NCBI GenBank assembly: GCA_029259915.1
Contig: JAJDED010000053.1
Location: 1-64,000 of the forward strand
DNA: 64,000 nt
Direction: 5' to 3'
Origin: Planctomycetota bacterium
GTDB lineage: Bacteria; Planctomycetota; Planctomycetia; Pirellulales; Lacipirellulaceae
This document shows positions 1 through 64,000 of this stretch, in pieces. Every line of letters starts with the position of its first letter. Position 1 is the stretch's first letter. Made by a program: the position numbers and the translations under genes. The notes beneath the pieces are model-generated. The model was not told the DNA's origin, searched no databases, and saw only the letters and a list, made by a program, of their open reading frames with translations.

Positions 1-102
1 CAGAAGAAGTGGCGGCTCTTGAATGGTGCTTCCCTATTGCCCGAAGTGATTCAAGGAATCAAGTTCATCGACGGAGAAAAAGAAACCAAGGATGCCGCCT
101 GA
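1..102 (+). pseudogene. C-terminal end of an IS256-like (mutator) transposase, cut by window edge
   Basis: The frame is open from the first base and ends at TGA 100-102. It reads as 33 residues with the core WRLLNGASLLPEVIQGIKF followed by a short charged tail. A WR-LNG-LL-x-V-x-G-x-F pattern is what I recall at the end of IS256/mutator-family transposases. The DDE catalytic part would lie upstream, so I cannot tell whether the element is intact. No terminal inverted repeat is obvious after the stop, but a solitary repeat arm follows at 158-192. It could also be the tail of an unrelated protein. Confidence 0.5.
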
Positions 103-157
103 TTTTCAAAAATTCTCATCCACAGGTTCTTGCAATATCTCCCGGGCCTACTAGCTT

Positions 158-192
158 TCCTTTGTGTCCGTCGTGTCTTTGTGGTTCAATCC
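158..192. repeat. Solitary arm of the cacaaag/cacgaag 9-nt-word palindrome family
   Basis: The sequence tttgtgtccgtcgtgtcttt followed by gtggttcaatcc matches the right arm of the full palindromes at 37534-37664 and 54444-54579. No left arm is present here. It abuts the stop codon (TGA on the minus strand, 186-188) of the small downstream gene. Confidence 0.6.
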
Positions 193-374
193 TTCGGCGA
201 GTCTTGTTCGGTCGCTGCCGTTTCTTTTGCATCGTACTCATCGGTGAGCATCGACGGGCAGACTTCTTGTTCGCCACATTGGGGACAAACCACGCGGATC
301 AGATCGGAACTGCTCAGTTTCAGATCGTGGTCCTGGCAGAGTTGATAAAGTTGCTGCAAGTGTACGCAAGCCAT
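186..374 (-). CDS. Small CxxC protein of unknown function (62 aa)
   Basis: The frame encodes 62 residues beginning MACVHLQQLYQLCQDHDLKL. It has one CPQC pair near residue 30 and further cysteines at residues 3 and 13, so a small metal-binding or redox-sensitive fold is possible. The C-terminal third is acidic and looks disordered. It is transcribed in the same direction as dinG, whose stop lies 68 bp upstream. I do not recognise the family; its length and CxxC resemble short lineage-specific planctomycete proteins. The reading on the opposite strand is less protein-like. Confidence 0.5.
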   Translation of the reverse strand: MACVHLQQLYQLCQDHDLKLSSSDLIRVVCPQCGEQEVCPSMLTDEYDAKETAATEQDSPKD

Positions 375-441
375 AAGAGATCTCCTTTCCGGTTAACCTA
401 TTGCCTTAATATCGTTTTACTTCGTCTTTGGCAACTATTGA

Positions 442-2469
442 TCACGATATCGCTGAAAAGTCCAGTTCCGCGCGGCGACACTTAGGGAGCGATTCCAGGA
501 ACATCTGGCCGTAGTTTTTGGTTTGCACGCGGGGATCGAGTATCACCACACGGCCTTCGTCAGTGCGCGAACGGATCAGTCGGCCGAAGCCTTGTTTGAG
601 TTTGACGATTGCCTCGGGAAGCTGGTATTGCCGAAACGGCTCGCCCCCTTCGGCACGGATGGCTTCGAGCCGCGCTTCGAGCAGCGGTTGGTCGGGCACA
701 CTGAAGGGTAGCTTGGTGATGATCACCAACTGCAGTGCGTCGCCGGCGACGTCGACACCCTGCCAAAAACTGTCGGTCCCCAGCAGCACACTGCGGGGAT
801 TCTGTTTGAACAGTTGCAACATGCGGCTGCGCGGCGTGCCGTCAGATTGGCTCAACAGGTTGAGATTGTTGGCGGAAAGCCAGGGCGCGAGCTTCGACGC
901 GGTGCGGCGCATCATGTCATAACTCGTAAACAGCACAAACGCGCGACCGTCGCTCTCGCGGACGAAGTGCTGGATGATTTTGTCGCAAGCGTGTTGATAT
1001 TCGTCGCGCTGGCTGCTGGGGTCGGGCATGCCGCGCATGGTCACGAGCTCGGCTTGCTGCGAATAATCAAACGGGCTGTCGAGCAGCAGGTCGTTTGCTT
1101 GGACCAACCCAATCCGCTGGCGGAAGAAATCGAACGACGCTTTTTTTCCTACTGCCAGCGTAGCGCTGGTAAGAATCACCGTCGGCACTTTTTGGAACAA
1201 CTGCTCGCGTAGCGCAGGCCCGACGTCAATCGGCGCGGCGGAAAGCGTCATTCGCAGATGACCGCGACGTGTTTTATACGATTCTAGCCAGTAAACGGCG
1301 GAGTCGATCTTTTGTTGATGCCAACAATTCAGCTCGCCGGCCAGGGCCGTCAGCCGATCGTGCGCGGCGATGAAATCTTGTCGCTCGCTGTCGTCTTTTT
1401 GCATGTTGCCGGCGCGTTTCACTTCGCGGGCCAGCGTTAGAAGCTCGCCACTCAGACGGTTTGCCACTGCGGGCGGTTGTTTCACCCGACCGTTGGGCGG
1501 CGCGTGGGCGGTACGCCAATCGACCAGGTCGGCAAAAAACTCGTCGGCAGCCAATCGGCAAACATCAACCTGCTGCTGCAAGTCGCGCAGGTCGTGATGG
1601 ACAAGCAGGCCCTTTTGTGTGCGGTCGTTGTAAAGTCGGCTTAACGTGTAATCGATCTGGCCGCTGGTAAGTCGAATCCCCATGTGATCGGCAGCCACCG
1701 CTTCGACCGTATGTGCTTCATCGAGCACCACCACATCGTAATCGGGCAAGATACTCACGCCCTGACGTCGCAGTGCCAAATCGCTGAAAAACAGCGCGTG
1801 GTTCACCACCATGATCTGCGCGTGCTGCACCCGTCGACGGTCTTGGTAGTAAAAGCATTTTTTATAGGTCGGGCAATTTCGGCCCATGCAATTGCCATGG
1901 TCGCTAGCCACTTCGTCCCACACCTGCGGCATAGGTTGGTAGGGCAAATCGCCGAGCGAGCCGTCGTGGGTGGTTTCGCTCCAGTTGCGCAGCTCGCGAA
2001 GCTGCTCGTCCAATTCGTATTTGTCGAACAGGCTCTTGCCGCGAGTCAATGCGTTTTGCAGTCGGCGCAAGCTCAAATAATTCCGGCGTCCCTTTACTAA
2101 TACTGCGGAAAACTCGCGGGGGATCACGCTGTTCAAGAGCGGCAGATCCTTGCGGATTAGTTGTTCCTGCAGGCTGATGGTGTGGGTGGAAACCACAACG
2201 CGAAACGGTTTTTCAGGGTCGTCGCCCTTTTGTTTTTTTTCGCCCTGCTTTTCAGTTGCCGCGAGGATTGCCGGCGCCAGATAGGCAAAACTTTTACCGA
2301 CGCCCGTGCCGGCTTCGACGACCAGATGTTCTTTCGCCGCGATCGCGCGGGCCACGGCATCGGCCATCGCCAATTGTTGCGGCCGCTGTTCGTACTGCGC
2401 AAGCCGCCGCGCAATCGAACCTTCGGGACCGAGAATATCGTGAGCAGAAAGCGACGCGGAAGTTGGCAT
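442..2469 (-). CDS. dinG: ATP-dependent DNA helicase, DinG/XPD family
   Basis: A superfamily 2 helicase of 675 residues, close to the usual DinG length. Walker A is EAGTGVGKSFAYL near residue 52. Four cysteines in the NCMGRNCPTYKKC stretch plus a neighbour fit the 4Fe-4S cluster domain of XPD-like helicases. The DEAH box is VVLDEAHTVEAVA. Late motifs LTSATL and QGFGRLIRSRTDEGRVVILD (motif VI) are intact. The family unwinds DNA 5'-3' and handles R-loops, forks and damage-induced structures. It starts with ATG 8 bp after the stop of the nucleotidyltransferase-like gene upstream. All key motifs are present, so it should be active. Confidence 0.93.
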   Translation of the reverse strand: MPTSASLSAHDILGPEGSIARRLAQYEQRPQQLAMADAVARAIAAKEHLVVEAGTGVGKSFAYLAPAILAATEKQGEKKQKGDDPEKPFRVVVSTHTISLQEQLIRKDLPLLNSVIPREFSAVLVKGRRNYLSLRRLQNALTRGKSLFDKYELDEQLRELRNWSETTHDGSLGDLPYQPMPQVWDEVASDHGNCMGRNCPTYKKCFYYQDRRRVQHAQIMVVNHALFFSDLALRRQGVSILPDYDVVVLDEAHTVEAVAADHMGIRLTSGQIDYTLSRLYNDRTQKGLLVHHDLRDLQQQVDVCRLAADEFFADLVDWRTAHAPPNGRVKQPPAVANRLSGELLTLAREVKRAGNMQKDDSERQDFIAAHDRLTALAGELNCWHQQKIDSAVYWLESYKTRRGHLRMTLSAAPIDVGPALREQLFQKVPTVILTSATLAVGKKASFDFFRQRIGLVQANDLLLDSPFDYSQQAELVTMRGMPDPSSQRDEYQHACDKIIQHFVRESDGRAFVLFTSYDMMRRTASKLAPWLSANNLNLLSQSDGTPRSRMLQLFKQNPRSVLLGTDSFWQGVDVAGDALQLVIITKLPFSVPDQPLLEARLEAIRAEGGEPFRQYQLPEAIVKLKQGFGRLIRSRTDEGRVVILDPRVQTKNYGQMFLESLPKCRRAELDFSAIS

Positions 2470-2476
2470 GGATCAA

Positions 2477-3043
2477 TTACTCGGCTAGACTGTCGCGCAA
2501 TTGACAAAGTCGATCGATAGTTTCTGGAGATTCTTTTAGCTCGCAGAGAGGTGTCAGTTCACCCAGAATGAGCGGCCAATCAAGAACGTCTCCTTGCCGC
2601 ACAAGAATGCCCTCGACATCCACCCAGTCCTGAGGCCGGCCCGCAAATGCTTTCAAGACAACCATGTCTTCAGCCGAAGCCGTAAGAAGTATCGCGTCCT
2701 GTCCAAAGTCGAACTCGGTCGCACGCAAAATTACATGCTCCTCAAATGGCAAGCCACCTAATGCAATGTCGAGGCCAACGCCATTGGCAGCTTGCAATAA
2801 TAATACGCGGTTTTGAATCGCAAATTCTTTCGGATTACTAATCCGTGACTGGAATTCTCCAAGCAAAACGTCAATACAATCATCTTCCTCGCCGAATTCC
2901 GTCAGTAAAGTGGCGTCTACATCCAGGGTAGTTCTAGGCTCTCCCCAACGAGCCAAGGCGATACCGCCAATAATACTAAATGACCACTGCCTTGATTGGA
3001 TGAATGACTGAAGCTCTACAGCAGCCTCCAATACCTCATTCAT
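2477..3043 (-). CDS. Nucleotidyltransferase-like protein (AbiEii/DUF6036-type), possible toxin
   Basis: The 188-residue protein carries an early IIGGIALARWGEPRTTLDVD segment, the G-G...D-x-D arrangement of minimal nucleotidyltransferases such as AbiEii-type toxins and MNT proteins. A later DIALGGLPFEE could supply the third acidic residue. The middle and C-terminal parts (ASAEDMVVLKAFAGRPQDWVD) resemble DUF6036/AbiEii proteins that recognise a bound substrate. It overlaps by 4 bp the upstream 71-residue gene, an arrangement typical of toxin-antitoxin or translationally coupled pairs. Base composition is AT-richer than neighbouring housekeeping genes, which hints at an accessory origin. The function is inferred from the fold only. 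Confidence 0.65.
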   Translation of the reverse strand: MNEVLEAAVELQSFIQSRQWSFSIIGGIALARWGEPRTTLDVDATLLTEFGEEDDCIDVLLGEFQSRISNPKEFAIQNRVLLLQAANGVGLDIALGGLPFEEHVILRATEFDFGQDAILLTASAEDMVVLKAFAGRPQDWVDVEGILVRQGDVLDWPLILGELTPLCELKESPETIDRLCQLRDSLAE

Positions 3044-3255
3044 CGGCGCGCTTTCTGAAAGAAACGTTGTTGTTCGATCAGGCCGCTTTTGTAACGATTT
3101 TTCTGTTTTCTACTTCCAAGACCAAAGAGAGTTTGGACTTGCTTCTGGCAATCCTCATGGCTTAGGTTACGCAGCTCCTCACGGCGAATCTTCTCCAGCG
3201 CAGGGCCTGCCTTTTTCCAGCGTTCGACAAATTCGCGGGCTTCTTCGTTCGTCAT
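3040..3255 (-). CDS. Small basic/helical protein paired with the nucleotidyltransferase-like gene
   Basis: The 71-residue protein begins MTNEEAREFVERWKKAGPAL and is predicted almost wholly helical, with a basic C-terminus (SRKQKNRYKSGLIEQQRFF). It ends in an ATGA overlap with the nucleotidyltransferase-like gene, so the two are probably co-translated. Small helical partners of AbiEii-like proteins often act as antitoxins or specificity subunits; this is an inference from layout. I see no clear DNA-binding helix-turn-helix. Confidence 0.6.
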   Translation of the reverse strand: MTNEEAREFVERWKKAGPALEKIRREELRNLSHEDCQKQVQTLFGLGSRKQKNRYKSGLIEQQRFFQKARR

Positions 3256-3289
3256 GAGTATCCTTGGACGGCTTACATGTTAGCCGATT

Positions 3290-3688
3290 CTATGTTGCGT
3301 AGTCGTTTCGCTGGTCAGGGTCGTCGGAAAGATATTCTACAAACTCCCACTCGATGTCGTCTGTGTCGTGAAAGTACCTTCGTTTTCGATGCGGATGAGA
3401 AGGAGCAATGATGCCCTCGTGAAAACCTGCTTCCAGTAATCTGTCTGCCAGCGAATCGACATCATCGACCACATTGCCAAGGTGGTTGAGAGGCCCACCC
3501 GCCGTATCTCTTTTGCTTGATTCGTTCAGAGCAAGATACGTGTCGTCGGTGCCGATGTGTACCCACGGCCGACCGTCGACTGAGCCACTTCCACGAACTT
3601 TGAATTCTGGGAAGGCTGCTGTCAAGAATCGGGCCGTTTCCTCAATGCTGAGAACGGTGAGGTTCGCATGCTCCAAGATTGTAGCCAT
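3290..3688 (-). CDS. VOC (glyoxalase/bleomycin-resistance fold) family protein
   Basis: A single 132-residue unit with the two beta-alpha-beta-beta-beta modules of the vicinal oxygen chelate fold. The first module starts LEHANLTVLSIEETARFLTA; the second is NHLGNVVDDVDSLADRLLEA and ends FHDTDDIEWEFVEY. His (in LEHAN), His (in LNHLG) and the late Glu (EFVEY) are plausible metal ligands. The family includes glyoxalases, dioxygenases and antibiotic-binding proteins, so the substrate cannot be assigned. It lies 9 bp downstream of thiG's stop and may be read through from it. Confidence 0.75.
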   Translation of the reverse strand: MATILEHANLTVLSIEETARFLTAAFPEFKVRGSGSVDGRPWVHIGTDDTYLALNESSKRDTAGGPLNHLGNVVDDVDSLADRLLEAGFHEGIIAPSHPHRKRRYFHDTDDIEWEFVEYLSDDPDQRNDYAT

Positions 3689-3697
3689 GGATTCATT

Positions 3698-4534
3698 CTA
3701 CCGTGGTTTGGCAGTAATGGCACCCTCGTCGGGGCTGCTGGCGGTGGCGTAGAGTTTTTTGGGGATTCGGCCAGCCAGGTAGGCCAATCGGCCCGCCTCG
3801 ACACCCAGACGCATCGCGTCGGCCATGGCGAGCGGGTCGCGCGCGTGTGCGATGCCTGTGTTCAATAGCACGCCATCGACTCCCAATTCCATCGCCTGGG
3901 TCACGTCGCTGGCGGTGCCGACGCCGGCGTCGACGATTACTGGATAGTCGGGATCGTCTTCTTTAAGATATTCCAGACAGATGCGAATGTTGTTGGGGTT
4001 GAGCACCCCCTGCCCAGAGCCAATGGGGCTGCCGGCGGGCATCACGCTGGTTGCTCCTGCTTGTTTAAGACGCCGGGCAATGATCGGGTCGTCGGTCGAG
4101 TAGCAGAGCACCTGAAAACCTTCGGCCACCAATTGCTCGGTCGCTTCGATGGTGGCCACGGGGTCGGGCAGCAATGTTTTGGTGTCGCTCAATACTTCGA
4201 GCTTCACCCAATCGGCCCCGGGGTTTTCCAAACCGAGCAGAATTTCGCGGCCAAGCCGAGCCACGCGCACCGCATCTTCGGCATTGAAACAGCCTGCCGT
4301 GTTGGGTAGCAACGTGTATCGGCTGGTGTCGATGAAATCGAGCAAGTTGTTGCCCTCGGAGTCAATCAATCGTTCCCGCCGCACGGCGACGGTAATGCAA
4401 TCGGTGCCCGAACGCTCGAGCGATTGCTGCATGAGTTCGTAGTTGGCGTACTTGCCCGTGCCGACGACTAGCCGACTGCTGAGCGTGTGGGTGCCAATTG
4501 TGAGTCCCTGTTCGGTGCTAATGTCTGTTGCCAT
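3698..4534 (-). CDS. thiG: Thiazole synthase ThiG
   Basis: ThiG forms the thiazole phosphate of thiamine from 1-deoxyxylulose 5-phosphate, dehydroglycine and the ThiS thiocarboxylate. The sequence has the typical start ([18 protein letters not shown]), the [10 protein letters not shown] segment whose lysine makes the imine with the sugar phosphate, and the phosphate-binding loops [16 protein letters not shown] and [10 protein letters not shown]. Its length of 278 aa is normal for the family, with a short extra C-terminal tail. thiS lies upstream in the same orientation, separated by 167 bp of repeat-rich spacer, so thiS and thiG probably form a split operon. No TPP riboswitch is visible in either leader. 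Confidence 0.95.
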
Positions 4535-4575
4535 AATTTTCTTCTGCTGGATAAGAAAGTGAAATTGTACGCACC

Positions 4576-4713
4576 GGCGACTCGTAGAGTCGCGGCTATT
4601 TCTTGGCTGTTAGCTTTTAGCGATTAGCTGTTAGCAATTTGATCTGGCTCTTAGCTCTCATTCTGGCTCTAGTCCCTAGACTCTTGTCTCTCGATCCTCC
4701 CTCATCCTCCTCC
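4576..4713. repeat. 7-nt-word repeats (tagctgt/tagcgat) and pyrimidine words between thiS and thiG
   Basis: The spacer holds a perfect 7-bp hairpin (gcgactcgtagagtcgc, about 4577-4593), then a run of tagc words (gttagcttttagcgattag, about 4610-4629) and a pyrimidine tract with words ctagtccctagactc and ctctcgatcctccctc. Similar words recur at 14027-14060, 21369-21390, 21711-21734 and 47640-47700. Confidence 0.6.
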
Positions 4714-4902
4714 GACAAGTGTTACCACTTCCAAACGGTCGTCGGCCGAAAGTCCGGTGTCGGCGTGTTCGCCGCGGGGGACTAGCTGCAGGTTGCATTC
4801 GACGGCGAGCGAGCGCGGGTCGAGTTCCAGTTCGGCAAGCAATTGGGCAATGGTTGTGCCGGGCTGAACTTCGCGCGGTTTGCCGTTGATGTGAATTTGC
4901 AT
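4702..4902 (-). CDS. thiS: Sulfur carrier protein ThiS
   Basis: The 66-residue ubiquitin-like protein begins MQIHINGKPREVQPGTTIAQ and ends LEVVTLVGGG. The C-terminal Gly-Gly is adenylated and converted to a thiocarboxylate that delivers sulfur to ThiG. Length and terminus are standard; an extra third glycine at the end also occurs in other bacterial ThiS proteins. It is transcribed toward thiG. The purine-rich GGGGGAGGATGA end of the gene merges with a downstream pyrimidine-word tract (as read on the plus strand). Confidence 0.92.
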   Translation of the reverse strand: MQIHINGKPREVQPGTTIAQLLAELELDPRSLAVECNLQLVPRGEHADTGLSADDRLEVVTLVGGG

Positions 4903-4972
4903 GTTTCGTTCCTAATGCTTTGTCTTACATCTATGTTTTGGTTTTGCCAAAGCACTAATTATCAAAAAGTGT

Positions 4973-5118
4973 AAACCGCCAAGGACGCCAAGATCGCCAA
5001 GGAACTGTTTTATTAATTCCTTAAGGCCTTGCCTTCAGTTGCTTTCGGTGTCGGTTCGTTTGCATAGACAATGGATTTCCCCGGTATTTCTTGGCGTCCT
5101 TGGCGCTCTTGGCGGTTT
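4973..5118. repeat. Palindromic element, cgccaagg 9-nt-word family, copy 1
   Basis: The left arm at about 4973-5004 reads accgccaaggacgccaagat then cgccaagg. The right arm at about 5088-5118 is the imperfect reverse complement (ttggcgtccttggcgctctt). The arms are periodic at 9 nt. The centre (tcggttcgtttgcatagaca, then gatttcccc) matches the centre of the element at 60526-60664, so the whole unit is one repeat family and not just similar arms. Confidence 0.85.
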
Positions 5119-5129
5119 TTTTTATTTTA

Positions 5130-5654
5130 TTATTCGTCGCGAACAAAGGTGGTGCGGATCGAACCGCCGCCCAGATTGACGAATCCGCCTGACTGCGGTT
5201 TGCCGGCGGCGTGCAGGCTTGCATTCCAGGGCAAGGCGTAAGCGTAAACCTGACCACTGCTAGCCTCGGCAATATAAATGAGACTTTGCCCCAGTTGCGA
5301 ATTGCCTCGGCCGCGCGGCAAGTCGACCAGCCCGGTAACCATCAAGTATTTGGGGTTCTTGGTTCCGCCACCGAAATCGCCTTGGATGTTGTACTCGAAA
5401 AATGCGGTAAAGGTACCCGTCTTACGGCTGATGACTGCCGCACGGAGATCGCCCGTGAGAAAGTCGAGAAAGTAAAGCGCTTCGATTCCCTCGTCGATAA
5501 ACCCGGTGGCAATGGCAAAGTTGTCGACGCCTTGGGTCGCGGTGGCATAGGCCGGGCGAGTTTCTCCCATGCCGAACCAGCCGGCTGACAACACCACTCC
5601 CACAAAAAGTCCCAACACCATCATCGCCGCTTGATTGCAAAATCGGTCGACCAT
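5130..5654 (-). CDS. Secreted or membrane-anchored protein of unknown function (174 aa)
   Basis: An N-terminal hydrophobic segment (AMMVLGLFVGVVLSAGWF, about residues 10-28) fits a signal anchor or signal peptide. The mature part (ATQGVDNFAIATGFIDEGIE, later YFLDFLTGDLRAAVISRKTG) has several beta-strand-like blocks in which residues FLTG-D-RAAV and GQVYAYALPW recall a single repeated blade-like unit. I recognise it only as the kind of short conserved secreted protein seen in Pirellulales-like genomes. It stands alone between two repeat-filled spacers. No enzymatic motif is visible. Confidence 0.6.
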   Translation of the reverse strand: MVDRFCNQAAMMVLGLFVGVVLSAGWFGMGETRPAYATATQGVDNFAIATGFIDEGIEALYFLDFLTGDLRAAVISRKTGTFTAFFEYNIQGDFGGGTKNPKYLMVTGLVDLPRGRGNSQLGQSLIYIAEASSGQVYAYALPWNASLHAAGKPQSGGFVNLGGGSIRTTFVRDE

Positions 5655-5747
5655 CGGTCTCTTCTCCCATGCAAGGACGCAAACGAAAATCGCCCCGAGG
5701 GACGATCCCTAAGCAGTGCATCCTACCGATTCTGAGGGAGAGAATCT

Positions 5748-5861
5748 AGCAGGAGGAGGGGATAAGGGGGAATGCTGAAGGGGAAAGTGGAAGGGGGAAT
5801 GGGGAGGGCGGATTTTTTTCCGAATGATTCTCTGTTGTTCAGCAATCAGAAATCAGCAATC
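5748..5861. repeat. Purine-word tract plus atcagca 7-nt-word repeat
   Basis: From about 5748 to 5815 the plus strand is almost pure purine, with words gaggggataaggggg, gaaagtggaagggggaat. This resembles the reverse complement of the tract at 41705-41770 (cccctttccactttcgc). From 5838 to 5861 the words atcagca, atcagaa, atcagca repeat at 7 nt, as in the palindrome at 20383-20465. The tract ends next to the stop of the metallopeptidase gene. Confidence 0.55.
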
Positions 5862-5868
5862 TCACCGC

Positions 5869-6543
5869 TCAGTCTCGGCCTGAGTAACGCATGATGTAGT
5901 AGAGTAGCGTGAGGACGGCTTGGAGTGTGCCGGCTACGTAGGTCCAGGCGGCGGCGTTGAGGACGCGGTTGACGTACACCATGTCCTGGTCCGCGACGAT
6001 GCCGTGGTCGACTAGCAGGAGCTTGGCCCGCGAACTGGCGTTGAATTCCACCGGCAGATTCACCAATTGAAAAACCACCACACAGGCAAACGCGGCAATG
6101 CCCAAGAGGATCAACGGCTCGAACTGAAAAATGAAACCGCCGATGAGCATAAACATGCTGGCATTGCCACCAAACGTTGCGGCGGGGACCGCGGCGTTGC
6201 GCACCACGAGCGGTGCGTAGTTGTGTGCGTCTTGCAATGCGTGGCCTGCTTCGTGCGCGGCAATGCCTACCGCTGCGCACGAGCGGGTGTTGTACACTTC
6301 CTGGCTCAAGCGTAGCACTTTGGCGCGTGGGTCGTAATGATCTGAAAGTTGTCCGGGGATTTGCTCGATCGCAACGTTCTGCAATCCGGCTGCATCGAGA
6401 ATATGCCGCGCAGCGCCGGCGCCGCTCAATGGCACAGCCACCTTTTGCGCCTGTGCAAACGTACTCTTCACGCGCATTTGCGCCCAAAACGCCAGCAACA
6501 ATGCGGGTGCGATGTATAGAAAGTAGGCAGGGTCAAAAAACAT
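5869..6543 (-). CDS. YugP-type neutral zinc metallopeptidase, membrane-bound
   Basis: The protein has an N-terminal membrane segment (AYFLYIAPALLLAFWAQMRV), the zinc-binding motif AAHEAGHALQDA near residue 110, and three further hydrophobic helices (about residues 120-140, 150-170 and near the end). This is the layout of the YugP/PF04298 neutral zinc metallopeptidases, which are integral membrane proteins. The longest frame begins with TTG, but the ATG at 6543 has GAGG nine bases upstream and gives the normal MFFDPAYFLYIAP start, so I chose it. Substrates are unknown. It is monocistronic. Confidence 0.88.
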   Translation of the reverse strand: MFFDPAYFLYIAPALLLAFWAQMRVKSTFAQAQKVAVPLSGAGAARHILDAAGLQNVAIEQIPGQLSDHYDPRAKVLRLSQEVYNTRSCAAVGIAAHEAGHALQDAHNYAPLVVRNAAVPAATFGGNASMFMLIGGFIFQFEPLILLGIAAFACVVVFQLVNLPVEFNASSRAKLLLVDHGIVADQDMVYVNRVLNAAAWTYVAGTLQAVLTLLYYIMRYSGRD

Positions 6544-6778
6544 CGTGATCAACCTCTCGATTTTTTAGTCGCTTGGTAATTCTAATCCTAACCACGGCCG
6601 GGAGGCCGTCGGTCCATCGCCTTCCGGCGACGGCTATAAAGGGAAACAGAATAAAAGCGGAACTGAATAATGGTTCGTTAGTCTTCTACGCGAAATGCTA
6701 CCGATTGGTTCGCTGCCGGGCAAGGCGAACGGATCGGCTACAATACTAGCCTATTCGTCATACGGGGCGGAATCTTGC

Positions 6779-7915
6779 TTACCCCCCGACGGCAATTGGC
6801 TCGCCCGCGTGCCAGTGGGTTCCTTCGCGTTCGACGTGGCGGTAGAGCGTGTCCCGTTCGACTGGCTCGCGGCCTGTTTCTTCGATCAGTCGGCGAATGT
6901 CTTCGACGCTCAACACTTCTGGCGTTTCGGCCCCAGCGTCGTGGTAGATCAGCTCATGCCGCACCGTGCCGTCGATGTCGTCGGCACCGTAGGAAAGGGC
7001 CACCTGTGCTGTGCCGACGCCGAGCATGATCCAATACGCTTTTACGTGCGGCACGTTGTCGAGCATCAGTCGGCTGACGGCCATGGTGCGCAAATCCATC
7101 GCAGCCAACGGCTTGGTGATGTGACTCAGCCCTGTGTTGTCGGGATGAAACGCCAGTGGAATAAATGTCTGCAGGCCGCCGGTTTCGTCCTGCAATTCGC
7201 GCAGTCGTACGAGATGATCGATCCGGTGGTACGCATTTTCGAGATGCCCGTAGAGCATCGTGCAATTGGAGCGCAGGCCAAGCTCGTGCGCGGTGCGATG
7301 CGTTTCGAACCAACGACTGGCGTCGGCCTTGTGTTCGCAAATCTGGTTGCGGACTTCGGGATGAAAAATCTCGGCCCCGCCGCCGGGCAAACTGCCCAGT
7401 CCTGCTTCGATCATGTCTTCGAGCACCCACCGGATCGGTTTGTTGGTGAGCCGGGCAAACCAATCGATCTCCACCGGTGTCCATGCTTTGAGGTGCAACG
7501 ACGGAAACGATTCGTGAAGCAGGCTGATGACGTTGCGGTACTGATCGTAGTTGGCTTGATGATGCAGTCCGCCGACGATGTGCATTTCGGTGCTGCCGGC
7601 GTCGACGGCTTCTTGCCCGCGGGCAACGATTTGTTCGTCGCTCATCCAATAGCCTTTTGCGTCGCGCAGGTCGGCGCGAAAAGCGCAGAACGTGCAGCGA
7701 TAGACGCAGACGTTGGTCGGATTCAAATGCGTGTTGATGTTGTAGTAGGCAAAGTTGCCATTCTTGCGCTCGCGAACCAGATTGGCCAATTCGCCCAATT
7801 CGGAGAGCGGCACCTCCGGCGACCAGAGCAACAATCCCTCGTCAAACGAAAGCCGCTCGGCAGCTTCGACTTTGTCGCGAATTGGTTTCAGGATTGGTGT
7901 GGAGGTGCGAAGCAT
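6779..7915 (-). CDS. mqnE: Aminofutalosine synthase MqnE (radical SAM)
   Basis: MqnE adds SAM's adenosyl radical to the chorismate-derived enolpyruvyl benzoate to give aminofutalosine, a step of the futalosine menaquinone pathway. The radical-SAM cluster motif is CVYRCTFCAF (CxxxCxxC) near residue 70, preceded by YYNINTHLNPTNV. The sections MHIVGGLHHQANYDQYRNVI and SLPGGGAEIFHPEVR are typical of the MqnC/MqnE group. ATG 7915 (MLRTSTPILKPIRDKV) is preferred: the extra 21 residues of the longest frame (PRSSLLTPRSS) are translated from a palindromic repeat. It is the last gene of a minus-strand group ubiE-ubiX-ubiA-mqnE. Confidence 0.9.
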   Translation of the reverse strand: MLRTSTPILKPIRDKVEAAERLSFDEGLLLWSPEVPLSELGELANLVRERKNGNFAYYNINTHLNPTNVCVYRCTFCAFRADLRDAKGYWMSDEQIVARGQEAVDAGSTEMHIVGGLHHQANYDQYRNVISLLHESFPSLHLKAWTPVEIDWFARLTNKPIRWVLEDMIEAGLGSLPGGGAEIFHPEVRNQICEHKADASRWFETHRTAHELGLRSNCTMLYGHLENAYHRIDHLVRLRELQDETGGLQTFIPLAFHPDNTGLSHITKPLAAMDLRTMAVSRLMLDNVPHVKAYWIMLGVGTAQVALSYGADDIDGTVRHELIYHDAGAETPEVLSVEDIRRLIEETGREPVERDTLYRHVEREGTHWHAGEPIAVGG

Positions 7916-7917
7916 TG

Positions 7918-8030
7918 GGGAGGAGCGAGGGGTTAGGAGTGAGGATCGAGGGTTTGGGGGCGAGGAGTGAGTCTTCAAGCACTCCCCCCCTCGCTCCTAA
8001 ATCCTAACTCTTCGCCCCTCATTTATCTAG
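7918..8030. repeat. Purine-arm/pyrimidine-arm palindrome (ctcgctc words) between mqnE and ubiA-like gene
   Basis: The left half (about 7918-7977) is purine-rich with words ggagcgaggggttaggagtg; the right half (about 7979-8025) is its imperfect reverse complement (ccctcgctcctaaatcctaa). Word length is about 7 nt. It fills the whole 103-bp gap and overlaps the first codons of the longest mqnE frame and the end of the ubiA-like gene. Related tracts lie at 9805-9840, 42128-42170, 53024-53045 and 53322-53360. Confidence 0.75.
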
Positions 8031-9032
8031 CCAGAGGTCCAAGGTGCCGGCGGCTAAAAGGCCCAGGCTGATTACCGCGTTGACGTTGAAAAAGGCGGTG
8101 TTCACCCGGTCCAAGTCGTCGGGCCGCACTAGAGCGTGTTCGTAAACCAGTAGTATCGCCACGCAAGCTACCGCAATCCAAACCGGTATCCCGAACGGTT
8201 CGTAGGCTATCGGCAACAGCGCCAGCAGCGCGATGGTTGCGGCATGGCACACCGCGGCAATGCGCAGGGCCCCGGCAACCCCCCAGCGTGCCGGCACGCT
8301 ATGCAGTCCACTCTGGCGATCACTCTCAAAATCTTGACAAGCATAAATAATGTCGAATCCGGCAACCCAAGCAAGCACGGCTCCGCCGAGCGTGAGCGCG
8401 GGGAGCAGGTCGGCGGGGTTTGTAATGACCGCCTCACCCCGGATGGCAATCCACGCTGCCACGGGCGACAGAGCCAGAGCCGTTCCTAACCAAAAATGCG
8501 CTAGCGACGTGAAGCGCTTTGCGAAGCTGTAGCCGAATAGGAACAGCAGTAGAGGAATCGAGAGAATCAGTGGCAGGCGGTTGGGGAGGAATAGCAGTGT
8601 GCTGGCGATGAACGCTAAGCCGCAAGCGGCGGTGAAGGCGGCAACTTGCTTTGCGCTTAGGATGCCTGCGGGTAGATGTCGCCCCGACGTGCGTGGGTTG
8701 CTGGCGTCGATCCGGCGATCGATTAGGCGGTTAAACGCCATCGCCGCGCTACGGGCCGTAACCATGCAAAGCAGGATTCCGAGCAGTTGTTGCCAACGCC
8801 ATGCAAACTTAGTCGCAAACAACCAGTCGAGATCAAATCGAAAACTTCCAAATGAAATAAAAGAATCGTGGATCAGAATATCTTCGTCAAGCTGATATGC
8901 GTTGAGATCGCCAAAATCTTCGATCGCGGTGAGCCGCCACGCCATCATGGCCGCCAACAGCGCAAACGGCAATGCGAACAGCGTGTGGCTGAAACGGATG
9001 AGCGACAGAAAATTAAAGATCGTCTTAAACAT
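8019..9032 (-). CDS. UbiA-family polyprenyltransferase, probable MqnP
   Basis: The product is a polytopic membrane prenyltransferase that would attach the isoprenoid tail in menaquinone synthesis. The aspartate-rich motif AFNRLIDRRIDASNPRTSGR lies near residue 102, and the second acidic motif near residue 230 (ACQDFESDRQSGLHS). About eight membrane helices can be seen. Between helix 1 (LIRFSHTLFALPFALLAAMM) and helix 2 there is an extra acidic stretch of roughly 35 residues (AYQLDEDILIHDSFISFGSF), not usual in UbiA. ATG 9032 is used in place of the TTG one codon earlier. Its place between ubiX and mqnE supports a futalosine-pathway role. Confidence 0.85.
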   Translation of the reverse strand: MFKTIFNFLSLIRFSHTLFALPFALLAAMMAWRLTAIEDFGDLNAYQLDEDILIHDSFISFGSFRFDLDWLFATKFAWRWQQLLGILLCMVTARSAAMAFNRLIDRRIDASNPRTSGRHLPAGILSAKQVAAFTAACGLAFIASTLLFLPNRLPLILSIPLLLFLFGYSFAKRFTSLAHFWLGTALALSPVAAWIAIRGEAVITNPADLLPALTLGGAVLAWVAGFDIIYACQDFESDRQSGLHSVPARWGVAGALRIAAVCHAATIALLALLPIAYEPFGIPVWIAVACVAILLVYEHALVRPDDLDRVNTAFFNVNAVISLGLLAAGTLDLWLDK

Positions 9033-9039
9033 CAAGAAG

Positions 9040-9111
9040 TCTCACGCAGAGACACAGAGACGCAGAGTAATAGTCATAAAATTTCCTCCGCGTCTCTGCG
9101 CCTCTGCGAGA
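9040..9111. repeat. Palindrome with cgcagag/cacagag 9-nt-word arms
   Basis: Left arm about 9040-9067 (ctcacgcagagacacagaga then cgcagag); right arm about 9086-9111 (ctccgcgtctctgcgcctct then gcgaga). The loop is about 18 nt. It fills the gap between ubiX and the ubiA-like gene and could fold in the shared transcript. A half-arm of a related type lies at 22545-22572. Confidence 0.85.
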
Positions 9112-9112
9112 T

Positions 9113-9802
9113 TCATTCCCCTCCCCAGCGCTTCATGAGACAATTGTCGATTCCCAGTTGATCGCAGATGCGTGCGACCATGAAGTCGACCAAATCGCGG
9201 AGCGACGACACGCCGTGGTACCAGCCGGGCGAGGCAGGCATCACCACGGCCCCTGCTTCGCAGGCGCGGCGCAGGTTGTCGACATGCGGAATAGAAACGG
9301 GCGTCTCGCGCGGCACCACGACCAACCGGCGCCGCTCCTTGAGATGCACTTCGGCAGCGCGTTGGATGAGATTGCCTGCCGCGCCGTGGGCGATCGCGCT
9401 GAGCGTCGTGCCGGAACAAGGGCAGACGACCATTCCCTCGGTGATAAACGATCCGCTGGCCATCGGCGCGTTGAAATCGCGATAGTGGTGATAAACCAGC
9501 TCGCCAACGCGTCCCGCGTCGACCGACAACACGTTGCTGTCGGCCGTGCCGATGCCGGCGCTGGCTTGGAGGAGTTGAATTTTACTGTCTTCGGCGCCTG
9601 CGATGTCGTCGAGCATCAAGTCGGCAGGAGAAAAATCGTCCAAGTCGACCGAAAGATTCATCTCTTCGCGAATCACCTGAGCCCCGGTGGGGCTGATCGA
9701 AAGGTGAACGTCGTGCCCCGTGGCCAACAACACTTCAATCAAACGAATCGAGTACACCGCGCCACTAGCGCCGGTAATACCAAGGCATATATTCTTTTGC
9801 AT
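9113..9802 (-). CDS. ubiX: UbiX-family flavin prenyltransferase
   Basis: UbiX-type enzymes join dimethylallyl phosphate to FMN to make prenyl-FMN, the cofactor of UbiD-like decarboxylases. The FMN-binding start is CLGITGASGAVYSIRLIEVL; further conserved pieces are SISPTGAQVIREEM, MASGSFITEGMVVCPCSGTT and RRLVVVPRETPVS. The length, 229 aa, is slightly above the usual 190-210 because of an inserted stretch before MASGSF (about residues 55-100). It starts one base after the ubiE stop, with AGGAG nine bases upstream, and that AGGAG belongs to the repeat-derived tail of ubiE. No ubiD-like gene is in the window. Confidence 0.9.
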   Translation of the reverse strand: MQKNICLGITGASGAVYSIRLIEVLLATGHDVHLSISPTGAQVIREEMNLSVDLDDFSPADLMLDDIAGAEDSKIQLLQASAGIGTADSNVLSVDAGRVGELVYHHYRDFNAPMASGSFITEGMVVCPCSGTTLSAIAHGAAGNLIQRAAEVHLKERRRLVVVPRETPVSIPHVDNLRRACEAGAVVMPASPGWYHGVSSLRDLVDFMVARICDQLGIDNCLMKRWGGE

Positions 9803-9803
9803 G

Positions 9804-10553
9804 TTATCTAACTCCTCGCTCCTCGCTCCTAACTCCTAGCACCTTCTTCCCAACATATAGGGTGGCAACGCCCAATGTAAAGCTGCGATACCAGACGTCG
9901 CTGAGCCCGGCGGCACGCATCCGCTCGGCCAACTGTTCGTCCTGTGGAAATTCACCGACACTTTCGGGCAAGTAGCGATAAGCACTGTGGCGGTTGCGGG
10001 ACACGAGCTGACCGATGCGCGGCAACACGTTGCGAAAGTACCAGCCGTAGATCGCCTTAAAAGGTTGCCAACGGGGCGTGGAAAATTCCAGCACGGCAAC
10101 CTGTCCTCCCGGTGCGCAAACGCGCACCAACTCGGCAAGTCCTGCGTCTGTGTCGGCGACGTTTCGCAAACCGAAGGCCACCGCCACCACGTGAAACTGA
10201 TTGCTGGCCAGCGGAATGTTTTGCGCGTCGGCTTCGACGAACGTCAGGGCATGTTGTGCGCCAGCACGTTCGCTTTTCTGCCGACCGATGGCGAGCATTT
10301 CGTGACAGAAGTCTGCGCCCACCACCTGCGACTCCCCTTTCGCGGCCCGATGGTAAGCCAACGCCAAGTCGCCGGTGCCGGTACACATGTCGAGCACTTT
10401 GCCCCCCGGCACCGGAGGCACAGCATGCACGGTGCGCCATCGCCAATAGCGATCGACGTTCAGCGAAAGCAAATGATTCAGCAAATCGTAGCGGCCAGCG
10501 ATTTCACCAAACATCTGGCGAATACGCGGACCCGACTTGTCGACGGTGGCCAT
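9804..10553 (-). CDS. ubiE: Demethylmenaquinone methyltransferase UbiE/MenG
   Basis: A class I SAM methyltransferase that carries out the last carbon methylation of (demethyl)menaquinone. Motif I is VLDMCTGTGDLALAY near residue 52; FGLRNVADTDAGLAELVRV and LEFSTPRWQPFKAIYGWYF are UbiE signature blocks. ATG 10553 (MATVDKSGPRIRQMFGEIAG) is chosen over the longer frame. The final ten residues GVRSEERGVR are encoded by the ctcctcgctcc repeat words at 9805-9840, so the gene end looks reshaped by a repeat. First gene of the menaquinone group. Confidence 0.92.
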   Translation of the reverse strand: MATVDKSGPRIRQMFGEIAGRYDLLNHLLSLNVDRYWRWRTVHAVPPVPGGKVLDMCTGTGDLALAYHRAAKGESQVVGADFCHEMLAIGRQKSERAGAQHALTFVEADAQNIPLASNQFHVVAVAFGLRNVADTDAGLAELVRVCAPGGQVAVLEFSTPRWQPFKAIYGWYFRNVLPRIGQLVSRNRHSAYRYLPESVGEFPQDEQLAERMRAAGLSDVWYRSFTLGVATLYVGKKVLGVRSEERGVR

Positions 10554-10949
10554 GGAAAAAACACGTTCACTGGGCAGGAGGGATAGGGAAACCAATACTA
10601 TCGCAGCAAAAAGACCACTTCGCCAGCGGTATTTGCTTCCAACCTTTTTCTGAGCTGATTCGCCTACGGTGCATTCCAGGGCTTATGACTTTTTGAAGCT
10701 GTGCCGATTGGGTGGCATGCCCTCGTCTGCGTGGGCATGGGTCAAGCACGCAGAAATGCCGCAATCATGGCCACGTCGGCAGACCTCCGAGGCCATGCCA
10801 CCCGAGAGGCTTTTCTCTAAATTGGAAAAGCGAGAAGCCATGCGTCTCTGCGAGAGACATAGGCGCTACTGCCAGTTGCAAGGTAAACTCTTGGCTTGGC
10901 AAACCAAACGCGAAACTATTTCGATAACTGGCGAAAGTGAATTAACCCC
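10554..10949. other. Divergent spacer between ubiE and glyS, with a ggtggcatg palindrome
   Basis: The 396-bp gap separates ubiE (minus) from glyS (plus) and so must hold both promoters; I could not place clear -35/-10 boxes. It contains an imperfect palindrome from 10710 to 10803 (gggtggcatgccctcgtctg ... ggccatgccaccc). No small gene is convincing here: the open frames across it read through the palindrome on both strands. Confidence 0.6.
10710..10803. repeat. Imperfect palindrome with gggtggcatg arms
   Basis: Outer arms gggtggcatgccc (10710-10722) and ggccatgccaccc (10791-10803) pair almost fully; inner parts tctgcgtgggcatgg and catggccacgtcggcaga pair with gaps. One copy only in the window. 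Confidence 0.75.
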
Positions 10950-12572
10950 ATGGATATGGAAAAACTTGTCTCGCTTTGCAAACGGCGAGGATTTTTGTTT
11001 CAGTCGAGTGAAATCTACGGCGGACTCAATGGCTTCTGGGACTACGGCCCGTTGGGCGTCGAGCTAAAGCGAAACATCAAAGATGCCTGGTGGCGGGACA
11101 TGGTTACCGCTCACGACGAAATGTCCGTTACGCCAGGCGCGCCGGCCACCTACGAAATGACCGGCCTCGACTGCACCATCATCATGCACCCGCAAGTTTG
11201 GAAGTGCTCAGGCCATTATGATTTGTTCTGCGACATGATGGTCGACTGTAAAGATTGTAAGAGCCGCTTCAGGGCAGACCATCTACTGGCTATCGAGTTG
11301 CAGTTTCCTAATTCAAAAGAAACTGATGCACCGCATGTGCTGCTTGGCGGAACTGGGGAAAAGGAAGAAATTATCGAAAGACACAAGAAAAAACTGAAGA
11401 AACTAGTACGGGTTCATGGAGACTATTTGACACTTTCCGGATTTATGACTTACGGACAGTTAAATGAAGATGGACGTAAGAAATTCATATGTCCAGAGTG
11501 CGGTCAACAAGGAAACATGACCGAGCCGCGTGAATTCAATCTGATGTTTAAGACGATCGTCGGCGCGATGGGCACTGAAAACGACGCCGCTTTTTTGCGC
11601 CCCGAGACGGCGCAGGGCATTTTTGTGAATTTTAAGAACGTGGTCGACAGCACGCGGGTGCGAATTCCTTTTGGTATTGCACAGGTAGGCAAGAGCTTTC
11701 GTAATGAAATCACGCCGCGGAACTTTACGTTCCGCTCCCGCGAGTTCGAGCAGATGGAAATCGAATTCTTTTGCCATCCCGACTCATCGCGCGATTGGTA
11801 CGAATACTGGCGCGATCGGCGGATGCGCTGGTATACCGAACTCGGTTTGTCTGGTGATCGGCTGATACTTCGCGAGCACGCTGAGGACGAATTGAGCCAC
11901 TACTCCTGCGGTACAGCCGACATCGAGTATGCGTTCCCGTTCTTGACTGAGGGGGAATTCGGCGAGCTGGAAGGGATCGCTCATCGGGGCGATTTCGATT
12001 TGCGCAGCCACATGGAAGGCAAACTGGTGAAGAACGAAGAGGGGTGTCTGGTTTTAGAAACGGGCCCCGACGGCAAACCAAAATACAAAGGGAGTGGACG
12101 CGACCTAACCTACCGCGACGACCAGGCCAAGGAGCGCTTTACGCCGCACGTGATCGAGCCCTCCGCCGGCGCGGATCGGGCAACGTTAGCCTTCCTGTGC
12201 GAGGCGTATACCGAGGACGAGCAGCCCAACGACAAAGGCCAAATGCAAACACGCGTGGTAATGAAATTGCATCCGCGAATTGCACCGATCAAGGCAGCTG
12301 TGTTCCCGCTGGTAAAAAAAGATGGCATGCCTGAAATCGCGCAAGGCATTTATCGCGATCTCAAAAAACGATTTAATGTGTTTTACGACGAAAAGGGCGC
12401 CGTCGGTCGCCGCTATCGCCGGCAGGACGAAGCGGGGACGCCCTATTGCATTACGGTCGACGGGCAAACGCTCGACGATCAAACGGTCACGGTCCGCGAC
12501 CGCGATACGCTCGAACAATGGCGTGTGAATGTGGCCGACGTGGTGGAGGAAATCGCCGGACGCGTGGGGTAG
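10950..12572 (+). CDS. glyS: Glycyl-tRNA synthetase, single-chain (alpha2) type
   Basis: A class II synthetase that charges tRNA-Gly. The start MEKLVSLCKRRGFLFQSSEI, the motif 1 region SEIYGGLNGFWDYGPLGVEL, the motif 2 block IPFGIAQVGKSFRNEITPRN and the late ARM-type HPRIAPIKAAVFPLVKK anticodon-binding start are all present. Two CxxC pairs (CKDC near residue 100 and CPEC near residue 182) can form a zinc-binding insertion. Either ATG 10950 or the ATG two codons later could be used. The segment around 11260-11500, between the CxxC pairs, is visibly AT-richer with different codon choice than the rest, which suggests a mosaic gene. Confidence 0.94.
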   Translation: MDMEKLVSLCKRRGFLFQSSEIYGGLNGFWDYGPLGVELKRNIKDAWWRDMVTAHDEMSVTPGAPATYEMTGLDCTIIMHPQVWKCSGHYDLFCDMMVDCKDCKSRFRADHLLAIELQFPNSKETDAPHVLLGGTGEKEEIIERHKKKLKKLVRVHGDYLTLSGFMTYGQLNEDGRKKFICPECGQQGNMTEPREFNLMFKTIVGAMGTENDAAFLRPETAQGIFVNFKNVVDSTRVRIPFGIAQVGKSFRNEITPRNFTFRSREFEQMEIEFFCHPDSSRDWYEYWRDRRMRWYTELGLSGDRLILREHAEDELSHYSCGTADIEYAFPFLTEGEFGELEGIAHRGDFDLRSHMEGKLVKNEEGCLVLETGPDGKPKYKGSGRDLTYRDDQAKERFTPHVIEPSAGADRATLAFLCEAYTEDEQPNDKGQMQTRVVMKLHPRIAPIKAAVFPLVKKDGMPEIAQGIYRDLKKRFNVFYDEKGAVGRRYRRQDEAGTPYCITVDGQTLDDQTVTVRDRDTLEQWRVNVADVVEEIAGRVG

Positions 12573-12639
12573 ATTTGGGTATAATAGATGGGGCCCAATC
12601 CAACCGGTTCATCTCTCCGTAGTTTGAAGGAGATCGGCA
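12573..12639 (+). promoter_or_regulatory. Probable -10 box and ribosome site for the small gene pair
   Basis: TATAAT lies at about 12580-12585, 8 bp after the glyS stop, and AAGGAG lies about 8 bases before the ATG at 12640. No good -35 hexamer is visible 17 bp upstream, so the promoter call is weak; the ribosome site is clear. Confidence 0.4.
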
Positions 12640-12894
12640 ATGACAAAAGTGACAATCGACGCAACTACCGCGGCTCTTTTGGCCACGGTACATGGCGAGG
12701 TGCAAATTTGTGACTCCTCGGGAAACATCTTAGGTTGGTATGCTCCTGTTGTGCCAAGCTCGTCTCAGCCCACGCGCCAAGAATTGATCGATAGTTGCCC
12801 AACCTCTGAGGAAGAACTCCAGCGTCGTATCCGAGAAGAAAAAGATTCGGGGCGCTCTTGGGCAGACATTAGGCGCGAGCTGGGGTCCATGTGA
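12640..12894 (+). CDS. Putative antitoxin of a RelE/ParE-like pair
   Basis: The 84-residue protein begins MTKVTIDATTAALLATVHGE, with a short beta-rich N-terminal part (EVQICDSSGNILGWYAPVVP) and a helical acidic/basic C-terminal part (TSEEELQRRIREEKDSGRSW). This kind of protein is found next to small ParE/RelE-fold proteins in planctomycetes and cyanobacteria; the C-terminal helix would wrap the toxin. It overlaps the next gene by 4 bp (ATGTGA with the GTG start inside). No classic ribbon-helix-helix is obvious. The assignment rests on the layout and the partner. Confidence 0.65.
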   Translation: MTKVTIDATTAALLATVHGEVQICDSSGNILGWYAPVVPSSSQPTRQELIDSCPTSEEELQRRIREEKDSGRSWADIRRELGSM

Positions 12895-13142
12895 GTTATT
12901 CCGTCTCCTGGGTTCCCTCTGCTGAAAATCGTCTAGCAGAACTCTGGGTAGGCTCTCGAATTGCTGCTCAGATTACGACTGCTGCTGATCGTCTCGATAC
13001 TGTCTTGTCAGAGAATCCTCTCACAGCAGGCGAGTCTCGTTCTGCCAATCTTCGAATCGCTTTTGAAGCTCCGCTGGCAATTATCTTTCATGTCGACAAA
13101 CCCGCGAAGAAAGTTCCCATTCTCGACGTTTGGACAATCTGA
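12891..13142 (+). CDS. RelE/ParE-family toxin-like protein
   Basis: The 83-residue product starts from GTG (MSYSVSWVPSAENRLAELWV). The order helix-helix-strand-strand, with the opening VSWVPSAENRLAELW and a late AIIFHVDKPAKKVPILDVW, matches the small RelE/ParE fold. Members cut mRNA on the ribosome or poison gyrase; which applies cannot be read here. It is translationally coupled to the antitoxin-like gene. It ends 10 bp before the end of the convergent zinc-ribbon gene, with no terminator hairpin between. Confidence 0.7.
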   Translation: MSYSVSWVPSAENRLAELWVGSRIAAQITTAADRLDTVLSENPLTAGESRSANLRIAFEAPLAIIFHVDKPAKKVPILDVWTI

Positions 13143-13152
13143 CTCTCAGCAG

Positions 13153-13929
13153 TTAACTCTTCAATCGCGAGGCCAACTGCTCGACTTGTCCGCGTAGGTT
13201 GGCCAGCAGCATTTGCGAGCTGGCGCCTTGATGGAAGTGGGCGTAAAAATGTTGGCTGCCCGTGGCACTGTTGCCGGCGAGTTGTTCGAGATGGTCGAGC
13301 TGGTGATCGACGCCGTGCAGTTGCTCGTTGAGGTGCCGGCTGTTGCGCCACAGGCGTCCGGCCATCCAGACCATACCTAAAATCAGCAAGCCCTCGGCGG
13401 CAATCGTCGTGGTGATGCCCCATTGCCAGGTGCCAGGCAAATCGAATCCCACGGCCCACACCAGAAGCCCCATGCCCACGGCAAAACCAGTCACACCCAT
13501 CATCAGCATCAAACCGATCAGCCGCGAGGCGATCGTTGATTGCGAGCTTTCTTCTTCCCGAGACGATTGTCGCGTAATGGAACGCAACTGGGAGTCCGCG
13601 CCAAGATTCTCCAGCGCTTCGGGGCCCCAGCTTTTCTGCTCGGGTCGTAAAATGTCGGCCACCTCGAAGCGATAAGCAGTTCGCAATTGGCGACCAATGT
13701 GGCGCAGTCGTTGGTGCGTCTGCTCGCGCTCCACTGGGTTGAGCGGCGGAGACAGATCGACCGGCTGATCGAAAGTTTCAAGCGAAACGCCTGAATCCAC
13801 AGGCTGTGCCGATGTCTGGGCAAACTCGTTGGCTATTTCAAACACTGCTTCGCAGCGCGAACAGACCAACGGCCCGTCGACCGAGCAAGCCACAGCCGGC
13901 ACGTCCTGCTGGCAATCATTGCACCACAT
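13153..13929 (-). CDS. Zinc-ribbon membrane protein with C-terminal coiled coil, unknown function
   Basis: ATG 13929 gives a start MWCNDCQQDVPAVACSVDG with CxxC and a second CSRC at about residue 24, a zinc ribbon. Then comes a flexible part with DLSPPLNPVEREQTHQRLRH, two membrane helices (LMLMMGVTGFAVGMGLLVWA and TTTIAAEGLLILGMVWMAGR), and a helical tail (HLNEQLHGVDHQLDHLEQLA) likely to be a coiled coil. The longest frame adds 38 residues without support. It follows the cytochrome gene cluster in the same orientation, 114 bp downstream. Confidence 0.7.
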   Translation of the reverse strand: MWCNDCQQDVPAVACSVDGPLVCSRCEAVFEIANEFAQTSAQPVDSGVSLETFDQPVDLSPPLNPVEREQTHQRLRHIGRQLRTAYRFEVADILRPEQKSWGPEALENLGADSQLRSITRQSSREEESSQSTIASRLIGLMLMMGVTGFAVGMGLLVWAVGFDLPGTWQWGITTTIAAEGLLILGMVWMAGRLWRNSRHLNEQLHGVDHQLDHLEQLAGNSATGSQHFYAHFHQGASSQMLLANLRGQVEQLASRLKS

Positions 13930-14026
13930 GCGCGAGCTTTCCTGCAATAAGAATTCTGACGAAACAATCCCAAGAAGAAAATCGTCTGCTTCCAATGCGA
14001 AACTATAACGATTCCAGCAATCTACA

Positions 14027-14060
14027 CAGCTAGCAGCTAGCAACTAGCGCCTAGCGCCTG
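14027..14060. repeat. tagcaac/tagcgcc 7-nt-word repeat at the end of the cytochrome gene
   Basis: Words ctagcag, ctagcaa, ctagcgc, ctagcgc follow one another at about 7 nt and run across the stop codon of the cytochrome b/c gene at 14044. The same words occur at 47640-47700 behind recQ. Confidence 0.6.
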
Positions 14061-15969
14061 CCCGATGCCAATCGCCGCGGAGCCAATCGACGATTAGTCC
14101 AAGCGATTTCTCGTCGAGCTGGTTCAGGCGTGCGTTGGCATGCGGAGCGAAGGCGGGCATGCGGTCGTTGATCTCGCCGTAGAATCGCTCGTCGGCCGGG
14201 TTGCGAATGAAATCTATCAGCCACGCCCGCGACATGTATCCGTCGAGCACCGGCGAGCCAATATCTTGCATTTCTCCAAACGAATGGCAATCGGTGCAAC
14301 TCGAACCGCTTTCTAGCACATCGGCCAAATCGCCCTCAATCAACGCGCGTCCTTCGGCAATCGTTTCCTGATCGCGGCGATCGATTTCATCTTGCAGAGG
14401 AAGTTTCGCTTCGGCCGAGAGCGCGGCGGCGATTTTTTGGAACGCCGCGCGGATTTCTTTGCGCTGCGGCTCGGGAATGTCTTCGCCTAACGATTCCTGA
14501 ATAAAATCGACCATCTCGGTATTTTCGGCGTCGCCAACAAAGGGGGAACCTTCGTAACCGAAGTAGTGGGGGCTCGTGATTTTCTTCGGGTCGAGCAATC
14601 CAGAAATCCACTGCCGGGAACCGATTCCAAAAAGATTGGGAGCGGTCGGCTTTTCGTTGACCAAATGAGACAACTGCGAATCGGGATGCTGCGGGTCGAC
14701 GTAATTGTGGCAACTGGCGCAATGCTGCGCGAACAGTTTGGGACCTTGCAGATAGGGATCTTCGTGCATCAGCGTGAGTGCGCCCGTCGGCGGAATCTTT
14801 TCCGGTGCTCGCGCTAGTTCTAGGATGCGCTCGGCCTCAAGTTGCGCTTGATGCTTTGCGGCAAGAAACGTAGCGGAGGCATCGAATTGCTCGGCATTGG
14901 CGTCCGTCCGTTCGGTCCAGCTTGCCAAATAGTCGTCGCGAATCGCCTGGGCAGTCAGCGCTGCGGCTCCGCCGATTAAGCAGAACAAGAGAATCACGTT
15001 TTTCACATGCCCACCCCGACTGCGGGCAATCCACGGCATCAAAAACAATACGGCCAAAACAATCGATGGGATGACGATCGCACCCCAAACTTCCGCTTCG
15101 CCTGGAAACCATTTCAAGAACTGAAACAAAAACAAAAAATAGGTTTCGGGGCGTGCGGCCGCGTAGGGGTTGGCCGGATCAGCGGGAGCGGAGAGTTCCG
15201 CACCGCCGTAGTAAATGGTGAGCGTCAAAACGACAGTCAGCACACCCAGCGCGGCAACGCTGTCTTTGAGCAACTGGTCAGGCCAAAAACTTGCGTCGGG
15301 CGCGCGATTCGGATCGCGCGCATGCAAACCATGACGGCGGAACAATGCCACGTGCAGCACCAACACCAACACCAGCAGCGTCGGCAACAGCCCCGCATGG
15401 AAGGCGAAGAACCGCGTGAGTGTGTGATGGCCATACTCGGTGCCGCCCACGGCCAGACTTTTCAGTGCCGAACCGATCACCGGCGTCTGGCTGGCAAGTT
15501 CAGTCGAAACCTTCGTTGCCCAATATCCTTTTTGATCCCACGGCAACAAGTAACCCGTGAGCGCTAGTCCCAACACCAATAACATTAAAACGAGTCCCAG
15601 CACAAAATTCAATTCTCGCGGAGCACGATACGCCCCGTCCACCACCACTTGCAGCAGATGCAATCCCAGCAGCAGAACCATCACATGAGCCATGTAATGG
15701 TGGATGCCTCGCAGCAGCCAACCACCGGTCATCTCGTGCTGAATATAGGTAACACTTTCCCAAGCGGTTTGCGTGCTGGGGCTATAGGCCATCCATAAAA
15801 ATAAGCCCGTCACCGCCTGCGTGACAAACGCCACTACCAGCGTGCTGCCCCACACGTAGCGCCATCGCGCGCCGCCCGGGACGCGTTCGTCGAGCGCTTG
15901 ACGCGTCAGCTTGCGCATTCCCGTGCGATCGTCCAGCCAATCGACAAGTGTTTGAATCGGTCGGCTCAT
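14044..15969 (-). CDS. Cytochrome b fused to a diheme cytochrome c domain (bc complex)
   Basis: Residues about 1-210 form a cytochrome b6-like four-helix heme domain: histidines in RGIHHYMAHVMVLLLGLHLL and FAFHAGLLPTLLVLVLVLHV provide the two b-heme pairs. Residues about 215-330 resemble subunit IV, with PETYFLFLFQ in place of the PEWY motif. The C-terminal 300 residues contain two c-type heme sites, CASCH (near residue 410) and CTDCH (near residue 555), with candidate axial methionines downstream. The protein would pass electrons from quinol through the Rieske protein to the attached c hemes. It overlaps the Rieske gene by 4 bp. Confidence 0.9.
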   Translation of the reverse strand: MSRPIQTLVDWLDDRTGMRKLTRQALDERVPGGARWRYVWGSTLVVAFVTQAVTGLFLWMAYSPSTQTAWESVTYIQHEMTGGWLLRGIHHYMAHVMVLLLGLHLLQVVVDGAYRAPRELNFVLGLVLMLLVLGLALTGYLLPWDQKGYWATKVSTELASQTPVIGSALKSLAVGGTEYGHHTLTRFFAFHAGLLPTLLVLVLVLHVALFRRHGLHARDPNRAPDASFWPDQLLKDSVAALGVLTVVLTLTIYYGGAELSAPADPANPYAAARPETYFLFLFQFLKWFPGEAEVWGAIVIPSIVLAVLFLMPWIARSRGGHVKNVILLFCLIGGAAALTAQAIRDDYLASWTERTDANAEQFDASATFLAAKHQAQLEAERILELARAPEKIPPTGALTLMHEDPYLQGPKLFAQHCASCHNYVDPQHPDSQLSHLVNEKPTAPNLFGIGSRQWISGLLDPKKITSPHYFGYEGSPFVGDAENTEMVDFIQESLGEDIPEPQRKEIRAAFQKIAAALSAEAKLPLQDEIDRRDQETIAEGRALIEGDLADVLESGSSCTDCHSFGEMQDIGSPVLDGYMSRAWLIDFIRNPADERFYGEINDRMPAFAPHANARLNQLDEKSLGLIVDWLRGDWHRAGARR

Positions 15970-16520
15970 GCGGTTCGAATCGCCTGCTTATGACCTGTTT
16001 GAAAATCGATGTACTCCACCCACACTTCCGTGACCGACAGGCCATTCTCTCCGTTGATTTTTCGCAGCTCCAGCGGCAAGCGATCCATGTCGCGCGGAGA
16101 AACTTCCTCGTCGCCTCGCACACGGGAGCCATCCAAACGAAACGTACTCGTGTGGCACGGGCATTTGAACTGATCGGCGCCCGACGTGGTACCGATAAAG
16201 CAACCGGCGTGGGGACATTTTGCTGTGAACGCGATTGGCTGGGCTTCGCCGGCAGAACGTACCAGATACACTGCGCCCACCCGCTGCTGCGGGGTACGAT
16301 TCCAGGCATCTTCACGATCGGTCAGCACGGGAAAATAGCGCGGCAACCCATCGTCGGGCACTTGGCTCAAGAGGGCCACGCGGACGTGATGGTTTTTGTG
16401 TTTGCGAAACAGGGGTGAAAGAAATGTAGCCACACCCACAGCTAGGGGCGTCAACGTCGCCAGCGCGCCTGCCGCCACTGCGACAATCGCTGCGACAAAA
16501 GTTCGTCGGTTGTTGTTCAT
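15966..16520 (-). CDS. Rieske 2Fe-2S protein of the bc complex
   Basis: After an N-terminal RRTFVAAIVAVAAGALATLT membrane anchor with twin arginine (possible Tat signal anchor), the protein has the two cluster boxes CPHAGCFIG and CPCHTSTF, the His/Cys ligands of a 2Fe-2S cluster. It would take electrons from quinol at the cytochrome b site. I chose ATG 16520 (MNNNRRTF); ATG 16535 is also possible, and the longest frame reads back into a hairpin. Its stop overlaps the start of the cytochrome b/c gene (ATGA), so the two are co-translated. Confidence 0.9.
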   Translation of the reverse strand: MNNNRRTFVAAIVAVAAGALATLTPLAVGVATFLSPLFRKHKNHHVRVALLSQVPDDGLPRYFPVLTDREDAWNRTPQQRVGAVYLVRSAGEAQPIAFTAKCPHAGCFIGTTSGADQFKCPCHTSTFRLDGSRVRGDEEVSPRDMDRLPLELRKINGENGLSVTEVWVEYIDFQTGHKQAIRTA

Positions 16521-16554
16521 GTTCGACTCTACCATGCGAATGTCTCTGGTATGT

Positions 16555-16590
16555 CCGCTAAACCGCAAGCGTCCGCTTGCGGTTTAGCGG
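16555..16590. terminator. Perfect 17-bp hairpin behind nrnA
   Basis: ccgctaaaccgcaagcg (16555-16571) and cgcttgcggtttagcgg (16574-16590) are exact reverse complements with a 2-nt loop. The hairpin starts 3 bp after the nrnA stop. There is no T-run, so it is either a repeat-type hairpin that stops transcripts or an mRNA-end protector. A decayed copy lies at about 57115-57137. Confidence 0.7.
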
Positions 16591-16593
16591 GGA

Positions 16594-17577
16594 TTATTCC
16601 ATTGCGGCGCGCAGTGCGTCAAGCACGGCCTTGCGTGTTGTTTGCAAATCACCCTCGAACGAGACGCCCGCCGCCGCGCGATGCCCGCCGCCGCCAAATT
16701 GTGCAGCGATTGCGCGGACGTCGAAATCACTTCGGCTGCGTAGGCTGACCTTTGTTTTGCCCTCGGGTAATTCGACAAACAGCACCGCCACTTCTGCGCC
16801 CGCGACGGTGAGCAACGTATTGATCGCGTCTTCGGTATCGGTGGTGTTGGCGCCGGTTTCGGCAAAATCTTCGCGCGTGACGGTCGTCGACATCAGCCGA
16901 CCTCCCAAATCTGCGACCACATGCTCGAGGATTCTCCCGCGAAGATAAAGTCGCGGCAAACTGTGTTGCTCGAACAGTGCCGAGAAAACTTCGGGCGGAT
17001 TCACCCCGGCTGCTACCAGTTTGGCCAAGGCTAGGAACGTTTTTTCGGTGACCGACGAGAAGCGAAACCAACCGGTGTCGGTCGCAATGGCCGTAAACAG
17101 TGGCAAAGCGATTGGCTTGGTCAACGGCACAGCGAGTGCTTCGCATAATTCGAGAATCAGCCGTCCCGTCGCCTCGGCTGCCGAGTCCTTGAAAACTTCG
17201 GCTTCCATATCATCTTGGCTTACGTGATGATCGACGACGACGCGTGTGCCAGGAAAATCGCGCACCACGTCAGCCATCGGCCCCAGTTGTCCCCAGGCGC
17301 TGGTGTCGACCACAATCAGACAATCCAATTCCAGAAGTTCTTGTTGCGTAGCGCTTTTCCCCAACTCGCAGACGCGATTCTCGGCATCGAGAAACCGAAT
17401 ATGCTCGGGCACCGCGTCGCCATTGACGATTCGCACCTGCTTGCCGAGCGACTCCAAAATTCGCGCCAGCGCCAATTCGCTGCCCACCGCATCGCAATCG
17501 GCTCGGCAATGGCTCGTTAGCACGAAAGAATCGTGGTTTGTGATAATTTTCTGAAGCGGTTGCCAGTCGATGGTCAT
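16594..17577 (-). CDS. nrnA: DHH-family phosphoesterase (NrnA-like oligoribonuclease/pAp phosphatase)
   Basis: The 327-residue protein has the DHH phosphoesterase metal motifs: HCRADCDAVGSELAL (motif with D-x-D), DCLIVVDTSAW, VVDHHVSQDD (the DHH box), TAIATDTGWFRFSS, and the DHHA1 domain ending GGGHRAAAGVSFEGD. NrnA-type enzymes degrade very short RNAs from the 5' end and dephosphorylate pAp. It overlaps ribF by 4 bp, the usual neighbour of nrnA in bacteria (rbfA-nrnA-truB-ribF), although rbfA and truB are not here. Confidence 0.92.
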   Translation of the reverse strand: MTIDWQPLQKIITNHDSFVLTSHCRADCDAVGSELALARILESLGKQVRIVNGDAVPEHIRFLDAENRVCELGKSATQQELLELDCLIVVDTSAWGQLGPMADVVRDFPGTRVVVDHHVSQDDMEAEVFKDSAAEATGRLILELCEALAVPLTKPIALPLFTAIATDTGWFRFSSVTEKTFLALAKLVAAGVNPPEVFSALFEQHSLPRLYLRGRILEHVVADLGGRLMSTTVTREDFAETGANTTDTEDAINTLLTVAGAEVAVLFVELPEGKTKVSLRSRSDFDVRAIAAQFGGGGHRAAAGVSFEGDLQTTRKAVLDALRAAME

Positions 17578-18533
17578 GAATTCTCCGCGTTGTGTCGAGG
17601 ATTGGATTCGCTTCGCGCGGCGATCTCACGCGTTTGTGCCACGTCTTGTTTGAGCTGCTCGACAAGTTGTTTTTCGTTATCAAAGCTGGAAGTGTCTCGC
17701 AGGCGCTCGAAAAATTCGACTTCCACCGGCAGGCCGTAGATCGCTTCGTCGTGGTCGATCAAATGGACTTCCACTTTCATCCGTGATTCGCCAAAGGTAG
17801 GGTTGGGGCCCAAATGGATTGCCGCAGGGCAACAGCGATTGCCCACGTAGCCTTGGCCGGCGTAAACGCCCGCGGCGGGAAGCAACGTGTCGATCGCTTC
17901 GAGATTCGCCGTGGGAAAACCAAGCCGACTCCCCCGCCCTGCCCCGTGCGTTACCATACCTCGAATCCGATAAGGAGCCGAGAGCATTTTCGTCGCTTCC
18001 ATCACATCGCCGTCGGCAATCAGCCGACGGATGAGCGAACTGGAAACCAATTGATCCGCCAAGTGGAACGGTTCGACCACGTCGAGCGTGATCCCCGCCT
18101 GCTGTGCCATTTGCGCTAGCTGCTCGACGTTTCCTTCGCGATTGTGCCCGAAGAAAAAGTTAGGGCCTTCGACCAGCGCGCGCGCGTCGAGCGCTTCGCG
18201 CACGATCCGATCGAAAAACTCTTGGGCCGAGAGGGCCAACAATGCTTCGTCGGTGGGATACGCAACCACCTTGTCGACGCCATGCTTGGCCAGCAGTTGC
18301 GCTTTGCGCTCGGTCCAAGTGAGCGGCGGCGGACATTGGTCCGGCCTGAGAATCCGCACCGGATGCGGGTCGAACGTAAATACAATCGCGGGTCCATCTG
18401 TCGCCCGAGCGCGCTCGAGCAACTTGTCGACAATCCGCAAATGCCCTTTGTGAACCCCATCAAAATTCCCGATCGCAACCGCACCACCGCGAGCGGCATC
18501 GGGTAGCTTTTCAAGATCGCGAAGTATTGGCAT
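17574..18533 (-). CDS. ribF: Bifunctional riboflavin kinase/FAD synthetase RibF
   Basis: RibF phosphorylates riboflavin to FMN and adenylates FMN to FAD. The N-terminal nucleotidyltransferase part has GGAVAIGNFDGVHKGHLRIV and VEGPNFFFGHNREGN; the C-terminal kinase part has TGN-like region GRGSRLGFPTANLEAIDTLL and GVYAGQGYVG. The length, 319 aa, is normal. The gene begins with ATG and couples to nrnA through a 4-bp overlap. It is preceded by a strong 26-bp palindrome. Confidence 0.94.
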   Translation of the reverse strand: MPILRDLEKLPDAARGGAVAIGNFDGVHKGHLRIVDKLLERARATDGPAIVFTFDPHPVRILRPDQCPPPLTWTERKAQLLAKHGVDKVVAYPTDEALLALSAQEFFDRIVREALDARALVEGPNFFFGHNREGNVEQLAQMAQQAGITLDVVEPFHLADQLVSSSLIRRLIADGDVMEATKMLSAPYRIRGMVTHGAGRGSRLGFPTANLEAIDTLLPAAGVYAGQGYVGNRCCPAAIHLGPNPTFGESRMKVEVHLIDHDEAIYGLPVEVEFFERLRDTSSFDNEKQLVEQLKQDVAQTREIAARSESNPRHNAENS

Positions 18534-18571
18534 GTTGGCTCTTGGGAATTTCGCTAATAGTTAGGTATTGT

Positions 18572-18650
18572 CTCTCGCAAAGGCGCTAAGGCGCAAAGCA
18601 TTTCGCAAACATATTTTTGTCATTTTTGCGCCTTAGCGCCTTTGCGAGAG
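18572..18650. repeat. Perfect 26-bp palindrome, gcgctaagg 9-nt-word family
   Basis: ctctcgcaaaggcgctaagg then cgcaaa (18572-18597) and its exact reverse complement tttgcgccttagcgcctttg then cgagag (18625-18650). The 27-nt loop is AT-rich (catttcgcaaacatatttttg). It sits in the 288-bp divergent gap between ribF and ppx, where both promoters must also lie. Confidence 0.9.
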
Positions 18651-18821
18651 TTTCTCAACTTACAAAACAAGTCCTTGGGAAGCTTATCTCTGAACATATC
18701 CAAAAGGCATGATGTCATACCTCTCCCGAATAAAGAAATCGTCTTCTTACTTGTATCGCGGTGACCACACGATTATTCTGCGGATAGACGCTGCGGTCAA
18801 CGACTCCCCCATGAATGTTGA

Positions 18822-20390
18822 ATGCCTGAACAACAAACGACTCTTGTGCCCGACCTAATTCCCCGGCTGGCGGCGATCGACATCGGCAGCAACAGCATCC
18901 GGCTGGTGGTTGCGGAATCTCAGGCCGGGGGACGTTATCGCATTTTGGACGAGGAACTCGAAACGACCCGATTGGGAGGCGCGCTCGCTTCCACCGGCAA
19001 ACTTGACGACGGGTCGATCGAAGCTTCGCTTGCGGCGTTGAGACGATTTCAAGCGATCGCCGCGGGGCTGAATATCGAAAACCTGCGCGCCATTGCCACA
19101 TGTGCCGTGCGCGAAGCAAGCAACGGAAAAGAGTTTTGCCGCAAAGTTAAGGAGCAACTCGATTTGCCCATCGAGGTGATCTCCGCCAAGAAGGAAGCGC
19201 ATTTGGCGTTTCACAGTGTGCGCCGGCGCCTCGATCTGGCAGGGAAAAACACGCTACTGGTCGACATCGGCGGCGGCAGTACCGAGATTGTGCTGGCCTC
19301 CGGCGAATTGATCGAATCGATTTACGCTACAACTTTGGGCGCCGTGCGGCTTGGCGAAAAATTCGGCGTCGGACAATCGCTCGCTGGCGACGATTACGAT
19401 CGCATGCGCAAGTGGATCGACCGCCGGCTAAAGAAGACTACAGAAAAGCCTGTCGCGCCGATTCATTTGCTCATCGGCTCGGGAGGCACCTTTACCAATC
19501 TTGCAAACATGGTGATGGCCGCCAAAGGGCAATCGCGCCTGCCCGTGGCCGGTTGTCAGGTTTCGCGCGCCGAATTGCGACACCTCGTCGATCGGCTGCG
19601 AAAGATGTCGTTGAAACAACGACGCGAAGTCGCGGGGCTCAATCCCGATCGGGCCGATATTATTGTGCCCGGCTTGGCGGTGATCGATCGGGTTATGCGG
19701 CGTTTCAAAATCAACCTATTGCAAGTCCATCCGTATGGCGTGCGCGATGGTTTGTTGTTGTCGATGATCGAACAGATGCAAGGCTCCGGCGAGGCACCTC
19801 CCGCGGACGAAACGGCACAGATCGAACGCTTTGCCACCGCCTGCGGCGTGGAGCTTGAACATTCTCGCCACGTCGCAACAATTGCAACGCAAATCTACTC
19901 CGCCATGTGCGAACACTACGAACTCAACCCCGACGATTGTCGCCTGCTCGACGCTGCCGCACGAATGCAGGACGTCGGATATCTCATCAACTACAAAGGG
20001 CATCACAAGCATTCGTACCATTTGATTTGTCATAGCGCGATGGAGGGTTTCCGCCCAGAGGAATTAGAAATTATCGCCAACGTGGCACGCTACCATCGGG
20101 GAGCAACCCCCAAGAATAAGCACGAAAACTTCTCGCGGCTCGAACCGGCCGATCAACAGCGAGTGCTTTCCATGGCGGCGGTACTGCGGTTAGCGGGAGG
20201 ACTCGACCGCAGCCACAACCGCACCATCCAATCGGTGCAGGTTGCCTGCTCGAAGAGTCAACTCGAATTATCGGTCGCTGCCGACGAGTATCCAGAAGTC
20301 GACATTTGGGCCGCCCGCAACCGTGCACAACTTTTCGAAAACGTGTTCGACACCGAAGTCAGCATCCAATGGAACGGATCAGATTTATGA
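18822..20390 (+). CDS. ppx: Exopolyphosphatase/pppGpp phosphohydrolase Ppx/GppA with HD-like C-terminus
   Basis: The ASKHA phosphatase domain starts AAIDIGSNSIRLVVAE and has VDIGGGSTEIVLASGEL and IGSGGTFTNLANMV, the nucleotide/phosphate loops of the family. The second half contains HSRHVATIATQIYSAM and DAAARMQDVGYLINYKGHHK, an HD-type hydrolase fold as in Ppx/GppA. It would degrade polyphosphate or convert pppGpp to ppGpp. At 522 aa it has the normal length. Its last codons (GAT TTA TGA) lie inside the left arm of a perfect palindrome. Confidence 0.93.
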   Translation: MPEQQTTLVPDLIPRLAAIDIGSNSIRLVVAESQAGGRYRILDEELETTRLGGALASTGKLDDGSIEASLAALRRFQAIAAGLNIENLRAIATCAVREASNGKEFCRKVKEQLDLPIEVISAKKEAHLAFHSVRRRLDLAGKNTLLVDIGGGSTEIVLASGELIESIYATTLGAVRLGEKFGVGQSLAGDDYDRMRKWIDRRLKKTTEKPVAPIHLLIGSGGTFTNLANMVMAAKGQSRLPVAGCQVSRAELRHLVDRLRKMSLKQRREVAGLNPDRADIIVPGLAVIDRVMRRFKINLLQVHPYGVRDGLLLSMIEQMQGSGEAPPADETAQIERFATACGVELEHSRHVATIATQIYSAMCEHYELNPDDCRLLDAAARMQDVGYLINYKGHHKHSYHLICHSAMEGFRPEELEIIANVARYHRGATPKNKHENFSRLEPADQQRVLSMAAVLRLAGGLDRSHNRTIQSVQVACSKSQLELSVAADEYPEVDIWAARNRAQLFENVFDTEVSIQWNGSDL

Positions 20391-20465
20391 TTGCTGATTG
20401 ATGATTTATGAATTGTTGTCGACCGAACCCCTTGGTTCATCACTCATCAATCAGCAATCATAAAT
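20383..20465. terminator. 22-bp perfect palindrome carrying both stop codons of convergent genes
   Basis: Arms 20383-20404 (atttatgattgctgattgat...) and 20444-20465 are exact reverse complements, separated by 39 nt. The left arm contains the TGA of ppx and the right arm contains the TGA of nnrD. Arms show the 7-nt word atcagca/tgattgc. The position between convergent genes suggests a two-way terminator; no long T-run follows either arm. Confidence 0.85.
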
Positions 20466-21333
20466 CCAAAAATGCTTGGGGTAAATAATCGACCACATCG
20501 CTGGCGATGAGCGACGTTTGGCCCAAGTCGTCCGTTGCCAGATCGCCCGCCAAGCCGTGGACATGCACGCCCAACCGCGCCGCGTCCCAAGAACTTAAAC
20601 TCTGTCCGACCAGCGCTGTGATAATCCCCGTGAGGCAATCGCCCGTGCCGCCGGTGGCCATGCCCGGGTTGCCCGTCGCATTGACCGCAAATCGCTCGCC
20701 GTCGGTCACGATGGTTCGGTGTCCTTTTAACACAACAATGGTGCGCCTGCTGGTGTCTTGGCGACAAAGGGCTGCCGCTTGCTCGGCACGTTTCGCCGTT
20801 TCGGCAGCGCACTTTTCCCCTGACAATCGTTGAAACTCGCCGGGATGGGGCGTAAGAATCCGCGGTGCCACGGGTGAATCGATTTGCCGAATGTCTTGCG
20901 TGAGCGCGTTGAGGCCGTCGGCATCGATGATCATCGGTTGTTCAATTCGGCAATAAAGATCGTGGACCAACCCGGTGGTGAACGGCTCGCTTCCCAATCC
21001 GGGGCCCAAGGCGATTGCCGTCATTTGGTCGGCGGCTTGCAGCAGGTCGTCCACGTCTTCGCCGCGTAGCGAATGGGCGTCGGCCGTGCCGAATGGGAGT
21101 GTCATAAACGAAGGCTCGAAGCCTGCAACGGTCGATTGAATCGAACGCGGCACGGCCACAGTCACCAACCCCGCCCCGCTGCGAAGCGCCGCCATGCCTG
21201 CCAGAGCCGGCGCCCCCGCCATCCCCCGAGAACCGCCGACAATCAACACGCGCCCATAATCGCCCTTATGGCTTTCGGCACAACGCGGTGCAAGCGACGG
21301 CAAAGGTTCATCGGAAACGTCTGCAAGCGGCAT
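20458..21333 (-). CDS. nnrD: ADP/ATP-dependent NAD(P)H-hydrate dehydratase (NnrD), stand-alone
   Basis: NnrD restores damaged NAD(P)H hydrates. The protein has the ribokinase-like signatures GRVLIVGGSRGMAGAPALAG, SGAGLVTVAVP, ALGPGLGSEPFTTG, LTPHPGEFQRLSG and NPGMATGGTGDCLTGII, the last being the anion-hole/catalytic Asp block. At 291 aa it is the dehydratase alone, without the fused NnrE epimerase found in many bacteria. Its last two residues Asp-Leu are encoded in the shared palindrome, as are those of Ppx. Confidence 0.92.
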   Translation of the reverse strand: MPLADVSDEPLPSLAPRCAESHKGDYGRVLIVGGSRGMAGAPALAGMAALRSGAGLVTVAVPRSIQSTVAGFEPSFMTLPFGTADAHSLRGEDVDDLLQAADQMTAIALGPGLGSEPFTTGLVHDLYCRIEQPMIIDADGLNALTQDIRQIDSPVAPRILTPHPGEFQRLSGEKCAAETAKRAEQAAALCRQDTSRRTIVVLKGHRTIVTDGERFAVNATGNPGMATGGTGDCLTGIITALVGQSLSSWDAARLGVHVHGLAGDLATDDLGQTSLIASDVVDYLPQAFLDL

Positions 21334-21731
21334 GGTGTTATTTTGGGATGTTATTCAGTTGAAAACATAGCGGTTAGCTTTTAGCGATTAGGTCGTGTTG
21401 ACATTCATAGGGTGGCGTTGTTGGCCGACGGCCATGTTCATCGTAGCCTAGGGCAACGCCCTAGGAACATAGGGGGAGACCATCGATTTGGCTGAAGGCC
21501 ATATTCACAAGCACGAACAATGAATATGGCCTTTGGCCAAAAGAGGTCTCTATTTTCTAAGCCCCGGGGCGTTGCTCCAGGCTACGGTAATAAAGGCCTT
21601 CGGCCAAAAAACTTGCGTTACTCTCCAGACAAGTCGTGTGTACCCTACTTGCCAGTTCAAATGTCAACACTACCTGGCTGTTACCTCTTTATGAACTCTA
21701 TTCTATCTGGCTAATCGCTAATAGCTAACAG
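21334..21731. repeat. Long nested fold-back element filling the nnrD-larB gap
   Basis: From about 21369 to 21734 successive segments pair around a centre near 21514: ggctgaaggccatattca (21490) with tgaatatggcctttggcc (21521); gagacc with ggtctc; cgtagcctagggcaacgccc (21442) with a match ending ccaggctacg (21586); ggccgacggcc with ggccttcggcc; further out gtgttgacat (21395) with atgtcaacac (21661); and outermost tagcttttagcgattag with ctaatcgctaatagcta. No gene is convincing in it. Confidence 0.8.
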
Positions 21732-22490
21732 CTAACAGCTCCCATTTCTCCGCGTCGCCACCAGGCCGGCCAACGTGCCCGCCTTGAATCCGGCGTCGAT
21801 GTTTACCACCGCCACGTTACTTGCGCAACTGTTGAGCATCGCCAACAGCGCGGTCAAGCCACCAAAGTTTGCGCCGTAACCGACACTTGTCGGCACAGCA
21901 AACACGGGGCAAGGAACATAGCCACCCACCACGCTCGGCAGCGCGCCTTCCATTCCCGCGACAACTACAATCGCGTCGGCTTCCGCGAATTCCGCCAGTC
22001 GCTCCGGCAAACGGTGCGGACCTGCCACGCCGACGTCGTGGACCATCGTCGCCCGCACGCCCATCCAATCGAGCGTCTCGCGCGCCTCTTCAGCAACTGG
22101 TAAGTCACTGGTTCCTGCGGTAATCACGGCAACGTGCCCCACCAATTCTTGCGCTTTCCCAACATCAACGCGAAGCGTCCGCGCGACTTCGTTATAGCGC
22201 GCGTCGTGCAACTGTTCGCATAAAATCTCCGCTTTCGCTTGATCAACACGCGTCGCCAACACGCGCTGGTTGCTGCGGAGGAGCTGCGAGGCAATGCTAA
22301 AAATAGTTTCCGCCGATTTGCCTTCGCCAAAAATCACTTCCGGAAACCCGCACCGCGCGGCCCGATCCAGATCGACCGTGGCAAGATCGGTTTCCGCTGC
22401 ATTGCCAGAAGCAAGGCGCACAAAATCATCGGCCGAAATCTCATCCGCCGCCAACCGGCCCGCCAACGTCAGAAGTTCGCCGCTATCCAT
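21732..22490 (-). CDS. larB: Nickel pincer cofactor biosynthesis protein LarB
   Basis: LarB carboxylates nicotinic acid adenine dinucleotide to start the nickel-pincer cofactor of lactate racemase-type enzymes. The AIR-carboxylase-like core is plain: AVITAGTSDLPVAEEA, VHDVGVAGPHRLPERL, VVVAGMEGALPSVVGGYV, AVPTSVGYGANFGGLTALLA and MLNSCASNVAVVNIDAGFKA. Its length of 252 aa is normal. larC and larE are not in the window. The gene end abuts the fold-back element. Confidence 0.93.
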   Translation of the reverse strand: MDSGELLTLAGRLAADEISADDFVRLASGNAAETDLATVDLDRAARCGFPEVIFGEGKSAETIFSIASQLLRSNQRVLATRVDQAKAEILCEQLHDARYNEVARTLRVDVGKAQELVGHVAVITAGTSDLPVAEEARETLDWMGVRATMVHDVGVAGPHRLPERLAEFAEADAIVVVAGMEGALPSVVGGYVPCPVFAVPTSVGYGANFGGLTALLAMLNSCASNVAVVNIDAGFKAGTLAGLVATRRNGSC

Positions 22491-22544
22491 CCCAGTAGTT
22501 TACCCGGCAACACCCGGGAAAAACAATCCATCTGGGAAAGGATA

Positions 22545-22572
22545 GCCACAGAGGACACAGAGAACACGGAGA
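22545..22572. repeat. Half-arm of the cacagag 9-nt-word family
   Basis: gccacagaggacacagagaa then cacggag matches the left arms of this superfamily but has no nearby right arm. It is directly followed by the 86-bp palindrome at 22576. Confidence 0.55.
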
Positions 22573-22575
22573 AAA

Positions 22576-22661
22576 GTAGGATGGGGCCGTTAGGCCCATC
22601 GTTAGCAATGATTTTGGCAAAAACAAATCGATGGCTCGCCGCTTTGTTTTGGCTATTCTAT
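22576..22661. repeat. 86-bp palindromic repeat, copy 1 (gtaggatgg family)
   Basis: gtaggatggggccgttaggc ... aatcgatggctcgccgcttt ... is closely similar, at the same length, to 61099-61184. Its right edge provides the stop codon (TAG 22658-22660) of the MtlR-like gene. Confidence 0.8.
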
Positions 22662-23230
22662 CTGCTAGCCTCAGGAGCCATTCTCATCATGTGAAAACCG
22701 CAGACATCATCAACTTGAAAAGGTTTTGCATCTAGCACATATAATTCTGCACAAAGCACTGCAAATGCGAGCGAAATGAACAGTGATTCACTTGGATCAG
22801 ATTGCGGGACGATTGGCGCTTCGTTAACGTCATCCCACACTGGGCTTTTGGATGCGAGAGATTGCATACAAATGACTCGGTCTATGTGAGGTGCAGTCGA
22901 AAGATCCATCTGCTGGGAAGCGTGTGCCGCATCATTGCGCAATTTGCGTAGAGTCTGTAAAAAACTCTCATAATCGCGATCTATGAGTCCAAGACGGTAG
23001 GCAAGAAGAATCCGTGAGGAGAATGACCCAAGCGCATGGTTGGATGAAAACAACGAATCTTGACCACCACTTTCGTGGCGCATTGTTTTCTGAAGTAATT
23101 TTTTGAGTAAATCGTCGAGACGCGAAGTGGCAATGATGATCATTAACCGGTCATCTGTCTTAAGCTGCTCAAGCCAACGAGATACTCGCTGAAAAACACC
23201 TTTCGGTATTTCTTTATCATTAATGGCCAT
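22658..23230 (-). CDS. MtlR-like protein coupled to a TIGR02574-type antitoxin
   Basis: The 190-residue protein is largely helical. The section ALGSFSSRILLAYRLGLI followed by LRKLRNDAAHA is the core of the MtlR (mannitol repressor)/DUF4145-like family. It lacks an obvious DNA-binding domain. It overlaps by 11 bp the upstream antitoxin gene, in the position that a RelE/ParE toxin normally fills. The stop codon comes from the adjoining repeat, so the last residues may be altered. Function is not known; a toxin-like or RNA-binding role is a guess from the layout. Confidence 0.7.
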   Translation of the reverse strand: MAINDKEIPKGVFQRVSRWLEQLKTDDRLMIIIATSRLDDLLKKLLQKTMRHESGGQDSLFSSNHALGSFSSRILLAYRLGLIDRDYESFLQTLRKLRNDAAHASQQMDLSTAPHIDRVICMQSLASKSPVWDDVNEAPIVPQSDPSESLFISLAFAVLCAELYVLDAKPFQVDDVCGFHMMRMAPEASR

Positions 23231-23444
23231 ACCGGCTTTGGATCCTACGTTTGACCTCGTCCCAAGCTAGTCCAGAAGCCGGATTATTCATCAGGTTGGC
23301 CTTGCGTCGAGCCAACTCCTCCTTTTGCCAATCGTGGACGGGCACCTCCGAAGGGACTGCTGCCAGATCATCCCAAAGATCCTCCACAAGCTGAAGTTTC
23401 TCCGGTGGGCTTAGGTTGAAAATAGAATCAACGTTCGCGTCCAT
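23220..23444 (-). CDS. Addiction-module antitoxin-like protein (TIGR02574/PF09720 type)
   Basis: At 74 residues, with the family layout: an N-terminal LSPPEKLQLVEDLWDDLAA, then a Pro-rich hinge (PSEVPVHDWQ) and a C-terminal KEELARRKANLMNNPASG, WDEVKRRI. Such proteins bind and block RelE/ParE-type toxins encoded just downstream. Here the downstream overlapping gene is MtlR-like instead. Local base composition is AT-richer than the flanks, as expected for an acquired module. Confidence 0.8.
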   Translation of the reverse strand: MDANVDSIFNLSPPEKLQLVEDLWDDLAAVPSEVPVHDWQKEELARRKANLMNNPASGLAWDEVKRRIQSRYGH

Positions 23445-23628
23445 TATCTTTTCTCATGTCGAATTCAGAGAGAAGGGGAATGTCCTGTTGATCAATTTTC
23501 CCGTACACCACGCCCCACGTCAAGTATTAAACAATTTCATCTATAAACGTGAACTGGCCAACTGAACTGCCGTGGACAATGGCGTTACAATGACGCACAG
23601 ACAACCGCTACACTTGTGAGAACCGACC

Positions 23629-24423
23629 GTGACCTTAACCACACAACGCATTGCCTGCTTGGGAGGAATTTATAGCAATCATCTTGCGCTGGCTGCGGCT
23701 TTGGACGATGCGCGGCAGCGGGGCGTCGACGCGATTTATTGTCTCGGCGACTTTGGGGCGTTTGGGCCGCACCCGAATCGGAGCTTGGAACTGTTGCGCG
23801 ACAACGATGTTGTTTGCATTCAGGGCAACTACGATCATTCCATTGGCCACGGGCTCGACGATTGCCAATGTGGTTACACCGATCCGCGTGATAATTATTT
23901 TGCGCAGATCAGTTACGATTACACATTAACAAATACCGACTCGGATCATCGCAGCTGGATGCGTTCGCTTCCTGAGTCGTTGCGATTGGAGTGGGGAGAT
24001 ACCAAGCTGCTACTGTCGCACGGCAGTCCGCGGAAGATGAACGAGTTTTTGTGGGAAAGCACCACGTCGACCCAGTTTCTCGACCACTTGGCCGACCAGT
24101 TCGAAGCCGATTGCATGTTGGTCACGCACACCGGCATCAAATGGCAACGCGAATTGTCGCGCGGACGCCAGTTGGTAAACATTGGCGTGCTGGGTCGTCC
24201 GGAAAACGACGGCACTACGCACATTTGGTACACGCTGCTGGAACAAAACGAGTCGGGATTGCACGCGGAGTTTGTCCCTGTGGCGTACGATCACCACACG
24301 CTCGCAAAAGAAATGCGCGCCGAACGCCTTCCCGAGGAGTTTGTAGAAACCGTCCTCACCGGCTGGTGGACTACGTGCCTGGAGATTCTCCCCAGCAAAG
24401 AACGCCGCCGCGGGAAGTTTTAA
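23629..24423 (+). CDS. Metallophosphoesterase-fold protein with altered metal ligands
   Basis: The 264-residue protein follows the YfcE/MJ0936 pattern but motif I reads ACLGGIYSNHLALAAAL instead of the usual SDIHSN, so Asp and His ligands are Gly and Tyr. Motifs GDFGAFGPHPNRS, QGNYDHSIG and LLLSHGSPR are kept, while the last motif is VTHTGIK in place of GHTH-x-P. A C-x-CGYTDPRDNY segment in the middle may be a family hallmark. It starts with GTG. It may be a binding or regulatory pseudoenzyme, or use one metal only. Confidence 0.75.
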   Translation: MTLTTQRIACLGGIYSNHLALAAALDDARQRGVDAIYCLGDFGAFGPHPNRSLELLRDNDVVCIQGNYDHSIGHGLDDCQCGYTDPRDNYFAQISYDYTLTNTDSDHRSWMRSLPESLRLEWGDTKLLLSHGSPRKMNEFLWESTTSTQFLDHLADQFEADCMLVTHTGIKWQRELSRGRQLVNIGVLGRPENDGTTHIWYTLLEQNESGLHAEFVPVAYDHHTLAKEMRAERLPEEFVETVLTGWWTTCLEILPSKERRRGKF

Positions 24424-24430
24424 GGAATTT

Positions 24431-24456
24431 CTGAATGCTGAATGCTGAACGCTCAA
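24431..24456. repeat. tgaatgc 7-nt-word tract between convergent genes
   Basis: ctgaatgctgaatgctgaac then gctcaa repeats a 7-nt word three times in the 36-bp gap between the metallophosphoesterase and the ExeA-like ATPase genes. Confidence 0.6.
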
Positions 24457-24459
24457 CCG

Positions 24460-25284
24460 CTACGCGGCTGCGGAGAGTGTTACCAACTCGTTGTTTACCG
24501 ATTCGAGTTGCGCGGCGTCGATCGTGTGTTGCTGCGATGCGAAGCCGACCACCAGCGCCAAATCGCAGAGGCGATTGATTCGGCGTGGGATGCCGCGGGT
24601 GAGTTCGTAGATTTTCTCCAGCGCGTCGGGCGAAAAAATGGTCCGCACAGCCCCGGCTGCGGCAAGCCGATGTTCGACGTACGCCGCAGTTTGCTCGGAC
24701 AAAAATGGCTTCAAAAGAATTTTGATATCGATCCGCTCTTCCAACGCTGCGTTGCGCCCCATGGCCGAGAGTAGCGGAGTTTGGCCCACCAACAGCAGCG
24801 TGAACGCCGGCTGAGCGGGCGTTTGCAAATTCAATAACAACCGCAACGTTTCCAGCAGCCCGCTGTCCTCGAGTAAATGGGCTTCCTCAATCGCGAGCAA
24901 TGTGTGCCGATTGCGGCGAGTCTCTTCGTCGAGCGCAAATTCCAAGCGGCGCAGACTTTCCTCGACGGTGCGCAACGGCGGATCGGCAGGCGGTGCGCCC
25001 AACTCTTCTGCCAAATAGGCCAATAGATCGCGACTCGACATCAGCGGGAAATTACACGAAACAAATTGGCCAACGGCTTCGCCCAACTGCTCGCGCAGAA
25101 CGTGGGTGAGCAACGTTTTTCCAATCCCCGAAGGACCCGACAACAACACGGCCCCACGCCGACTTTCCACCGCATAGCGCAACTTGTGCAGCGCCGCCTG
25201 CTGCTGTTCGCCCGCGTAGAAAAAGTCCGACGCCCCAGTCGGCTCGAACGGCTTGCTTTCTAGTTGCCAATACTCTTTATACAT
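24460..25284 (-). CDS. ExeA/GspA-like AAA ATPase
   Basis: The protein begins MYKEYWQLESKPFEPTGASD, the classic ExeA start (xYxxxFxLxxxPFxxxP). Walker A is LLSGPSGIGKTLLTHVL near residue 47, Walker B is TLLAIEEAHLLEDSG, and the sensor-like block is EKIYELTRGIPRRINRLCDL. ExeA-type ATPases work at the inner membrane in type II secretion or in polysaccharide export clusters. The 274-residue length means no C-terminal peptidoglycan-binding domain. It is the last gene of a three-gene set. Confidence 0.9.
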   Translation of the reverse strand: MYKEYWQLESKPFEPTGASDFFYAGEQQQAALHKLRYAVESRRGAVLLSGPSGIGKTLLTHVLREQLGEAVGQFVSCNFPLMSSRDLLAYLAEELGAPPADPPLRTVEESLRRLEFALDEETRRNRHTLLAIEEAHLLEDSGLLETLRLLLNLQTPAQPAFTLLLVGQTPLLSAMGRNAALEERIDIKILLKPFLSEQTAAYVEHRLAAAGAVRTIFSPDALEKIYELTRGIPRRINRLCDLALVVGFASQQHTIDAAQLESVNNELVTLSAAA

Positions 25285-25286
25285 AC

Positions 25287-25335
25287 TACTTGGCGCTCTT
25301 GGCGTCCTTGGCGGTTAATTTTGTTTGAGTAAATT
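25287..25335. repeat. Right half of the cgccaagg palindrome family, with tttgagtaaat edge
   Basis: ttggcgctcttggcgtcctt then ggcggttaattttg and tttgagtaaatta. The same edge tttgagtaaat follows the right arm at 60674-60685. It lies between the ExeA-like gene and the stop of the ParA-like gene. Confidence 0.75.
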
Positions 25336-26275
25336 AGCTTGCAATGCCGGACTGGTTGCCTATCAATCCCAAGCATGTCGCACCGAATAACGACATCAGG
25401 CGATCCACCGATTCCAGCGCGGCGGGTTCGCCGGCGGTCGCATCGGCGACGAAGATGCTCGCGTCGATCCGGCAGTGTTCCAACATGCAACGTGCTGCCG
25501 AATGTTGTGGTTCCGCCGCCGCGGCCCCCAAATCAAATAGCACGACGTCGTAATGATATCGCAACACGCCCGCGGTAACCGAAGTCTGAATGCCGCTAAG
25601 CAGATCGACGGCCGACGCGTTATGTCCCGCCAGCGGCAACAACGCGATGCCGTCGTCCTCGGTCGTTTGTACCATACATTCGGCCAGCGGCAACTGACCC
25701 GCAAGTGCTTGTTCCCAACCCGCTTCGAATTCCAAACCCAACTGTCGACCCAACGTCCGCGAGGAAAAGTTGCCGTCGACCAATGCCACTGTTTTTCCCA
25801 TCGCCGCCAAAAGTCGACCCAAACAGATTTGCACCGTCGTCGAGCCGACTCCCGATTGCACGCCGGCAATACCAGCCATCGAACGTCCCTCTTCACTCGC
25901 AATGAGCAACTGCTGAACAACCGGCATGAACAGTTCATGCTGGCCGATGATCAGGTGTTCGGTAATCTCCGGCCAGCGGAACGCATCGACCTCAAACACG
26001 GGGCGAAACGACTGCGAAGGGCCTTGCGACGCGAAACTCGAAAGCGGACGCCGCTCACCCCGGGAATCGTCAATCGCACTCCCGATGTGGCGCGACAATG
26101 GTTCAGGCTGCGCGGCTACGGAGTTTGCCAACGCATCGTTTTGCACATCCTGCACACGAAAATGTGGCTCGGGAATTTTTTCTACGGCGGTTGTTGGCGC
26201 AAACGGAATCGTCGGCGCCGTGCCGGCAGCCTCTGGGGCATAGGCGTGAATAAATGCTTGGTCGATTTCACTCAT
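25334..26275 (-). CDS. ParA/BY-kinase-like (CpsD-type) protein lacking the Walker lysine
   Basis: The C-terminal 200 residues have the P-loop ATPase order of ParA/MinD/CpsD proteins: GVQSGVGSTTVQICLGRLLA, KTVALVDGNFSSRTLGRQLG, YDVVLFDLGAAAAEPQHSA and ASIFVADATAGEPAALESVD. The Walker A position that should be Lys is Ser (GVGSTT). The N-terminal 110 residues are low-complexity. It would sit with the ExeA-like ATPase in a surface-polysaccharide or secretion machine and may no longer hydrolyse ATP. Its stop is at a repeat edge. Confidence 0.85.
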   Translation of the reverse strand: MSEIDQAFIHAYAPEAAGTAPTIPFAPTTAVEKIPEPHFRVQDVQNDALANSVAAQPEPLSRHIGSAIDDSRGERRPLSSFASQGPSQSFRPVFEVDAFRWPEITEHLIIGQHELFMPVVQQLLIASEEGRSMAGIAGVQSGVGSTTVQICLGRLLAAMGKTVALVDGNFSSRTLGRQLGLEFEAGWEQALAGQLPLAECMVQTTEDDGIALLPLAGHNASAVDLLSGIQTSVTAGVLRYHYDVVLFDLGAAAAEPQHSAARCMLEHCRIDASIFVADATAGEPAALESVDRLMSLFGATCLGLIGNQSGIAS

Positions 26276-26314
26276 AGCGTTGTCCGTTCGTGATTAACGG
26301 TCGACTGGCACGGC

Positions 26315-27346
26315 CTACTGCACCGCAGGACGCTGGAACAGTGCGGGCAACTGCTTTGTCTGCGCTGCGGGGACTTCCTCTGCGATCGAATCTTCCACAA
26401 AATCATCCAGCCTGGAAAAATCCAAGGACTCGGAATAACTTGTCACGGGAAAACTCAAAATGCTAGGATCACTCGAATTTATGATCGGACCGAACGGCAT
26501 GGAGTCTTCCGCTAATGGCAAACGAATCAATTCCGCTGGCACCTCCTGGAGACGTATCACAGGTTTGCTCGGGACATCGTCTTGCGCTGCGCGAAAAGCA
26601 TCGTCCCAGGAATTTTCCTCTGTGTGTAAATTTTCTGCTTGCAACTCTTCTGTATGCACATTCTCTGTCTGCAAATCTTCTGTCTGCAAATCGACTTGCG
26701 AATCTGCAGGCGCAGGCTCGAACAGATCATCGTCGTCCGCCACAGTAGTTGACTCAGTCGGCACAATGCGATCGACCTCGGAATCCTGAGCAATGGAAAA
26801 GTTGGGGATCTCGATTGCGGCAACGCCGAAATCTTTGCCTTCCAATGGCAAATCGTCAACTGCCCGATCCGCTGTTGTAGCAATCATCCAGACCATCAGA
26901 ACGACAGCGACAATCAAAGCCAACGTCACAATGGAACTTGAAGCAGAAGCTACGAGTTCATGCAGTCGGACCAAACCCGCCGCAGTTGTCGAAGGTTGCT
27001 GAGCAATCACATGCGATTCGTCATGTTGGGATTCTTGATTCGTTGCGTGATGACGATCATGTCTTCGCGATTGTGGAAGCAGCTCGACTTGCGCACTCGG
27101 CAAGGATTCATGGGCCGCGAAGTGCTCGGGAGCCACTGCGGAAACGTGCTGTGGATCGACAAAAAACTTCGCCTGACGATTCACCTCCTGCGACGGATTC
27201 TTACGGAAGGCTGCCGCGTGGGCTACCGGAGGCGACACGCTACCAGTCGCGACATCGACATGCGGCAAGCGTGCTAGCACTATCGGCCGACGGCGAAACG
27301 CCTGGCCGCCTTCTCTCAAACCGTTGGATGGATACGGTTGCTTCAC
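26315..27346 (-). CDS. Single-pass membrane protein with pentapeptide repeats, unknown function
   Basis: The GTG at 27346 has AAGGA eight bases upstream and gives MKQPYPSNGLREGGQAFRRR; the longest frame begins 19 codons earlier at another GTG. Residues about 1-135 are His/Gln/Ser-rich, probably cytoplasmic; one membrane helix follows (SSIVTLALIVAVVLMVWMIA); the rest is acidic and extracytoplasmic. Five copies of the 5-residue unit L-Q-T-E-D/N/E sit near the middle (DLQTEDLQTENVHTEE). It is the first of the three-gene set with the ParA-like and ExeA-like genes. Confidence 0.65.
   Translation of the reverse strand: MKQPYPSNGLREGGQAFRRRPIVLARLPHVDVATGSVSPPVAHAAAFRKNPSQEVNRQAKFFVDPQHVSAVAPEHFAAHESLPSAQVELLPQSRRHDRHHATNQESQHDESHVIAQQPSTTAAGLVRLHELVASASSSIVTLALIVAVVLMVWMIATTADRAVDDLPLEGKDFGVAAIEIPNFSIAQDSEVDRIVPTESTTVADDDDLFEPAPADSQVDLQTEDLQTENVHTEELQAENLHTEENSWDDAFRAAQDDVPSKPVIRLQEVPAELIRLPLAEDSMPFGPIINSSDPSILSFPVTSYSESLDFSRLDDFVEDSIAEEVPAAQTKQLPALFQRPAVQ
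26617..26705 (-). repeat. 15-bp tandem repeat inside the membrane-protein gene
   Basis: On the plus strand tctgtctgcaaatct and variants repeat about every 15 bp, coding for the L-Q-T-E-D/N units. Two neighbouring units are nearly identical, so copy number may vary. Confidence 0.7.
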
Positions 27347-27741
27347 GCCTGTAATCCTTGAATACGACCAAACGGACAGTTGCAGAGATGCTAGCACGCC
27401 CACAGCGCGCGGCGGTTCCGCTTGTCTCTGTATCGGAATCGATTGAACCGGTCTTGAAGATGGTTCTGATTAGGAGAAGTTTAGTCGCGAAGATCGCGCT
27501 GAGGCTCAGCACGGGGGGGTGCCACTGTCTGGTCCACCACAATTTCCGTCAAAAAAAAGAATAGAACGCAGATATTCGCTGATTAAACGGATTGCCACCG
27601 ATTACGAAATAGTTGAGGGGTTCGTTCTCATGGCCTCAGTTATCAGTACCCTGAAAAAATCAGCGGGAATCTGCATAATCCGTGTACATCTGCGTTCATT
27701 CTGCTTGCTGAAAAGTGCAAAACTCTATCTAAGAACCATCC
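27347..27741. other. Spacer with repeat copy A (27535-27723)
   Basis: The 395-bp gap separates the membrane-protein gene from the end of the secreted-protein gene. Its right half is a palindromic repeat whose second copy lies inverted at 30126-30317. The left half (27347-27534) shows no gene; it should hold the promoter of the membrane-protein gene, but I see no clear boxes. Confidence 0.6.
27535..27723 (+). repeat. About 190-bp repeat A (aacgcagat family)
   Basis: It starts ccacaatttccgtcaaaaaa and ends tgcttgctgaaaagtgcaaa. Arms agaatagaacgcagat and atctgcgttcattctg make it palindromic. Read on the minus strand, 30317-30126 is similar along its whole length, including the interior segments caccgattac and ccctgaaaaaatc. 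Confidence 0.8.
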
Positions 27742-29415
27742 TCATTTTGCCGGTGTTAGTTTTGCGGCTTGTTCGGCGGCTTTGCGTCGCCAACGGGCGA
27801 CTTCTTCCTTTTGGTCGCCCAGTTCGTCAAACGCCTCGGCAATGGTTTTGTAAGCACCGCTCAACAGCTTGGGGTCGGTCGGGTTCTCCGCATTTTCTAG
27901 TTGCAGACGAACCGCAGTCATTTTGGTTTTGAATCCCGGATCAGATAAAAGTTTCCGACATTGCTCGCCCGTGCAGCCAAACAGAACACCTGCCAGTTTG
28001 TCCCACTCACCAAGAAACTCGGTCCCCTTCGGATAAAGCACCAAACGGACAAACTGCGTCTCGCCCGCGACGAGGTTAATTTTCTGTTCGCGCCAGCCAC
28101 GGACGATCGGTAGTTCAAAGTCATCGCTCCCAGCGTATAGTTCTTCCTTTCCCACCGGCAATTCGAGACTTGCGCCGCCAGTTGCATCGGTTTTGCTTTG
28201 AAACGGTACTCCATAGTCTTTATCGGCGGCAGCAAAATAGTCTTGTGCAATCAGCACCTTCTCCCCTCGCGCTAATTGCGAACAGTAAATTTGCGATCCT
28301 CCGTTCCACCAACCGACGTTAGGATACGATCCAATCTTGATACCTGCCAATGGGTTTCCGCTTGCATCGACGGCTTCGACGTCGCAGCGAACGGTTGGAG
28401 TCATCTTCAATAGAATGTTGCTTCTTTGCTCTTCAAGCAAGAAAACTTGCGGGCGGCAAAAAGGATCAGGGTCGCGCGGATTCTTCACCACATCGGGAGC
28501 ATTTCCTGACTCTGCCATGTAACCGTCACACAGCGCAATCACCTGCATCGGTTCTTCTGCAGGCCAACCGTCGATCACAAATGAACCATCCTCACAGATC
28601 GGCGTCCAAGTGTACCACATGAGATTATTGAAAGTATTTTCTCGCGGTAATGTTAGCACTTTCAATCGGCCATTCTTGACGGGCCGCGGAACGTTGTCGC
28701 TCACACGACCCTCAATGCGTATGGCCGGGAGCAAATCAACATGCTTACGCACTGCGACTCCGTTCTCTAATTCAAGTTCCACTATCGGACTGAAGTGCGT
28801 GGCGCGCTCGCCGTCGAGACGTATCAACAACACATTTCCTTTCCCCGCAGGCATGGGTGGGATGCTCAATGCTCCATCAGCTGTGACCAGTGGTGAAAAA
28901 CCGTCCTTCCAACTACGAGCATCCGAACACCTAGTATAAAGACCGGTCGGCGAAATCGGTTTTCCATTTTCGAGCGGAACAATCTCGACCGGTGCGCCAC
29001 GATCGAGCGACACTATGCTTGGCTGCTCATCCTCTTTCGGAACATTGATGTCCTCGTGACTGATGTAAGCAAACTCTGGATGATTGATCGAGAGGGTTAC
29101 CGCCGTCGTCACAACCTGCTCTTCGACATCGGCAAATCGCGGGTAGGGAACGACAACCGACCCGTCGACGTCGGTCGTCAATGTGGGCGGCTCGCTATCG
29201 CCACCGTCCTTGCGCCACTGGCCATGACCTTGCGAACAGCTCAGCGCCCAGGGAATCACCTCCGCCCCGGCAACCGGCTGACCCACGGCATCGACCACGC
29301 GCGCAGAAAATTGGAGCATCTCCTGCGGCTGCGGATTGACCTCGGCCCGGCAAGTCGCCGCAAAAATTCCCGCGATCGCAACGACGGCAAAGAAATTCCA
29401 GATAAGACGTTTCAT
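27742..29415 (-). CDS. Secreted protein with carboxypeptidase-regulatory-like domains
   Basis: Starts MKRLIWNFFAVVAIAGIFAA, a signal peptide likely cut after TCRA. The first mature domain (SARVVDAVGQPVAGAEVIPW ... TTDVDGSVVVPYP) is a beta-sandwich of the CarboxypepD-regulatory type; a second resembles it (VEAVDASGNPLAGIKIGSYP). The C-terminal part has a short helical repeat region (AENPTDPKLLSGAYKTIAEA, FDELGDQKEEVARWRRK). No catalytic residues are visible. It probably acts outside the cytoplasm in binding or matrix structure. The gene follows the EF-hand lipoprotein gene by 52 bp. Confidence 0.7.
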   Translation of the reverse strand: MKRLIWNFFAVVAIAGIFAATCRAEVNPQPQEMLQFSARVVDAVGQPVAGAEVIPWALSCSQGHGQWRKDGGDSEPPTLTTDVDGSVVVPYPRFADVEEQVVTTAVTLSINHPEFAYISHEDINVPKEDEQPSIVSLDRGAPVEIVPLENGKPISPTGLYTRCSDARSWKDGFSPLVTADGALSIPPMPAGKGNVLLIRLDGERATHFSPIVELELENGVAVRKHVDLLPAIRIEGRVSDNVPRPVKNGRLKVLTLPRENTFNNLMWYTWTPICEDGSFVIDGWPAEEPMQVIALCDGYMAESGNAPDVVKNPRDPDPFCRPQVFLLEEQRSNILLKMTPTVRCDVEAVDASGNPLAGIKIGSYPNVGWWNGGSQIYCSQLARGEKVLIAQDYFAAADKDYGVPFQSKTDATGGASLELPVGKEELYAGSDDFELPIVRGWREQKINLVAGETQFVRLVLYPKGTEFLGEWDKLAGVLFGCTGEQCRKLLSDPGFKTKMTAVRLQLENAENPTDPKLLSGAYKTIAEAFDELGDQKEEVARWRRKAAEQAAKLTPAK

Positions 29416-29467
29416 AGCAAACATGAGTGCCTCCTTCTCTTGGTTCGATTATTTTCTGAAACGCCAA

Positions 29468-30175
29468 TCATTGGATACTAATGAAAGACTGTGAATCGTT
29501 TTTTTCGCTAGTCATATTGATACGAGGCGACCACGCAAACCAGTTTTCCTGACAAACTTCGAAGCCCATTACTGGGCGCGAAGTGTAACGCTCGGAGAGG
29601 GTTTCTTCACCATCAACAACTTTAGAAACCAGAACGTTGTAACACCCTACAAACACGCCGGGGAATTTAGGATCGGGGCCTTTGAAGTAAGCTTTTCCTT
29701 TATAGTTTGTAACTGCCTCGACCCGCGGATAGGCCGAGCCGAGAAACTCTGCCGGCTCGAGCGTGACGGTAACTCCCGCCAGGGGTTCGCCATCAAGAGA
29801 AACGGTAAACGAAACGGGCATCATGTGCGTTCCCGAGTTTTGCCAAGACCGAATGCGGTCGGCGATTTCTACTTCACTAAGACTTCGATCCTTATCTTGG
29901 TTCATCCAATACGACGCCCACATCAGTGCAAACGATTTGGAAATCTCACTGCGATCGATTTTCCCGTCTTCGTTGGCGTCGTACAGCGACATCGCCTTCG
30001 CCGCGGCCCTTTTTGGTGAAACCGAAGGCAACTTGGGTGCCGACGGCAGCCGCGAACAGCCTGCGAAGAAAATCAATGCGAGTATCGCCGTGATTAGTGC
30101 TGGTCGCAAAGGGCTCTTAGCTCGACTTTTGCACTTTTTTGCAAGCAGAATAGAACGCAGATACACACGGGTCAT
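29468..30175 (-). CDS. Lipoprotein with EF-hand-like calcium sites and an Ig-like domain
   Basis: A lipobox ILALIFFAGC follows a hydrophobic stretch, so the mature protein starts at Cys and is membrane-anchored. Two EF-hand-like loops follow: DANEDGKIDRSEIS and NQDKDRSLSEVE. The C-terminal domain (MMPVSFTVSLDGEPLAGVTV) is a transthyretin/carboxypeptidase-regulatory type sandwich. The start is uncertain: ATG 30175 lies inside repeat copy B, while a TTG at 30109, just past the repeat, gives a short signal peptide directly. It is expressed ahead of the secreted protein gene. Confidence 0.7.
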   Translation of the reverse strand: MTRVYLRSILLAKKCKSRAKSPLRPALITAILALIFFAGCSRLPSAPKLPSVSPKRAAAKAMSLYDANEDGKIDRSEISKSFALMWASYWMNQDKDRSLSEVEIADRIRSWQNSGTHMMPVSFTVSLDGEPLAGVTVTLEPAEFLGSAYPRVEAVTNYKGKAYFKGPDPKFPGVFVGCYNVLVSKVVDGEETLSERYTSRPVMGFEVCQENWFAWSPRINMTSEKNDSQSFISIQ

Positions 30176-30317
30176 ACAGATTTCCACAGATTTTTTCAGG
30201 GGTCTGGTAACAGCGTCCATGGGAACGTACCTCTCTAACCATTTTGTAATCGGTGCCAATCTGATCTATCCGCGTTCATCCGTGTTCTATTCTGTTTCTT
30301 GACGAAAATAGTGGTGA
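30126..30317 (-). repeat. About 190-bp repeat B, inverted relative to copy A
   Basis: Read on the minus strand it begins ccactattttcgtcaagaaa and ends gcttgcaaaaaagtgcaaaa, matching copy A throughout. The longest frame of the lipoprotein gene (M-D-A-V-T-R-P-L-K-K-S...) is translated from it. Confidence 0.8.
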
Positions 30318-30362
30318 CTCCTTAAGCTCCAAAACTGTAAAGATCAAACATGGCTTGAAAGG

Positions 30363-31388
30363 TCATTGGTTGATTTCCTCACCGCCGCGGCTTCCATACG
30401 ATTGCCATACTACCGGATCAATATCGTAAGGAATCTTGCGCACTGAACCATCCGCAAAAGCGGCGTTGAGCGTCCCCGGATGGGCACTGCCAAATCGGAA
30501 GGACGATAATTCTAAATTAAAAGTATCTTGCAAAGGCAAGAACTTCGGATCTTCGTTTGTCCAACGTGTGGTGTCGAAGTCGTTTCCACCGTACATGTTG
30601 AAGTCGTCCGACTCCGTATAACCCGATTCGTATCTCTCTGGATTGACCCATCTTTCTGCTACCAACAGCGTGTGCGACGAACCGTCGGTCACTTGATTCA
30701 TTTTTACTTCGTTGAGTTCCGTGGCGATGCCGTCGAAGTCTTCTTTAATATCATCAAACTGTTCTTCCGTGCGAGTCCATGTACAGTCGGGATAATCTGT
30801 CAAACAATCTAGAGAATCGGTTGCATACCAGAGCAAACTTGCTGTGCCTCCGTTGATGGCATAATCGGTCTTGGCTTGAAACTCGGAGCTAGCGGTGTTA
30901 ACAAAATTGCTTATACTAGGGTGCGGAATGGCGGGACGTCGCGAGGGGCAATTCATCAACGGGAACGCCGCGACTGTCAGATCCTTCAAGGCTTCGTATT
31001 TTTCTCCGCCGGGGCCGTTGCCGGGTAGTCCGCTACCGATGGCGCGAATATTTTTTTGTTCCACAAATTCCAGAATGTCATAAACCCACCCGCCGGGCTG
31101 CTTTTTTCCGTATCCCATGTCAGGATCACCAATCCAGCGGTACCCCCAACCGTTGGAGGGAAAAATTCCATGCACTTCCTCATGCTGCAAACATCCCAAG
31201 GCAATCTGACGCAGATGATTTGCACATTCCGTGCGCCGCGACGCCTCGCGCGCCGCTTGAACCGCGGGCAATAACAGCGCAACAAGAATACCGATGATCG
31301 CAATCACCACCAACAACTCGACCAACGTAAACGCGCGGCCGAACATCGGATGACTGCGACCGTGGAGATTGCATCTTCTATTTTTCAT
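30363..31388 (-). CDS. DUF1559 pilin-like (prepilin leader) protein
   Basis: After the short basic leader [20 protein letters not shown] comes the type IV prepilin cleavage and helix [20 protein letters not shown], then the DUF1559 body with [43 protein letters not shown] and the C-terminal H-x9[16 protein letters not shown]. These are exported and assembled as pseudopilins in planctomycetes, with many paralogs per genome. ATG 31388 has AAGGA upstream; the longer frame is unsupported. A tandem paralog lies 22 bp upstream. Confidence 0.9.
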
Positions 31389-31410
31389 AGCACAAGTCCT
31401 TCGCATCACA

Positions 31411-32436
31411 CTAATCACCATCGCGGGAGCCCATCGCCTTGAAAACCTGTTGGTCCACGTCATACGCAATCACCTGCACCGATCCATCACAGAATGCTCC
31501 GTGAAAAACCGAGGGATGGGCGCTTCCAAATCGAGTTAGAAACTGCACTCTATACCGATCCTGTTGCGGCGATTCAATGGCAGAACGGCAAATGTCGTTG
31601 TTGAAACCAGTATACATATTTTCGTTGTCACCAAAGTCGAGGCCAGTTTCATAGTTTGCACTCGAAACATACTTCTCGCCAACGATCAGGGTATTCGACG
31701 TCCCGTCCGTTACCTGCCGCAGTGTGACTCTGCTTCGCCCGAAGAGAATTCCATTGAAGATAACGCGACTGTTGTTCGGCCAAACAAACTCTGGATCATT
31801 CGGCCATTGAAAATCTGCGGAGTCCCCTTCTGCCAGCGAACCGGGGCCCGACCATAGCCCTGGAAATTCGACAAAAGCTACATCGCCAACGCAACCGGCG
31901 TAGTCACTCTTCACAGCAGAAGAAATTGGCAGCGCCAACACGCCCCCTTTGGAGTACGGCACTTCAATCTGTGTTTGTGGATAACTTTCCGCAACGCGGC
32001 GCGAGGGACAAACGAACTCGGAAATCGGTATTGCCGACCGTTCGATAAATGCATTTGCCCGCGCCACTCCGTCCGAGCCATTGCCAAGGTCTCTGATGGC
32101 ACTCGCTTCCAGATAGTCCAAGATATTGAACACCCAACTACCTGGCTGATCGATTCCCGACCCGCGTTCTGGTTCTCCCGTCCAGTTCCAATGCCAACCA
32201 CTCGAGGGGAAGGCACCCTGTGCATCGTGATGCAAAGTAAGGGCTAACACACCCTGCTTCATGTTGTTCCGACATTGCACTTTCCGCGCGGCTTCGCGCG
32301 ATGCTTGAACGGCAGGCAAGATTAGCGCAACAAGAATACCGATGATCGCAATCACCACCAACAACTCGACCAACGTAAAAGCGTGGCCGGATGTTGGTTG
32401 GCTGCGACCGTGGAAAATGCGTCTTTCGCACTCCAT
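31411..32436 (-). CDS. DUF1559 pilin-like (prepilin leader) protein, tandem paralog
   Basis: Same layout as its neighbour: leader [20 protein letters not shown], helix [20 protein letters not shown], then [45 protein letters not shown] and the terminal [23 protein letters not shown] 32436 is chosen because it gives the usual short leader and has GGTGG upstream. The two proteins differ clearly in their middle parts, so the duplication is old. It is first in the four-gene minus-strand run ending with the secreted protein gene. Confidence 0.9.
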
Positions 32437-32679
32437 TGGGGCTACCACCTTCTCAAACTGTCTTCTGTTCAAGATGTCAGAATTCAAGATGCCAGAACAT
32501 ATTGGATCGGACAACCGATCCACGAGACAGGTTCCACCAAGTAGGATAGCAATTGGAGCGAAATTTGTTCAATTTTTCTGGAAAAGAAATAGAATTGGTA
32601 GGACCAATTTGTGGCAGCCATACTGTATTCGACGACTTGCTGCGATTATTGCTGAAGTGGCAAACTTAATACCGAATTT

Positions 32680-35600
32680 TCACTCGCCGTGCCAGTCGAG
32701 CGCGGGCCAAAGCCGCGTGATGCCGTCGCGACTGCTGGTGAGTGCCGCGCGACCGTCGGGCGAGAAGCTTACCGACGTGAGTTCCTCGGCATGGCCAACT
32801 AACGTGAGAATCTCTTTCCCCGTTGTTGCATCCCAAAGTTTGGCTGTGCTGTCCTGGCTGCCGGTGAGTGCGCGGGTTCCGTCGGGCGACAGCGCTACGC
32901 TGGTGATACTGTCAGTATGCCCAGCGAGTTTCAATAACTGATCACCGGTTTCGGCGTCCCAAATGATGGCCGTGTTGTCTTCGCTGCCGGTGATCACTCG
33001 GTGACCGTCGCGGGAAAATTCGCCGCACAACACGGCCCACTCATGACCCACCAACGTGACGAGCGATTCTCCATTACGTGCATCCCAAACGCGCGCCGTT
33101 TTATCATTAGCCGTTGTCAGCGCGCGGCTTCCATCGCTGCTGAAGCGCGCTTGCCGAATGCGCGATGCATGACCGCGCAATACTGGTTCAACCGGTAGCC
33201 CTGTGGCGATGTCCCACAATCGGGCCGTGCCATCGTCGCTGCCGGTGAGAACCAATTTTCCGTCTGGCGAAAACTCCACACTGTTCACGTAACCTTGATG
33301 CACGCCGTCAAGTTTACGAAGCGCCTTGCCAGTGGCAATGTCCCAAATTTTTGCCGAGCGATCCCAACTGCCGGTCACCAGCAGGCGACCATCGGGAGAA
33401 ACGTCGGCCGAGGCCACCGCACCATGCGGGCTGAAACGCACCAACGGATCGCGCGATTGGATGTCCCACAATTGGGCATCGTTTCCGCCGATGGTCAAAA
33501 CGCGCTTCCCTTTCGGTGCAAACCGGGCCGACCAAACAATCCCGCCGCGCGTCTTAAAATCAAGCCATGCCCGCGACGAATCTTCGCCAACAATTTCTTC
33601 CCCCGTGTCAAGATTCCACATCCGCACCGTCCCTTCGGCAGCACAGGCAGCCAGTGCATGATTGCCGTCGGGTGAAATATCGACCGCCGTAAATACCACG
33701 TCGCCCGCCGGTTCGATGGTGCGCGCGAGTTGCGCATCTGCAAGCGACCACAATCGCAAGTTGCCGTCGTCGCAACTGGTAATCGCCAGTGCTCCGTCGT
33801 CCGAAACATCCATGTCGGAAACCCAATCGGGATGCGAAAGCACACGCTCGGTCAATTCGCGACCGGTAGCCACGTCCCATTGTCCGCACGAGTTGTCGCC
33901 GCTAGACGAAACAAGTTGCGAGCCGCCAGCGGTATATGCCAATGCCGTAATCGAACGGCTATGTCCAACCAGCCAGGGACCACCAATCCAGCCATCGCCG
34001 TCGCGTTGCCAAATTCGGCATCGTCCCCGATCATCACCCGTTGCAAGCAACTTCCCGCCCGGTGCAAAACTGGCAGCGGTCACTTCCGCTTCGTGTCCCT
34101 GCAACTCAGTCTCGCGCGAGCCCGTTTGCGTGTCCCACACAATTGCAGACTGGTCGGCACCGGCAGTGACAATCCAACGACCGTTGTCCGAAACATCCAA
34201 CACCGCGGTGCGACCAGTACCGACCAGTTGCATGATTTCGGTCCCCGTGGCAACATCCCAAATCCGCGTGGTGCCGTCGCCCGCGCCCGTCGCCAACCGC
34301 GTACCGTCGGCGAAAAATCGTGCCGAAGATGCTAGGAAATCATGCCCTTCGGAAAACTGCCCGACGAGTTTTTTCGTTTTAACATCCCACAATCGCGCAG
34401 ACCGATCTCGGCTAGCCGTGACAATTTGTGTCCCGTCTCGCGAAAATCTCGCCGCAAGCACCGCGTCGGTTTGCTGATCTTCGCCACCGCCCAGCACGAA
34501 CGACTCGCCATAATCTGCCGCCTGCCAAAGTTTGATTTGTTGATCCCGACCCGCCGAAAGCAAACGCCGACCGTCCGGCGAGTAAACACAATCGCGCACA
34601 TGGCTGGCATGTCCACGAAATACCATCTGCTGTTGATCGTCACTCAAATCCCAAACCCGAACCACATTGTCCTGTCCACCGGAAGCAAGCGATTTACCGT
34701 CGGGCGAAAACGCCACCGCACGCACCGGACCCTGGTGTCCCAACAGTTCGCGATACGGTGCCGGAGGATCGGACAAATCGTCAAGCCGCCGGGCAATGTC
34801 CACCGGCTGAACGTCATCGGGGTTCCAAAGCAAAACACGGCGGCCGTAACCGGCCGTCGCAATGGTCATACCATCGGGCGAAAACTGAGCCGCATAAATG
34901 GGGCCGTGGTGCTGGGTGAATTCAGTAAGCGTTTCAAAACGCTGCCGGTCTTCCGACCATTGCCAAACGATTGCCTTGCCATCTTGGCTGGCGGTGACCA
35001 ACCGCCGATTGTCCGGCGAAAACTCCGCGGCCCAAACCCACCAGCTATGCCCTCGCAAAATTTGCGTCTCTGCGCTCGTCGCCAAATCCCAAAGTCGCGC
35101 AGTGTGGTCGTAACCCGAGCTAAGCAGCTTTTGTCCATCAGCGGAAAATCGTACGCTCAACACCGCATCGGTATGCCCTGCTAGTGTCTGCAACAGTTTG
35201 CCGTTGGCAACGTCGTACACGCGAATCGTCCGATCGCTGCTCCCCGTGGCCAATCGTTTTCCCGTGAGGTCGAACACCACACAGTGTACATACTGGCCAT
35301 GCGAAACCACCCGCACCGGCTCCCCGGTCTCGGCATTCCAAAGCCGCAGTTTGCCATCCCAATCGCCACTGGCGAAAAGTTTCCCGTTGGGCGAAAACGC
35401 CACCGACTCCACATGCCCGTCAACATCCCAAGTTCGCTTGCTCAATTGGCAAAGATACGCCAGGCGGCCCCACTCCCATTGCCGAAGTTCCGGATTGCAC
35501 TCGGCAAGCAATTCGCCTGCGCGGTCGAATGCGTTTTCTTCAATCTTCGCACTGGCCAGTCCAATGCGGGCCACGTAGGCCTCGTACTCCTCGGCCTGTT

Positions 35601-37485
35601 TGGCAGCAACGGCGAGTTGACGTTGCTGTTCGGCGCGCAGCTTTTCGCGTTCGGCCCGTTGTTGTTCGCTTTCGGCACGTTCTTTCTCGCGCTCGGCACG
35701 TTCCTTTTCTGTTTCCGCCCGTTGGCGTTGCGTCTCGGCAACCCGCCGGGCGGCAACCGCTTTGTCGCGTTGGCCCTTCACGGCAAAGTAGGCGACCGAC
35801 ACCACGCCAACTACGGCAACAATCAGCATTGCAACCAACGCCTTTAATGCTCTCAAGCGGCGCTGACGCGACGCACGCTCTTGTTTCCCAGTTTCGAGTT
35901 TCGCGAGCAGTTCACCATGTTCGGCATCCTCTGGGTCGAGCAGCGAAATACCCAGGTCGAAATCCCCTTTTCCCAACGCGCTGCGTGCATAGGCCAACCG
36001 CGCTTCGCAAAGCAAATCGCGCGCACGGCGGTTGCCTTCCCAAAGCGACAACGCTTCCTCAAACCCATACAGGGCGCGTGAGAAAAGATCGTAATCGTTC
36101 GACTCGCTGGCGGCAGCAAGACTTTGCGACGCACTCTCCGCCAACACGATACTTTCTGAATGCGATTGATATTGTTTCACCGCGGCTTGAAAGTCGCGCA
36201 CCGTTTGGTAGCGATCTTCCGTTTTCGCTGCCATGGCAGTAAGCGCGATCTCGATCAGTTCGCCTTGTTCCTCATACGCAACGATCTTGTTTTTTGCCGC
36301 CGCAAACAAACACGCCATCACGGTACTGCCGGTATGGGGTGGCCTGCCCGTTATGATCTCGAAAAGAATCGCGCCCAACAAATAGATGTCGCTCGCGGGA
36401 GTAATTTTTTCTACCGGACCCGTCGCCATCTCCGGTGCCATGTACGCCGGGGTACCCCCCATCACGTCCGACTGACTTACCGAATCGGCATTCGGAAATT
36501 CGGGACTGATTCGCGCCAGTCCCCAGTCCATCACCAACACTTCGCCGAAGTCGCCCAGCATGGTATTCTCGGGCTTCAAATCGCGATGCACCACGCCGTT
36601 GGCATGCGCAAAAGCCACCGCGTCGGCCACGCGCAGCAGAATGTTCAAGTTTTCATCCAGCGAATTCTTTTTGATCGCTTTATTCCACGGAGTGCCTTTC
36701 ACCCGCTTCATCGAGTAGAATAACGCCCCCGCGTCGTTCGCGCCCAAATCGTAAATCGGTACGATGTTCGGATGATCCAACTCGCCGGTGACTACCGCTT
36801 CGGAGATGAATTTCTCGCGCTGCTCCGCAGTGTCTGCGTCGGCCCGTTTGAGCATCTTTACTGCGACAGTTCGCGCAATGGCCGACTGCCGCGCCGCGTA
36901 CACCACTCCCATGCCGCCTTCGCCGATTACGTCCAGCAATTCATAATCGGGCGAGTCTTCGGGCAACGTGCCCGGCTTCGCTACGTCGCTGCCACTACGA
37001 ACTTGGCGCGATTTGACGACCAAAGAACTCTTCGTCACTAACGGCCCCGAGACCGTTTCTTTTTGCTTGATTGTGCAGTTGGAATCGACCTGCGCTTCGT
37101 CAGCAACATTGCCCGCCCATTGCGCGGTCACCAGACTTTCTGATTCGTCACCCACAGGCTGACCAGGAAAATCAATCGTTTTCTCGCCACTAAACGCAAC
37201 CGTCGCAACGCCCCGATCCTCACTTGCGTCGTCGATCAACTCCGCTCCTTCAAGGCTGGCGAAGCCTTCATCCTTCAACTCCAAAGTGTGAACCGAGTCG
37301 GGATCGACATTGGGATCAATATCTTCATGGATATCAATATCTGCGGACGGCTTATCCGTTTGCGGATCTAAACCATGCAACGTGCGCCGCGGAAGATTCC
37401 GCAACTGCGCACCACACTTCCCACAACGCCCCGCGGCAAGCGCAGCATCGTCAATCTCAGCACGACATATGGGACACCGGGACAT
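32680..37485 (-). CDS. Large Ser/Thr protein kinase with 21 WD40 repeats
   Basis: Domains in order: zinc ribbon (CPICRAEIDD, CGKCGAQLRN; residues 4-27); acidic linker; protein kinase from about residue 180 (VIGEGGMGVVYAAR, VAVKML, HRDLKPENTMLGDFG, MDWGLAR, GTPAYMAPEMATG); one membrane helix (ALVAMLIVAVVGVVSVAYFA); a charged coiled coil of R-A-E-x-E units; then WD repeats from about residue 670 to the end. I count 21 WD units (S-P-D-G ... LWD), enough for three seven-blade propellers. The DWG instead of DFG is frequent in planctomycetes. It probably senses outside signals or scaffolds partners on the propellers. Confidence 0.94.
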   Translation of the reverse strand: MSRCPICRAEIDDAALAAGRCGKCGAQLRNLPRRTLHGLDPQTDKPSADIDIHEDIDPNVDPDSVHTLELKDEGFASLEGAELIDDASEDRGVATVAFSGEKTIDFPGQPVGDESESLVTAQWAGNVADEAQVDSNCTIKQKETVSGPLVTKSSLVVKSRQVRSGSDVAKPGTLPEDSPDYELLDVIGEGGMGVVYAARQSAIARTVAVKMLKRADADTAEQREKFISEAVVTGELDHPNIVPIYDLGANDAGALFYSMKRVKGTPWNKAIKKNSLDENLNILLRVADAVAFAHANGVVHRDLKPENTMLGDFGEVLVMDWGLARISPEFPNADSVSQSDVMGGTPAYMAPEMATGPVEKITPASDIYLLGAILFEIITGRPPHTGSTVMACLFAAAKNKIVAYEEQGELIEIALTAMAAKTEDRYQTVRDFQAAVKQYQSHSESIVLAESASQSLAAASESNDYDLFSRALYGFEEALSLWEGNRRARDLLCEARLAYARSALGKGDFDLGISLLDPEDAEHGELLAKLETGKQERASRQRRLRALKALVAMLIVAVVGVVSVAYFAVKGQRDKAVAARRVAETQRQRAETEKERAEREKERAESEQQRAEREKLRAEQQRQLAVAAKQAEEYEAYVARIGLASAKIEENAFDRAGELLAECNPELRQWEWGRLAYLCQLSKRTWDVDGHVESVAFSPNGKLFASGDWDGKLRLWNAETGEPVRVVSHGQYVHCVVFDLTGKRLATGSSDRTIRVYDVANGKLLQTLAGHTDAVLSVRFSADGQKLLSSGYDHTARLWDLATSAETQILRGHSWWVWAAEFSPDNRRLVTASQDGKAIVWQWSEDRQRFETLTEFTQHHGPIYAAQFSPDGMTIATAGYGRRVLLWNPDDVQPVDIARRLDDLSDPPAPYRELLGHQGPVRAVAFSPDGKSLASGGQDNVVRVWDLSDDQQQMVFRGHASHVRDCVYSPDGRRLLSAGRDQQIKLWQAADYGESFVLGGGEDQQTDAVLAARFSRDGTQIVTASRDRSARLWDVKTKKLVGQFSEGHDFLASSARFFADGTRLATGAGDGTTRIWDVATGTEIMQLVGTGRTAVLDVSDNGRWIVTAGADQSAIVWDTQTGSRETELQGHEAEVTAASFAPGGKLLATGDDRGRCRIWQRDGDGWIGGPWLVGHSRSITALAYTAGGSQLVSSSGDNSCGQWDVATGRELTERVLSHPDWVSDMDVSDDGALAITSCDDGNLRLWSLADAQLARTIEPAGDVVFTAVDISPDGNHALAACAAEGTVRMWNLDTGEEIVGEDSSRAWLDFKTRGGIVWSARFAPKGKRVLTIGGNDAQLWDIQSRDPLVRFSPHGAVASADVSPDGRLLVTGSWDRSAKIWDIATGKALRKLDGVHQGYVNSVEFSPDGKLVLTGSDDGTARLWDIATGLPVEPVLRGHASRIRQARFSSDGSRALTTANDKTARVWDARNGESLVTLVGHEWAVLCGEFSRDGHRVITGSEDNTAIIWDAETGDQLLKLAGHTDSITSVALSPDGTRALTGSQDSTAKLWDATTGKEILTLVGHAEELTSVSFSPDGRAALTSSRDGITRLWPALDWHGE

Positions 37486-37533
37486 AAATCAACTTTCAGA
37501 CATAATCGCTAATCCAACTGCCCAAAGATTGTT

Positions 37534-37664
37534 AACCACAAAGGCACGAAGACACAAAGACAATGAACTGAAGAATGAAAGAATCTCGGAATAGAAAGAA
37601 AAAAGAAATTCTTCCATTCCTCTTACTTCTTCCACTCTTTGTGTCTTCGTGCCTTAGTGGTTCA
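37534..37664. repeat. Palindrome with cacaaag/cacgaag 9-nt-word arms, copy 1
   Basis: Left arm aaccacaaaggcacgaagac then acaaaga (37534-37560); right arm tctttgtgtcttcgtgcctt then agtggtt (37637-37664). The 76-nt centre is A-rich on one side and T-rich on the other (agaaagaaaaaagaaattct), so it may also pair. Between the kinase gene start and the end of the PKD protein gene. Confidence 0.85.
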
Positions 37665-37722
37665 ATCCTCAGCGCGGAACCTTACTTCGATTGTAATTGT
37701 GCGCAGGCCAGAGGAGGACCAA

Positions 37723-40326
37723 TTACCGATTTTTCCGCATTTGGGGGCGACGACGACGCAATTCTCGCCATTTCTTTGGCCCCGCCTGCGAAACCGCACG
37801 ATCGACCTGCCGGGCCCGCTCCCGAGAAGCCCAGTCACGAAAAGAATCTGTCCCCGCCAATCCCACCGCCAACGGCACGATTGGAGACAGCGACGAGTGG
37901 TCTGCTTCGCCGTTGTCGATCGGCTCGATCAATATTTCATTGCCCTCCTGCAAATCGTTTTTCAGCGCGCGCCGCAACTCTTTCAGCGCGTCGGGCTCCG
38001 ACACATTTTGCGGCAATTGTTCCGACTCCACTTCGCGCGCCGATTCATCCGTGGGAGGACGATCTCGTGTCCCTTCCGAATCGTCGCCCGGGTCGATCAG
38101 CTTCCCATTGCGCACATAAACTTCGATCACTAATCGGCGCGTGTTCGTCTCCATCCGCACCAGATAAATCGCGTAGTGGTTGTCCGGCAACTTGTGGAAC
38201 AAGCCGGGAAGATTTTTCAGCACCTCCGGTTTCAATCGGAATCCTGCACTTAGTTGGCCGTAGGCGTCAATGGTGCGCAACTCGAGAAACCGTTCGGTCG
38301 TGGCTTGCGTATCGCTCGAAGCGGCACTCAATTCAAAGCCCCCCGAGGAAAGCTCTGCGGAAGTCGACGCCTGGAAAAACAATCCGCTTTCCACTTCCCG
38401 CGGGAACACAAGCCGCGGAACCTGCGGAGTCGTGTCGATCCGCACCGGCGTGATCCCTTCGCCCGGATTGGAAATTGCAACCGATTCCAAGTTACTCTGC
38501 CCCACTTCGATCACCAATGGCGTGCCAAAATCGTCGTCACGAATTTTTACTGTTATGATCGTATCCGCCGCAGGATGCAGGGGATCGGGCGGGCCAAAGT
38601 ATTGATGGCCTATGGTAAAGCTCAGCGGCGTCGGACCGGCGGTTACAACCTCGAGAACAAACCGCGCCTCCGGCGGCAACGCCAACTTGTCACCCCAATC
38701 GACCAACACAAAAAAAACGTCGGCTCCCGGATCGGAAAACGTCAGATCTAGCGTCGTCTGTCCCAAGGTGTTGACATCGGTCGCCGTGATGGGATCCAAC
38801 GTCGGGTTTACGTTGAAAACGAACACTTCAATTTTCTGAACGTGCGAACCGCCATCGTCGTCGGAAAGTGTTACGGTAATCGTGTAGCGATTGTCGGCAT
38901 CGTTGTCGGCGTAAAAGTGCGAGTTGGCAAGTGTTCCTGAAGTCAACACACCTGGTCCGCCATCAACCACCGTAGCGGGAAGCTGACCCGTCTCGATGGT
39001 TCCATCGTCCCAATTGATGGTGTACGAAAAACTTTCCACCGACCCGCCCATCGGACCGTTGAACCCAGGATCGGTAAACGTCCCTAAGTCAAACAGATCG
39101 AGTGTTTCGCCTTCGTTGATCACCAGCGCCCGATCCGTCAGTACCAAGCTGGGTGCGACGTTCTTGACGTTGATGGACACCTGATCTTTACCTACGCCAA
39201 GATCGTCGTCCGTGACCGAAAGGGTGACGACGTACAGACCATTGTCGTCGGGCGTGAAATCAAACGTGGCGCCGCTCCCGCTGGCAAAAAAACTTCCGTC
39301 CTTCGTCACCTGCCAATCAAATGGTGAAAAAGTGTCCTGCGTTCCCGTGTCGATCACCGAACCGGTCAGCGAAATCTGCGTCCCCTCGGGACTCATCAAA
39401 GGTGCGCCATTGATGGTTACCTTCGGCACAAGATTGTTGACCACCACTTCGCGGGTCGCCATCGTCATGCCCGAATCGTCGTCGCGCAACGTGACTTTTA
39501 CCGTATAAGGATCGCTGGAAGTGCCCGTGGGATTATCGTCAAGATATTGGTGCACAAGCGTCATCTTCCTTGAACCGCTGGCCAAACTCACGAAATCGTT
39601 TGGCGATCCATCACCCCAATCAATTTCAACCGTGTGTACATCAAAGATGCCTGGATCGGCAAAAGTAAGATCAAGCGTAGCAAAACCATTTTCGTTTACC
39701 GGCGAACTCACTGTGAAGTCTCTGACCAACGGCGCGACATTGCTCACTTGAATGTCAGCAAACAGAAACGATTGTGCTCCATGGCTATCGGTGACAACGA
39801 TCTGAACTTGATTGATGTCGACCGGAGTCACTGTGGGGTTATCGTCGAAATACTGATGTGCGGTCGTGACGCTCCTCGACCCGCTAGCCAAATTGATCGT
39901 TTCAACCGGCGTGCCATCGCCCCAGTTGATCTCAACCGTGTGTGGGTCGGGGTCGTTGGGATCATCAAACGTCAGCTCAAGCCGCGCAAACTTATTTTCG
40001 AGAATGTCCGAAAACGGCACGATCTGCAGATTTTCCGGCGGGACGTTTGCCGCCACCAACTCGTCTTCAGCCTGAAAACTTTGCGCCGGCGGAGGATTCT
40101 CAAAATTTTCACCGACTTGGACAAACTCGCCCGTGCCGCCCACCGGGCCTAACAGTACACCGGCTGCCGAAGCATCGAGCACCCGACGACGCTCCAGCCG
40201 ACGGGGCGATAATGGCAACGCCGCCAACCGCGCCGACCATCGGGCCTTCTTCCGCGATAAAAAACCGCGGGTCGCCAATGCAAATAGACCCATGACACCC
40301 AACCAATCGGAAAAGAATCTGCTCAC
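37723..40326 (-). CDS. Secreted PKD/cadherin-like repeat protein
   Basis: Starts with GTG (MSRFFSDWLGVMGLFALATR) and has the planctomycete LEPR-type block LSPRRLERRRVLDASAAGVL near residue 45, which marks many of their exported giant proteins. At least five to six PKD-like units follow, each with a WGDG (INWGDGTPVETI, IDWGDGSPNDFV, INWDDGTIETGQ, VDWGDK) and a DDN or DDD strand end (LRDDDSG, VTDDDLG, LSDDDGG). The C-terminal part is basic (SRERARQVDRAVSQAGPKKW). It may be an adhesion or extracellular matrix component. Confidence 0.88.
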   Translation of the reverse strand: MSRFFSDWLGVMGLFALATRGFLSRKKARWSARLAALPLSPRRLERRRVLDASAAGVLLGPVGGTGEFVQVGENFENPPPAQSFQAEDELVAANVPPENLQIVPFSDILENKFARLELTFDDPNDPDPHTVEINWGDGTPVETINLASGSRSVTTAHQYFDDNPTVTPVDINQVQIVVTDSHGAQSFLFADIQVSNVAPLVRDFTVSSPVNENGFATLDLTFADPGIFDVHTVEIDWGDGSPNDFVSLASGSRKMTLVHQYLDDNPTGTSSDPYTVKVTLRDDDSGMTMATREVVVNNLVPKVTINGAPLMSPEGTQISLTGSVIDTGTQDTFSPFDWQVTKDGSFFASGSGATFDFTPDDNGLYVVTLSVTDDDLGVGKDQVSINVKNVAPSLVLTDRALVINEGETLDLFDLGTFTDPGFNGPMGGSVESFSYTINWDDGTIETGQLPATVVDGGPGVLTSGTLANSHFYADNDADNRYTITVTLSDDDGGSHVQKIEVFVFNVNPTLDPITATDVNTLGQTTLDLTFSDPGADVFFVLVDWGDKLALPPEARFVLEVVTAGPTPLSFTIGHQYFGPPDPLHPAADTIITVKIRDDDFGTPLVIEVGQSNLESVAISNPGEGITPVRIDTTPQVPRLVFPREVESGLFFQASTSAELSSGGFELSAASSDTQATTERFLELRTIDAYGQLSAGFRLKPEVLKNLPGLFHKLPDNHYAIYLVRMETNTRRLVIEVYVRNGKLIDPGDDSEGTRDRPPTDESAREVESEQLPQNVSEPDALKELRRALKNDLQEGNEILIEPIDNGEADHSSLSPIVPLAVGLAGTDSFRDWASRERARQVDRAVSQAGPKKWRELRRRRPQMRKNR

Positions 40327-40647
40327 GCCCCCGGGCGCCCCTCAACCATGTTCACTACACTCGATTATCCCGACAAATGGGCAAAGCTGTCAAATATTTG
40401 GGGCCCAACCTGCTGAGAAATCCCTGTTTCTGCAGGGTGCCCATCGAGATTCTTTTTACCGTGCCAGCGGCATCCCAGCAGAACCTAGGGAAACTTTGCC
40501 GAATCTGCCGCTCGTACCGGTCGTATCGGGTGCAACGAATCTTCTTGAGAATCCGATTGGCTAGCGTCGAAAATACCCCGTAAGCAGAGGCCATTGGCCT
40601 GCTGTTTCCTACCCGATTAGGACTGTCCAACGCACCGGAATGCAAAC
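40327..40647. other. Divergent spacer between PKD protein gene and secreted-protein gene
   Basis: This 321-bp gap separates the PKD protein gene (minus) and the secreted protein (plus). Open frames inside have low coding character. The stretch tgccgaatctgccgctcgta then ccggtcgtatcgg (about 40496-40531) carries short near-repeats of unknown meaning. No clear promoter was found. Confidence 0.5.
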
Positions 40648-41544
40648 ATGCCCACTGCAACTCACCCACCCTGCTGTTTCCGGCGCCTGGCAAAACTAAG
40701 GTTCTCGCATCTGCTAGCGGCACTTGCCCTCGCAGTTGCGGGACCTGCCACTGCCAGCAGTTGGCTTTCCGCCGCGGAGTCCGAGGTTCGCCCTGTCGGT
40801 CCCACCAGCCGTGAACAGCCACGGCCAACCGACTCGGCGCGGACCCGCAGTGATTCGATTCAATCAACATTTCAATCAACATTGGAACCAGCGCTGCGCG
40901 TCGCCGCCAAATGGCGTACGAACATTACTCTTTTGAAAGAAAATCTTCAGGCCCAACAACCTGAAGTATCCCAGGAAATACCACAACAGTTACCCGCTCC
41001 GCCAGAGGAAGAACCAGCCCCAGTTAGCACACCTCCCGAACCAGAACTGCTCGTTGAAACATTGCCCGTTGAAAGGCCGCATCGCGACGCCTGCTTTCTC
41101 GCCCAACCACTTTCAACCGTTGGCGTAAACATCGCGCTGCCCGAAGGCAACATCCCGAATGACGTCGCCGTGCAATGCGCCGCAACAACCCCGGCAATGT
41201 TCGACGCTCGGCTGGCCGAAGGTTGGGCCATCACTGAACAACATTGGTCTGCTACAGGGTTACGTCACCGACCGCTCTATTTCGAGGAAATCAACGCCGA
41301 ACGCTACGGCTACACGCCGAGCTACGCGTTGCAACCGTTGATCTCCGCGGTACGCTTCTCCGCATCAACTCTCGCCCTGCCCTACAAAATGGTGGTCGAT
41401 CCCCCGCGATCATGCGTTTACACCCTCGGCCAATACCGCCCAGGAAGCTGCGCACCGCGGCGCTGGCACCGCCTACCGCTAAAAGTAGGCGCTGGCGTCT
41501 TCGAAGCCGTAGTCGTAGTCGGCCTCGTCGCACTCGTCCCGTAA
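40648..41544 (+). CDS. Secreted protein of unknown function (298 aa), planctomycete type
   Basis: A signal peptide (FSHLLAALALAVAGPATASS) is followed by a low-complexity Pro/Glu/Gln linker (QQLPAPPEEEPAPVSTPPEP) and a C-terminal domain with WSATGLRHRPLYFEEINAER, ALPYKMVVDPPRSCVYTLGQ and YRPGSCAPRRWHRLP, ending in a hydrophobic stretch (FEAVVVVGLVALVP). I do not know the family's role; the C-terminal cluster with conserved Cys pairs resembles proteins found repeatedly in Pirellulales-like genomes. No neighbour shares its direction. Confidence 0.7.
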   Translation: MPTATHPPCCFRRLAKLRFSHLLAALALAVAGPATASSWLSAAESEVRPVGPTSREQPRPTDSARTRSDSIQSTFQSTLEPALRVAAKWRTNITLLKENLQAQQPEVSQEIPQQLPAPPEEEPAPVSTPPEPELLVETLPVERPHRDACFLAQPLSTVGVNIALPEGNIPNDVAVQCAATTPAMFDARLAEGWAITEQHWSATGLRHRPLYFEEINAERYGYTPSYALQPLISAVRFSASTLALPYKMVVDPPRSCVYTLGQYRPGSCAPRRWHRLPLKVGAGVFEAVVVVGLVALVP

Positions 41545-42149
41545 TCGGGCGCGCAGTTCGGAATATCTGTCATTTCTAGGTTAGCCGAAAAATCCGGCCA
41601 GCAATACAAGTGCGGTGCTCCGATTTCTTTGAGCACTTATCTACACTAATTATCGCTAATCATGATTTCAGATCAGTGCCGATTAGCGAAGATTAGTGTT
41701 CCTCCTGTCCCCTTTCCACTTTCGCATTTCCCATTTCCTAACCTCTACCTTCTAACATCTAACTTCTCACATTAAAAAGGATGGGATCCCATCGCCAGCG
41801 TGAGGGTTTGTTGGCTACCGGCATACACGCGATCACCCGCCGCCAAGCCGGATCGACCTCCAGAGAGAAATTCACCCGTTAATGCATAACAAGCGAAGCG
41901 TTGGCCAACGTCGATCCAACAAGGCAACCTGGTCCGCCGCCGTGCAGCCCATCCGCCCTCAGTCGCCCGCCATTGTAGTGAACCACCGAGCGCCGCGCAA
42001 CAACTATTTCTGGCCACCCTAGCGAATACGGAATTCGGATTGTCGCCCCGGCGACTCGCCCGTGGAGAGCGGAGTTCGGAATGAGAAATAGCCGCGACTC
42101 AAGTGAATGCGGAATTCGAATTCGCTCCTCCCCCCTCGATCCTAGCTCC
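41545..42149. other. 605-bp spacer with palindromes and pyrimidine tract; no convincing gene
   Basis: Contains an imperfect palindrome 41640-41700 (acactaattatcgctaatc ... gattagcgaagattagtg), a pyrimidine tract at about 41705-41770 (cccctttccactttcgcatt), and the ctcctcgatcc words at 42128-42170. A 246-bp open frame on the minus strand (41772-42017) ends LTLAMGSHPF but lacks a start signal, domain or codon pattern; it may be the relic of a gene. Confidence 0.5.
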
Positions 42150-42170
42150 TCAATCCTCGCTCCTCACATA
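42128..42170. repeat. ctcgctcct word tract overlapping the end of the GTPase gene
   Basis: tcctagctcctcaatcctcg then ctcctcacata runs across the stop of the GTPase gene at 42150, so that its last codons (V-R-S-E-D then TGA) come from repeat words. Same family as 9805-9840 and 53322-53360. Confidence 0.6.
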
Positions 42171-43514
42171 CGGATTCAGCGAAATCTTCTTCTTGATCTC
42201 CGCCTTGAGCTGCTCCAGCACCGAATCCTTGTCCGTGTTTTCCAGAATCTGAGTCACCACTTGCTTCGGCGATTGCTCGCCCCAACTTGCACCATGCTGA
42301 AAATAGTAACGCGCCGCTTGGCCGACGATGAACGAACCATAACCTGCCGCAGCGCCTTGCGGCAACGCGGTCACAATCGTGCCATAGCCAAGCGTCAAAC
42401 CTTTGAAGACCGACGAAGCGTAACTGACCACCGCTTCGCCGAGCATCACCCAGCCCGCCGCTTTGAGGATCGATGCAACCAAATCCCGCGCATTCGCCGT
42501 GGTCACGCGAATACCATAAATGCGTCCCAAATTCGCAACCATCGTCGCGTCGACCGCCGTTCCGCCCAAGACGTCAATCACGGCGCCCGGATTGAGCGCA
42601 ACAGCCAGCGACTTCATCACGGCATAGCTCCACACAGTTTTCGCCGCTTTCGATTCTCGCATTTGCACCCGCAGCGCGCCCATCCGATCGCTCTTGTCGG
42701 CGGCAAACATGGCGGCGTTCAGTGCGATCAGGGCTTTGCCATCGGTATCGAGCACTTCGAGAACCCGCGCTCGCAAATCGTCGACCTGCGCAGCCGGCTT
42801 GCGCCATTGGCTTTCCGAAGTGCCGTCGGCCTGCTCCACCACATATTCCACCTCGCGCGGATCGGCGCAGGTGACCATCACGTTTTCCGGCGGAACGATC
42901 CCCGCCAATCGCGGGCCGCGGAATAGCGTCAGCAACTGTTCGACTTCTTCGCGAGCGTAAAGGTCCGACTTATTGAGGACCAACAAAATCGGTTTGTGGC
43001 TGGCGGCAAGTTCCACCAGCGCCGAGAATTCCGTTTCGTTCATATCCGAATCGGTAACAAACAGCACCAAATCGGCCCGCGCTGCCGACTCACGCGCCAA
43101 CACGCCCCGCTCGGCGCCAGCCACTTCGTTCAAACCCGGCGTATCGACCAACACCACCTGCGAATTGGCAAACCCTGGCACGCAATAGCCAATACCGTCA
43201 AACGGCACATGCCAAACGTCTTTGGTCCAACCCCCCTGGACGTTCACCTGCGCAAGCTCGCCACCCACCAACGCATTGATCAGTGCCGACTTGCCCGTGC
43301 TTATTTCGCCAAAGACTACAATCTCCACACGGCCCGATTCCAACTTCTCGGCCATGCCTTCCAGCTCGTCCAAGTCGCGCTGCAATTCGCGCTGTTCTTC
43401 CTCGCTGCAGCCGGCAAACTGCTCGATGGCCTTGCGCACCGAGGCCAGTGCCGCGTGATAATCTTCCTCGTGCGGATCGGAATTACCTTTCGATCGTAAA
43501 AGGTCGTCGGTCAT
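42150..43514 (-). CDS. Dynamin-like/Era-type GTPase with DUF697 tail
   Basis: The G domain has VVFGEISTGKSALINALVGG (G1, near residue 65), VLVDTPGLNEVAGAERG (G3), LLVLNKSDLY (G4), and a later AKA-type pair. The first 50 residues form a helical bundle. The C-terminal part has two hydrophobic helices (VIDVLGGTAVDATMVANLGR, LVASILKAAGWVMLGEAVVS), the DUF697 pattern. Such proteins may act on membranes or cell division in bacteria. It overlaps by 4 bp a second GTPase gene. Its last residues VRSED come from a repeat. Confidence 0.85.
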   Translation of the reverse strand: MTDDLLRSKGNSDPHEEDYHAALASVRKAIEQFAGCSEEEQRELQRDLDELEGMAEKLESGRVEIVVFGEISTGKSALINALVGGELAQVNVQGGWTKDVWHVPFDGIGYCVPGFANSQVVLVDTPGLNEVAGAERGVLARESAARADLVLFVTDSDMNETEFSALVELAASHKPILLVLNKSDLYAREEVEQLLTLFRGPRLAGIVPPENVMVTCADPREVEYVVEQADGTSESQWRKPAAQVDDLRARVLEVLDTDGKALIALNAAMFAADKSDRMGALRVQMRESKAAKTVWSYAVMKSLAVALNPGAVIDVLGGTAVDATMVANLGRIYGIRVTTANARDLVASILKAAGWVMLGEAVVSYASSVFKGLTLGYGTIVTALPQGAAAGYGSFIVGQAARYYFQHGASWGEQSPKQVVTQILENTDKDSVLEQLKAEIKKKISLNPYVRSED

Positions 43515-45076
43515 GGTCGCTCCTCGTCAGCGGGAGAGTCGATTTCGTGACGACCCAATTGGATAAGCTTGCGCAACACGTCGGGCTGCGTAAGCTGTTG
43601 CCATTGATCGCGGGCAAGCTCGGCAAGCCCACTACCGGAAGGTTTCATCTCCTGCTGGAAATAAACCACAAACACTCGGCCAATCCAGCGTGTGAGCAGC
43701 GCCTGAACCAAACCCTGAATCAGCCCGCCGGCAAGCGTGCCAATGCCGGGGACTGTCTTCAGCATCGAAGCCACGCCACTCGCCACTGCGGGCGTTGCGG
43801 CAGTCGCACCGATCATTGCCACCAGGTTTTTTCCTAATTGCTCCAGTAATTTGGTAATCGTGTCGGCATCGATCGGCTGTTGATACACACGCGCCAGATC
43901 GAGCACCATTTTTACTGTGATTGCACTGCCGCCTGCCAAATCCAACAGCGGAATCGGATTCACACCCGCCGCACTTCCGGCAGCCCACATGTGTCGGCTG
44001 ATGATCTCATCAGCCCGCGCGTCGAGCACTGCCCGCACATGATCTTTCGCTTCGTCGACTAACGCACGCGACTGCAACAGCAGATTTGCCAACAGCAACT
44101 CGCGGCCATCCTGCTGCACGATTTGCATCATCCGCTCGGCAAGCTGCCGAACGTCGGGAGGAAGCTCGATCTGTTCTTCCGCTTCGGTGCCATCGGCGGC
44201 AACGTGTACGCGTGTGCGCGAAGCGGCACGCGAGCGCACCGCCACCACCTCGGCACCCGTGCTTTTGGACAACTGATCGGTAATCTGCCGCAACAATCGC
44301 TGTTGGTCGTCGGCGTCGTACCAATCTTCTTTATTCAAACAGACAACCAATCGTTTTTCCATCGCGGAAAGTTGCCGAGCCAACTCAACTTCATAATCTT
44401 TCAGCGGACCGTCGACCACAAGCAAAACCAGGTCGGCATTTTTCGCGGCCGCCGCGGCTTCGGCGGCCCGACTTTCGCCCCGCACTTCGGCCAGCCCCGG
44501 CGTATCGACCAGCACCACCTCGTCACTCCCCGGCCAAGGAATTTCGCTCCGCATCGAAGTCGTGCCACCCACCACGTCCGACGCAAACACGGGCCGACCG
44601 GCCAGCGCGTTGAGCAACGTCGACTTCCCGCTGGAGATAGTCCCAAACGCCACGATCTCCAAACGACAAGCCGACTGCTTCGTTTCCAGCGCCTGCAAAC
44701 CGTGCACGATTTCTTCGCGCAGCGGGTCCGAGACATTCTCGCCGCCCGCGAAACCTCGACTGGTCGCAAGATTCTCAGCAAGCTCCGCCCGCTGCTGGGC
44801 GGCCGACATTTGACTCGGATTTTTCTTGCGCCGCGCAACACGGCGATGTTTGCCCAGCGTATTTCGCCACAATCGCCCCAACACCCAAATCGAAAGAGCC
44901 GCCAGCAGCACGGCCCCCAATCCGATGGCCCCCAGATACCAAGCCGCCAACTGCGGATGTTTTTCCGCCAGCCGCTCGTAACTAACCACCGTCGGCAGCC
45001 ACACCACAAACAAGTATCCGACCAATGCCAGATAAGCGACGAGCAGAAAAGTGAACCGACGTGGAAACATGGTCAT
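43511..45076 (-). CDS. Membrane-anchored GTPase with DUF697 tail
   Basis: Two N-terminal membrane helices (FTFLLVAYLALVGYLFVVWL and LGAIGLGAVLLAALSIWVLG) precede a G domain with VAFGTISSGKSTLLNALAGR, VLVDTPGLAEVRGESRAAEA and VVCLNKEDWYDADDQQ. The C-terminal half has glycine-rich hydrophobic helices (LIGATAATPAV-type, PGIGTLAGGLIQGLVQALL). The TTG at 45088 is the longest start; ATG 45076 or 45070 is more likely. It makes a pair with the neighbouring cytosolic GTPase, and the two G domains are clear paralogs. Membrane remodelling is a reasonable hypothesis. Confidence 0.85.
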   Translation of the reverse strand: MTMFPRRFTFLLVAYLALVGYLFVVWLPTVVSYERLAEKHPQLAAWYLGAIGLGAVLLAALSIWVLGRLWRNTLGKHRRVARRKKNPSQMSAAQQRAELAENLATSRGFAGGENVSDPLREEIVHGLQALETKQSACRLEIVAFGTISSGKSTLLNALAGRPVFASDVVGGTTSMRSEIPWPGSDEVVLVDTPGLAEVRGESRAAEAAAAAKNADLVLLVVDGPLKDYEVELARQLSAMEKRLVVCLNKEDWYDADDQQRLLRQITDQLSKSTGAEVVAVRSRAASRTRVHVAADGTEAEEQIELPPDVRQLAERMMQIVQQDGRELLLANLLLQSRALVDEAKDHVRAVLDARADEIISRHMWAAGSAAGVNPIPLLDLAGGSAITVKMVLDLARVYQQPIDADTITKLLEQLGKNLVAMIGATAATPAVASGVASMLKTVPGIGTLAGGLIQGLVQALLTRWIGRVFVVYFQQEMKPSGSGLAELARDQWQQLTQPDVLRKLIQLGRHEIDSPADEERP

Positions 45077-45444
45077 AAAGAACCGCAATAAATAGTTATT
45101 AGGCCCAGCGGGCCGAAAAATCCCTAGCCGGTGGTGTCAACCACCGGATGGAATGGACCATACCGTGGTAGGCCCAGCGGGCCGACACATCTGCCGAACA
45201 CCGTTTTGTACCAGCCCTTCGGGCTTGTTTGTATTTCAACGGCATATCAACGCGATCAAACAAAATGTAAGTCCTGCACCATTATAGAGTTTCAGCGTAT
45301 CGCCCGCTGCGGGGGTGGGTCATCCTCAAAAAACTGGCATAAACCCTTGCAGGATGTTTATAGAATCGCTAATGTGTACACCCGTATACATCTTAAGCTT
45401 GTGCTTTTCATGCTTGAATTCTGATCTCGTTGGGAGACTTTGCG
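45077..45444. other. Divergent spacer GTPase/recQ with an 80-bp repeat
   Basis: The 368-bp gap holds a repeat at 45124-45232 (see next entry) and then about 200 bp with no clear structure. Both promoters must be here. No small gene is convincing. Confidence 0.55.
45124..45232 (+). repeat. gccggtggtgtcaaccaccgg repeat, copy 1
   Basis: agccggtggtgtcaaccacc then ggatggaatggaccatac ... gccgacacatctgccgaaca. The reverse complement of 53201-53283 matches it for about 80 bp. It contains a hairpin (ccggtggtgtcaaccaccgg, 10-bp stem region) and the further hairpin agcccttcgggct at about 45212-45225. Confidence 0.85.
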
Positions 45445-47652
45445 TTGTCCGCCGCCTTGGATTCGTCGCCGACCAACCAATCCGCTGCCACGATGGATGC
45501 CGTCCGCGACGTGGTGCGCCGACAATGGGGCTTCACGTCCTTTCGGCCCTTGCAGAAGGAAGCGATCGAAAGCGTCCTCGCCGGGCGCGATTCGGTCGTG
45601 GTGCTCCCCACCGGTGGTGGCAAAAGTCTTTGCTTTCAAGCGCCCGCCTGTTGCATGGATGGCGTAGCCGTGGTGGTCTCGCCGCTGATTGCGTTGATGA
45701 AAGACCAGATCGACGCGCTGCACGAAAACGGCATCCCCGCCGCGTTTTTCAATAGCACGCTCTCCTGGAACGAAAAAAAAGATGTTGTCGACCAGATGCG
45801 CGCCGGCAAACTAAAACTGCTCTACCTGGCCCCCGAGAGTTTGTTGACCGACGAAATGTTCAGCGTGCTGCAGTCGGTGCAAGTTTCGCTAATTGCGATC
45901 GACGAAGCCCACTGCATCAGCAGTTGGGGCCACGATTTTCGCCCCGAGTACCGCGGGCTCAAAGTTCTCAAAAAACGCTTCCCCGGAGTTGCCCTCCACG
46001 CCTACACGGCAACCGCCACCGAACGCGTCAGGCAAGACATCGCCACGCAACTATCGTTGGAAGAGCCGGAAATGCTTGTCGGTTCGTTCGATCGGCCGAA
46101 CCTTTTTTACCGGCTCGAGCAACGCTGCGGAGGCTTCGGCCAAATCGTGGAAGTGGTCGATCGGCATCCCAACGAGTCGGGCATCATTTACTGCATCACA
46201 CGCAAAGACGTGGAAAAAACGGCCGCAGCATTGAAAACCTTGGGCTATCGAACCGCACCCTACCACGCGGGACTGGATGCCCGCACACGCAAGAAAAACC
46301 AAGAAGCGTTTCTCACGGAGCAGGTCGACATCATCGTCGCCACGGTGGCGTTTGGCATGGGCATCGATAAGTCGAACGTCCGCTACGTTGTCCACACCGG
46401 CATGCCCAAGTCGCTCGAAGCTTATCAACAAGAGTCGGGCCGCGCCGGTCGCGATGGCCTCGAAGCGGAGTGCTGTCTGATCTACTCCGCCGGCGACGTG
46501 ATGCGCTGGAAACAACTCATCAAACAATCCGACACCGGTTACGAACAGGCCATGGCCGCGCTCGATGGCATCGACCGCTTTTGCAACACTCTGCGTTGCC
46601 GACACCAACTATTGCTCGAGCATTTTGGCCAATCCCTCGATCAGTCCGACTGCCAGGCATGCGATGTTTGTTTGGGGCAGCTTGACGAAGTCGACGAGCC
46701 GCTCGTCGTTGCCCAAAAAATCCTCTCCTGCATCGCCCGATTGGAGCAACAGTTTGGTGGCGACTATACGGCGCAAGTGCTCACCGGATCCCAAGACAAG
46801 CGGATCCTCGTAAAAGGCCACGACAGTCTCAGCACGTATGGCTTGCTGTCGGAACATTCGCATCGCACGGTTCGCAATTGGATCGAGCAACTTGTGGGCC
46901 AAAACTGCGCAGAAAAGTACGGCGAATACAATCAACTGCAAATCACCGAGTTGGGCCGACAAGTCCTTCGCGGCAAACACACGCCGCAACTTCTGCAACC
47001 GGCGCCAGAATCCAAAAAATCTTCCCGCAAGAGCGACCCTGCTTCATGGGAAGGTGTCGACCGCGGGTTGTTCGAATCGCTCCGCGATTTACGCAAGCAA
47101 ATCGCCACAGAAAAAGGTGTGCCCGCCTACATCGTCTTCGGCGATGCCACGCTGCGCGACATGGCGCGTCGCCGGCCTTCGACTCAGGAGAGTTTTCTCG
47201 AAACGCATGGCGTCGGACAAAAAAAGTGGGCCGACTACGGCAACCAATTCCTGGCATCGATTACCGACTACTGCCAGCAGCAGGGGTTAGCCATGGACGT
47301 GGCGCCGACCGAAACTCCACAACCGCAACGAACCCCGAAGCTAAACGCTTCGGCAATCGTGGCGTTCCCCCTGTTCAAAGCGGGAAAATCCATCGCGGAA
47401 GTCGCCCAACAGCTGTCCCGAGCCGAGTCGACCGTGTGCGGCTACCTCCAACAGTTCATCCAACAGGAGGAAATCACCGACCCCTCGCCGTGGGTCGACA
47501 CGGCAACAGCCACCCGCGTGCGAGAAGCCATCGACGCGGTCGGCAACGAACGCCTAAAACCCATTTTCGATCACCTCGCCGAAGAAGTCCCCTACGAACA
47601 AATCCGCATCGTCGCCAATTGCTTGCAACAGGCGCTAGGGACTAGTTGCTAG
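45445..47652 (+). CDS. recQ: ATP-dependent DNA helicase RecQ
   Basis: RecQ unwinds DNA 3'-5' in repair and recombination. Motifs: FRPLQKEAIESVLAGRDSVV (motif 0), VLPTGGGKSLCFQAPA (I), AIDEAHCISSWGHDFRPEY (II), TATATERVRQDIA (III), and GRAGRDGLEAECCLIY (VI). The zinc site CRHQLLLEHFG ... CQACDVC is intact, followed by a winged-helix part, an HRDC domain (LRDLRKQIATEKGVPAYIVF) and a helicase-C-terminal helix-turn-helix. Start: TTG 45445 has GGGAG eight bases upstream and is preferred; TTG 45430 and ATG 45493 are alternatives. The stop lies inside a palindrome. Confidence 0.93.
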   Translation: MSAALDSSPTNQSAATMDAVRDVVRRQWGFTSFRPLQKEAIESVLAGRDSVVVLPTGGGKSLCFQAPACCMDGVAVVVSPLIALMKDQIDALHENGIPAAFFNSTLSWNEKKDVVDQMRAGKLKLLYLAPESLLTDEMFSVLQSVQVSLIAIDEAHCISSWGHDFRPEYRGLKVLKKRFPGVALHAYTATATERVRQDIATQLSLEEPEMLVGSFDRPNLFYRLEQRCGGFGQIVEVVDRHPNESGIIYCITRKDVEKTAAALKTLGYRTAPYHAGLDARTRKKNQEAFLTEQVDIIVATVAFGMGIDKSNVRYVVHTGMPKSLEAYQQESGRAGRDGLEAECCLIYSAGDVMRWKQLIKQSDTGYEQAMAALDGIDRFCNTLRCRHQLLLEHFGQSLDQSDCQACDVCLGQLDEVDEPLVVAQKILSCIARLEQQFGGDYTAQVLTGSQDKRILVKGHDSLSTYGLLSEHSHRTVRNWIEQLVGQNCAEKYGEYNQLQITELGRQVLRGKHTPQLLQPAPESKKSSRKSDPASWEGVDRGLFESLRDLRKQIATEKGVPAYIVFGDATLRDMARRRPSTQESFLETHGVGQKKWADYGNQFLASITDYCQQQGLAMDVAPTETPQPQRTPKLNASAIVAFPLFKAGKSIAEVAQQLSRAESTVCGYLQQFIQQEEITDPSPWVDTATATRVREAIDAVGNERLKPIFDHLAEEVPYEQIRIVANCLQQALGTSC

Positions 47653-47701
47653 GCGCTAGCAACTAGCACCCAGCAACTAACAACTAGCAACTAGCAACTC
47701 T
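47632..47701. repeat. Palindrome ctagttgctag/ctagcaactag with 7-nt words, at the recQ end
   Basis: ctagttgctag (47642-47652) and ctagcaactag (47656-47666) are exact reverse complements; the recQ stop TAG is the last triplet of the left arm. The words ctagcaa and caactaa continue to about 47701, close to the end of the convergent VWA gene. Confidence 0.8.
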
Positions 47702-47703
47702 CA

Positions 47704-49983
47704 TCAAACCAGCCCCCAACGTTTCCGCAGCCACCATTCGCTGCCGAGTAGGCCCACCATCGCCAGCAACACAGGCCAGGTGTCCCAGAGCGAGCGCTGG
47801 CGCACCATTTCTTCTTCGAATTCTTCGGTTCGCGATTTCAGTTGTTCGAGCAGTTGGGGCAGTTCCTCGGGCGACAATCCCGCGCCGCCAAACTCTGCGG
47901 TGAGGTTGGCCAGCGAAGCCATCAGGGTCGGTTCCGCGGCGGGTTGGTCGAGTTCCATGTCGCGGTCGGGAACGGTAAACCGCGCGGTGGTCGTACCCAC
48001 AAGTTTGCCGGCAACCGTCGCGGAGAGCGTCACCCGATAATCGCCCGGGACCGAGGTATTTTGGAAACTCCCGGTAAAGTCTTCCCCCCGCGCCACGGGG
48101 CGAATCCTTTCGACGGCACCCTCGGGGTTTTCAACCTGTACATCAAAAATCGCGTCGGCCAGCGGTTCGCGTTGCTCGTTTTGCGCACCAAGCGAAAAAT
48201 CGAGTCGGCTCCCCCGCTGTGTGCGACGCCCATCAAGCCGCACCCAAACCGATTGCCCCTCGGCATCGTCCTTGCGCGCAAGCCACAAAACCAATTGCCG
48301 CCAAAACCTATGCTGCATTTCGCCGAACCCTTCCATCTGCCAACGCCACGTGGAATCGATCGCCAGCGCTGCCGTCCGTCCATTGCCCCATGCGCCAACC
48401 ACCAACAAGGGCCAGCGCCGGGCATCGTCCGATTCGGCAAGAACTTGGGCATTGGGGCTTAGCATGGAACGCTGAAACCGATTCGCACCATCCAACGCCG
48501 GCAGATTTTTGAAATCGAAACGCGTGTTCGAGTTTTCACTGAAACGAAGAATCGAATGCACCTCGCCCCTTTGCGCGACCGGGACCAATCGCAGCGGACC
48601 GGCCACGTGCATGTCTTGCCGTGGCGGTTCGCCAAAATTTTGCCGTTCCGCCATTCCCATCAGAATGGGCAACACCTTTTCCAGCGGAGAATTCCGAAAC
48701 CCGCCCGGCCCAAAACTATGAAACCCGCCCAACATCGCCAACCCGGCACCCTGATCGACGTCGTCGGCAATCTTTTGCCAAGAGTCTTTATCGAGTGCCG
48801 TGACGTCGACGTTGCCCAACAAATACACATCCGCTTGTGCTTCGGTAAGCTGCGGACGAATATCAAGCCGTTGGCGACGATAGTTCAACATGTCGTAGCG
48901 AACATTGATGTCGGCATGCGGCGCCAGCGCTCCACGAACAAATCGTGGTTCGATCCCCGGTCCGCCACCAATCCGTGATGCGCCAGCCAGATACATGACG
49001 TTCACTCCGCCTTTGAGAACCGTCACAAACGTGCTTTGCGAATTGTTGGCGGTCGCCAATTCGCCTTCGGGCGATTCGATCCGCACGGTCACCTTATATT
49101 CACCCGGCTGCAAGGGTGTATGAGAAAGCGTCACCGGAACCCGCCGCTTGCTGCTGGAGACTTGCAAAGGCTGCGTGTCGACCACTTCCATCTCGCCGTC
49201 GGGCGTTTCCCACAACAGTTGGACCTTGAACGATTGATTCACGTAGCCATCGGCACCGATCGAAGCCTGGATCTTCGCCGGCGTTTCGGCAAACACCACG
49301 TCGCTGGCCAAAAGATCGTCCACGCGCAAATCCGACTGCAATCCCAACGCCGGTTTACCAAAAGTAAACGTGTAAAGCGGAATCTGGTCGTTCGCCAACC
49401 GTCGTACACTCGATTGGGGTGGCAAATCACGCGGCGCAAACGCCCGTTGGGCCCCGTCGCTCAGCAACAACACCGCCACAATCCGCTGCCTCGCCTCGCG
49501 CTGCAAAACATCGTCCAATGCCGAGCCCAAGGCCGACTGCGCTCCGACCGGCTCCTCCGCAAGTTCGACCTGCCCCGAGGTCACGCTCACCGGCGAAGTC
49601 AATTCGTCGAACGTGTAAAACTTCAAATCCCAAGACTCGCCTAGCTCGTCCCATTGATCGCTCGTCGCATCGAGAGTGTTTCGCAAATCGCTCCAGCGCG
49701 ACACGTCGCCGATCGAATCGGTTATCTGCATACTCCGCGAACTGTCGGCCAACACCACCAGCGAACCGGGCAGCTTGCGCGTTGTGATCATCACCAACGT
49801 CGGTCGCAACATCACCAAAAACAGTAACAACGCCGTCCCCCCCCGCAATGCAAGCAGAGTCAGCCGGCGGCGACGCGGCAACTTCCGACCCGCCGGACCC
49901 ACCCACAGCGCAAGCACCAGCAGCGCGACCACGCCGACCATAAACCAAACACCGCCGACAGGTTGCACGCCCCACGTGTTCAT
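47704..49983 (-). CDS. Membrane protein with VWA-like and glutamine-amidotransferase-like domains
   Basis: The last gene of the MoxR operon. Residues 1-80 carry two membrane helices (WFMVGVVALLVLALWVGPAG, LLALRGGTALLLFLVMLRPT); a VWA-like domain follows (SLVVLADSSRSMQITD), then beta domains and a class I amidotransferase-like region (VNVMYLAGASRIGGGPGIEP, LAMLGGFHSFGPGGFRNSPL). The C-terminal helix LLAMVGLLGSEWWLRKRWGL anchors it again. Such proteins occur as the third member of BatA-type clusters in planctomycetes. I preferred ATG 49983 (MNTWGVQPVGGVWF), which overlaps the upstream gene by 4 bp; the longest frame starts 25 codons earlier. Confidence 0.85.
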   Translation of the reverse strand: MNTWGVQPVGGVWFMVGVVALLVLALWVGPAGRKLPRRRRLTLLALRGGTALLLFLVMLRPTLVMITTRKLPGSLVVLADSSRSMQITDSIGDVSRWSDLRNTLDATSDQWDELGESWDLKFYTFDELTSPVSVTSGQVELAEEPVGAQSALGSALDDVLQREARQRIVAVLLLSDGAQRAFAPRDLPPQSSVRRLANDQIPLYTFTFGKPALGLQSDLRVDDLLASDVVFAETPAKIQASIGADGYVNQSFKVQLLWETPDGEMEVVDTQPLQVSSSKRRVPVTLSHTPLQPGEYKVTVRIESPEGELATANNSQSTFVTVLKGGVNVMYLAGASRIGGGPGIEPRFVRGALAPHADINVRYDMLNYRRQRLDIRPQLTEAQADVYLLGNVDVTALDKDSWQKIADDVDQGAGLAMLGGFHSFGPGGFRNSPLEKVLPILMGMAERQNFGEPPRQDMHVAGPLRLVPVAQRGEVHSILRFSENSNTRFDFKNLPALDGANRFQRSMLSPNAQVLAESDDARRWPLLVVGAWGNGRTAALAIDSTWRWQMEGFGEMQHRFWRQLVLWLARKDDAEGQSVWVRLDGRRTQRGSRLDFSLGAQNEQREPLADAIFDVQVENPEGAVERIRPVARGEDFTGSFQNTSVPGDYRVTLSATVAGKLVGTTTARFTVPDRDMELDQPAAEPTLMASLANLTAEFGGAGLSPEELPQLLEQLKSRTEEFEEEMVRQRSLWDTWPVLLAMVGLLGSEWWLRKRWGLV

Positions 49984-52112
49984 GCTGCCTCCCGATAAAA
50001 GCGGTTCGCCAGCAGATGCTCCGTTCCCCAAACCAGTGCCACCAGCGTTATCGCCCAAGAAAATAATTCCCGACCGCTACGCCCGATGTCCACATACCGC
50101 TGAACATCGTCGAGCGATCGCGCGATTTTCAATTGGTGCGCTGGTAGCGCATCGGTCAACGCTTGTGGATCGACCCGTGCAAGGTTCGTCACATCCGGCG
50201 CGACATTCACGCTAAAACCCAAATCGAGCAGCCGCGACTCGCCTCCCGAAGCAATACGATAATTGCCCAGGTCGCCGGTGGTGCTAATGCCAATCGTTTC
50301 CTCGCCCGCAGACAACTTACGGCGAACCGTTTGGCCGCCAGGCAAATAAAGCGCGTAACCGGCAACCCGTTGATGCGCAGCCAGACGCAAGTTCACCGTT
50401 TCACCGGCAAAGAACATGTGCTGCTCGCGCTCGCTTTGTGCCAAATACCCAACCAACTGATTGCTCAAAGCCAAGAAAGGCCACGGCTCGGGCCCCGTGG
50501 GAAGCAGATTCCAAGGCTGCCGACCCTGCGGTTCCATCGGATCGGAAATCGGAGTGGCCAATGTCAACACGCGACCACGGCCCACCGGGCGCTCCAACAA
50601 AGCGGGTTGATTGTTCGCAAACCGGGCGACCACATACGTATCGCCAGCCAAATCGGCAAACTGCCAATACTGCCACACCGGGTAAATTTGCCAAGGAATT
50701 TCCTCCGCATAGTCGCGCAAACCCGACAACGCCGGGTGATCCAATCCGCGTGGGCGCAAATACGTCGCATAGCGCGATCGCAATTCCAACGTCCCCGGCA
50801 ACAACATTTGGGCGCTACTATCATTGAACCCCGCAAGCCGCGCGCGATGCCCCAGAAAAATCCCCACGCCGTTTCCATCATTCGCATAATCGGCCAAAGC
50901 CTTCCACAGTTCGTCAGACAGCGCCGGCGGATCAATCAAACAAACCGCCTGGAAATCCTTGAAATCCACCGCGGTCGCGCCGGCAAATCGCTGGACCGTG
51001 CAAGAAAATCGGCCCTGCTGACGATCGTCGGAAAACGAGGGTTGCAAGGCTTCGCGCAAAAACAGCGCGTCGCGGTTGTGCTCAGCCAGCAACAACACGT
51101 CAGCCGGCGGACGCACTTCGACGGTAAAATAACGCGTGTTGTCCACTTCCAAAGAATCAGACTCGGCAAGTCGCACCGTGCCCTGATGGATTCCCAACGG
51201 AAGATCGCCCAATTCGAAAGTCGCCTCGGCTTGGCCCTTCTCGTCGAACTCCGCAAGTTGTTGCCCTCGCTTCACCGGTTCGCCCACGCCGTTTTCTAAA
51301 GCAACTTCGACCAACGCCGCTTCAGTCGTGCCAACCGCATCGAGCGATACGCGAATTGTCAGCGGCTCGCCGGGCCGCAACGTCGAGTTGCGAATTTCAA
51401 GAGGTGCCAAAGACACGTTACGCACGCCCTCCACGCCAACATCGACCACATAAAGCCGAACGTCGGGCGCTTCGGCCAACAACTGGCCAATGCTTTGCAA
51501 GGCCGACTCGTTCCACGCCGAGGCACTTTGATCGGTAAATAGAAAAACTTCCTGACGATAATCCTCGCGATCCGCAACCAGTTCGACCGCTTCGCGCACC
51601 GCATCTTCCAGCGGTCGCGGATTGCTCTCAGGCGTCAGGGTACGTATTCTCGACTCGGCCGTATTGGCATCGACAACGAACCCGCCCGACATGCGGCTCA
51701 AATCGATCACCGCCACCTGGGCATCCTCGGGCAATTGGCCCACCAACCATTGGGCCATTTCCGTAGCAACTTGTTGGCGCGTCTCGCTTTGATGGACCAC
51801 CTGCATCCGCAGGGAATTATCAACCACCAGCGCAACCGCCAGCGGCGCCCCTTCCTTGCCACGCAAACCGCTCCCCTTGAGCGTCGGACGCGCCAACGCA
51901 ATCGCCAAACCGGCAATCAGCGCACAACGCAAGGCCAACAGCAGCCAATGCCGCAAATTCATCCGACGCCGATTCGCTTCCTGACGACGACGAATAAACT
52001 GCAACGCCGGAAACTCCAACAGACGGGGCTGACGCCGCATCACCAGATGCAAGATCACGGGCACCGCAATCAGCGCTGTCCCCGCCAACAACCATGGCGT
52101 CAAGAAACCCAT
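49980..52112 (-). CDS. BatA/VWA-domain membrane protein
   Basis: The N-terminal BatA domain is clear: MGFLTPWLLAGTALIAVPVI then LHLVMRRQPRLLEFPALQFI and a second helix (LLLALRCALIAGLAIALARP). The VWA domain starts AVALVVDNSLRMQVVHQ with a partial MIDAS motif (DNSLRM; the usual DxSxS is D-N-S-L-R). Ig-like beta domains and a C-terminal helix (GRELFSWAITLVALVWGTEH) follow. With DUF58 and MoxR it should form a membrane complex that prepares or activates exported or metal-containing partners. Confidence 0.87.
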   Translation of the reverse strand: MGFLTPWLLAGTALIAVPVILHLVMRRQPRLLEFPALQFIRRRQEANRRRMNLRHWLLLALRCALIAGLAIALARPTLKGSGLRGKEGAPLAVALVVDNSLRMQVVHQSETRQQVATEMAQWLVGQLPEDAQVAVIDLSRMSGGFVVDANTAESRIRTLTPESNPRPLEDAVREAVELVADREDYRQEVFLFTDQSASAWNESALQSIGQLLAEAPDVRLYVVDVGVEGVRNVSLAPLEIRNSTLRPGEPLTIRVSLDAVGTTEAALVEVALENGVGEPVKRGQQLAEFDEKGQAEATFELGDLPLGIHQGTVRLAESDSLEVDNTRYFTVEVRPPADVLLLAEHNRDALFLREALQPSFSDDRQQGRFSCTVQRFAGATAVDFKDFQAVCLIDPPALSDELWKALADYANDGNGVGIFLGHRARLAGFNDSSAQMLLPGTLELRSRYATYLRPRGLDHPALSGLRDYAEEIPWQIYPVWQYWQFADLAGDTYVVARFANNQPALLERPVGRGRVLTLATPISDPMEPQGRQPWNLLPTGPEPWPFLALSNQLVGYLAQSEREQHMFFAGETVNLRLAAHQRVAGYALYLPGGQTVRRKLSAGEETIGISTTGDLGNYRIASGGESRLLDLGFSVNVAPDVTNLARVDPQALTDALPAHQLKIARSLDDVQRYVDIGRSGRELFSWAITLVALVWGTEHLLANRFYREAA

Positions 52113-52115
52113 TCG

Positions 52116-53012
52116 CTATCCACAACTACGACGGTTTGCCAGATACTCGGTCAGCGCCCGATCGAAAGGCATGCTCGTATCCAAAGGGACGTAATCAATG
52201 CGGCTTTGCCGACATTCGCGCTCGTACAAAGCGCGAAACGACTCGATTTCGTCAAGATAATCGCTCCGATAACCATCGGCGTCGACCTCAATCATTTCGC
52301 CCGTCTCGGGATCGCGCAGTTCGACCAAACCTTCAAACGGAAATGTCACCTCCGCCTGGTCAAGCACGTGAAAAAGAATCACGTCGTGCCCGCCGTGACG
52401 AAGCTGCCGAAGCGCGGAAATCACCGGCTCCGGCTCCACCAGCAAATCGCTAAACAGCATCACCAAACTGCTATGCTTAAGCATCGCGGCAAGCTGAGTC
52501 AAACTTTGGGCAACATCGGTTTTGTCCTTCGGCTTGAGTTTCGCCAACAGCGACAAGATATTGCCAATCTGTTGCCGCTTCGACTTGGGGGCCAAACTAT
52601 CAACAATCCGCTCGCCAAACGTGATCAACCCCACCGGATCATTTTGATGGATCATCAAATAACAAAGGGCGGCCGCCAAGCAAATCGAATACTCAAATTT
52701 CGTCAGTTCCTGCTCGTGGCTATAGGCCATCGAAGCGCTCAAATCCATCACCAGATAGCCGGTGAGATTGGTCTCCGCCTCGAACTTCTTCACGTAATAC
52801 TTGTCGGTCTTCGCGTAGACTAGCCAATCGATGTCGTCGGGATTGTCGCCCGGGGCGTATTTGCGATGTTCGCTAAACTCGACCGAAAACCCATGAAACG
52901 GACTCGCGTGCAGCCCCTGCAAGAAACCTTTGACAATAAACTGCGCACGCAAATCCAACCGCGAAATCTGGCGGATCACCTCGGGCTTCAGGTATTTTTC
53001 GACGGTAGACAT
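52116..53012 (-). CDS. DUF58 domain protein
   Basis: A 298-residue protein with the DUF58 block LHASPFHGFSVEFSEHRKYA then PGDNPDDIDWLVYAKTDKYY, followed by a VWA-like half (LVMDLSASMAYSHEQELTKF, with D-x-S-x-S). It partners MoxR ATPases in bacteria. The stop lies 3 bp before the BatA gene. The gap between it and moxR (336 bp) is unusual in this operon type and is filled by nested palindromes. Confidence 0.93.
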   Translation of the reverse strand: MSTVEKYLKPEVIRQISRLDLRAQFIVKGFLQGLHASPFHGFSVEFSEHRKYAPGDNPDDIDWLVYAKTDKYYVKKFEAETNLTGYLVMDLSASMAYSHEQELTKFEYSICLAAALCYLMIHQNDPVGLITFGERIVDSLAPKSKRQQIGNILSLLAKLKPKDKTDVAQSLTQLAAMLKHSSLVMLFSDLLVEPEPVISALRQLRHGGHDVILFHVLDQAEVTFPFEGLVELRDPETGEMIEVDADGYRSDYLDEIESFRALYERECRQSRIDYVPLDTSMPFDRALTEYLANRRSCG

Positions 53013-53348
53013 AGTGGAAGGGGCGAGGATTTAGGGGCGAGGGAAGAAATTGCGGAATACGCTCTCCTGTCAGTTATAAATTAAGTCGAAGTGGACTACG
53101 TAATCCAAGCCCGGAGGGCTAACACAACCTTAGCCGGTGCCGTGAGGCACCGGGCTCGGATACAAACATTGATTTCGAGGCCTGGAAGGCCGACACAAAA
53201 CGGTTATCGGCAGATGTGTCGGCCTTCCAGGCCTTACAAGAGTATGGTCCATACTATCCGGTGGTTGACACCACCGGCTAAGGTTGTGCCAGCCCTTCGG
53301 GCTTATTTTTGGACAGTCCTCCTTTACTCCCCCCTCAATCCTCGCTCC
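53013..53348. repeat. Nested palindromes splitting moxR from the DUF58 gene
   Basis: Outer arms are purine words at about 53024-53045 (ggggcgaggatttaggggcg) and pyrimidine words at 53322-53360 (ctcaatcctcgctcctcaat). Inside lies a perfect 20-bp stem 53178-53197/53215-53234 (aggcctggaaggccgacaca), and the 80-bp inverted match to 45124-45232 at 53201-53283. agcccggagggct and gccggtgccgtgaggcaccg form two further hairpins. No gene is present. Confidence 0.85.
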
Positions 53349-54395
53349 TCAATCCTTCCCACTATATTTCGGAATCTCCGGCACAGGAATCTCCTCCATC
53401 AAGCGCGCAATGATGTCTTCGGTGGCAAGCCCCTCGGCTTGGGCTTGGAAATTGGTGCTCACCCGGTGACGCAATACGGGCTCGGCTACTTTTTGCACAT
53501 CCTCAATGGCCACGGTAAACCGCCCGTCCATGGCTGCGAGCGCTTTTCCGCCGTGGATCAAAAACTGCCCCGCCCGCGGACCCGCGCCCCAATCGACCAA
53601 CTCGCGCACAAACTGCGGGGCGGTCGGGTCTTTCGGCCGAGTCGCGCGCACCAACGAGGCCACATATTTGATGATGTATTCGCTCACCGCGACCGAGCTG
53701 ACCAACTTCTGCAAATTCAAAATCGCTCGGGAAGAAAGCACCTTGCTCACCTCGGCCTGTTCGCCACGCGTCGTCGAAGCAAGAATCTGCTCCTCTTCGT
53801 CGAGCGAGGGATAATCTACTTTGATATTGAACATAAACCGGTCGAGCTGCGCTTCAGGCAGTGGGTAGGTCCCCTCTTGTTCGATGGGGTTTTGCGTCGC
53901 AATCGTAAAGAACGGCTCCGGCAACGGGTAAGTCACCTGCCCCACGGTCACCTCGTGTTCTTGCATCGCCTGTAACAGCGCGGCTTGGGTTTTTGGCGGC
54001 GTGCGGTTGATTTCGTCGGCCAACAAAATATTCGTGAACACGGGCCCTTCGACAAACCGAAAACTCCGCCGGCCATGTTCGTCCTCGTCCAGGACGTTGG
54101 TCCCGGTGATGTCCGACGGCATCAAGTCGGGCGTAAACTGAATTCGCTTGAAACCCAATTCGAGAATCTGTGCAAGCGTACTGACCATCAAGGTCTTCGC
54201 CAAACCGGGCACACCTTCCAGCAAACAATGTCCGCGCGTGAAGATCGCCGCAAAAATCTGTTCGATCACTTCATCCTGGCCAATAATTACCTTCTGCAGC
54301 TCTTGCTGCATCACCAGACGATGCTGCCGAAATTCTTTGAGAATGTCGCCTAGATTGCGAGTTTTTGTAGTCAACGGTTCTTCCTTCTCAGCCAA
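53349..54395 (-). CDS. MoxR-family AAA ATPase
   Basis: The AAA+ core has [20 protein letters not shown] (Walker A variant GVPGLAKT), [20 protein letters not shown] (Walker B), and [20 protein letters not shown] (sensor 1). Length 348 is normal. It begins with TTG at 54395, right after an in-frame TGA, and no ATG lies near, so a TTG start is required. The last residues (S-G-K-D, GAT TGA) run into repeat words. MoxR ATPases remodel the DUF58/VWA proteins encoded downstream. Confidence 0.94.
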
Positions 54396-54750
54396 TTTTC
54401 AAATCGGAGTGATAGCGATCTTGAATTCTACTGCACAGAGGTATTGAACCACAAAGGCACGAAGACACAAAGAAATGGATGAAATAGGGGAATGGAAAGA
54501 ATTCTTCTATATCCTCCTATTCCCGAATACCTTCATCCCTCAATTTCCTTCTTAGTGTCTTCGTGCCTTTGTGGTTCAACCTTTCGCTGCCCCTCTAAGC
54601 GATTATGGTCAACGCCGGGATATAGTACCGCAATTCTAGTGCCCCTCCGCGAACCCGACAATGTACGCTTCAAGGGCATATTGTTTATCTAGCTATCGCA
54701 CCTTACTATGAAATGGTTGTTTAACGTCGCAAACAGGAAGCGAGCGATGC
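54396..54750. other. Divergent spacer with palindrome copy 2 of the cacgaag family
   Basis: The 355-bp gap separates moxR (minus) and the DUF4159 gene (plus). It contains the palindrome 54444-54579 and about 170 bp (54580-54750) that should hold the promoter of the plus-strand gene; I see no strong -35/-10 pair. Confidence 0.6.
54444..54579. repeat. Palindrome with cacaaag/cacgaag 9-nt-word arms, copy 2
   Basis: Left arm ttgaaccacaaaggcacgaa then gacacaaag (54444-54473); right arm ttagtgtcttcgtgcctttg then tggttcaa (54550-54579). The arms are near-identical to those at 37534-37664; the centres differ in sequence but both contain gaaaga/gaattctt blocks. Confidence 0.88.
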
Positions 54751-57102
54751 GTGGTTCGATCTAAAAAAATTCTTGCTGCGGCTGGTCTCTGCATTTTTTT
54801 CTGCGGAATTCCGACAGCCCGACTCCTGGCACAGCAGGCCGGCTCGATCACCGCCGAGCAGGTGCGCAGCGCCATTGCCGGCGGAGTGAAGTATCTCAAA
54901 GAAGAGCAAAACATAAAACGCGGTTCGTGGAACGATTTGGCCCAATATCCGGGCGGGGTGACCGCATTATGTACGTTGGCCCTGTTGAACTCGGGTGTTG
55001 ATCCGAACGATCCCCACATTCAAAAAGCACTCACCAACCTGCGTAAGCTCAAACCGACAAAAACCTATAGCGTTGCGCTACAAACAATGGCCCTCTGCGC
55101 CGCAGAACCGCGCCGCGATCAGATTCTTATCCAAAAAAATGTCCGCTGGCTCGAATCGAACCAGCTCCCAGAAGGATTATGGTCGTATCCCGGCGCCGGG
55201 GGCGACAACAGCAATTCGCAATTTGCAGTGCTCGCATTGCACGAAGCCGAGCGCGCCGGCGCACAAGTCGACCCCGCCACTTGGCAGCGAGCCGCCAAAT
55301 ACTGGAAAGGTTGCCAAAACCCTGACGGCTCGTGGGGTTACCAGGCTGGCTGGGCCGACGGCTTGGGAAGCATGACTTGCGCAGGACTCGGCGCCACGGT
55401 GATTTGCGCCGGTCGTGTCGACAATCCGAATGCGGACATTCAAAACGGTTTGGTCCAATGTTGCCGACCCCAGGACGACGACGATTCGATCGAGCGCGCC
55501 TTGACATGGCTGGGACGTAATTTTTCCGTACGCCGCAACCCGGGTCGTCGCGGGATGGGGCACGTTTGGCACTACTATTATCTCTACGGTTTGGAACGCG
55601 TGGGACGACTCACCGCACGGCGACTGATCGGCGATCACGATTGGTACCGCGAAGGGGCCGAGTTTCTTGTCGCCCAACAAGATCCCTTCAACCGCCACTG
55701 GGCAGGCACCGGACATGCCGAAGACAATCCACACATCGCCACCTCGCTGGCACTCTTGTTTCTTTCCAAAGGCCGTCGGCCCGTGTTGGTCGCCAAGCTC
55801 GAACATGGCCCCGACGACGACTGGAACAACCACCAAAGCGACGTCGCCCACCTCACCGCCCGTGCCGAGAAACTCTGGGGACTCGACATGACCTGGCAAA
55901 TCGTCGATCTCGAGCGGGCCTCGGTCGACGATCTGCTCCAAGCGCCGGTGCTGTTTCTCAGCGGGAGCAGCGAACCCCAGCTGGAGGGACAGGAAAAAAA
56001 GGTCCGCGATTATCTCGACCGCGGCGGATTCCTGTTTGCCGAGGCCTGCTGCATGGATGGCAGCGGATTCGAACAGGGCTTGCGCGAATTCGTCGAACGT
56101 GTCTTCCCCGAGCCGGAATATCACTTGCGCCGCGCGGGCCCTGAACATCCACTTTGGCGCGTGGAAGAATTCGTGCGGCCCGAATCGCCCTACGCCGGCC
56201 AACTCTGGACCGTCGAATATGGCTGCCGCACCTGCATCGTGTTTTCGGAAATCGATCTCTCCTGCTATTGGGAACTCACCGGCACCGGGAGAGATTTTGG
56301 TTTACCCAAGATGCTTGCCAGCCGGTTGGCGGACGCCAACGCTGTGGGAGTCAACGTACTGGCTTACGCCACCAACCGTGAACCGAAAGGCAAAGAAGCG
56401 GCGTTTGTCAGTGCGACAGACTTGGCAGCAATCGAAGCGGCAGGCAGCCGCGGCACAATCCAAATCGCAAAGCTCCAACATGGCGGTGGCTGCAACGACG
56501 CACCGGGAGCACTGGTCAATTTGCTACGCACCGCCGCCCAAGGAGAATTAAAACTGCGCATCAGCACCACCGAGTTTCCCATGCGTGCTGACGACAAACA
56601 GTTGTCGCGATTCATCTTGACGTTCATGCACGGCAGGCACGATTTCCGTTTCACGCCCGCCGAACGCGAATCACTTAAAACTTACTTAGAAAACGGCGGA
56701 ACCCTGTTTGCCGATTCCATTTGCGCCAGCAAACAATTTGCCGACGCCTTTCGTCGCGAGATCCAAGCCACTTTGCCCGAAGGACAACTGCAGCGCATCC
56801 CCGCAAGCGATCCGCTCTTTACCGATGCCGCGGGGGGTTACGACATTCGCCACGTCAGCCGACGCGATCCCGTCGAAGCACAAGCCAACCAGCCGCTTCG
56901 AAGCCGAGTACGAGAAGTCGAACCGCAGCTCGAAGGCATTGCGATCAACGGTCGTTGGGCGGTGATTTTTTCTTCCTATGACATCAGTTGCGCACTCGAA
57001 AAGCACGAAGCACTCGAATGCCGCGGCTACACCCGCGACGACGCCGCCCGCATCGGACTCAACGTGCTGATGTACGCCCTCACCCCCGACGCAGGGGAAT
57101 AA
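54751..57102 (+). CDS. Secreted protein with terpene-cyclase-like repeats and two DUF4159 domains
   Basis: GTG start at 54751 with AGGAAG upstream. A signal peptide (ILAAAGLCIFFCGIPTARLL) is followed by about 280 residues of alpha-helical toroid repeats (GGVTALCTLALLNSG, KGCQNPDGSWGYQAGW), the squalene-cyclase/prenyltransferase-like fold. Then come two DUF4159 domains in tandem: VAKLEHGPDDDWNNHQ ... and IQIAKLQHGGGCNDAP ..., each ending in a GVNVLAYA or GLNVLMYA block. It may bind polymers or substrates outside the cytoplasm; no catalytic acid residues of cyclases (QW-DXDD) are seen. Confidence 0.88.
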   Translation: MVRSKKILAAAGLCIFFCGIPTARLLAQQAGSITAEQVRSAIAGGVKYLKEEQNIKRGSWNDLAQYPGGVTALCTLALLNSGVDPNDPHIQKALTNLRKLKPTKTYSVALQTMALCAAEPRRDQILIQKNVRWLESNQLPEGLWSYPGAGGDNSNSQFAVLALHEAERAGAQVDPATWQRAAKYWKGCQNPDGSWGYQAGWADGLGSMTCAGLGATVICAGRVDNPNADIQNGLVQCCRPQDDDDSIERALTWLGRNFSVRRNPGRRGMGHVWHYYYLYGLERVGRLTARRLIGDHDWYREGAEFLVAQQDPFNRHWAGTGHAEDNPHIATSLALLFLSKGRRPVLVAKLEHGPDDDWNNHQSDVAHLTARAEKLWGLDMTWQIVDLERASVDDLLQAPVLFLSGSSEPQLEGQEKKVRDYLDRGGFLFAEACCMDGSGFEQGLREFVERVFPEPEYHLRRAGPEHPLWRVEEFVRPESPYAGQLWTVEYGCRTCIVFSEIDLSCYWELTGTGRDFGLPKMLASRLADANAVGVNVLAYATNREPKGKEAAFVSATDLAAIEAAGSRGTIQIAKLQHGGGCNDAPGALVNLLRTAAQGELKLRISTTEFPMRADDKQLSRFILTFMHGRHDFRFTPAERESLKTYLENGGTLFADSICASKQFADAFRREIQATLPEGQLQRIPASDPLFTDAAGGYDIRHVSRRDPVEAQANQPLRSRVREVEPQLEGIAINGRWAVIFSSYDISCALEKHEALECRGYTRDDAARIGLNVLMYALTPDAGE

Positions 57103-57352
57103 CTTTCGCAAAGACCGCCGCTTGTGGTTTAGCGGCGATATTTCTAACCGTTGGGGATAGTGCCCCCAAATCTACAACACGCTATGCAACTCCCGCTTCG
57201 GACCCCAAAACGCACTCTGCTTGCAGTTTGCAACTTCTTTCTCTGACTCATGTTACGTCAAGTCCTAATGGTCCCAAAGCACCTTGACCCCCTGGATAGC
57301 CGGCACCTATAATCCGCCGCCCCCAATTGGGGACTCCGACTTTTCGTAACTT
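57103..57352 (+). promoter_or_regulatory. Spacer with a probable sigma70-type promoter for the LptD-like gene
   Basis: TTGACC at 57284-57289 and TATAAT at 57308-57313, spaced 18 bp, give a start about 30 bp before the ATG at 57353. A decayed copy of the nrnA-end hairpin lies at 57115-57137 (ccgccgcttgtggtttagcg). Confidence 0.6.
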
Positions 57353-60300
57353 ATGTTCCTGCTTGTCGTTGGGCGCACCCGAAGCGCGCATGATTGCGCT
57401 ACCGGATGCCGCCAGAAAGAGAAGCACACAATCACTGCGCGAAGCCCATCGCGTCTGACGCTCTCCCTCCGCAGTAAGCGGGCCGTCGAGTGCTGCGCGC
57501 GAAGCCTACTATTCGTCGTAATAGGTTGGTGTTGGCTTCCAATAAATCTGAAAGCCAGCGATTTCGGTTCTGAACCGGCCGATCCTTCCCAACCCGTTAC
57601 CGTCGCGTCCGATTGGTGCAGTCGTTGGAAGCAGGGAACCTACGACGTCTGGCACCTGCGTGGCAACTGCTACATCAACCAGGGACTCACTTACGCCCGC
57701 GGACCTGAAGCAGTTCTCTGGATCGACAGCTCGCACGCACCCCACGAACCCGCTAAAGTGATCGCCTACTTTGAATCCGAAAAAGGCGACCACGTCGTTG
57801 TCGACTATCGGCAAGAGGCGAATGCGGACGGCACCGTTTCTGCTCTTGGTCAGCAAAAGGGTTCGACTTGGTTCGGGAAAATGCACACGTCGGTCCCGAT
57901 GAAGATGAAAATCCCCCAACCCGCGCCAGAACCCACCACACGCCCGGCAATCTACGATCGCGGCCTAGCGCAGTTCGATCCCCAGCGACGGCGTCTCTTG
58001 CAGTTGGCACAGTTTACAGAATTCGCGCCTGCACCCACTGGCGCCCAGCCGCTACCGCCCGGCATGCGCCGCATGCAATTGTTTCCCCGCAACGATTCCT
58101 CGCCCGTGATCGAATCCAAAGTCCTGCCCAACGGCGAGCGCGTGGCCGTTGCCTCGGGCGGCATCCGTGTGTTGGTCGAAGGACTCCCCGTCGGAAATAT
58201 CCCGGCTGCTATCGGTCCCTTGGGCACGGTCGACATCTCGACCGATCGGGCCGTGATTTGGACCAGCGCCGGCAACGGCGGCATCGGCGGGCAGTCGTTC
58301 CAAATGCAAGATGCCCCGCTGGAAATCTACATGGAAGGCAACATCGAATTCCGCCAAGGCGATCGCGTCGTCTACGCCAACCGCATGTTTTACGACGTCC
58401 GCCGTCAAATCGGCGTGATCTTGGGCGCCGAACTGCTCACACCGCTGCCAAAAGTCAATGAGTTCGAATATCAAGGCCTAGTCCGACTGCGCGCCTCGGC
58501 AATCCGCCAGCTCGACGCCTCCCACTTCTCCGCCACCGATGCGCAATTGACCACCAGTCGCCTCGAAGAACCCACCTACCACTTCTCGGCAGACGAAATC
58601 GCCTTCGAAGACATCCAACGCCAAGACTTTGATCCGCTCACCGGACAACCCGTGCCCGACCATCGGCAGATGGCCGAGAGCCAGGGCAATGTTCTCTATC
58701 TGAGCGGCATTCCTGTTTTCTATTGGCCCACGATCGCAACCGATCTGAGCAAACCTTCGTTCATTATCGATCGCGTTCGCGTCGGCAGCGACGATGTGTT
58801 CGGCACACAGGTGATGACCGATTTGGACGCCTACCAACTCTTTGGCATTCGCAACGCACCCGAAGGGACCGATTGGGGAATCAGCATCGATTATCTCAGC
58901 GACCGTGGCGTCGGCCACGGTACCACGTTTGAATACGATCGCGCCGAAGTCCCCGGATTCAACGGCCCCGCCCAAGGCATCTGGGATTTCTGGGGTATCG
59001 ACGACGATGGATTCGACAACCTCGGTTTGGGACGCCGTATGATCGCGCCCGAAGAAGATTATCGTTTCCGCCTGTTCGGCCAACATCGACAACGTCTGCA
59101 AAACGGTTGGGAGCTCACCGGCGAAGCTGGCTATGTGAGCGATCGCACTTTTCTCGAACAATACTACGAACGAGAGTGGGATGAAACCAAAGACCCGCGC
59201 ACCGGGCTGCGGCTCAAACGTCTGACCGACAACCGCACGCTGTCGATCGAAGCCAACGGCCAGGTGAACGATTTCTTCACCGAAACCCAATGGCTCCCGC
59301 GCATCGATCACTACTGGCTCGGCGAGTCGCTACTGGGCGATCGGCTCACGTGGTTCGAACACTCGCAGGCCGCCTACGCAAACATCAACGTGGCCGACCC
59401 GCCAACCAACCCCACCCTGGCCAGCCAATTCACCACCCTGCCCTGGGAAGCCGACGTCGAAGGCGAACGACTCGTCACGCGACAAGAAATCGACATGCCG
59501 CTGGAACTCGGGCCGGTGAAAGTTGTGCCATTCGCCCTCGGCGAACTTGCCCAGTGGGGACAGGCACTCGACGGCGAAGAACTGCAACGCGCCTACGTCC
59601 ACACCGGCGTGCGGGCAAGCATCCCCTTCTGGACCGTTTTTCCCGACATTCACGACCCGCTATTCAACCTCAACGGCCTGGCACACAAAGTAGTTTTTGA
59701 TGCGGAGCTCTCTTACGCCGACGCCGACGAAAACCTCACCGCCTTGCCGCTTTACGATCCGCTCGACGATACTTCGCTGCTCGAATTCCGTCGGCGTCTG
59801 TTCGATCCGACATTAGCTCCGACAATTACCAACTTCAAATTCGATCCGCGCAGTTACGCGTTTCGCTCCGGGTTGCAGGGCTCGGTGACTTCGCCCTCCA
59901 CCGAAATTGTCGACGATCTCGTGGCCCTGCGGATGGGCATGCGGCATCGCTGGCAAACCAAACGCGGCGGCCCGAGCACACAACATCTGGTCGATTGGCT
60001 TACGGTCGATACCAACGCCACCTGGTTCCCGGATCAAAATCGCGACAACTTCGGCCAAGACATCGGTCTGGTCGATTACGACGTGCGCTGGCACGTGGGA
60101 GACCGGTTTACCGTGCTTTCGGACGGCGTGGCCGACTTTTTCGGCGACGGATTGCGGATGGTTTCCGGCGGCGTTTTGCTGAATCGCCCCTCGCGCGGCA
60201 ACGCCTATCTCGGCGTCCGTTCAATCGCCGGGCCCGTCACCAGCAACGTCGTCCTGGGCAGCTATAGCTATCGACTTGGCCCCAAGTGGATTTCCACCGC

Positions 60301-60523
60301 CGGAGCAGCGATCGATCTGAGTGCTGCAGGAAACATCGGACAAACTTTTTCGATCACCCGCATTGGCGAATCGATGCTGGTCACTGTGGGATTCAATGTC
60401 GACGAAGCCAAAGACAATATCGGCGTGAAATTCATGGTCGAGCCACGATTCTTACCCAAGCTACGACTCACCAGCCAAACCGGCATCGAGGTCCCCCCCG
60501 CAGGTGCATTCGGATTGGAATAG
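57353..60523 (+). CDS. LptD/OstA-like outer-membrane protein
   Basis: The 1056-residue protein has a long basic leader before a hydrophobic segment (SLLFVVIGWCWLPINLKASD), then an OstA-like beta-jellyroll region (ADRAVIWTS... pattern, e.g. MEGNIEFRQGDRVVYANRMF, and later ESQGNVLYLSGIPVFYWPTI), and a large C-terminal beta-strand-rich part with alternating aromatic and charged residues, which fits a beta-barrel. LptD proteins insert lipopolysaccharide into the outer membrane. The end lies just before a palindrome. Barrel and jellyroll are recognised by pattern, not by alignment. Confidence 0.85.
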   Translation: MFLLVVGRTRSAHDCATGCRQKEKHTITARSPSRLTLSLRSKRAVECCARSLLFVVIGWCWLPINLKASDFGSEPADPSQPVTVASDWCSRWKQGTYDVWHLRGNCYINQGLTYARGPEAVLWIDSSHAPHEPAKVIAYFESEKGDHVVVDYRQEANADGTVSALGQQKGSTWFGKMHTSVPMKMKIPQPAPEPTTRPAIYDRGLAQFDPQRRRLLQLAQFTEFAPAPTGAQPLPPGMRRMQLFPRNDSSPVIESKVLPNGERVAVASGGIRVLVEGLPVGNIPAAIGPLGTVDISTDRAVIWTSAGNGGIGGQSFQMQDAPLEIYMEGNIEFRQGDRVVYANRMFYDVRRQIGVILGAELLTPLPKVNEFEYQGLVRLRASAIRQLDASHFSATDAQLTTSRLEEPTYHFSADEIAFEDIQRQDFDPLTGQPVPDHRQMAESQGNVLYLSGIPVFYWPTIATDLSKPSFIIDRVRVGSDDVFGTQVMTDLDAYQLFGIRNAPEGTDWGISIDYLSDRGVGHGTTFEYDRAEVPGFNGPAQGIWDFWGIDDDGFDNLGLGRRMIAPEEDYRFRLFGQHRQRLQNGWELTGEAGYVSDRTFLEQYYEREWDETKDPRTGLRLKRLTDNRTLSIEANGQVNDFFTETQWLPRIDHYWLGESLLGDRLTWFEHSQAAYANINVADPPTNPTLASQFTTLPWEADVEGERLVTRQEIDMPLELGPVKVVPFALGELAQWGQALDGEELQRAYVHTGVRASIPFWTVFPDIHDPLFNLNGLAHKVVFDAELSYADADENLTALPLYDPLDDTSLLEFRRRLFDPTLAPTITNFKFDPRSYAFRSGLQGSVTSPSTEIVDDLVALRMGMRHRWQTKRGGPSTQHLVDWLTVDTNATWFPDQNRDNFGQDIGLVDYDVRWHVGDRFTVLSDGVADFFGDGLRMVSGGVLLNRPSRGNAYLGVRSIAGPVTSNVVLGSYSYRLGPKWISTAGAAIDLSAAGNIGQTFSITRIGESMLVTVGFNVDEAKDNIGVKFMVEPRFLPKLRLTSQTGIEVPPAGAFGLE

Positions 60524-60525
60524 AG

Positions 60526-60664
60526 TGAACCGCCAAGAACGCCAAGAGCGCCAAGGAGTTGCTTTTATGGATTCTTATCCGACTTTGCTTTCAGTCGCAG
60601 GTCGTTTGCTTAGATAATTGATTTCCCCAGTATTTCTTGGCGTCCTTGGCGCTCTTGGCGGTTC
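60526..60664. repeat. Palindromic element, cgccaagg 9-nt-word family, copy 2
   Basis: Left arm about 60526-60559 (gtgaaccgccaagaacgcca then agagcgccaagg); right arm about 60634-60664 (ttggcgtccttggcgctctt). The centre (tgctttcagtcgcaggtcgt then ttgcttag) matches copy 1 at 4973-5118. The right edge continues tttgagtaaat (60675-60685) directly before the dgkA start. Confidence 0.88.
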
Positions 60665-60686
60665 ATTTCTTCAGTTTGAGTAAATA

Positions 60687-61085
60687 ATGCAAGACGATTC
60701 CCACGAACTTACCGCCTACCGTCGCGGCAATCAAAGTTGGATCCAACGCTTCGCCGTTGCCTGCCGAGGCGTAAAAATCGCCATCCGCGCCGAGGCAAGT
60801 CTGTTCGTGCATCTCTTCGCAACGGTCGCAGTCGGCCTGGCCGGTGCCGTGTTAGCACTCTCGCGCCTGGAATGGGGACTCGTCGTGCTGTGCGTAATGA
60901 CCGCCCTCTGCGCAGAACTGATGAACACCGCAATCGAACGCCTGGCTCAGGCGATCACCGACAAAACCAATCCCAACATCCGCGACGCCCTAGACATCGC
61001 CAGCGGCGCGGTCTTGGTAGTAGCCGTCGGAGCAATGCTACTGGGCCTGCTGGTGTTTCTACCAAAGCTGTGGGCGATCGTTTGA
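60687..61085 (+). CDS. dgkA: Diacylglycerol/undecaprenol kinase DgkA
   Basis: A small three-helix membrane kinase of 132 residues. The signature AELMNTAIERLAQAI near residue 72 and NQSWIQRFAVACRGVKIAIRAE in the N-terminal amphipathic part are typical. Such enzymes phosphorylate diacylglycerol or undecaprenol for lipid recycling. Three membrane helices are visible. The ATG follows the repeat edge directly, with no obvious Shine-Dalgarno sequence. Confidence 0.92.
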   Translation: MQDDSHELTAYRRGNQSWIQRFAVACRGVKIAIRAEASLFVHLFATVAVGLAGAVLALSRLEWGLVVLCVMTALCAELMNTAIERLAQAITDKTNPNIRDALDIASGAVLVVAVGAMLLGLLVFLPKLWAIV

Positions 61086-61098
61086 ATGAAAGCGGAGA

Positions 61099-61184
61099 GT
61101 AGGATGGTGCCGTTAGGCCCATCTTTTTAGCGATGCAACTTCAAACGAATCGATGGGCCGCCGCTTCGCTTTGGTCCATCCTAC
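61099..61184. repeat. 86-bp palindromic repeat, copy 2 (gtaggatgg family)
   Basis: gtaggatggtgccgttaggc ... aatcgatgggccgccgcttc ... tccatcctac. The outer arms gtaggatgg and ccatcctac pair exactly. It abuts the end of the PEP-CTERM gene. Confidence 0.8.
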
Positions 61185-61789
61185 AGACTGCAGACTGTTT
61201 TCGTTCTTCTCAAAGACCGAAAGATAACTAGACCGAAACAGAACAGGGTTGCTGAACCTGGCTCAGGGATCGTTTCTAACACATAACTGTTGATCAACAG
61301 TCCACCACCAGTCCAGTCGTTCCAGGTACTATCGCGTGAGTTGCTTGGAACAAAGTAATGGGCATGATGCTCGGCGTTTCCGTTGTTGTCGGGCTGAGTC
61401 GAGGCCCAGGACGTGTAGCCCCAGGGCGACCCGTCGCTCCATGACCAACCACCCGCAGGTTCCGAGCCAAAATCGGTCTGATTGCCGCCTATCCAGGGTC
61501 CATAATTGTGAGGACCGGTGAGCACCCAAAACTCGGGCGCATCGATCAAGCCAAAGACAAAAGCGTTTTCTTCAGTAGAAGTGATCGAGGCCAAATCTCC
61601 GCCCTTGGCAAGTGCGTCGTTACGAGCTGTTTGCCAAGTGATTGCCGAGGGGAAAAGTATCGTTTCATAAAAGTGACCGTTGCCACCATCGACAACCTTC
61701 CACTGAGTTAACGCAGCATGTGCGGGAACGGCAGTAACCAGCGGAAGCGAAAAGAGAAAAAAGAAAGCACGAAAAGTTTTGTATTGCAT
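61181..61789 (-). CDS. C-type-lectin-like PEP-CTERM protein
   Basis: Starts MQYKTFRAFFFLFSLPLVTA, a signal peptide cut near AHA. The body has the C-type-lectin core WQTARNDALAKGGDLASITS, GPWIGG and WSWSDGSPWGYTSW, with WIGG and W-D-G-S-P typical of the fold. The C-terminus is a PEP-CTERM sorting tail: IPEPGSATLFCFGLVIF followed by basic SLRRTK. It would be exported and processed by an exosortase. ATG 61789 is preferred over the GTG-started longer frame. It may bind sugars or form part of an extracellular matrix. Confidence 0.88.
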   Translation of the reverse strand: MQYKTFRAFFFLFSLPLVTAVPAHAALTQWKVVDGGNGHFYETILFPSAITWQTARNDALAKGGDLASITSTEENAFVFGLIDAPEFWVLTGPHNYGPWIGGNQTDFGSEPAGGWSWSDGSPWGYTSWASTQPDNNGNAEHHAHYFVPSNSRDSTWNDWTGGGLLINSYVLETIPEPGSATLFCFGLVIFRSLRRTKTVCSL

Positions 61790-62147
61790 AAGATTTACAG
61801 ACTCCCCCATACGACAGATGTGTTTGAAACAGTTCACACGGATCCGCTAGCGCTTTTTTCCCAACAACAAAGCACAAAAAAACGACCTCTCAAATTTCCC
61901 CTAGCAAATTCGACAGTTCTGTCGGCTGCGCTAGAAAAATTTGAGAGGTCGTTTTTTAATTAGCGGTTCTGCGAGTACTAGTTGGCATTACCGGTGAGTT
62001 GTGTAAACACACCCAGACAGCACGCAGGATAGTCTGTTTGCAGCACGGTGTCAACTTTTTTCGAGAATGTATCAGGAAAACTGCGTAGTCCTCTGCCCTG
62101 CCACCTGCGCCTTCCCCCTCTGGCTCTCGACTCTCGTCTCCCCCCAC
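61790..62147. other. Spacer downstream of topoisomerase VI genes with a 21-bp hairpin
   Basis: The 358-bp gap between the PEP-CTERM gene and the topoisomerase VI A gene holds the long hairpin at 61877-61957 and a pyrimidine tract (about 62085-62150, cctgcgccttccccctctgg). The promoter of the PEP-CTERM gene should lie between the hairpin and 61789. No further gene is convincing. Confidence 0.55.
61877..61957. terminator. Bidirectional terminator-like hairpin with 21-bp perfect stem
   Basis: aaaaaacgacctctcaaattt (61877-61897) pairs exactly with 61937-61957, ending in A/T runs on both sides as in two-way intrinsic terminators. The 39-nt loop itself contains ctagc/gctag (61901-61905, 61930-61934) and cgacag/ctgtcg (61911-61916, 61919-61924), so the whole 81 nt can fold into one long hairpin. 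It lies downstream of the topoisomerase VI A gene. Confidence 0.75.
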
Positions 62148-63299
62148 TCAATCCAACCAATCGCGCGCTTCAAGCCGCTCCGGAACGTAAACCTCGGTCA
62201 CGTAGCTGATATCTTTCGAGATCAGCGATTCGACTTCGAGCTTGAAATCGTTGCTGATCATCTTCTTGATTTCGCGCTGCCATTTTGGCTTCTTCTCGAA
62301 CCACGGATAGTTGGCAATCTGCTTGGCGCGCTTTTTGTCGTTGTCGTTGAGTGCAATTTTCACGCTGTCGGCAAGTTCACACCGATCGAAGTCGATGCTC
62401 CGCAGGCCAAGATACTTGGCATCGGGAATCGCCATCCGCTGCGACTCGAACGCCAGATTGATCGAACCCTGCTTCAGCACGCTGTAGATGTAATAGCCCC
62501 ACGGGTCGTTATCCAACACGCAGTAGACGGGCAATTTCAACTCGTTGTGCATCCGAAAGAGCAACCGCCGCACTCCGCGAGGCGGCTGACCCGCACCGTG
62601 CGTGAGAATGCAGTTGTGCTTCTCCCAAAATTTATCTTCGTTAAACCGTTGCCAGACGGTGCCTTTTTCGACATGCAGAATAAACTTGGCGTCACATTTT
62701 TTCCGTTCGAGCTCGACCACCTCCGGCTCGACAATCGAGGGAATCGCGTATCCGCCCGATCCCATCCGCGCACAGTTGATCGGATCTCCCCGGTCAGTGA
62801 GCGTGATGTTGCCGACCATCGCCCCGCGATTTTCGGCATAAAGATGCAGTTCCTCGCGGATCGATTCCAAGAGCACTTCCACGTCTTCGATTATCGTGTC
62901 GCATTCGTTTTGCACGTCGAACGTATTTTCCTTGGTATCTTCGATCGTGCGTTTGAGCATGTAAAACAAACCACGAAGGCTCGTCGATTTCCCCTGGTCC
63001 AACAGCGTTTTACAGCCGCTCGCAACCAGCAGCGTGCGCATGTACGCCTTCGCTTGCGAGAGATCGAACAACTGCCGACGGTTTTTGCTCGGGCCCATTT
63101 CGATAATCCGCTTCCGCGGGCTGTAACGGATGTTCGACAGCGTGCGCGAAGGAATGTCGACATAAGGATCCCGGCGCGCCTTGGCCGAACTCACCACCCG
63201 ATCCGCCAAACCATTCAGCCGGGCCATCGTTTTCTTATCGCGCGGAGAAAGTTTCACCGCCGCCTTGCGAGCCGTTTTTACTGTACGTCGTTTTGCCAT
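62148..63299 (-). CDS. top6A: DNA topoisomerase VI subunit A (Spo11-like)
   Basis: The breakage-rejoining subunit of type IIB topoisomerase. Residues about 105-115 (GKSTSLRGLFYMLKRTIEDT) hold the catalytic tyrosine (in F-Y-M), and the Toprim metal site is VYCVLDNDPWGYYIYSVLKQ near residue 265 with an earlier Glu in the SIVEPEVVELERK region. Archaeal-like motifs are kept overall. Planctomycetes are among the few bacteria carrying this enzyme. It follows subunit B by 48 bp. At 383 aa it is close to the family's 360-390. Confidence 0.93.
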   Translation of the reverse strand: MAKRRTVKTARKAAVKLSPRDKKTMARLNGLADRVVSSAKARRDPYVDIPSRTLSNIRYSPRKRIIEMGPSKNRRQLFDLSQAKAYMRTLLVASGCKTLLDQGKSTSLRGLFYMLKRTIEDTKENTFDVQNECDTIIEDVEVLLESIREELHLYAENRGAMVGNITLTDRGDPINCARMGSGGYAIPSIVEPEVVELERKKCDAKFILHVEKGTVWQRFNEDKFWEKHNCILTHGAGQPPRGVRRLLFRMHNELKLPVYCVLDNDPWGYYIYSVLKQGSINLAFESQRMAIPDAKYLGLRSIDFDRCELADSVKIALNDNDKKRAKQIANYPWFEKKPKWQREIKKMISNDFKLEVESLISKDISYVTEVYVPERLEARDWLD

Positions 63300-63312
63300 G
63301 CATATCTCCGTA

Positions 63313-63343
63313 TTTAGCCCCGGGTCAGTGACCCGGGGCTAAA
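63313..63343. repeat. Perfect 15-bp hairpin between the topoisomerase VI subunits
   Basis: tttagccccgggtca (63313-63327) and tgacccggggctaaa (63329-63343) are exact reverse complements around one base. It lies in the 48-bp gap between subunit B stop and subunit A start, so it could reduce read-through and set subunit ratio, or be another inserted palindrome. Confidence 0.8.
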
Positions 63344-63347
63344 TGGG

Positions 63348-64000
63348 TTATTGTTCATCCGCCTCTTCTTCGATCTCCACGCGATTGATCGCTGCTTTGT
63401 GTTGTGTGGGATCGACAATCAACACGTTGTCGCCAAGATTCAGCTCTTCCGGCTTCTCATTGATCCGTCGACCCCGATCGTCGAGTTTCATATCGGCCTC
63501 GGCGGTGCGGCGCTTGGCGACTTTGATCAATTGCTCGTAAAGTTCCGACTGCTTGACGCCGTTGATGTCGCTCACTGCCGTGGCAACTTCCTTGAGATAA
63601 CGCATAAAAATCTCGCGACGGTCGGATTGTTGTTTTACTTTTAGTCGGCGGCGCAAGTACATGCCCAACTTGCGACCGACCGCCTGCAGGCCCAGGCGGA
63701 TTTCCTTTTGAATCTCCGGGTAGTTGGCGATCGCTTCTTTCGACTCGCTGGTGAACGGAACCCACACGCTGGCGATGTGCACCATCAGCGACACGGGCCC
63801 CCGCGGCAGCGAACCGCGCGATTGGCTCAGCCCGTAGCTGCGCCAGTTGGTGCCGGTCACCGTTTGCGTCACCGCACAGGCGGCTTGCTGGAACTGCAGC
63901 GGCACGCGGTTGGCGTAGCGCATCACTTCCATCGACTGGCCGTCAGCGATGTTCACGTTCTTCATCGCGGTGAAAAACTTGTCGACTTCCTTCGGCTTCA
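63348..64000 (-). CDS. top6B: DNA topoisomerase VI subunit B, C-terminal part (cut by window end)
   Basis: The frame is open to 64000 and is the last third of subunit B: VMRYANRVPLQFQQAACAVT is the conserved transducer segment, followed by YLRRRLKVKQQSDRREIF and an acidic tail (NRVEIEEEADEQ). The N-terminal GHKL ATPase and helix-two-turn-helix parts lie outside. At the cut end the frame still reads K-P-K-E-V-D-K-F-F-T-A before MKNVNI. It is co-oriented with and upstream of subunit A. Confidence 0.93.
   Translation of the reverse strand, partial: KPKEVDKFFTAMKNVNIADGQSMEVMRYANRVPLQFQQAACAVTQTVTGTNWRSYGLSQSRGSLPRGPVSLMVHIASVWVPFTSESKEAIANYPEIQKEIRLGLQAVGRKLGMYLRRRLKVKQQSDRREIFMRYLKEVATAVSDINGVKQSELYEQLIKVAKRRTAEADMKLDDRGRRINEKPEELNLGDNVLIVDPTQHKAAINRVEIEEEADEQ

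Follow-up and report, generated by a model that had tools for sequence, protein, structure and literature searches.

The window, a stretch of 64,000 nucleotides of planctomycete DNA, harbours two convergent genes whose 3' ends meet in one palindrome of about 85 bp lying between them. The genes and the parts of the palindrome are:

18822-20390, plus strand: ppx, Ppx/GppA phosphatase family, 522 amino acids; stop codon TGA at 20388-20390, inside the left arm
20382-20412, plus strand: left arm of TGA-headed heptads (TGATTGC, TGATTGA, TGATTTA and further units); perfect part 20382-20404
20410-20438, minus strand: oriented core GAACCAAGGGGTTCGGTCGACAACAATTC, of a core type found in ten further copies of the home genome and in a single copy of genome G022
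20436-20466, minus strand: right arm, the same heptads as in the left arm on the other strand; perfect part 20444-20466
20458-21333, minus strand: nnrD, ADP-dependent NAD(P)H-hydrate dehydratase domain, 291 amino acids; stop codon at 20458-20460, inside the right arm

The name ppx is backed by the Pfam families Ppx-GppA and Ppx-GppA_III, and nnrD by Pfam Carb_kinase and NCBIfam TIGR00196 (NAD(P)H-hydrate dehydratase). The conserved domain of NnrD stops at residue 285-287 of 291, and the palindrome therefore reaches only the NnrD tail.

Results

Both genes end in the arms of one palindrome

A first-pass annotation of this DNA had described exact reverse-complementary arms of 22 bp. These are present, and the perfect inverted repeat is in fact one base longer, with 23 bp as its maximal extent. 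Extended to 31 nt, the arms are 94% complementary and enclose a spacer of 23 nt. As had also been stated, a single palindrome holds the TGA stops of both genes, and both proteins end in Asp-Leu encoded by the same word, GAT TTA TGA. The palindrome possesses terminal inverted repeats, as expected of a MITE. Compared to dinucleotide shuffles, its folding energy reaches a z-score of about -6.9 on either strand. Folding prediction gives RNA hairpins of -39 and -43 kcal/mol for the two strands, and on both strands the predicted stem starts at the last codons of ppx and nnrD. Allowing up to three mismatches, the 22-mer arm is matched twice in the window (0 expected) and 31 times in the genome, as compared to no match for a reversed control pattern.

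The arms consist of heptads headed by TGA, of the form TGATTNN (TGATTTA, TGATTGC, TGATTGA). In the window copy every reading frame, entering from either side, meets a TGA within 20 nt of the arm start. The stop reaches all three frames because the heptad period of seven is not a multiple of three, and it closes genes from both sides because the arms are mirror-symmetric. With a stop available in every frame, identical Asp-Leu ends require only that ppx and nnrD enter them in the same frame. The common stop word is thus a coincidence of frame with a chance of about 1 in 3. A single TGATTNN heptad arm without partner is found elsewhere in the window (5839-5862, minus strand), 6 nt past the stop of a called gene, and a congener, G004, carries a long, nearly pure tandem array of about 16 TGATTGG heptads (C4:789798-789919).

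The junction in relatives

The convergent order of ppx and nnrD is conserved in the genus and in part of the family. Twelve relatives in which both gene ends are visible have the convergent pair and lack the palindrome. In these, the Ppx tail is free after a W and the NnrD tail after an F. The first-pass annotation would have been contradicted by relatives that lack the palindrome and keep the same terminal codons in both genes; the comparison of C-termini revealed an Asp-Leu-stop end in neither gene of any of the twelve. The two stops overlap by 4 nt in G001, the closest of the relatives, and are separated by 12 nt in both G004 and G006. With junctions as tight as these, an insertion would naturally strike both genes. 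G022 and G027 have other, unrelated sequence at the ppx-nnrD junction.

The palindrome belongs to a dispersed repeat family

A DNA search of the home genome with the palindrome gave 29 matches, which resolve into about 20 elements. Similar self-complementary copies thus stand at many unrelated non-coding sites, as is characteristic of a dispersed palindromic repeat. Eleven copies of the home genome, the window copy included, and one copy of G022, which represents another genus of the same family, have a common oriented core of type GAACCAAGGGATTCAGCCCAATACAATTC. In most other home-genome copies an outer pair of inverted arms, of type ACCACGGAGGCACGGAGGACACGGAG, surrounds the inner module, which in the window copy stands by itself. 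Lengths within the family range from 85 to 150 bp. The same outer CACGGAG arms were seen around different inner palindromes at L178, L183, L192 and L193 (G000 contigs C47, C34, C24 and C12). From their sequences the repeats look modular, as if hairpin modules had been nested or swapped.

Across the order, matches are patchy (25 of 296 genomes), and near full-length, well-conserved matches occur among these 296 only in G000 and G022. Thirteen congeners have almost no matches. An identical 22-mer arm was also detected in one MAG each of Chloroflexi and Zixibacteria. Rfam gave no match within positions 18000-23000, plasmid and phage collections contained no match to the element, and viral contigs did not contain the exact arm. 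Text searches of the literature for the arm and outer-arm sequences returned nothing relevant; judged by this limited search of open-access literature, the family is apparently new and without a name. In the copies compared, the flanks reveal no clear target-site duplication. Covariation as a sign of selected RNA structure was dropped as a line of evidence: the heptad arms align ambiguously, and of 14 predicted pairs three have two-sided changes.

Concerning placement, 19 home-genome copies were assigned to their neighbouring genes, with gene calls near the other copies being approximate ones from a codon-usage script. Eleven lie between tandem genes, seven between convergent genes and one between divergent genes. 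For most of them the nearest 3' end is at most 60 nt away, and they usually stand just past a stop. Two heptad palindromes of G022 (L158, 3515-3601; L161, 2947-3048) end 5 nt upstream of an apparent start codon, hence not every copy sits at a 3' end. Among 84 heptad arms surveyed in four genomes, four arms in three elements supply a stop codon, and a systematic stop-supplying role of the repeat was rejected on this count. Two of the four arms are those of the window copy and the remaining two belong to separate elements closing one gene each; no other copy examined in this survey closes two genes. The L175 gene closed by such an arm ends in MTAD, the L097 gene is closed in a different register, and the Chloroflexota L109 gene ends in ENL.

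About ten long palindromes with arms of short tandem repeats are present in the window, approximately one per 6 kb. Besides the one at the ppx-nnrD junction, they include:

4954-5137, 9042-9111, 18572-18650, 37534-37662, 54444-54579 and 60526-60665: further long palindromes, arms of short degenerate tandem repeats of types CGCCAAGGA, CGCAGAGACA, CGCAAAGG and CACGAAGA

Discussion

We propose that a dispersed non-coding repeat of about 85 bp inserted at the 3'-3' junction of ppx and nnrD, replaced the variable tails of both proteins and supplied both stop codons, a reading to which we give a probability of roughly 0.87. The coding symmetry of the two gene ends is a by-product of the repeat copy having landed there. 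The first-pass annotation had argued that such symmetry cannot arise by chance from two unrelated genes. Shuffled sequences and the genome-wide arm count uphold the first half of this argument; the implied relation between the two genes falls, because the arms are dispersed-repeat DNA. As far as sequence comparison can tell, the common ending is imported DNA and no sign of kinship between ppx and nnrD. The insertion would have been a single event, brought about by an enzyme presumably acting in trans. Both tails may have been replaced in this one event, or one of the genes may have run into the element later.

As one candidate reading, the repeat would be a REP moved by a Y1 transposase of the RAYT type. 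A resident enzyme of this kind would be at hand, with ten Y1_Tnp genes in the home genome, and placement near 3' ends resembles that of REPs (PMC3733652). However, the surroundings of 40 Y1_Tnp loci from five genomes, 124 kb in all, contain not a single heptad array, the GTAG and CGTC tags are absent from the window copy, examined over 87 bp, and the element measures 85-150 bp as compared to 20-40 bp for a REP. We therefore regard a RAYT-mobilised REP as unlikely; the Y1_Tnp loci examined link no mobilising enzyme to the family.

The position between convergent genes and the strong hairpin predicted on both strands would suit a purpose-built bidirectional transcription terminator common to ppx and nnrD. 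Yet the stem is AT-rich and followed by a T-run on neither strand, and no terminator-like site with a GC-rich stem and a T-run was found at the palindrome. Moreover, no more than 7 of the 19 copies have convergent neighbours, and relatives keep the gene pair without the palindrome. This makes a dedicated terminator unlikely. Local inverted duplication, in which one gene would have received its 3' end from the other, would explain the perfect 23-bp arms and the identical last codons, but can practically be dismissed, as arm and core recur at about 20 unrelated sites of the genome and neither gene ends this way in relatives.

With the repeat in place, a stable hairpin with its stem starting at the gene end would form in both mRNAs and may protect their 3' ends. 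By analogy with E. coli REPs that lie no more than 15 nt from a stop, the hairpin may also impede terminating ribosomes. As a long shot, TGA-heptad palindromes might form a widely dispersed class of mobile hairpins that has gone unrecognised. Their period of seven would have been selected because it closes a gene in any frame and from either side, so that an insertion at a gene end can be tolerated and a single copy can become the end of two genes.

This single locus illustrates how one repeat can remodel the termini of two housekeeping proteins together. Beyond that, it hints at a large group of palindromes in these genomes, apparently without a name, that are built with arms of short tandem repeats and in some cases nested.

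Comparison with known repeats

Terminating ribosomes reportedly stall at E. coli REPs whose distance from the stop codon is 15 nt or less (Liang et al. 2015, as related in PMC12306157). Like the REPs of that account, the window hairpin lies directly at a stop codon; unlike them, it contains its stops inside the stem and serves two genes, and stalling might occur here by analogy. QMITE2 of Coxiella burnetii is a palindromic mobile repeat that resides for the most part in intergenic DNA and 3' untranslated regions, and in one case it lengthens the C-terminus of enhC (PMC5896051). Both families are palindromic repeats that alter a protein C-terminus, whereas QMITE2 is unrelated in sequence, is bounded by direct repeats and affects one gene. 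The TAACTGA heptamers of marine Beggiatoaceae provide stops in all three frames (MacGregor 2015, PMC4679880), and the same frame argument holds for the window heptads. In contrast to TAACTGA repeats, which are direct, have no predicted hairpin and occur mainly upstream of genes (PMC4679880), the window heptads build the two arms of a palindrome.

A parallel in behaviour is offered by the GTAG/CGTC REPs (Di Nocera et al. 2013, PMC3733652), dispersed palindromes that for the most part sit close to 3' ends where the flanking genes are tandem or convergent. Their termini often give the flanking ORF its stop codon (PMC3733652). The window family resembles them in being dispersed and palindromic, in its placement at 3' ends and in supplying stops. 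It differs in its length of at least 85 bp, in its TGA-headed heptad arms and in having neither a GTAG/CGTC tag nor a linked RAYT. Stop-supplying repeats, be they REPs or heptamer repeats, are thus already published; the single window copy, which gives stops to two genes, is an unusually neat case.
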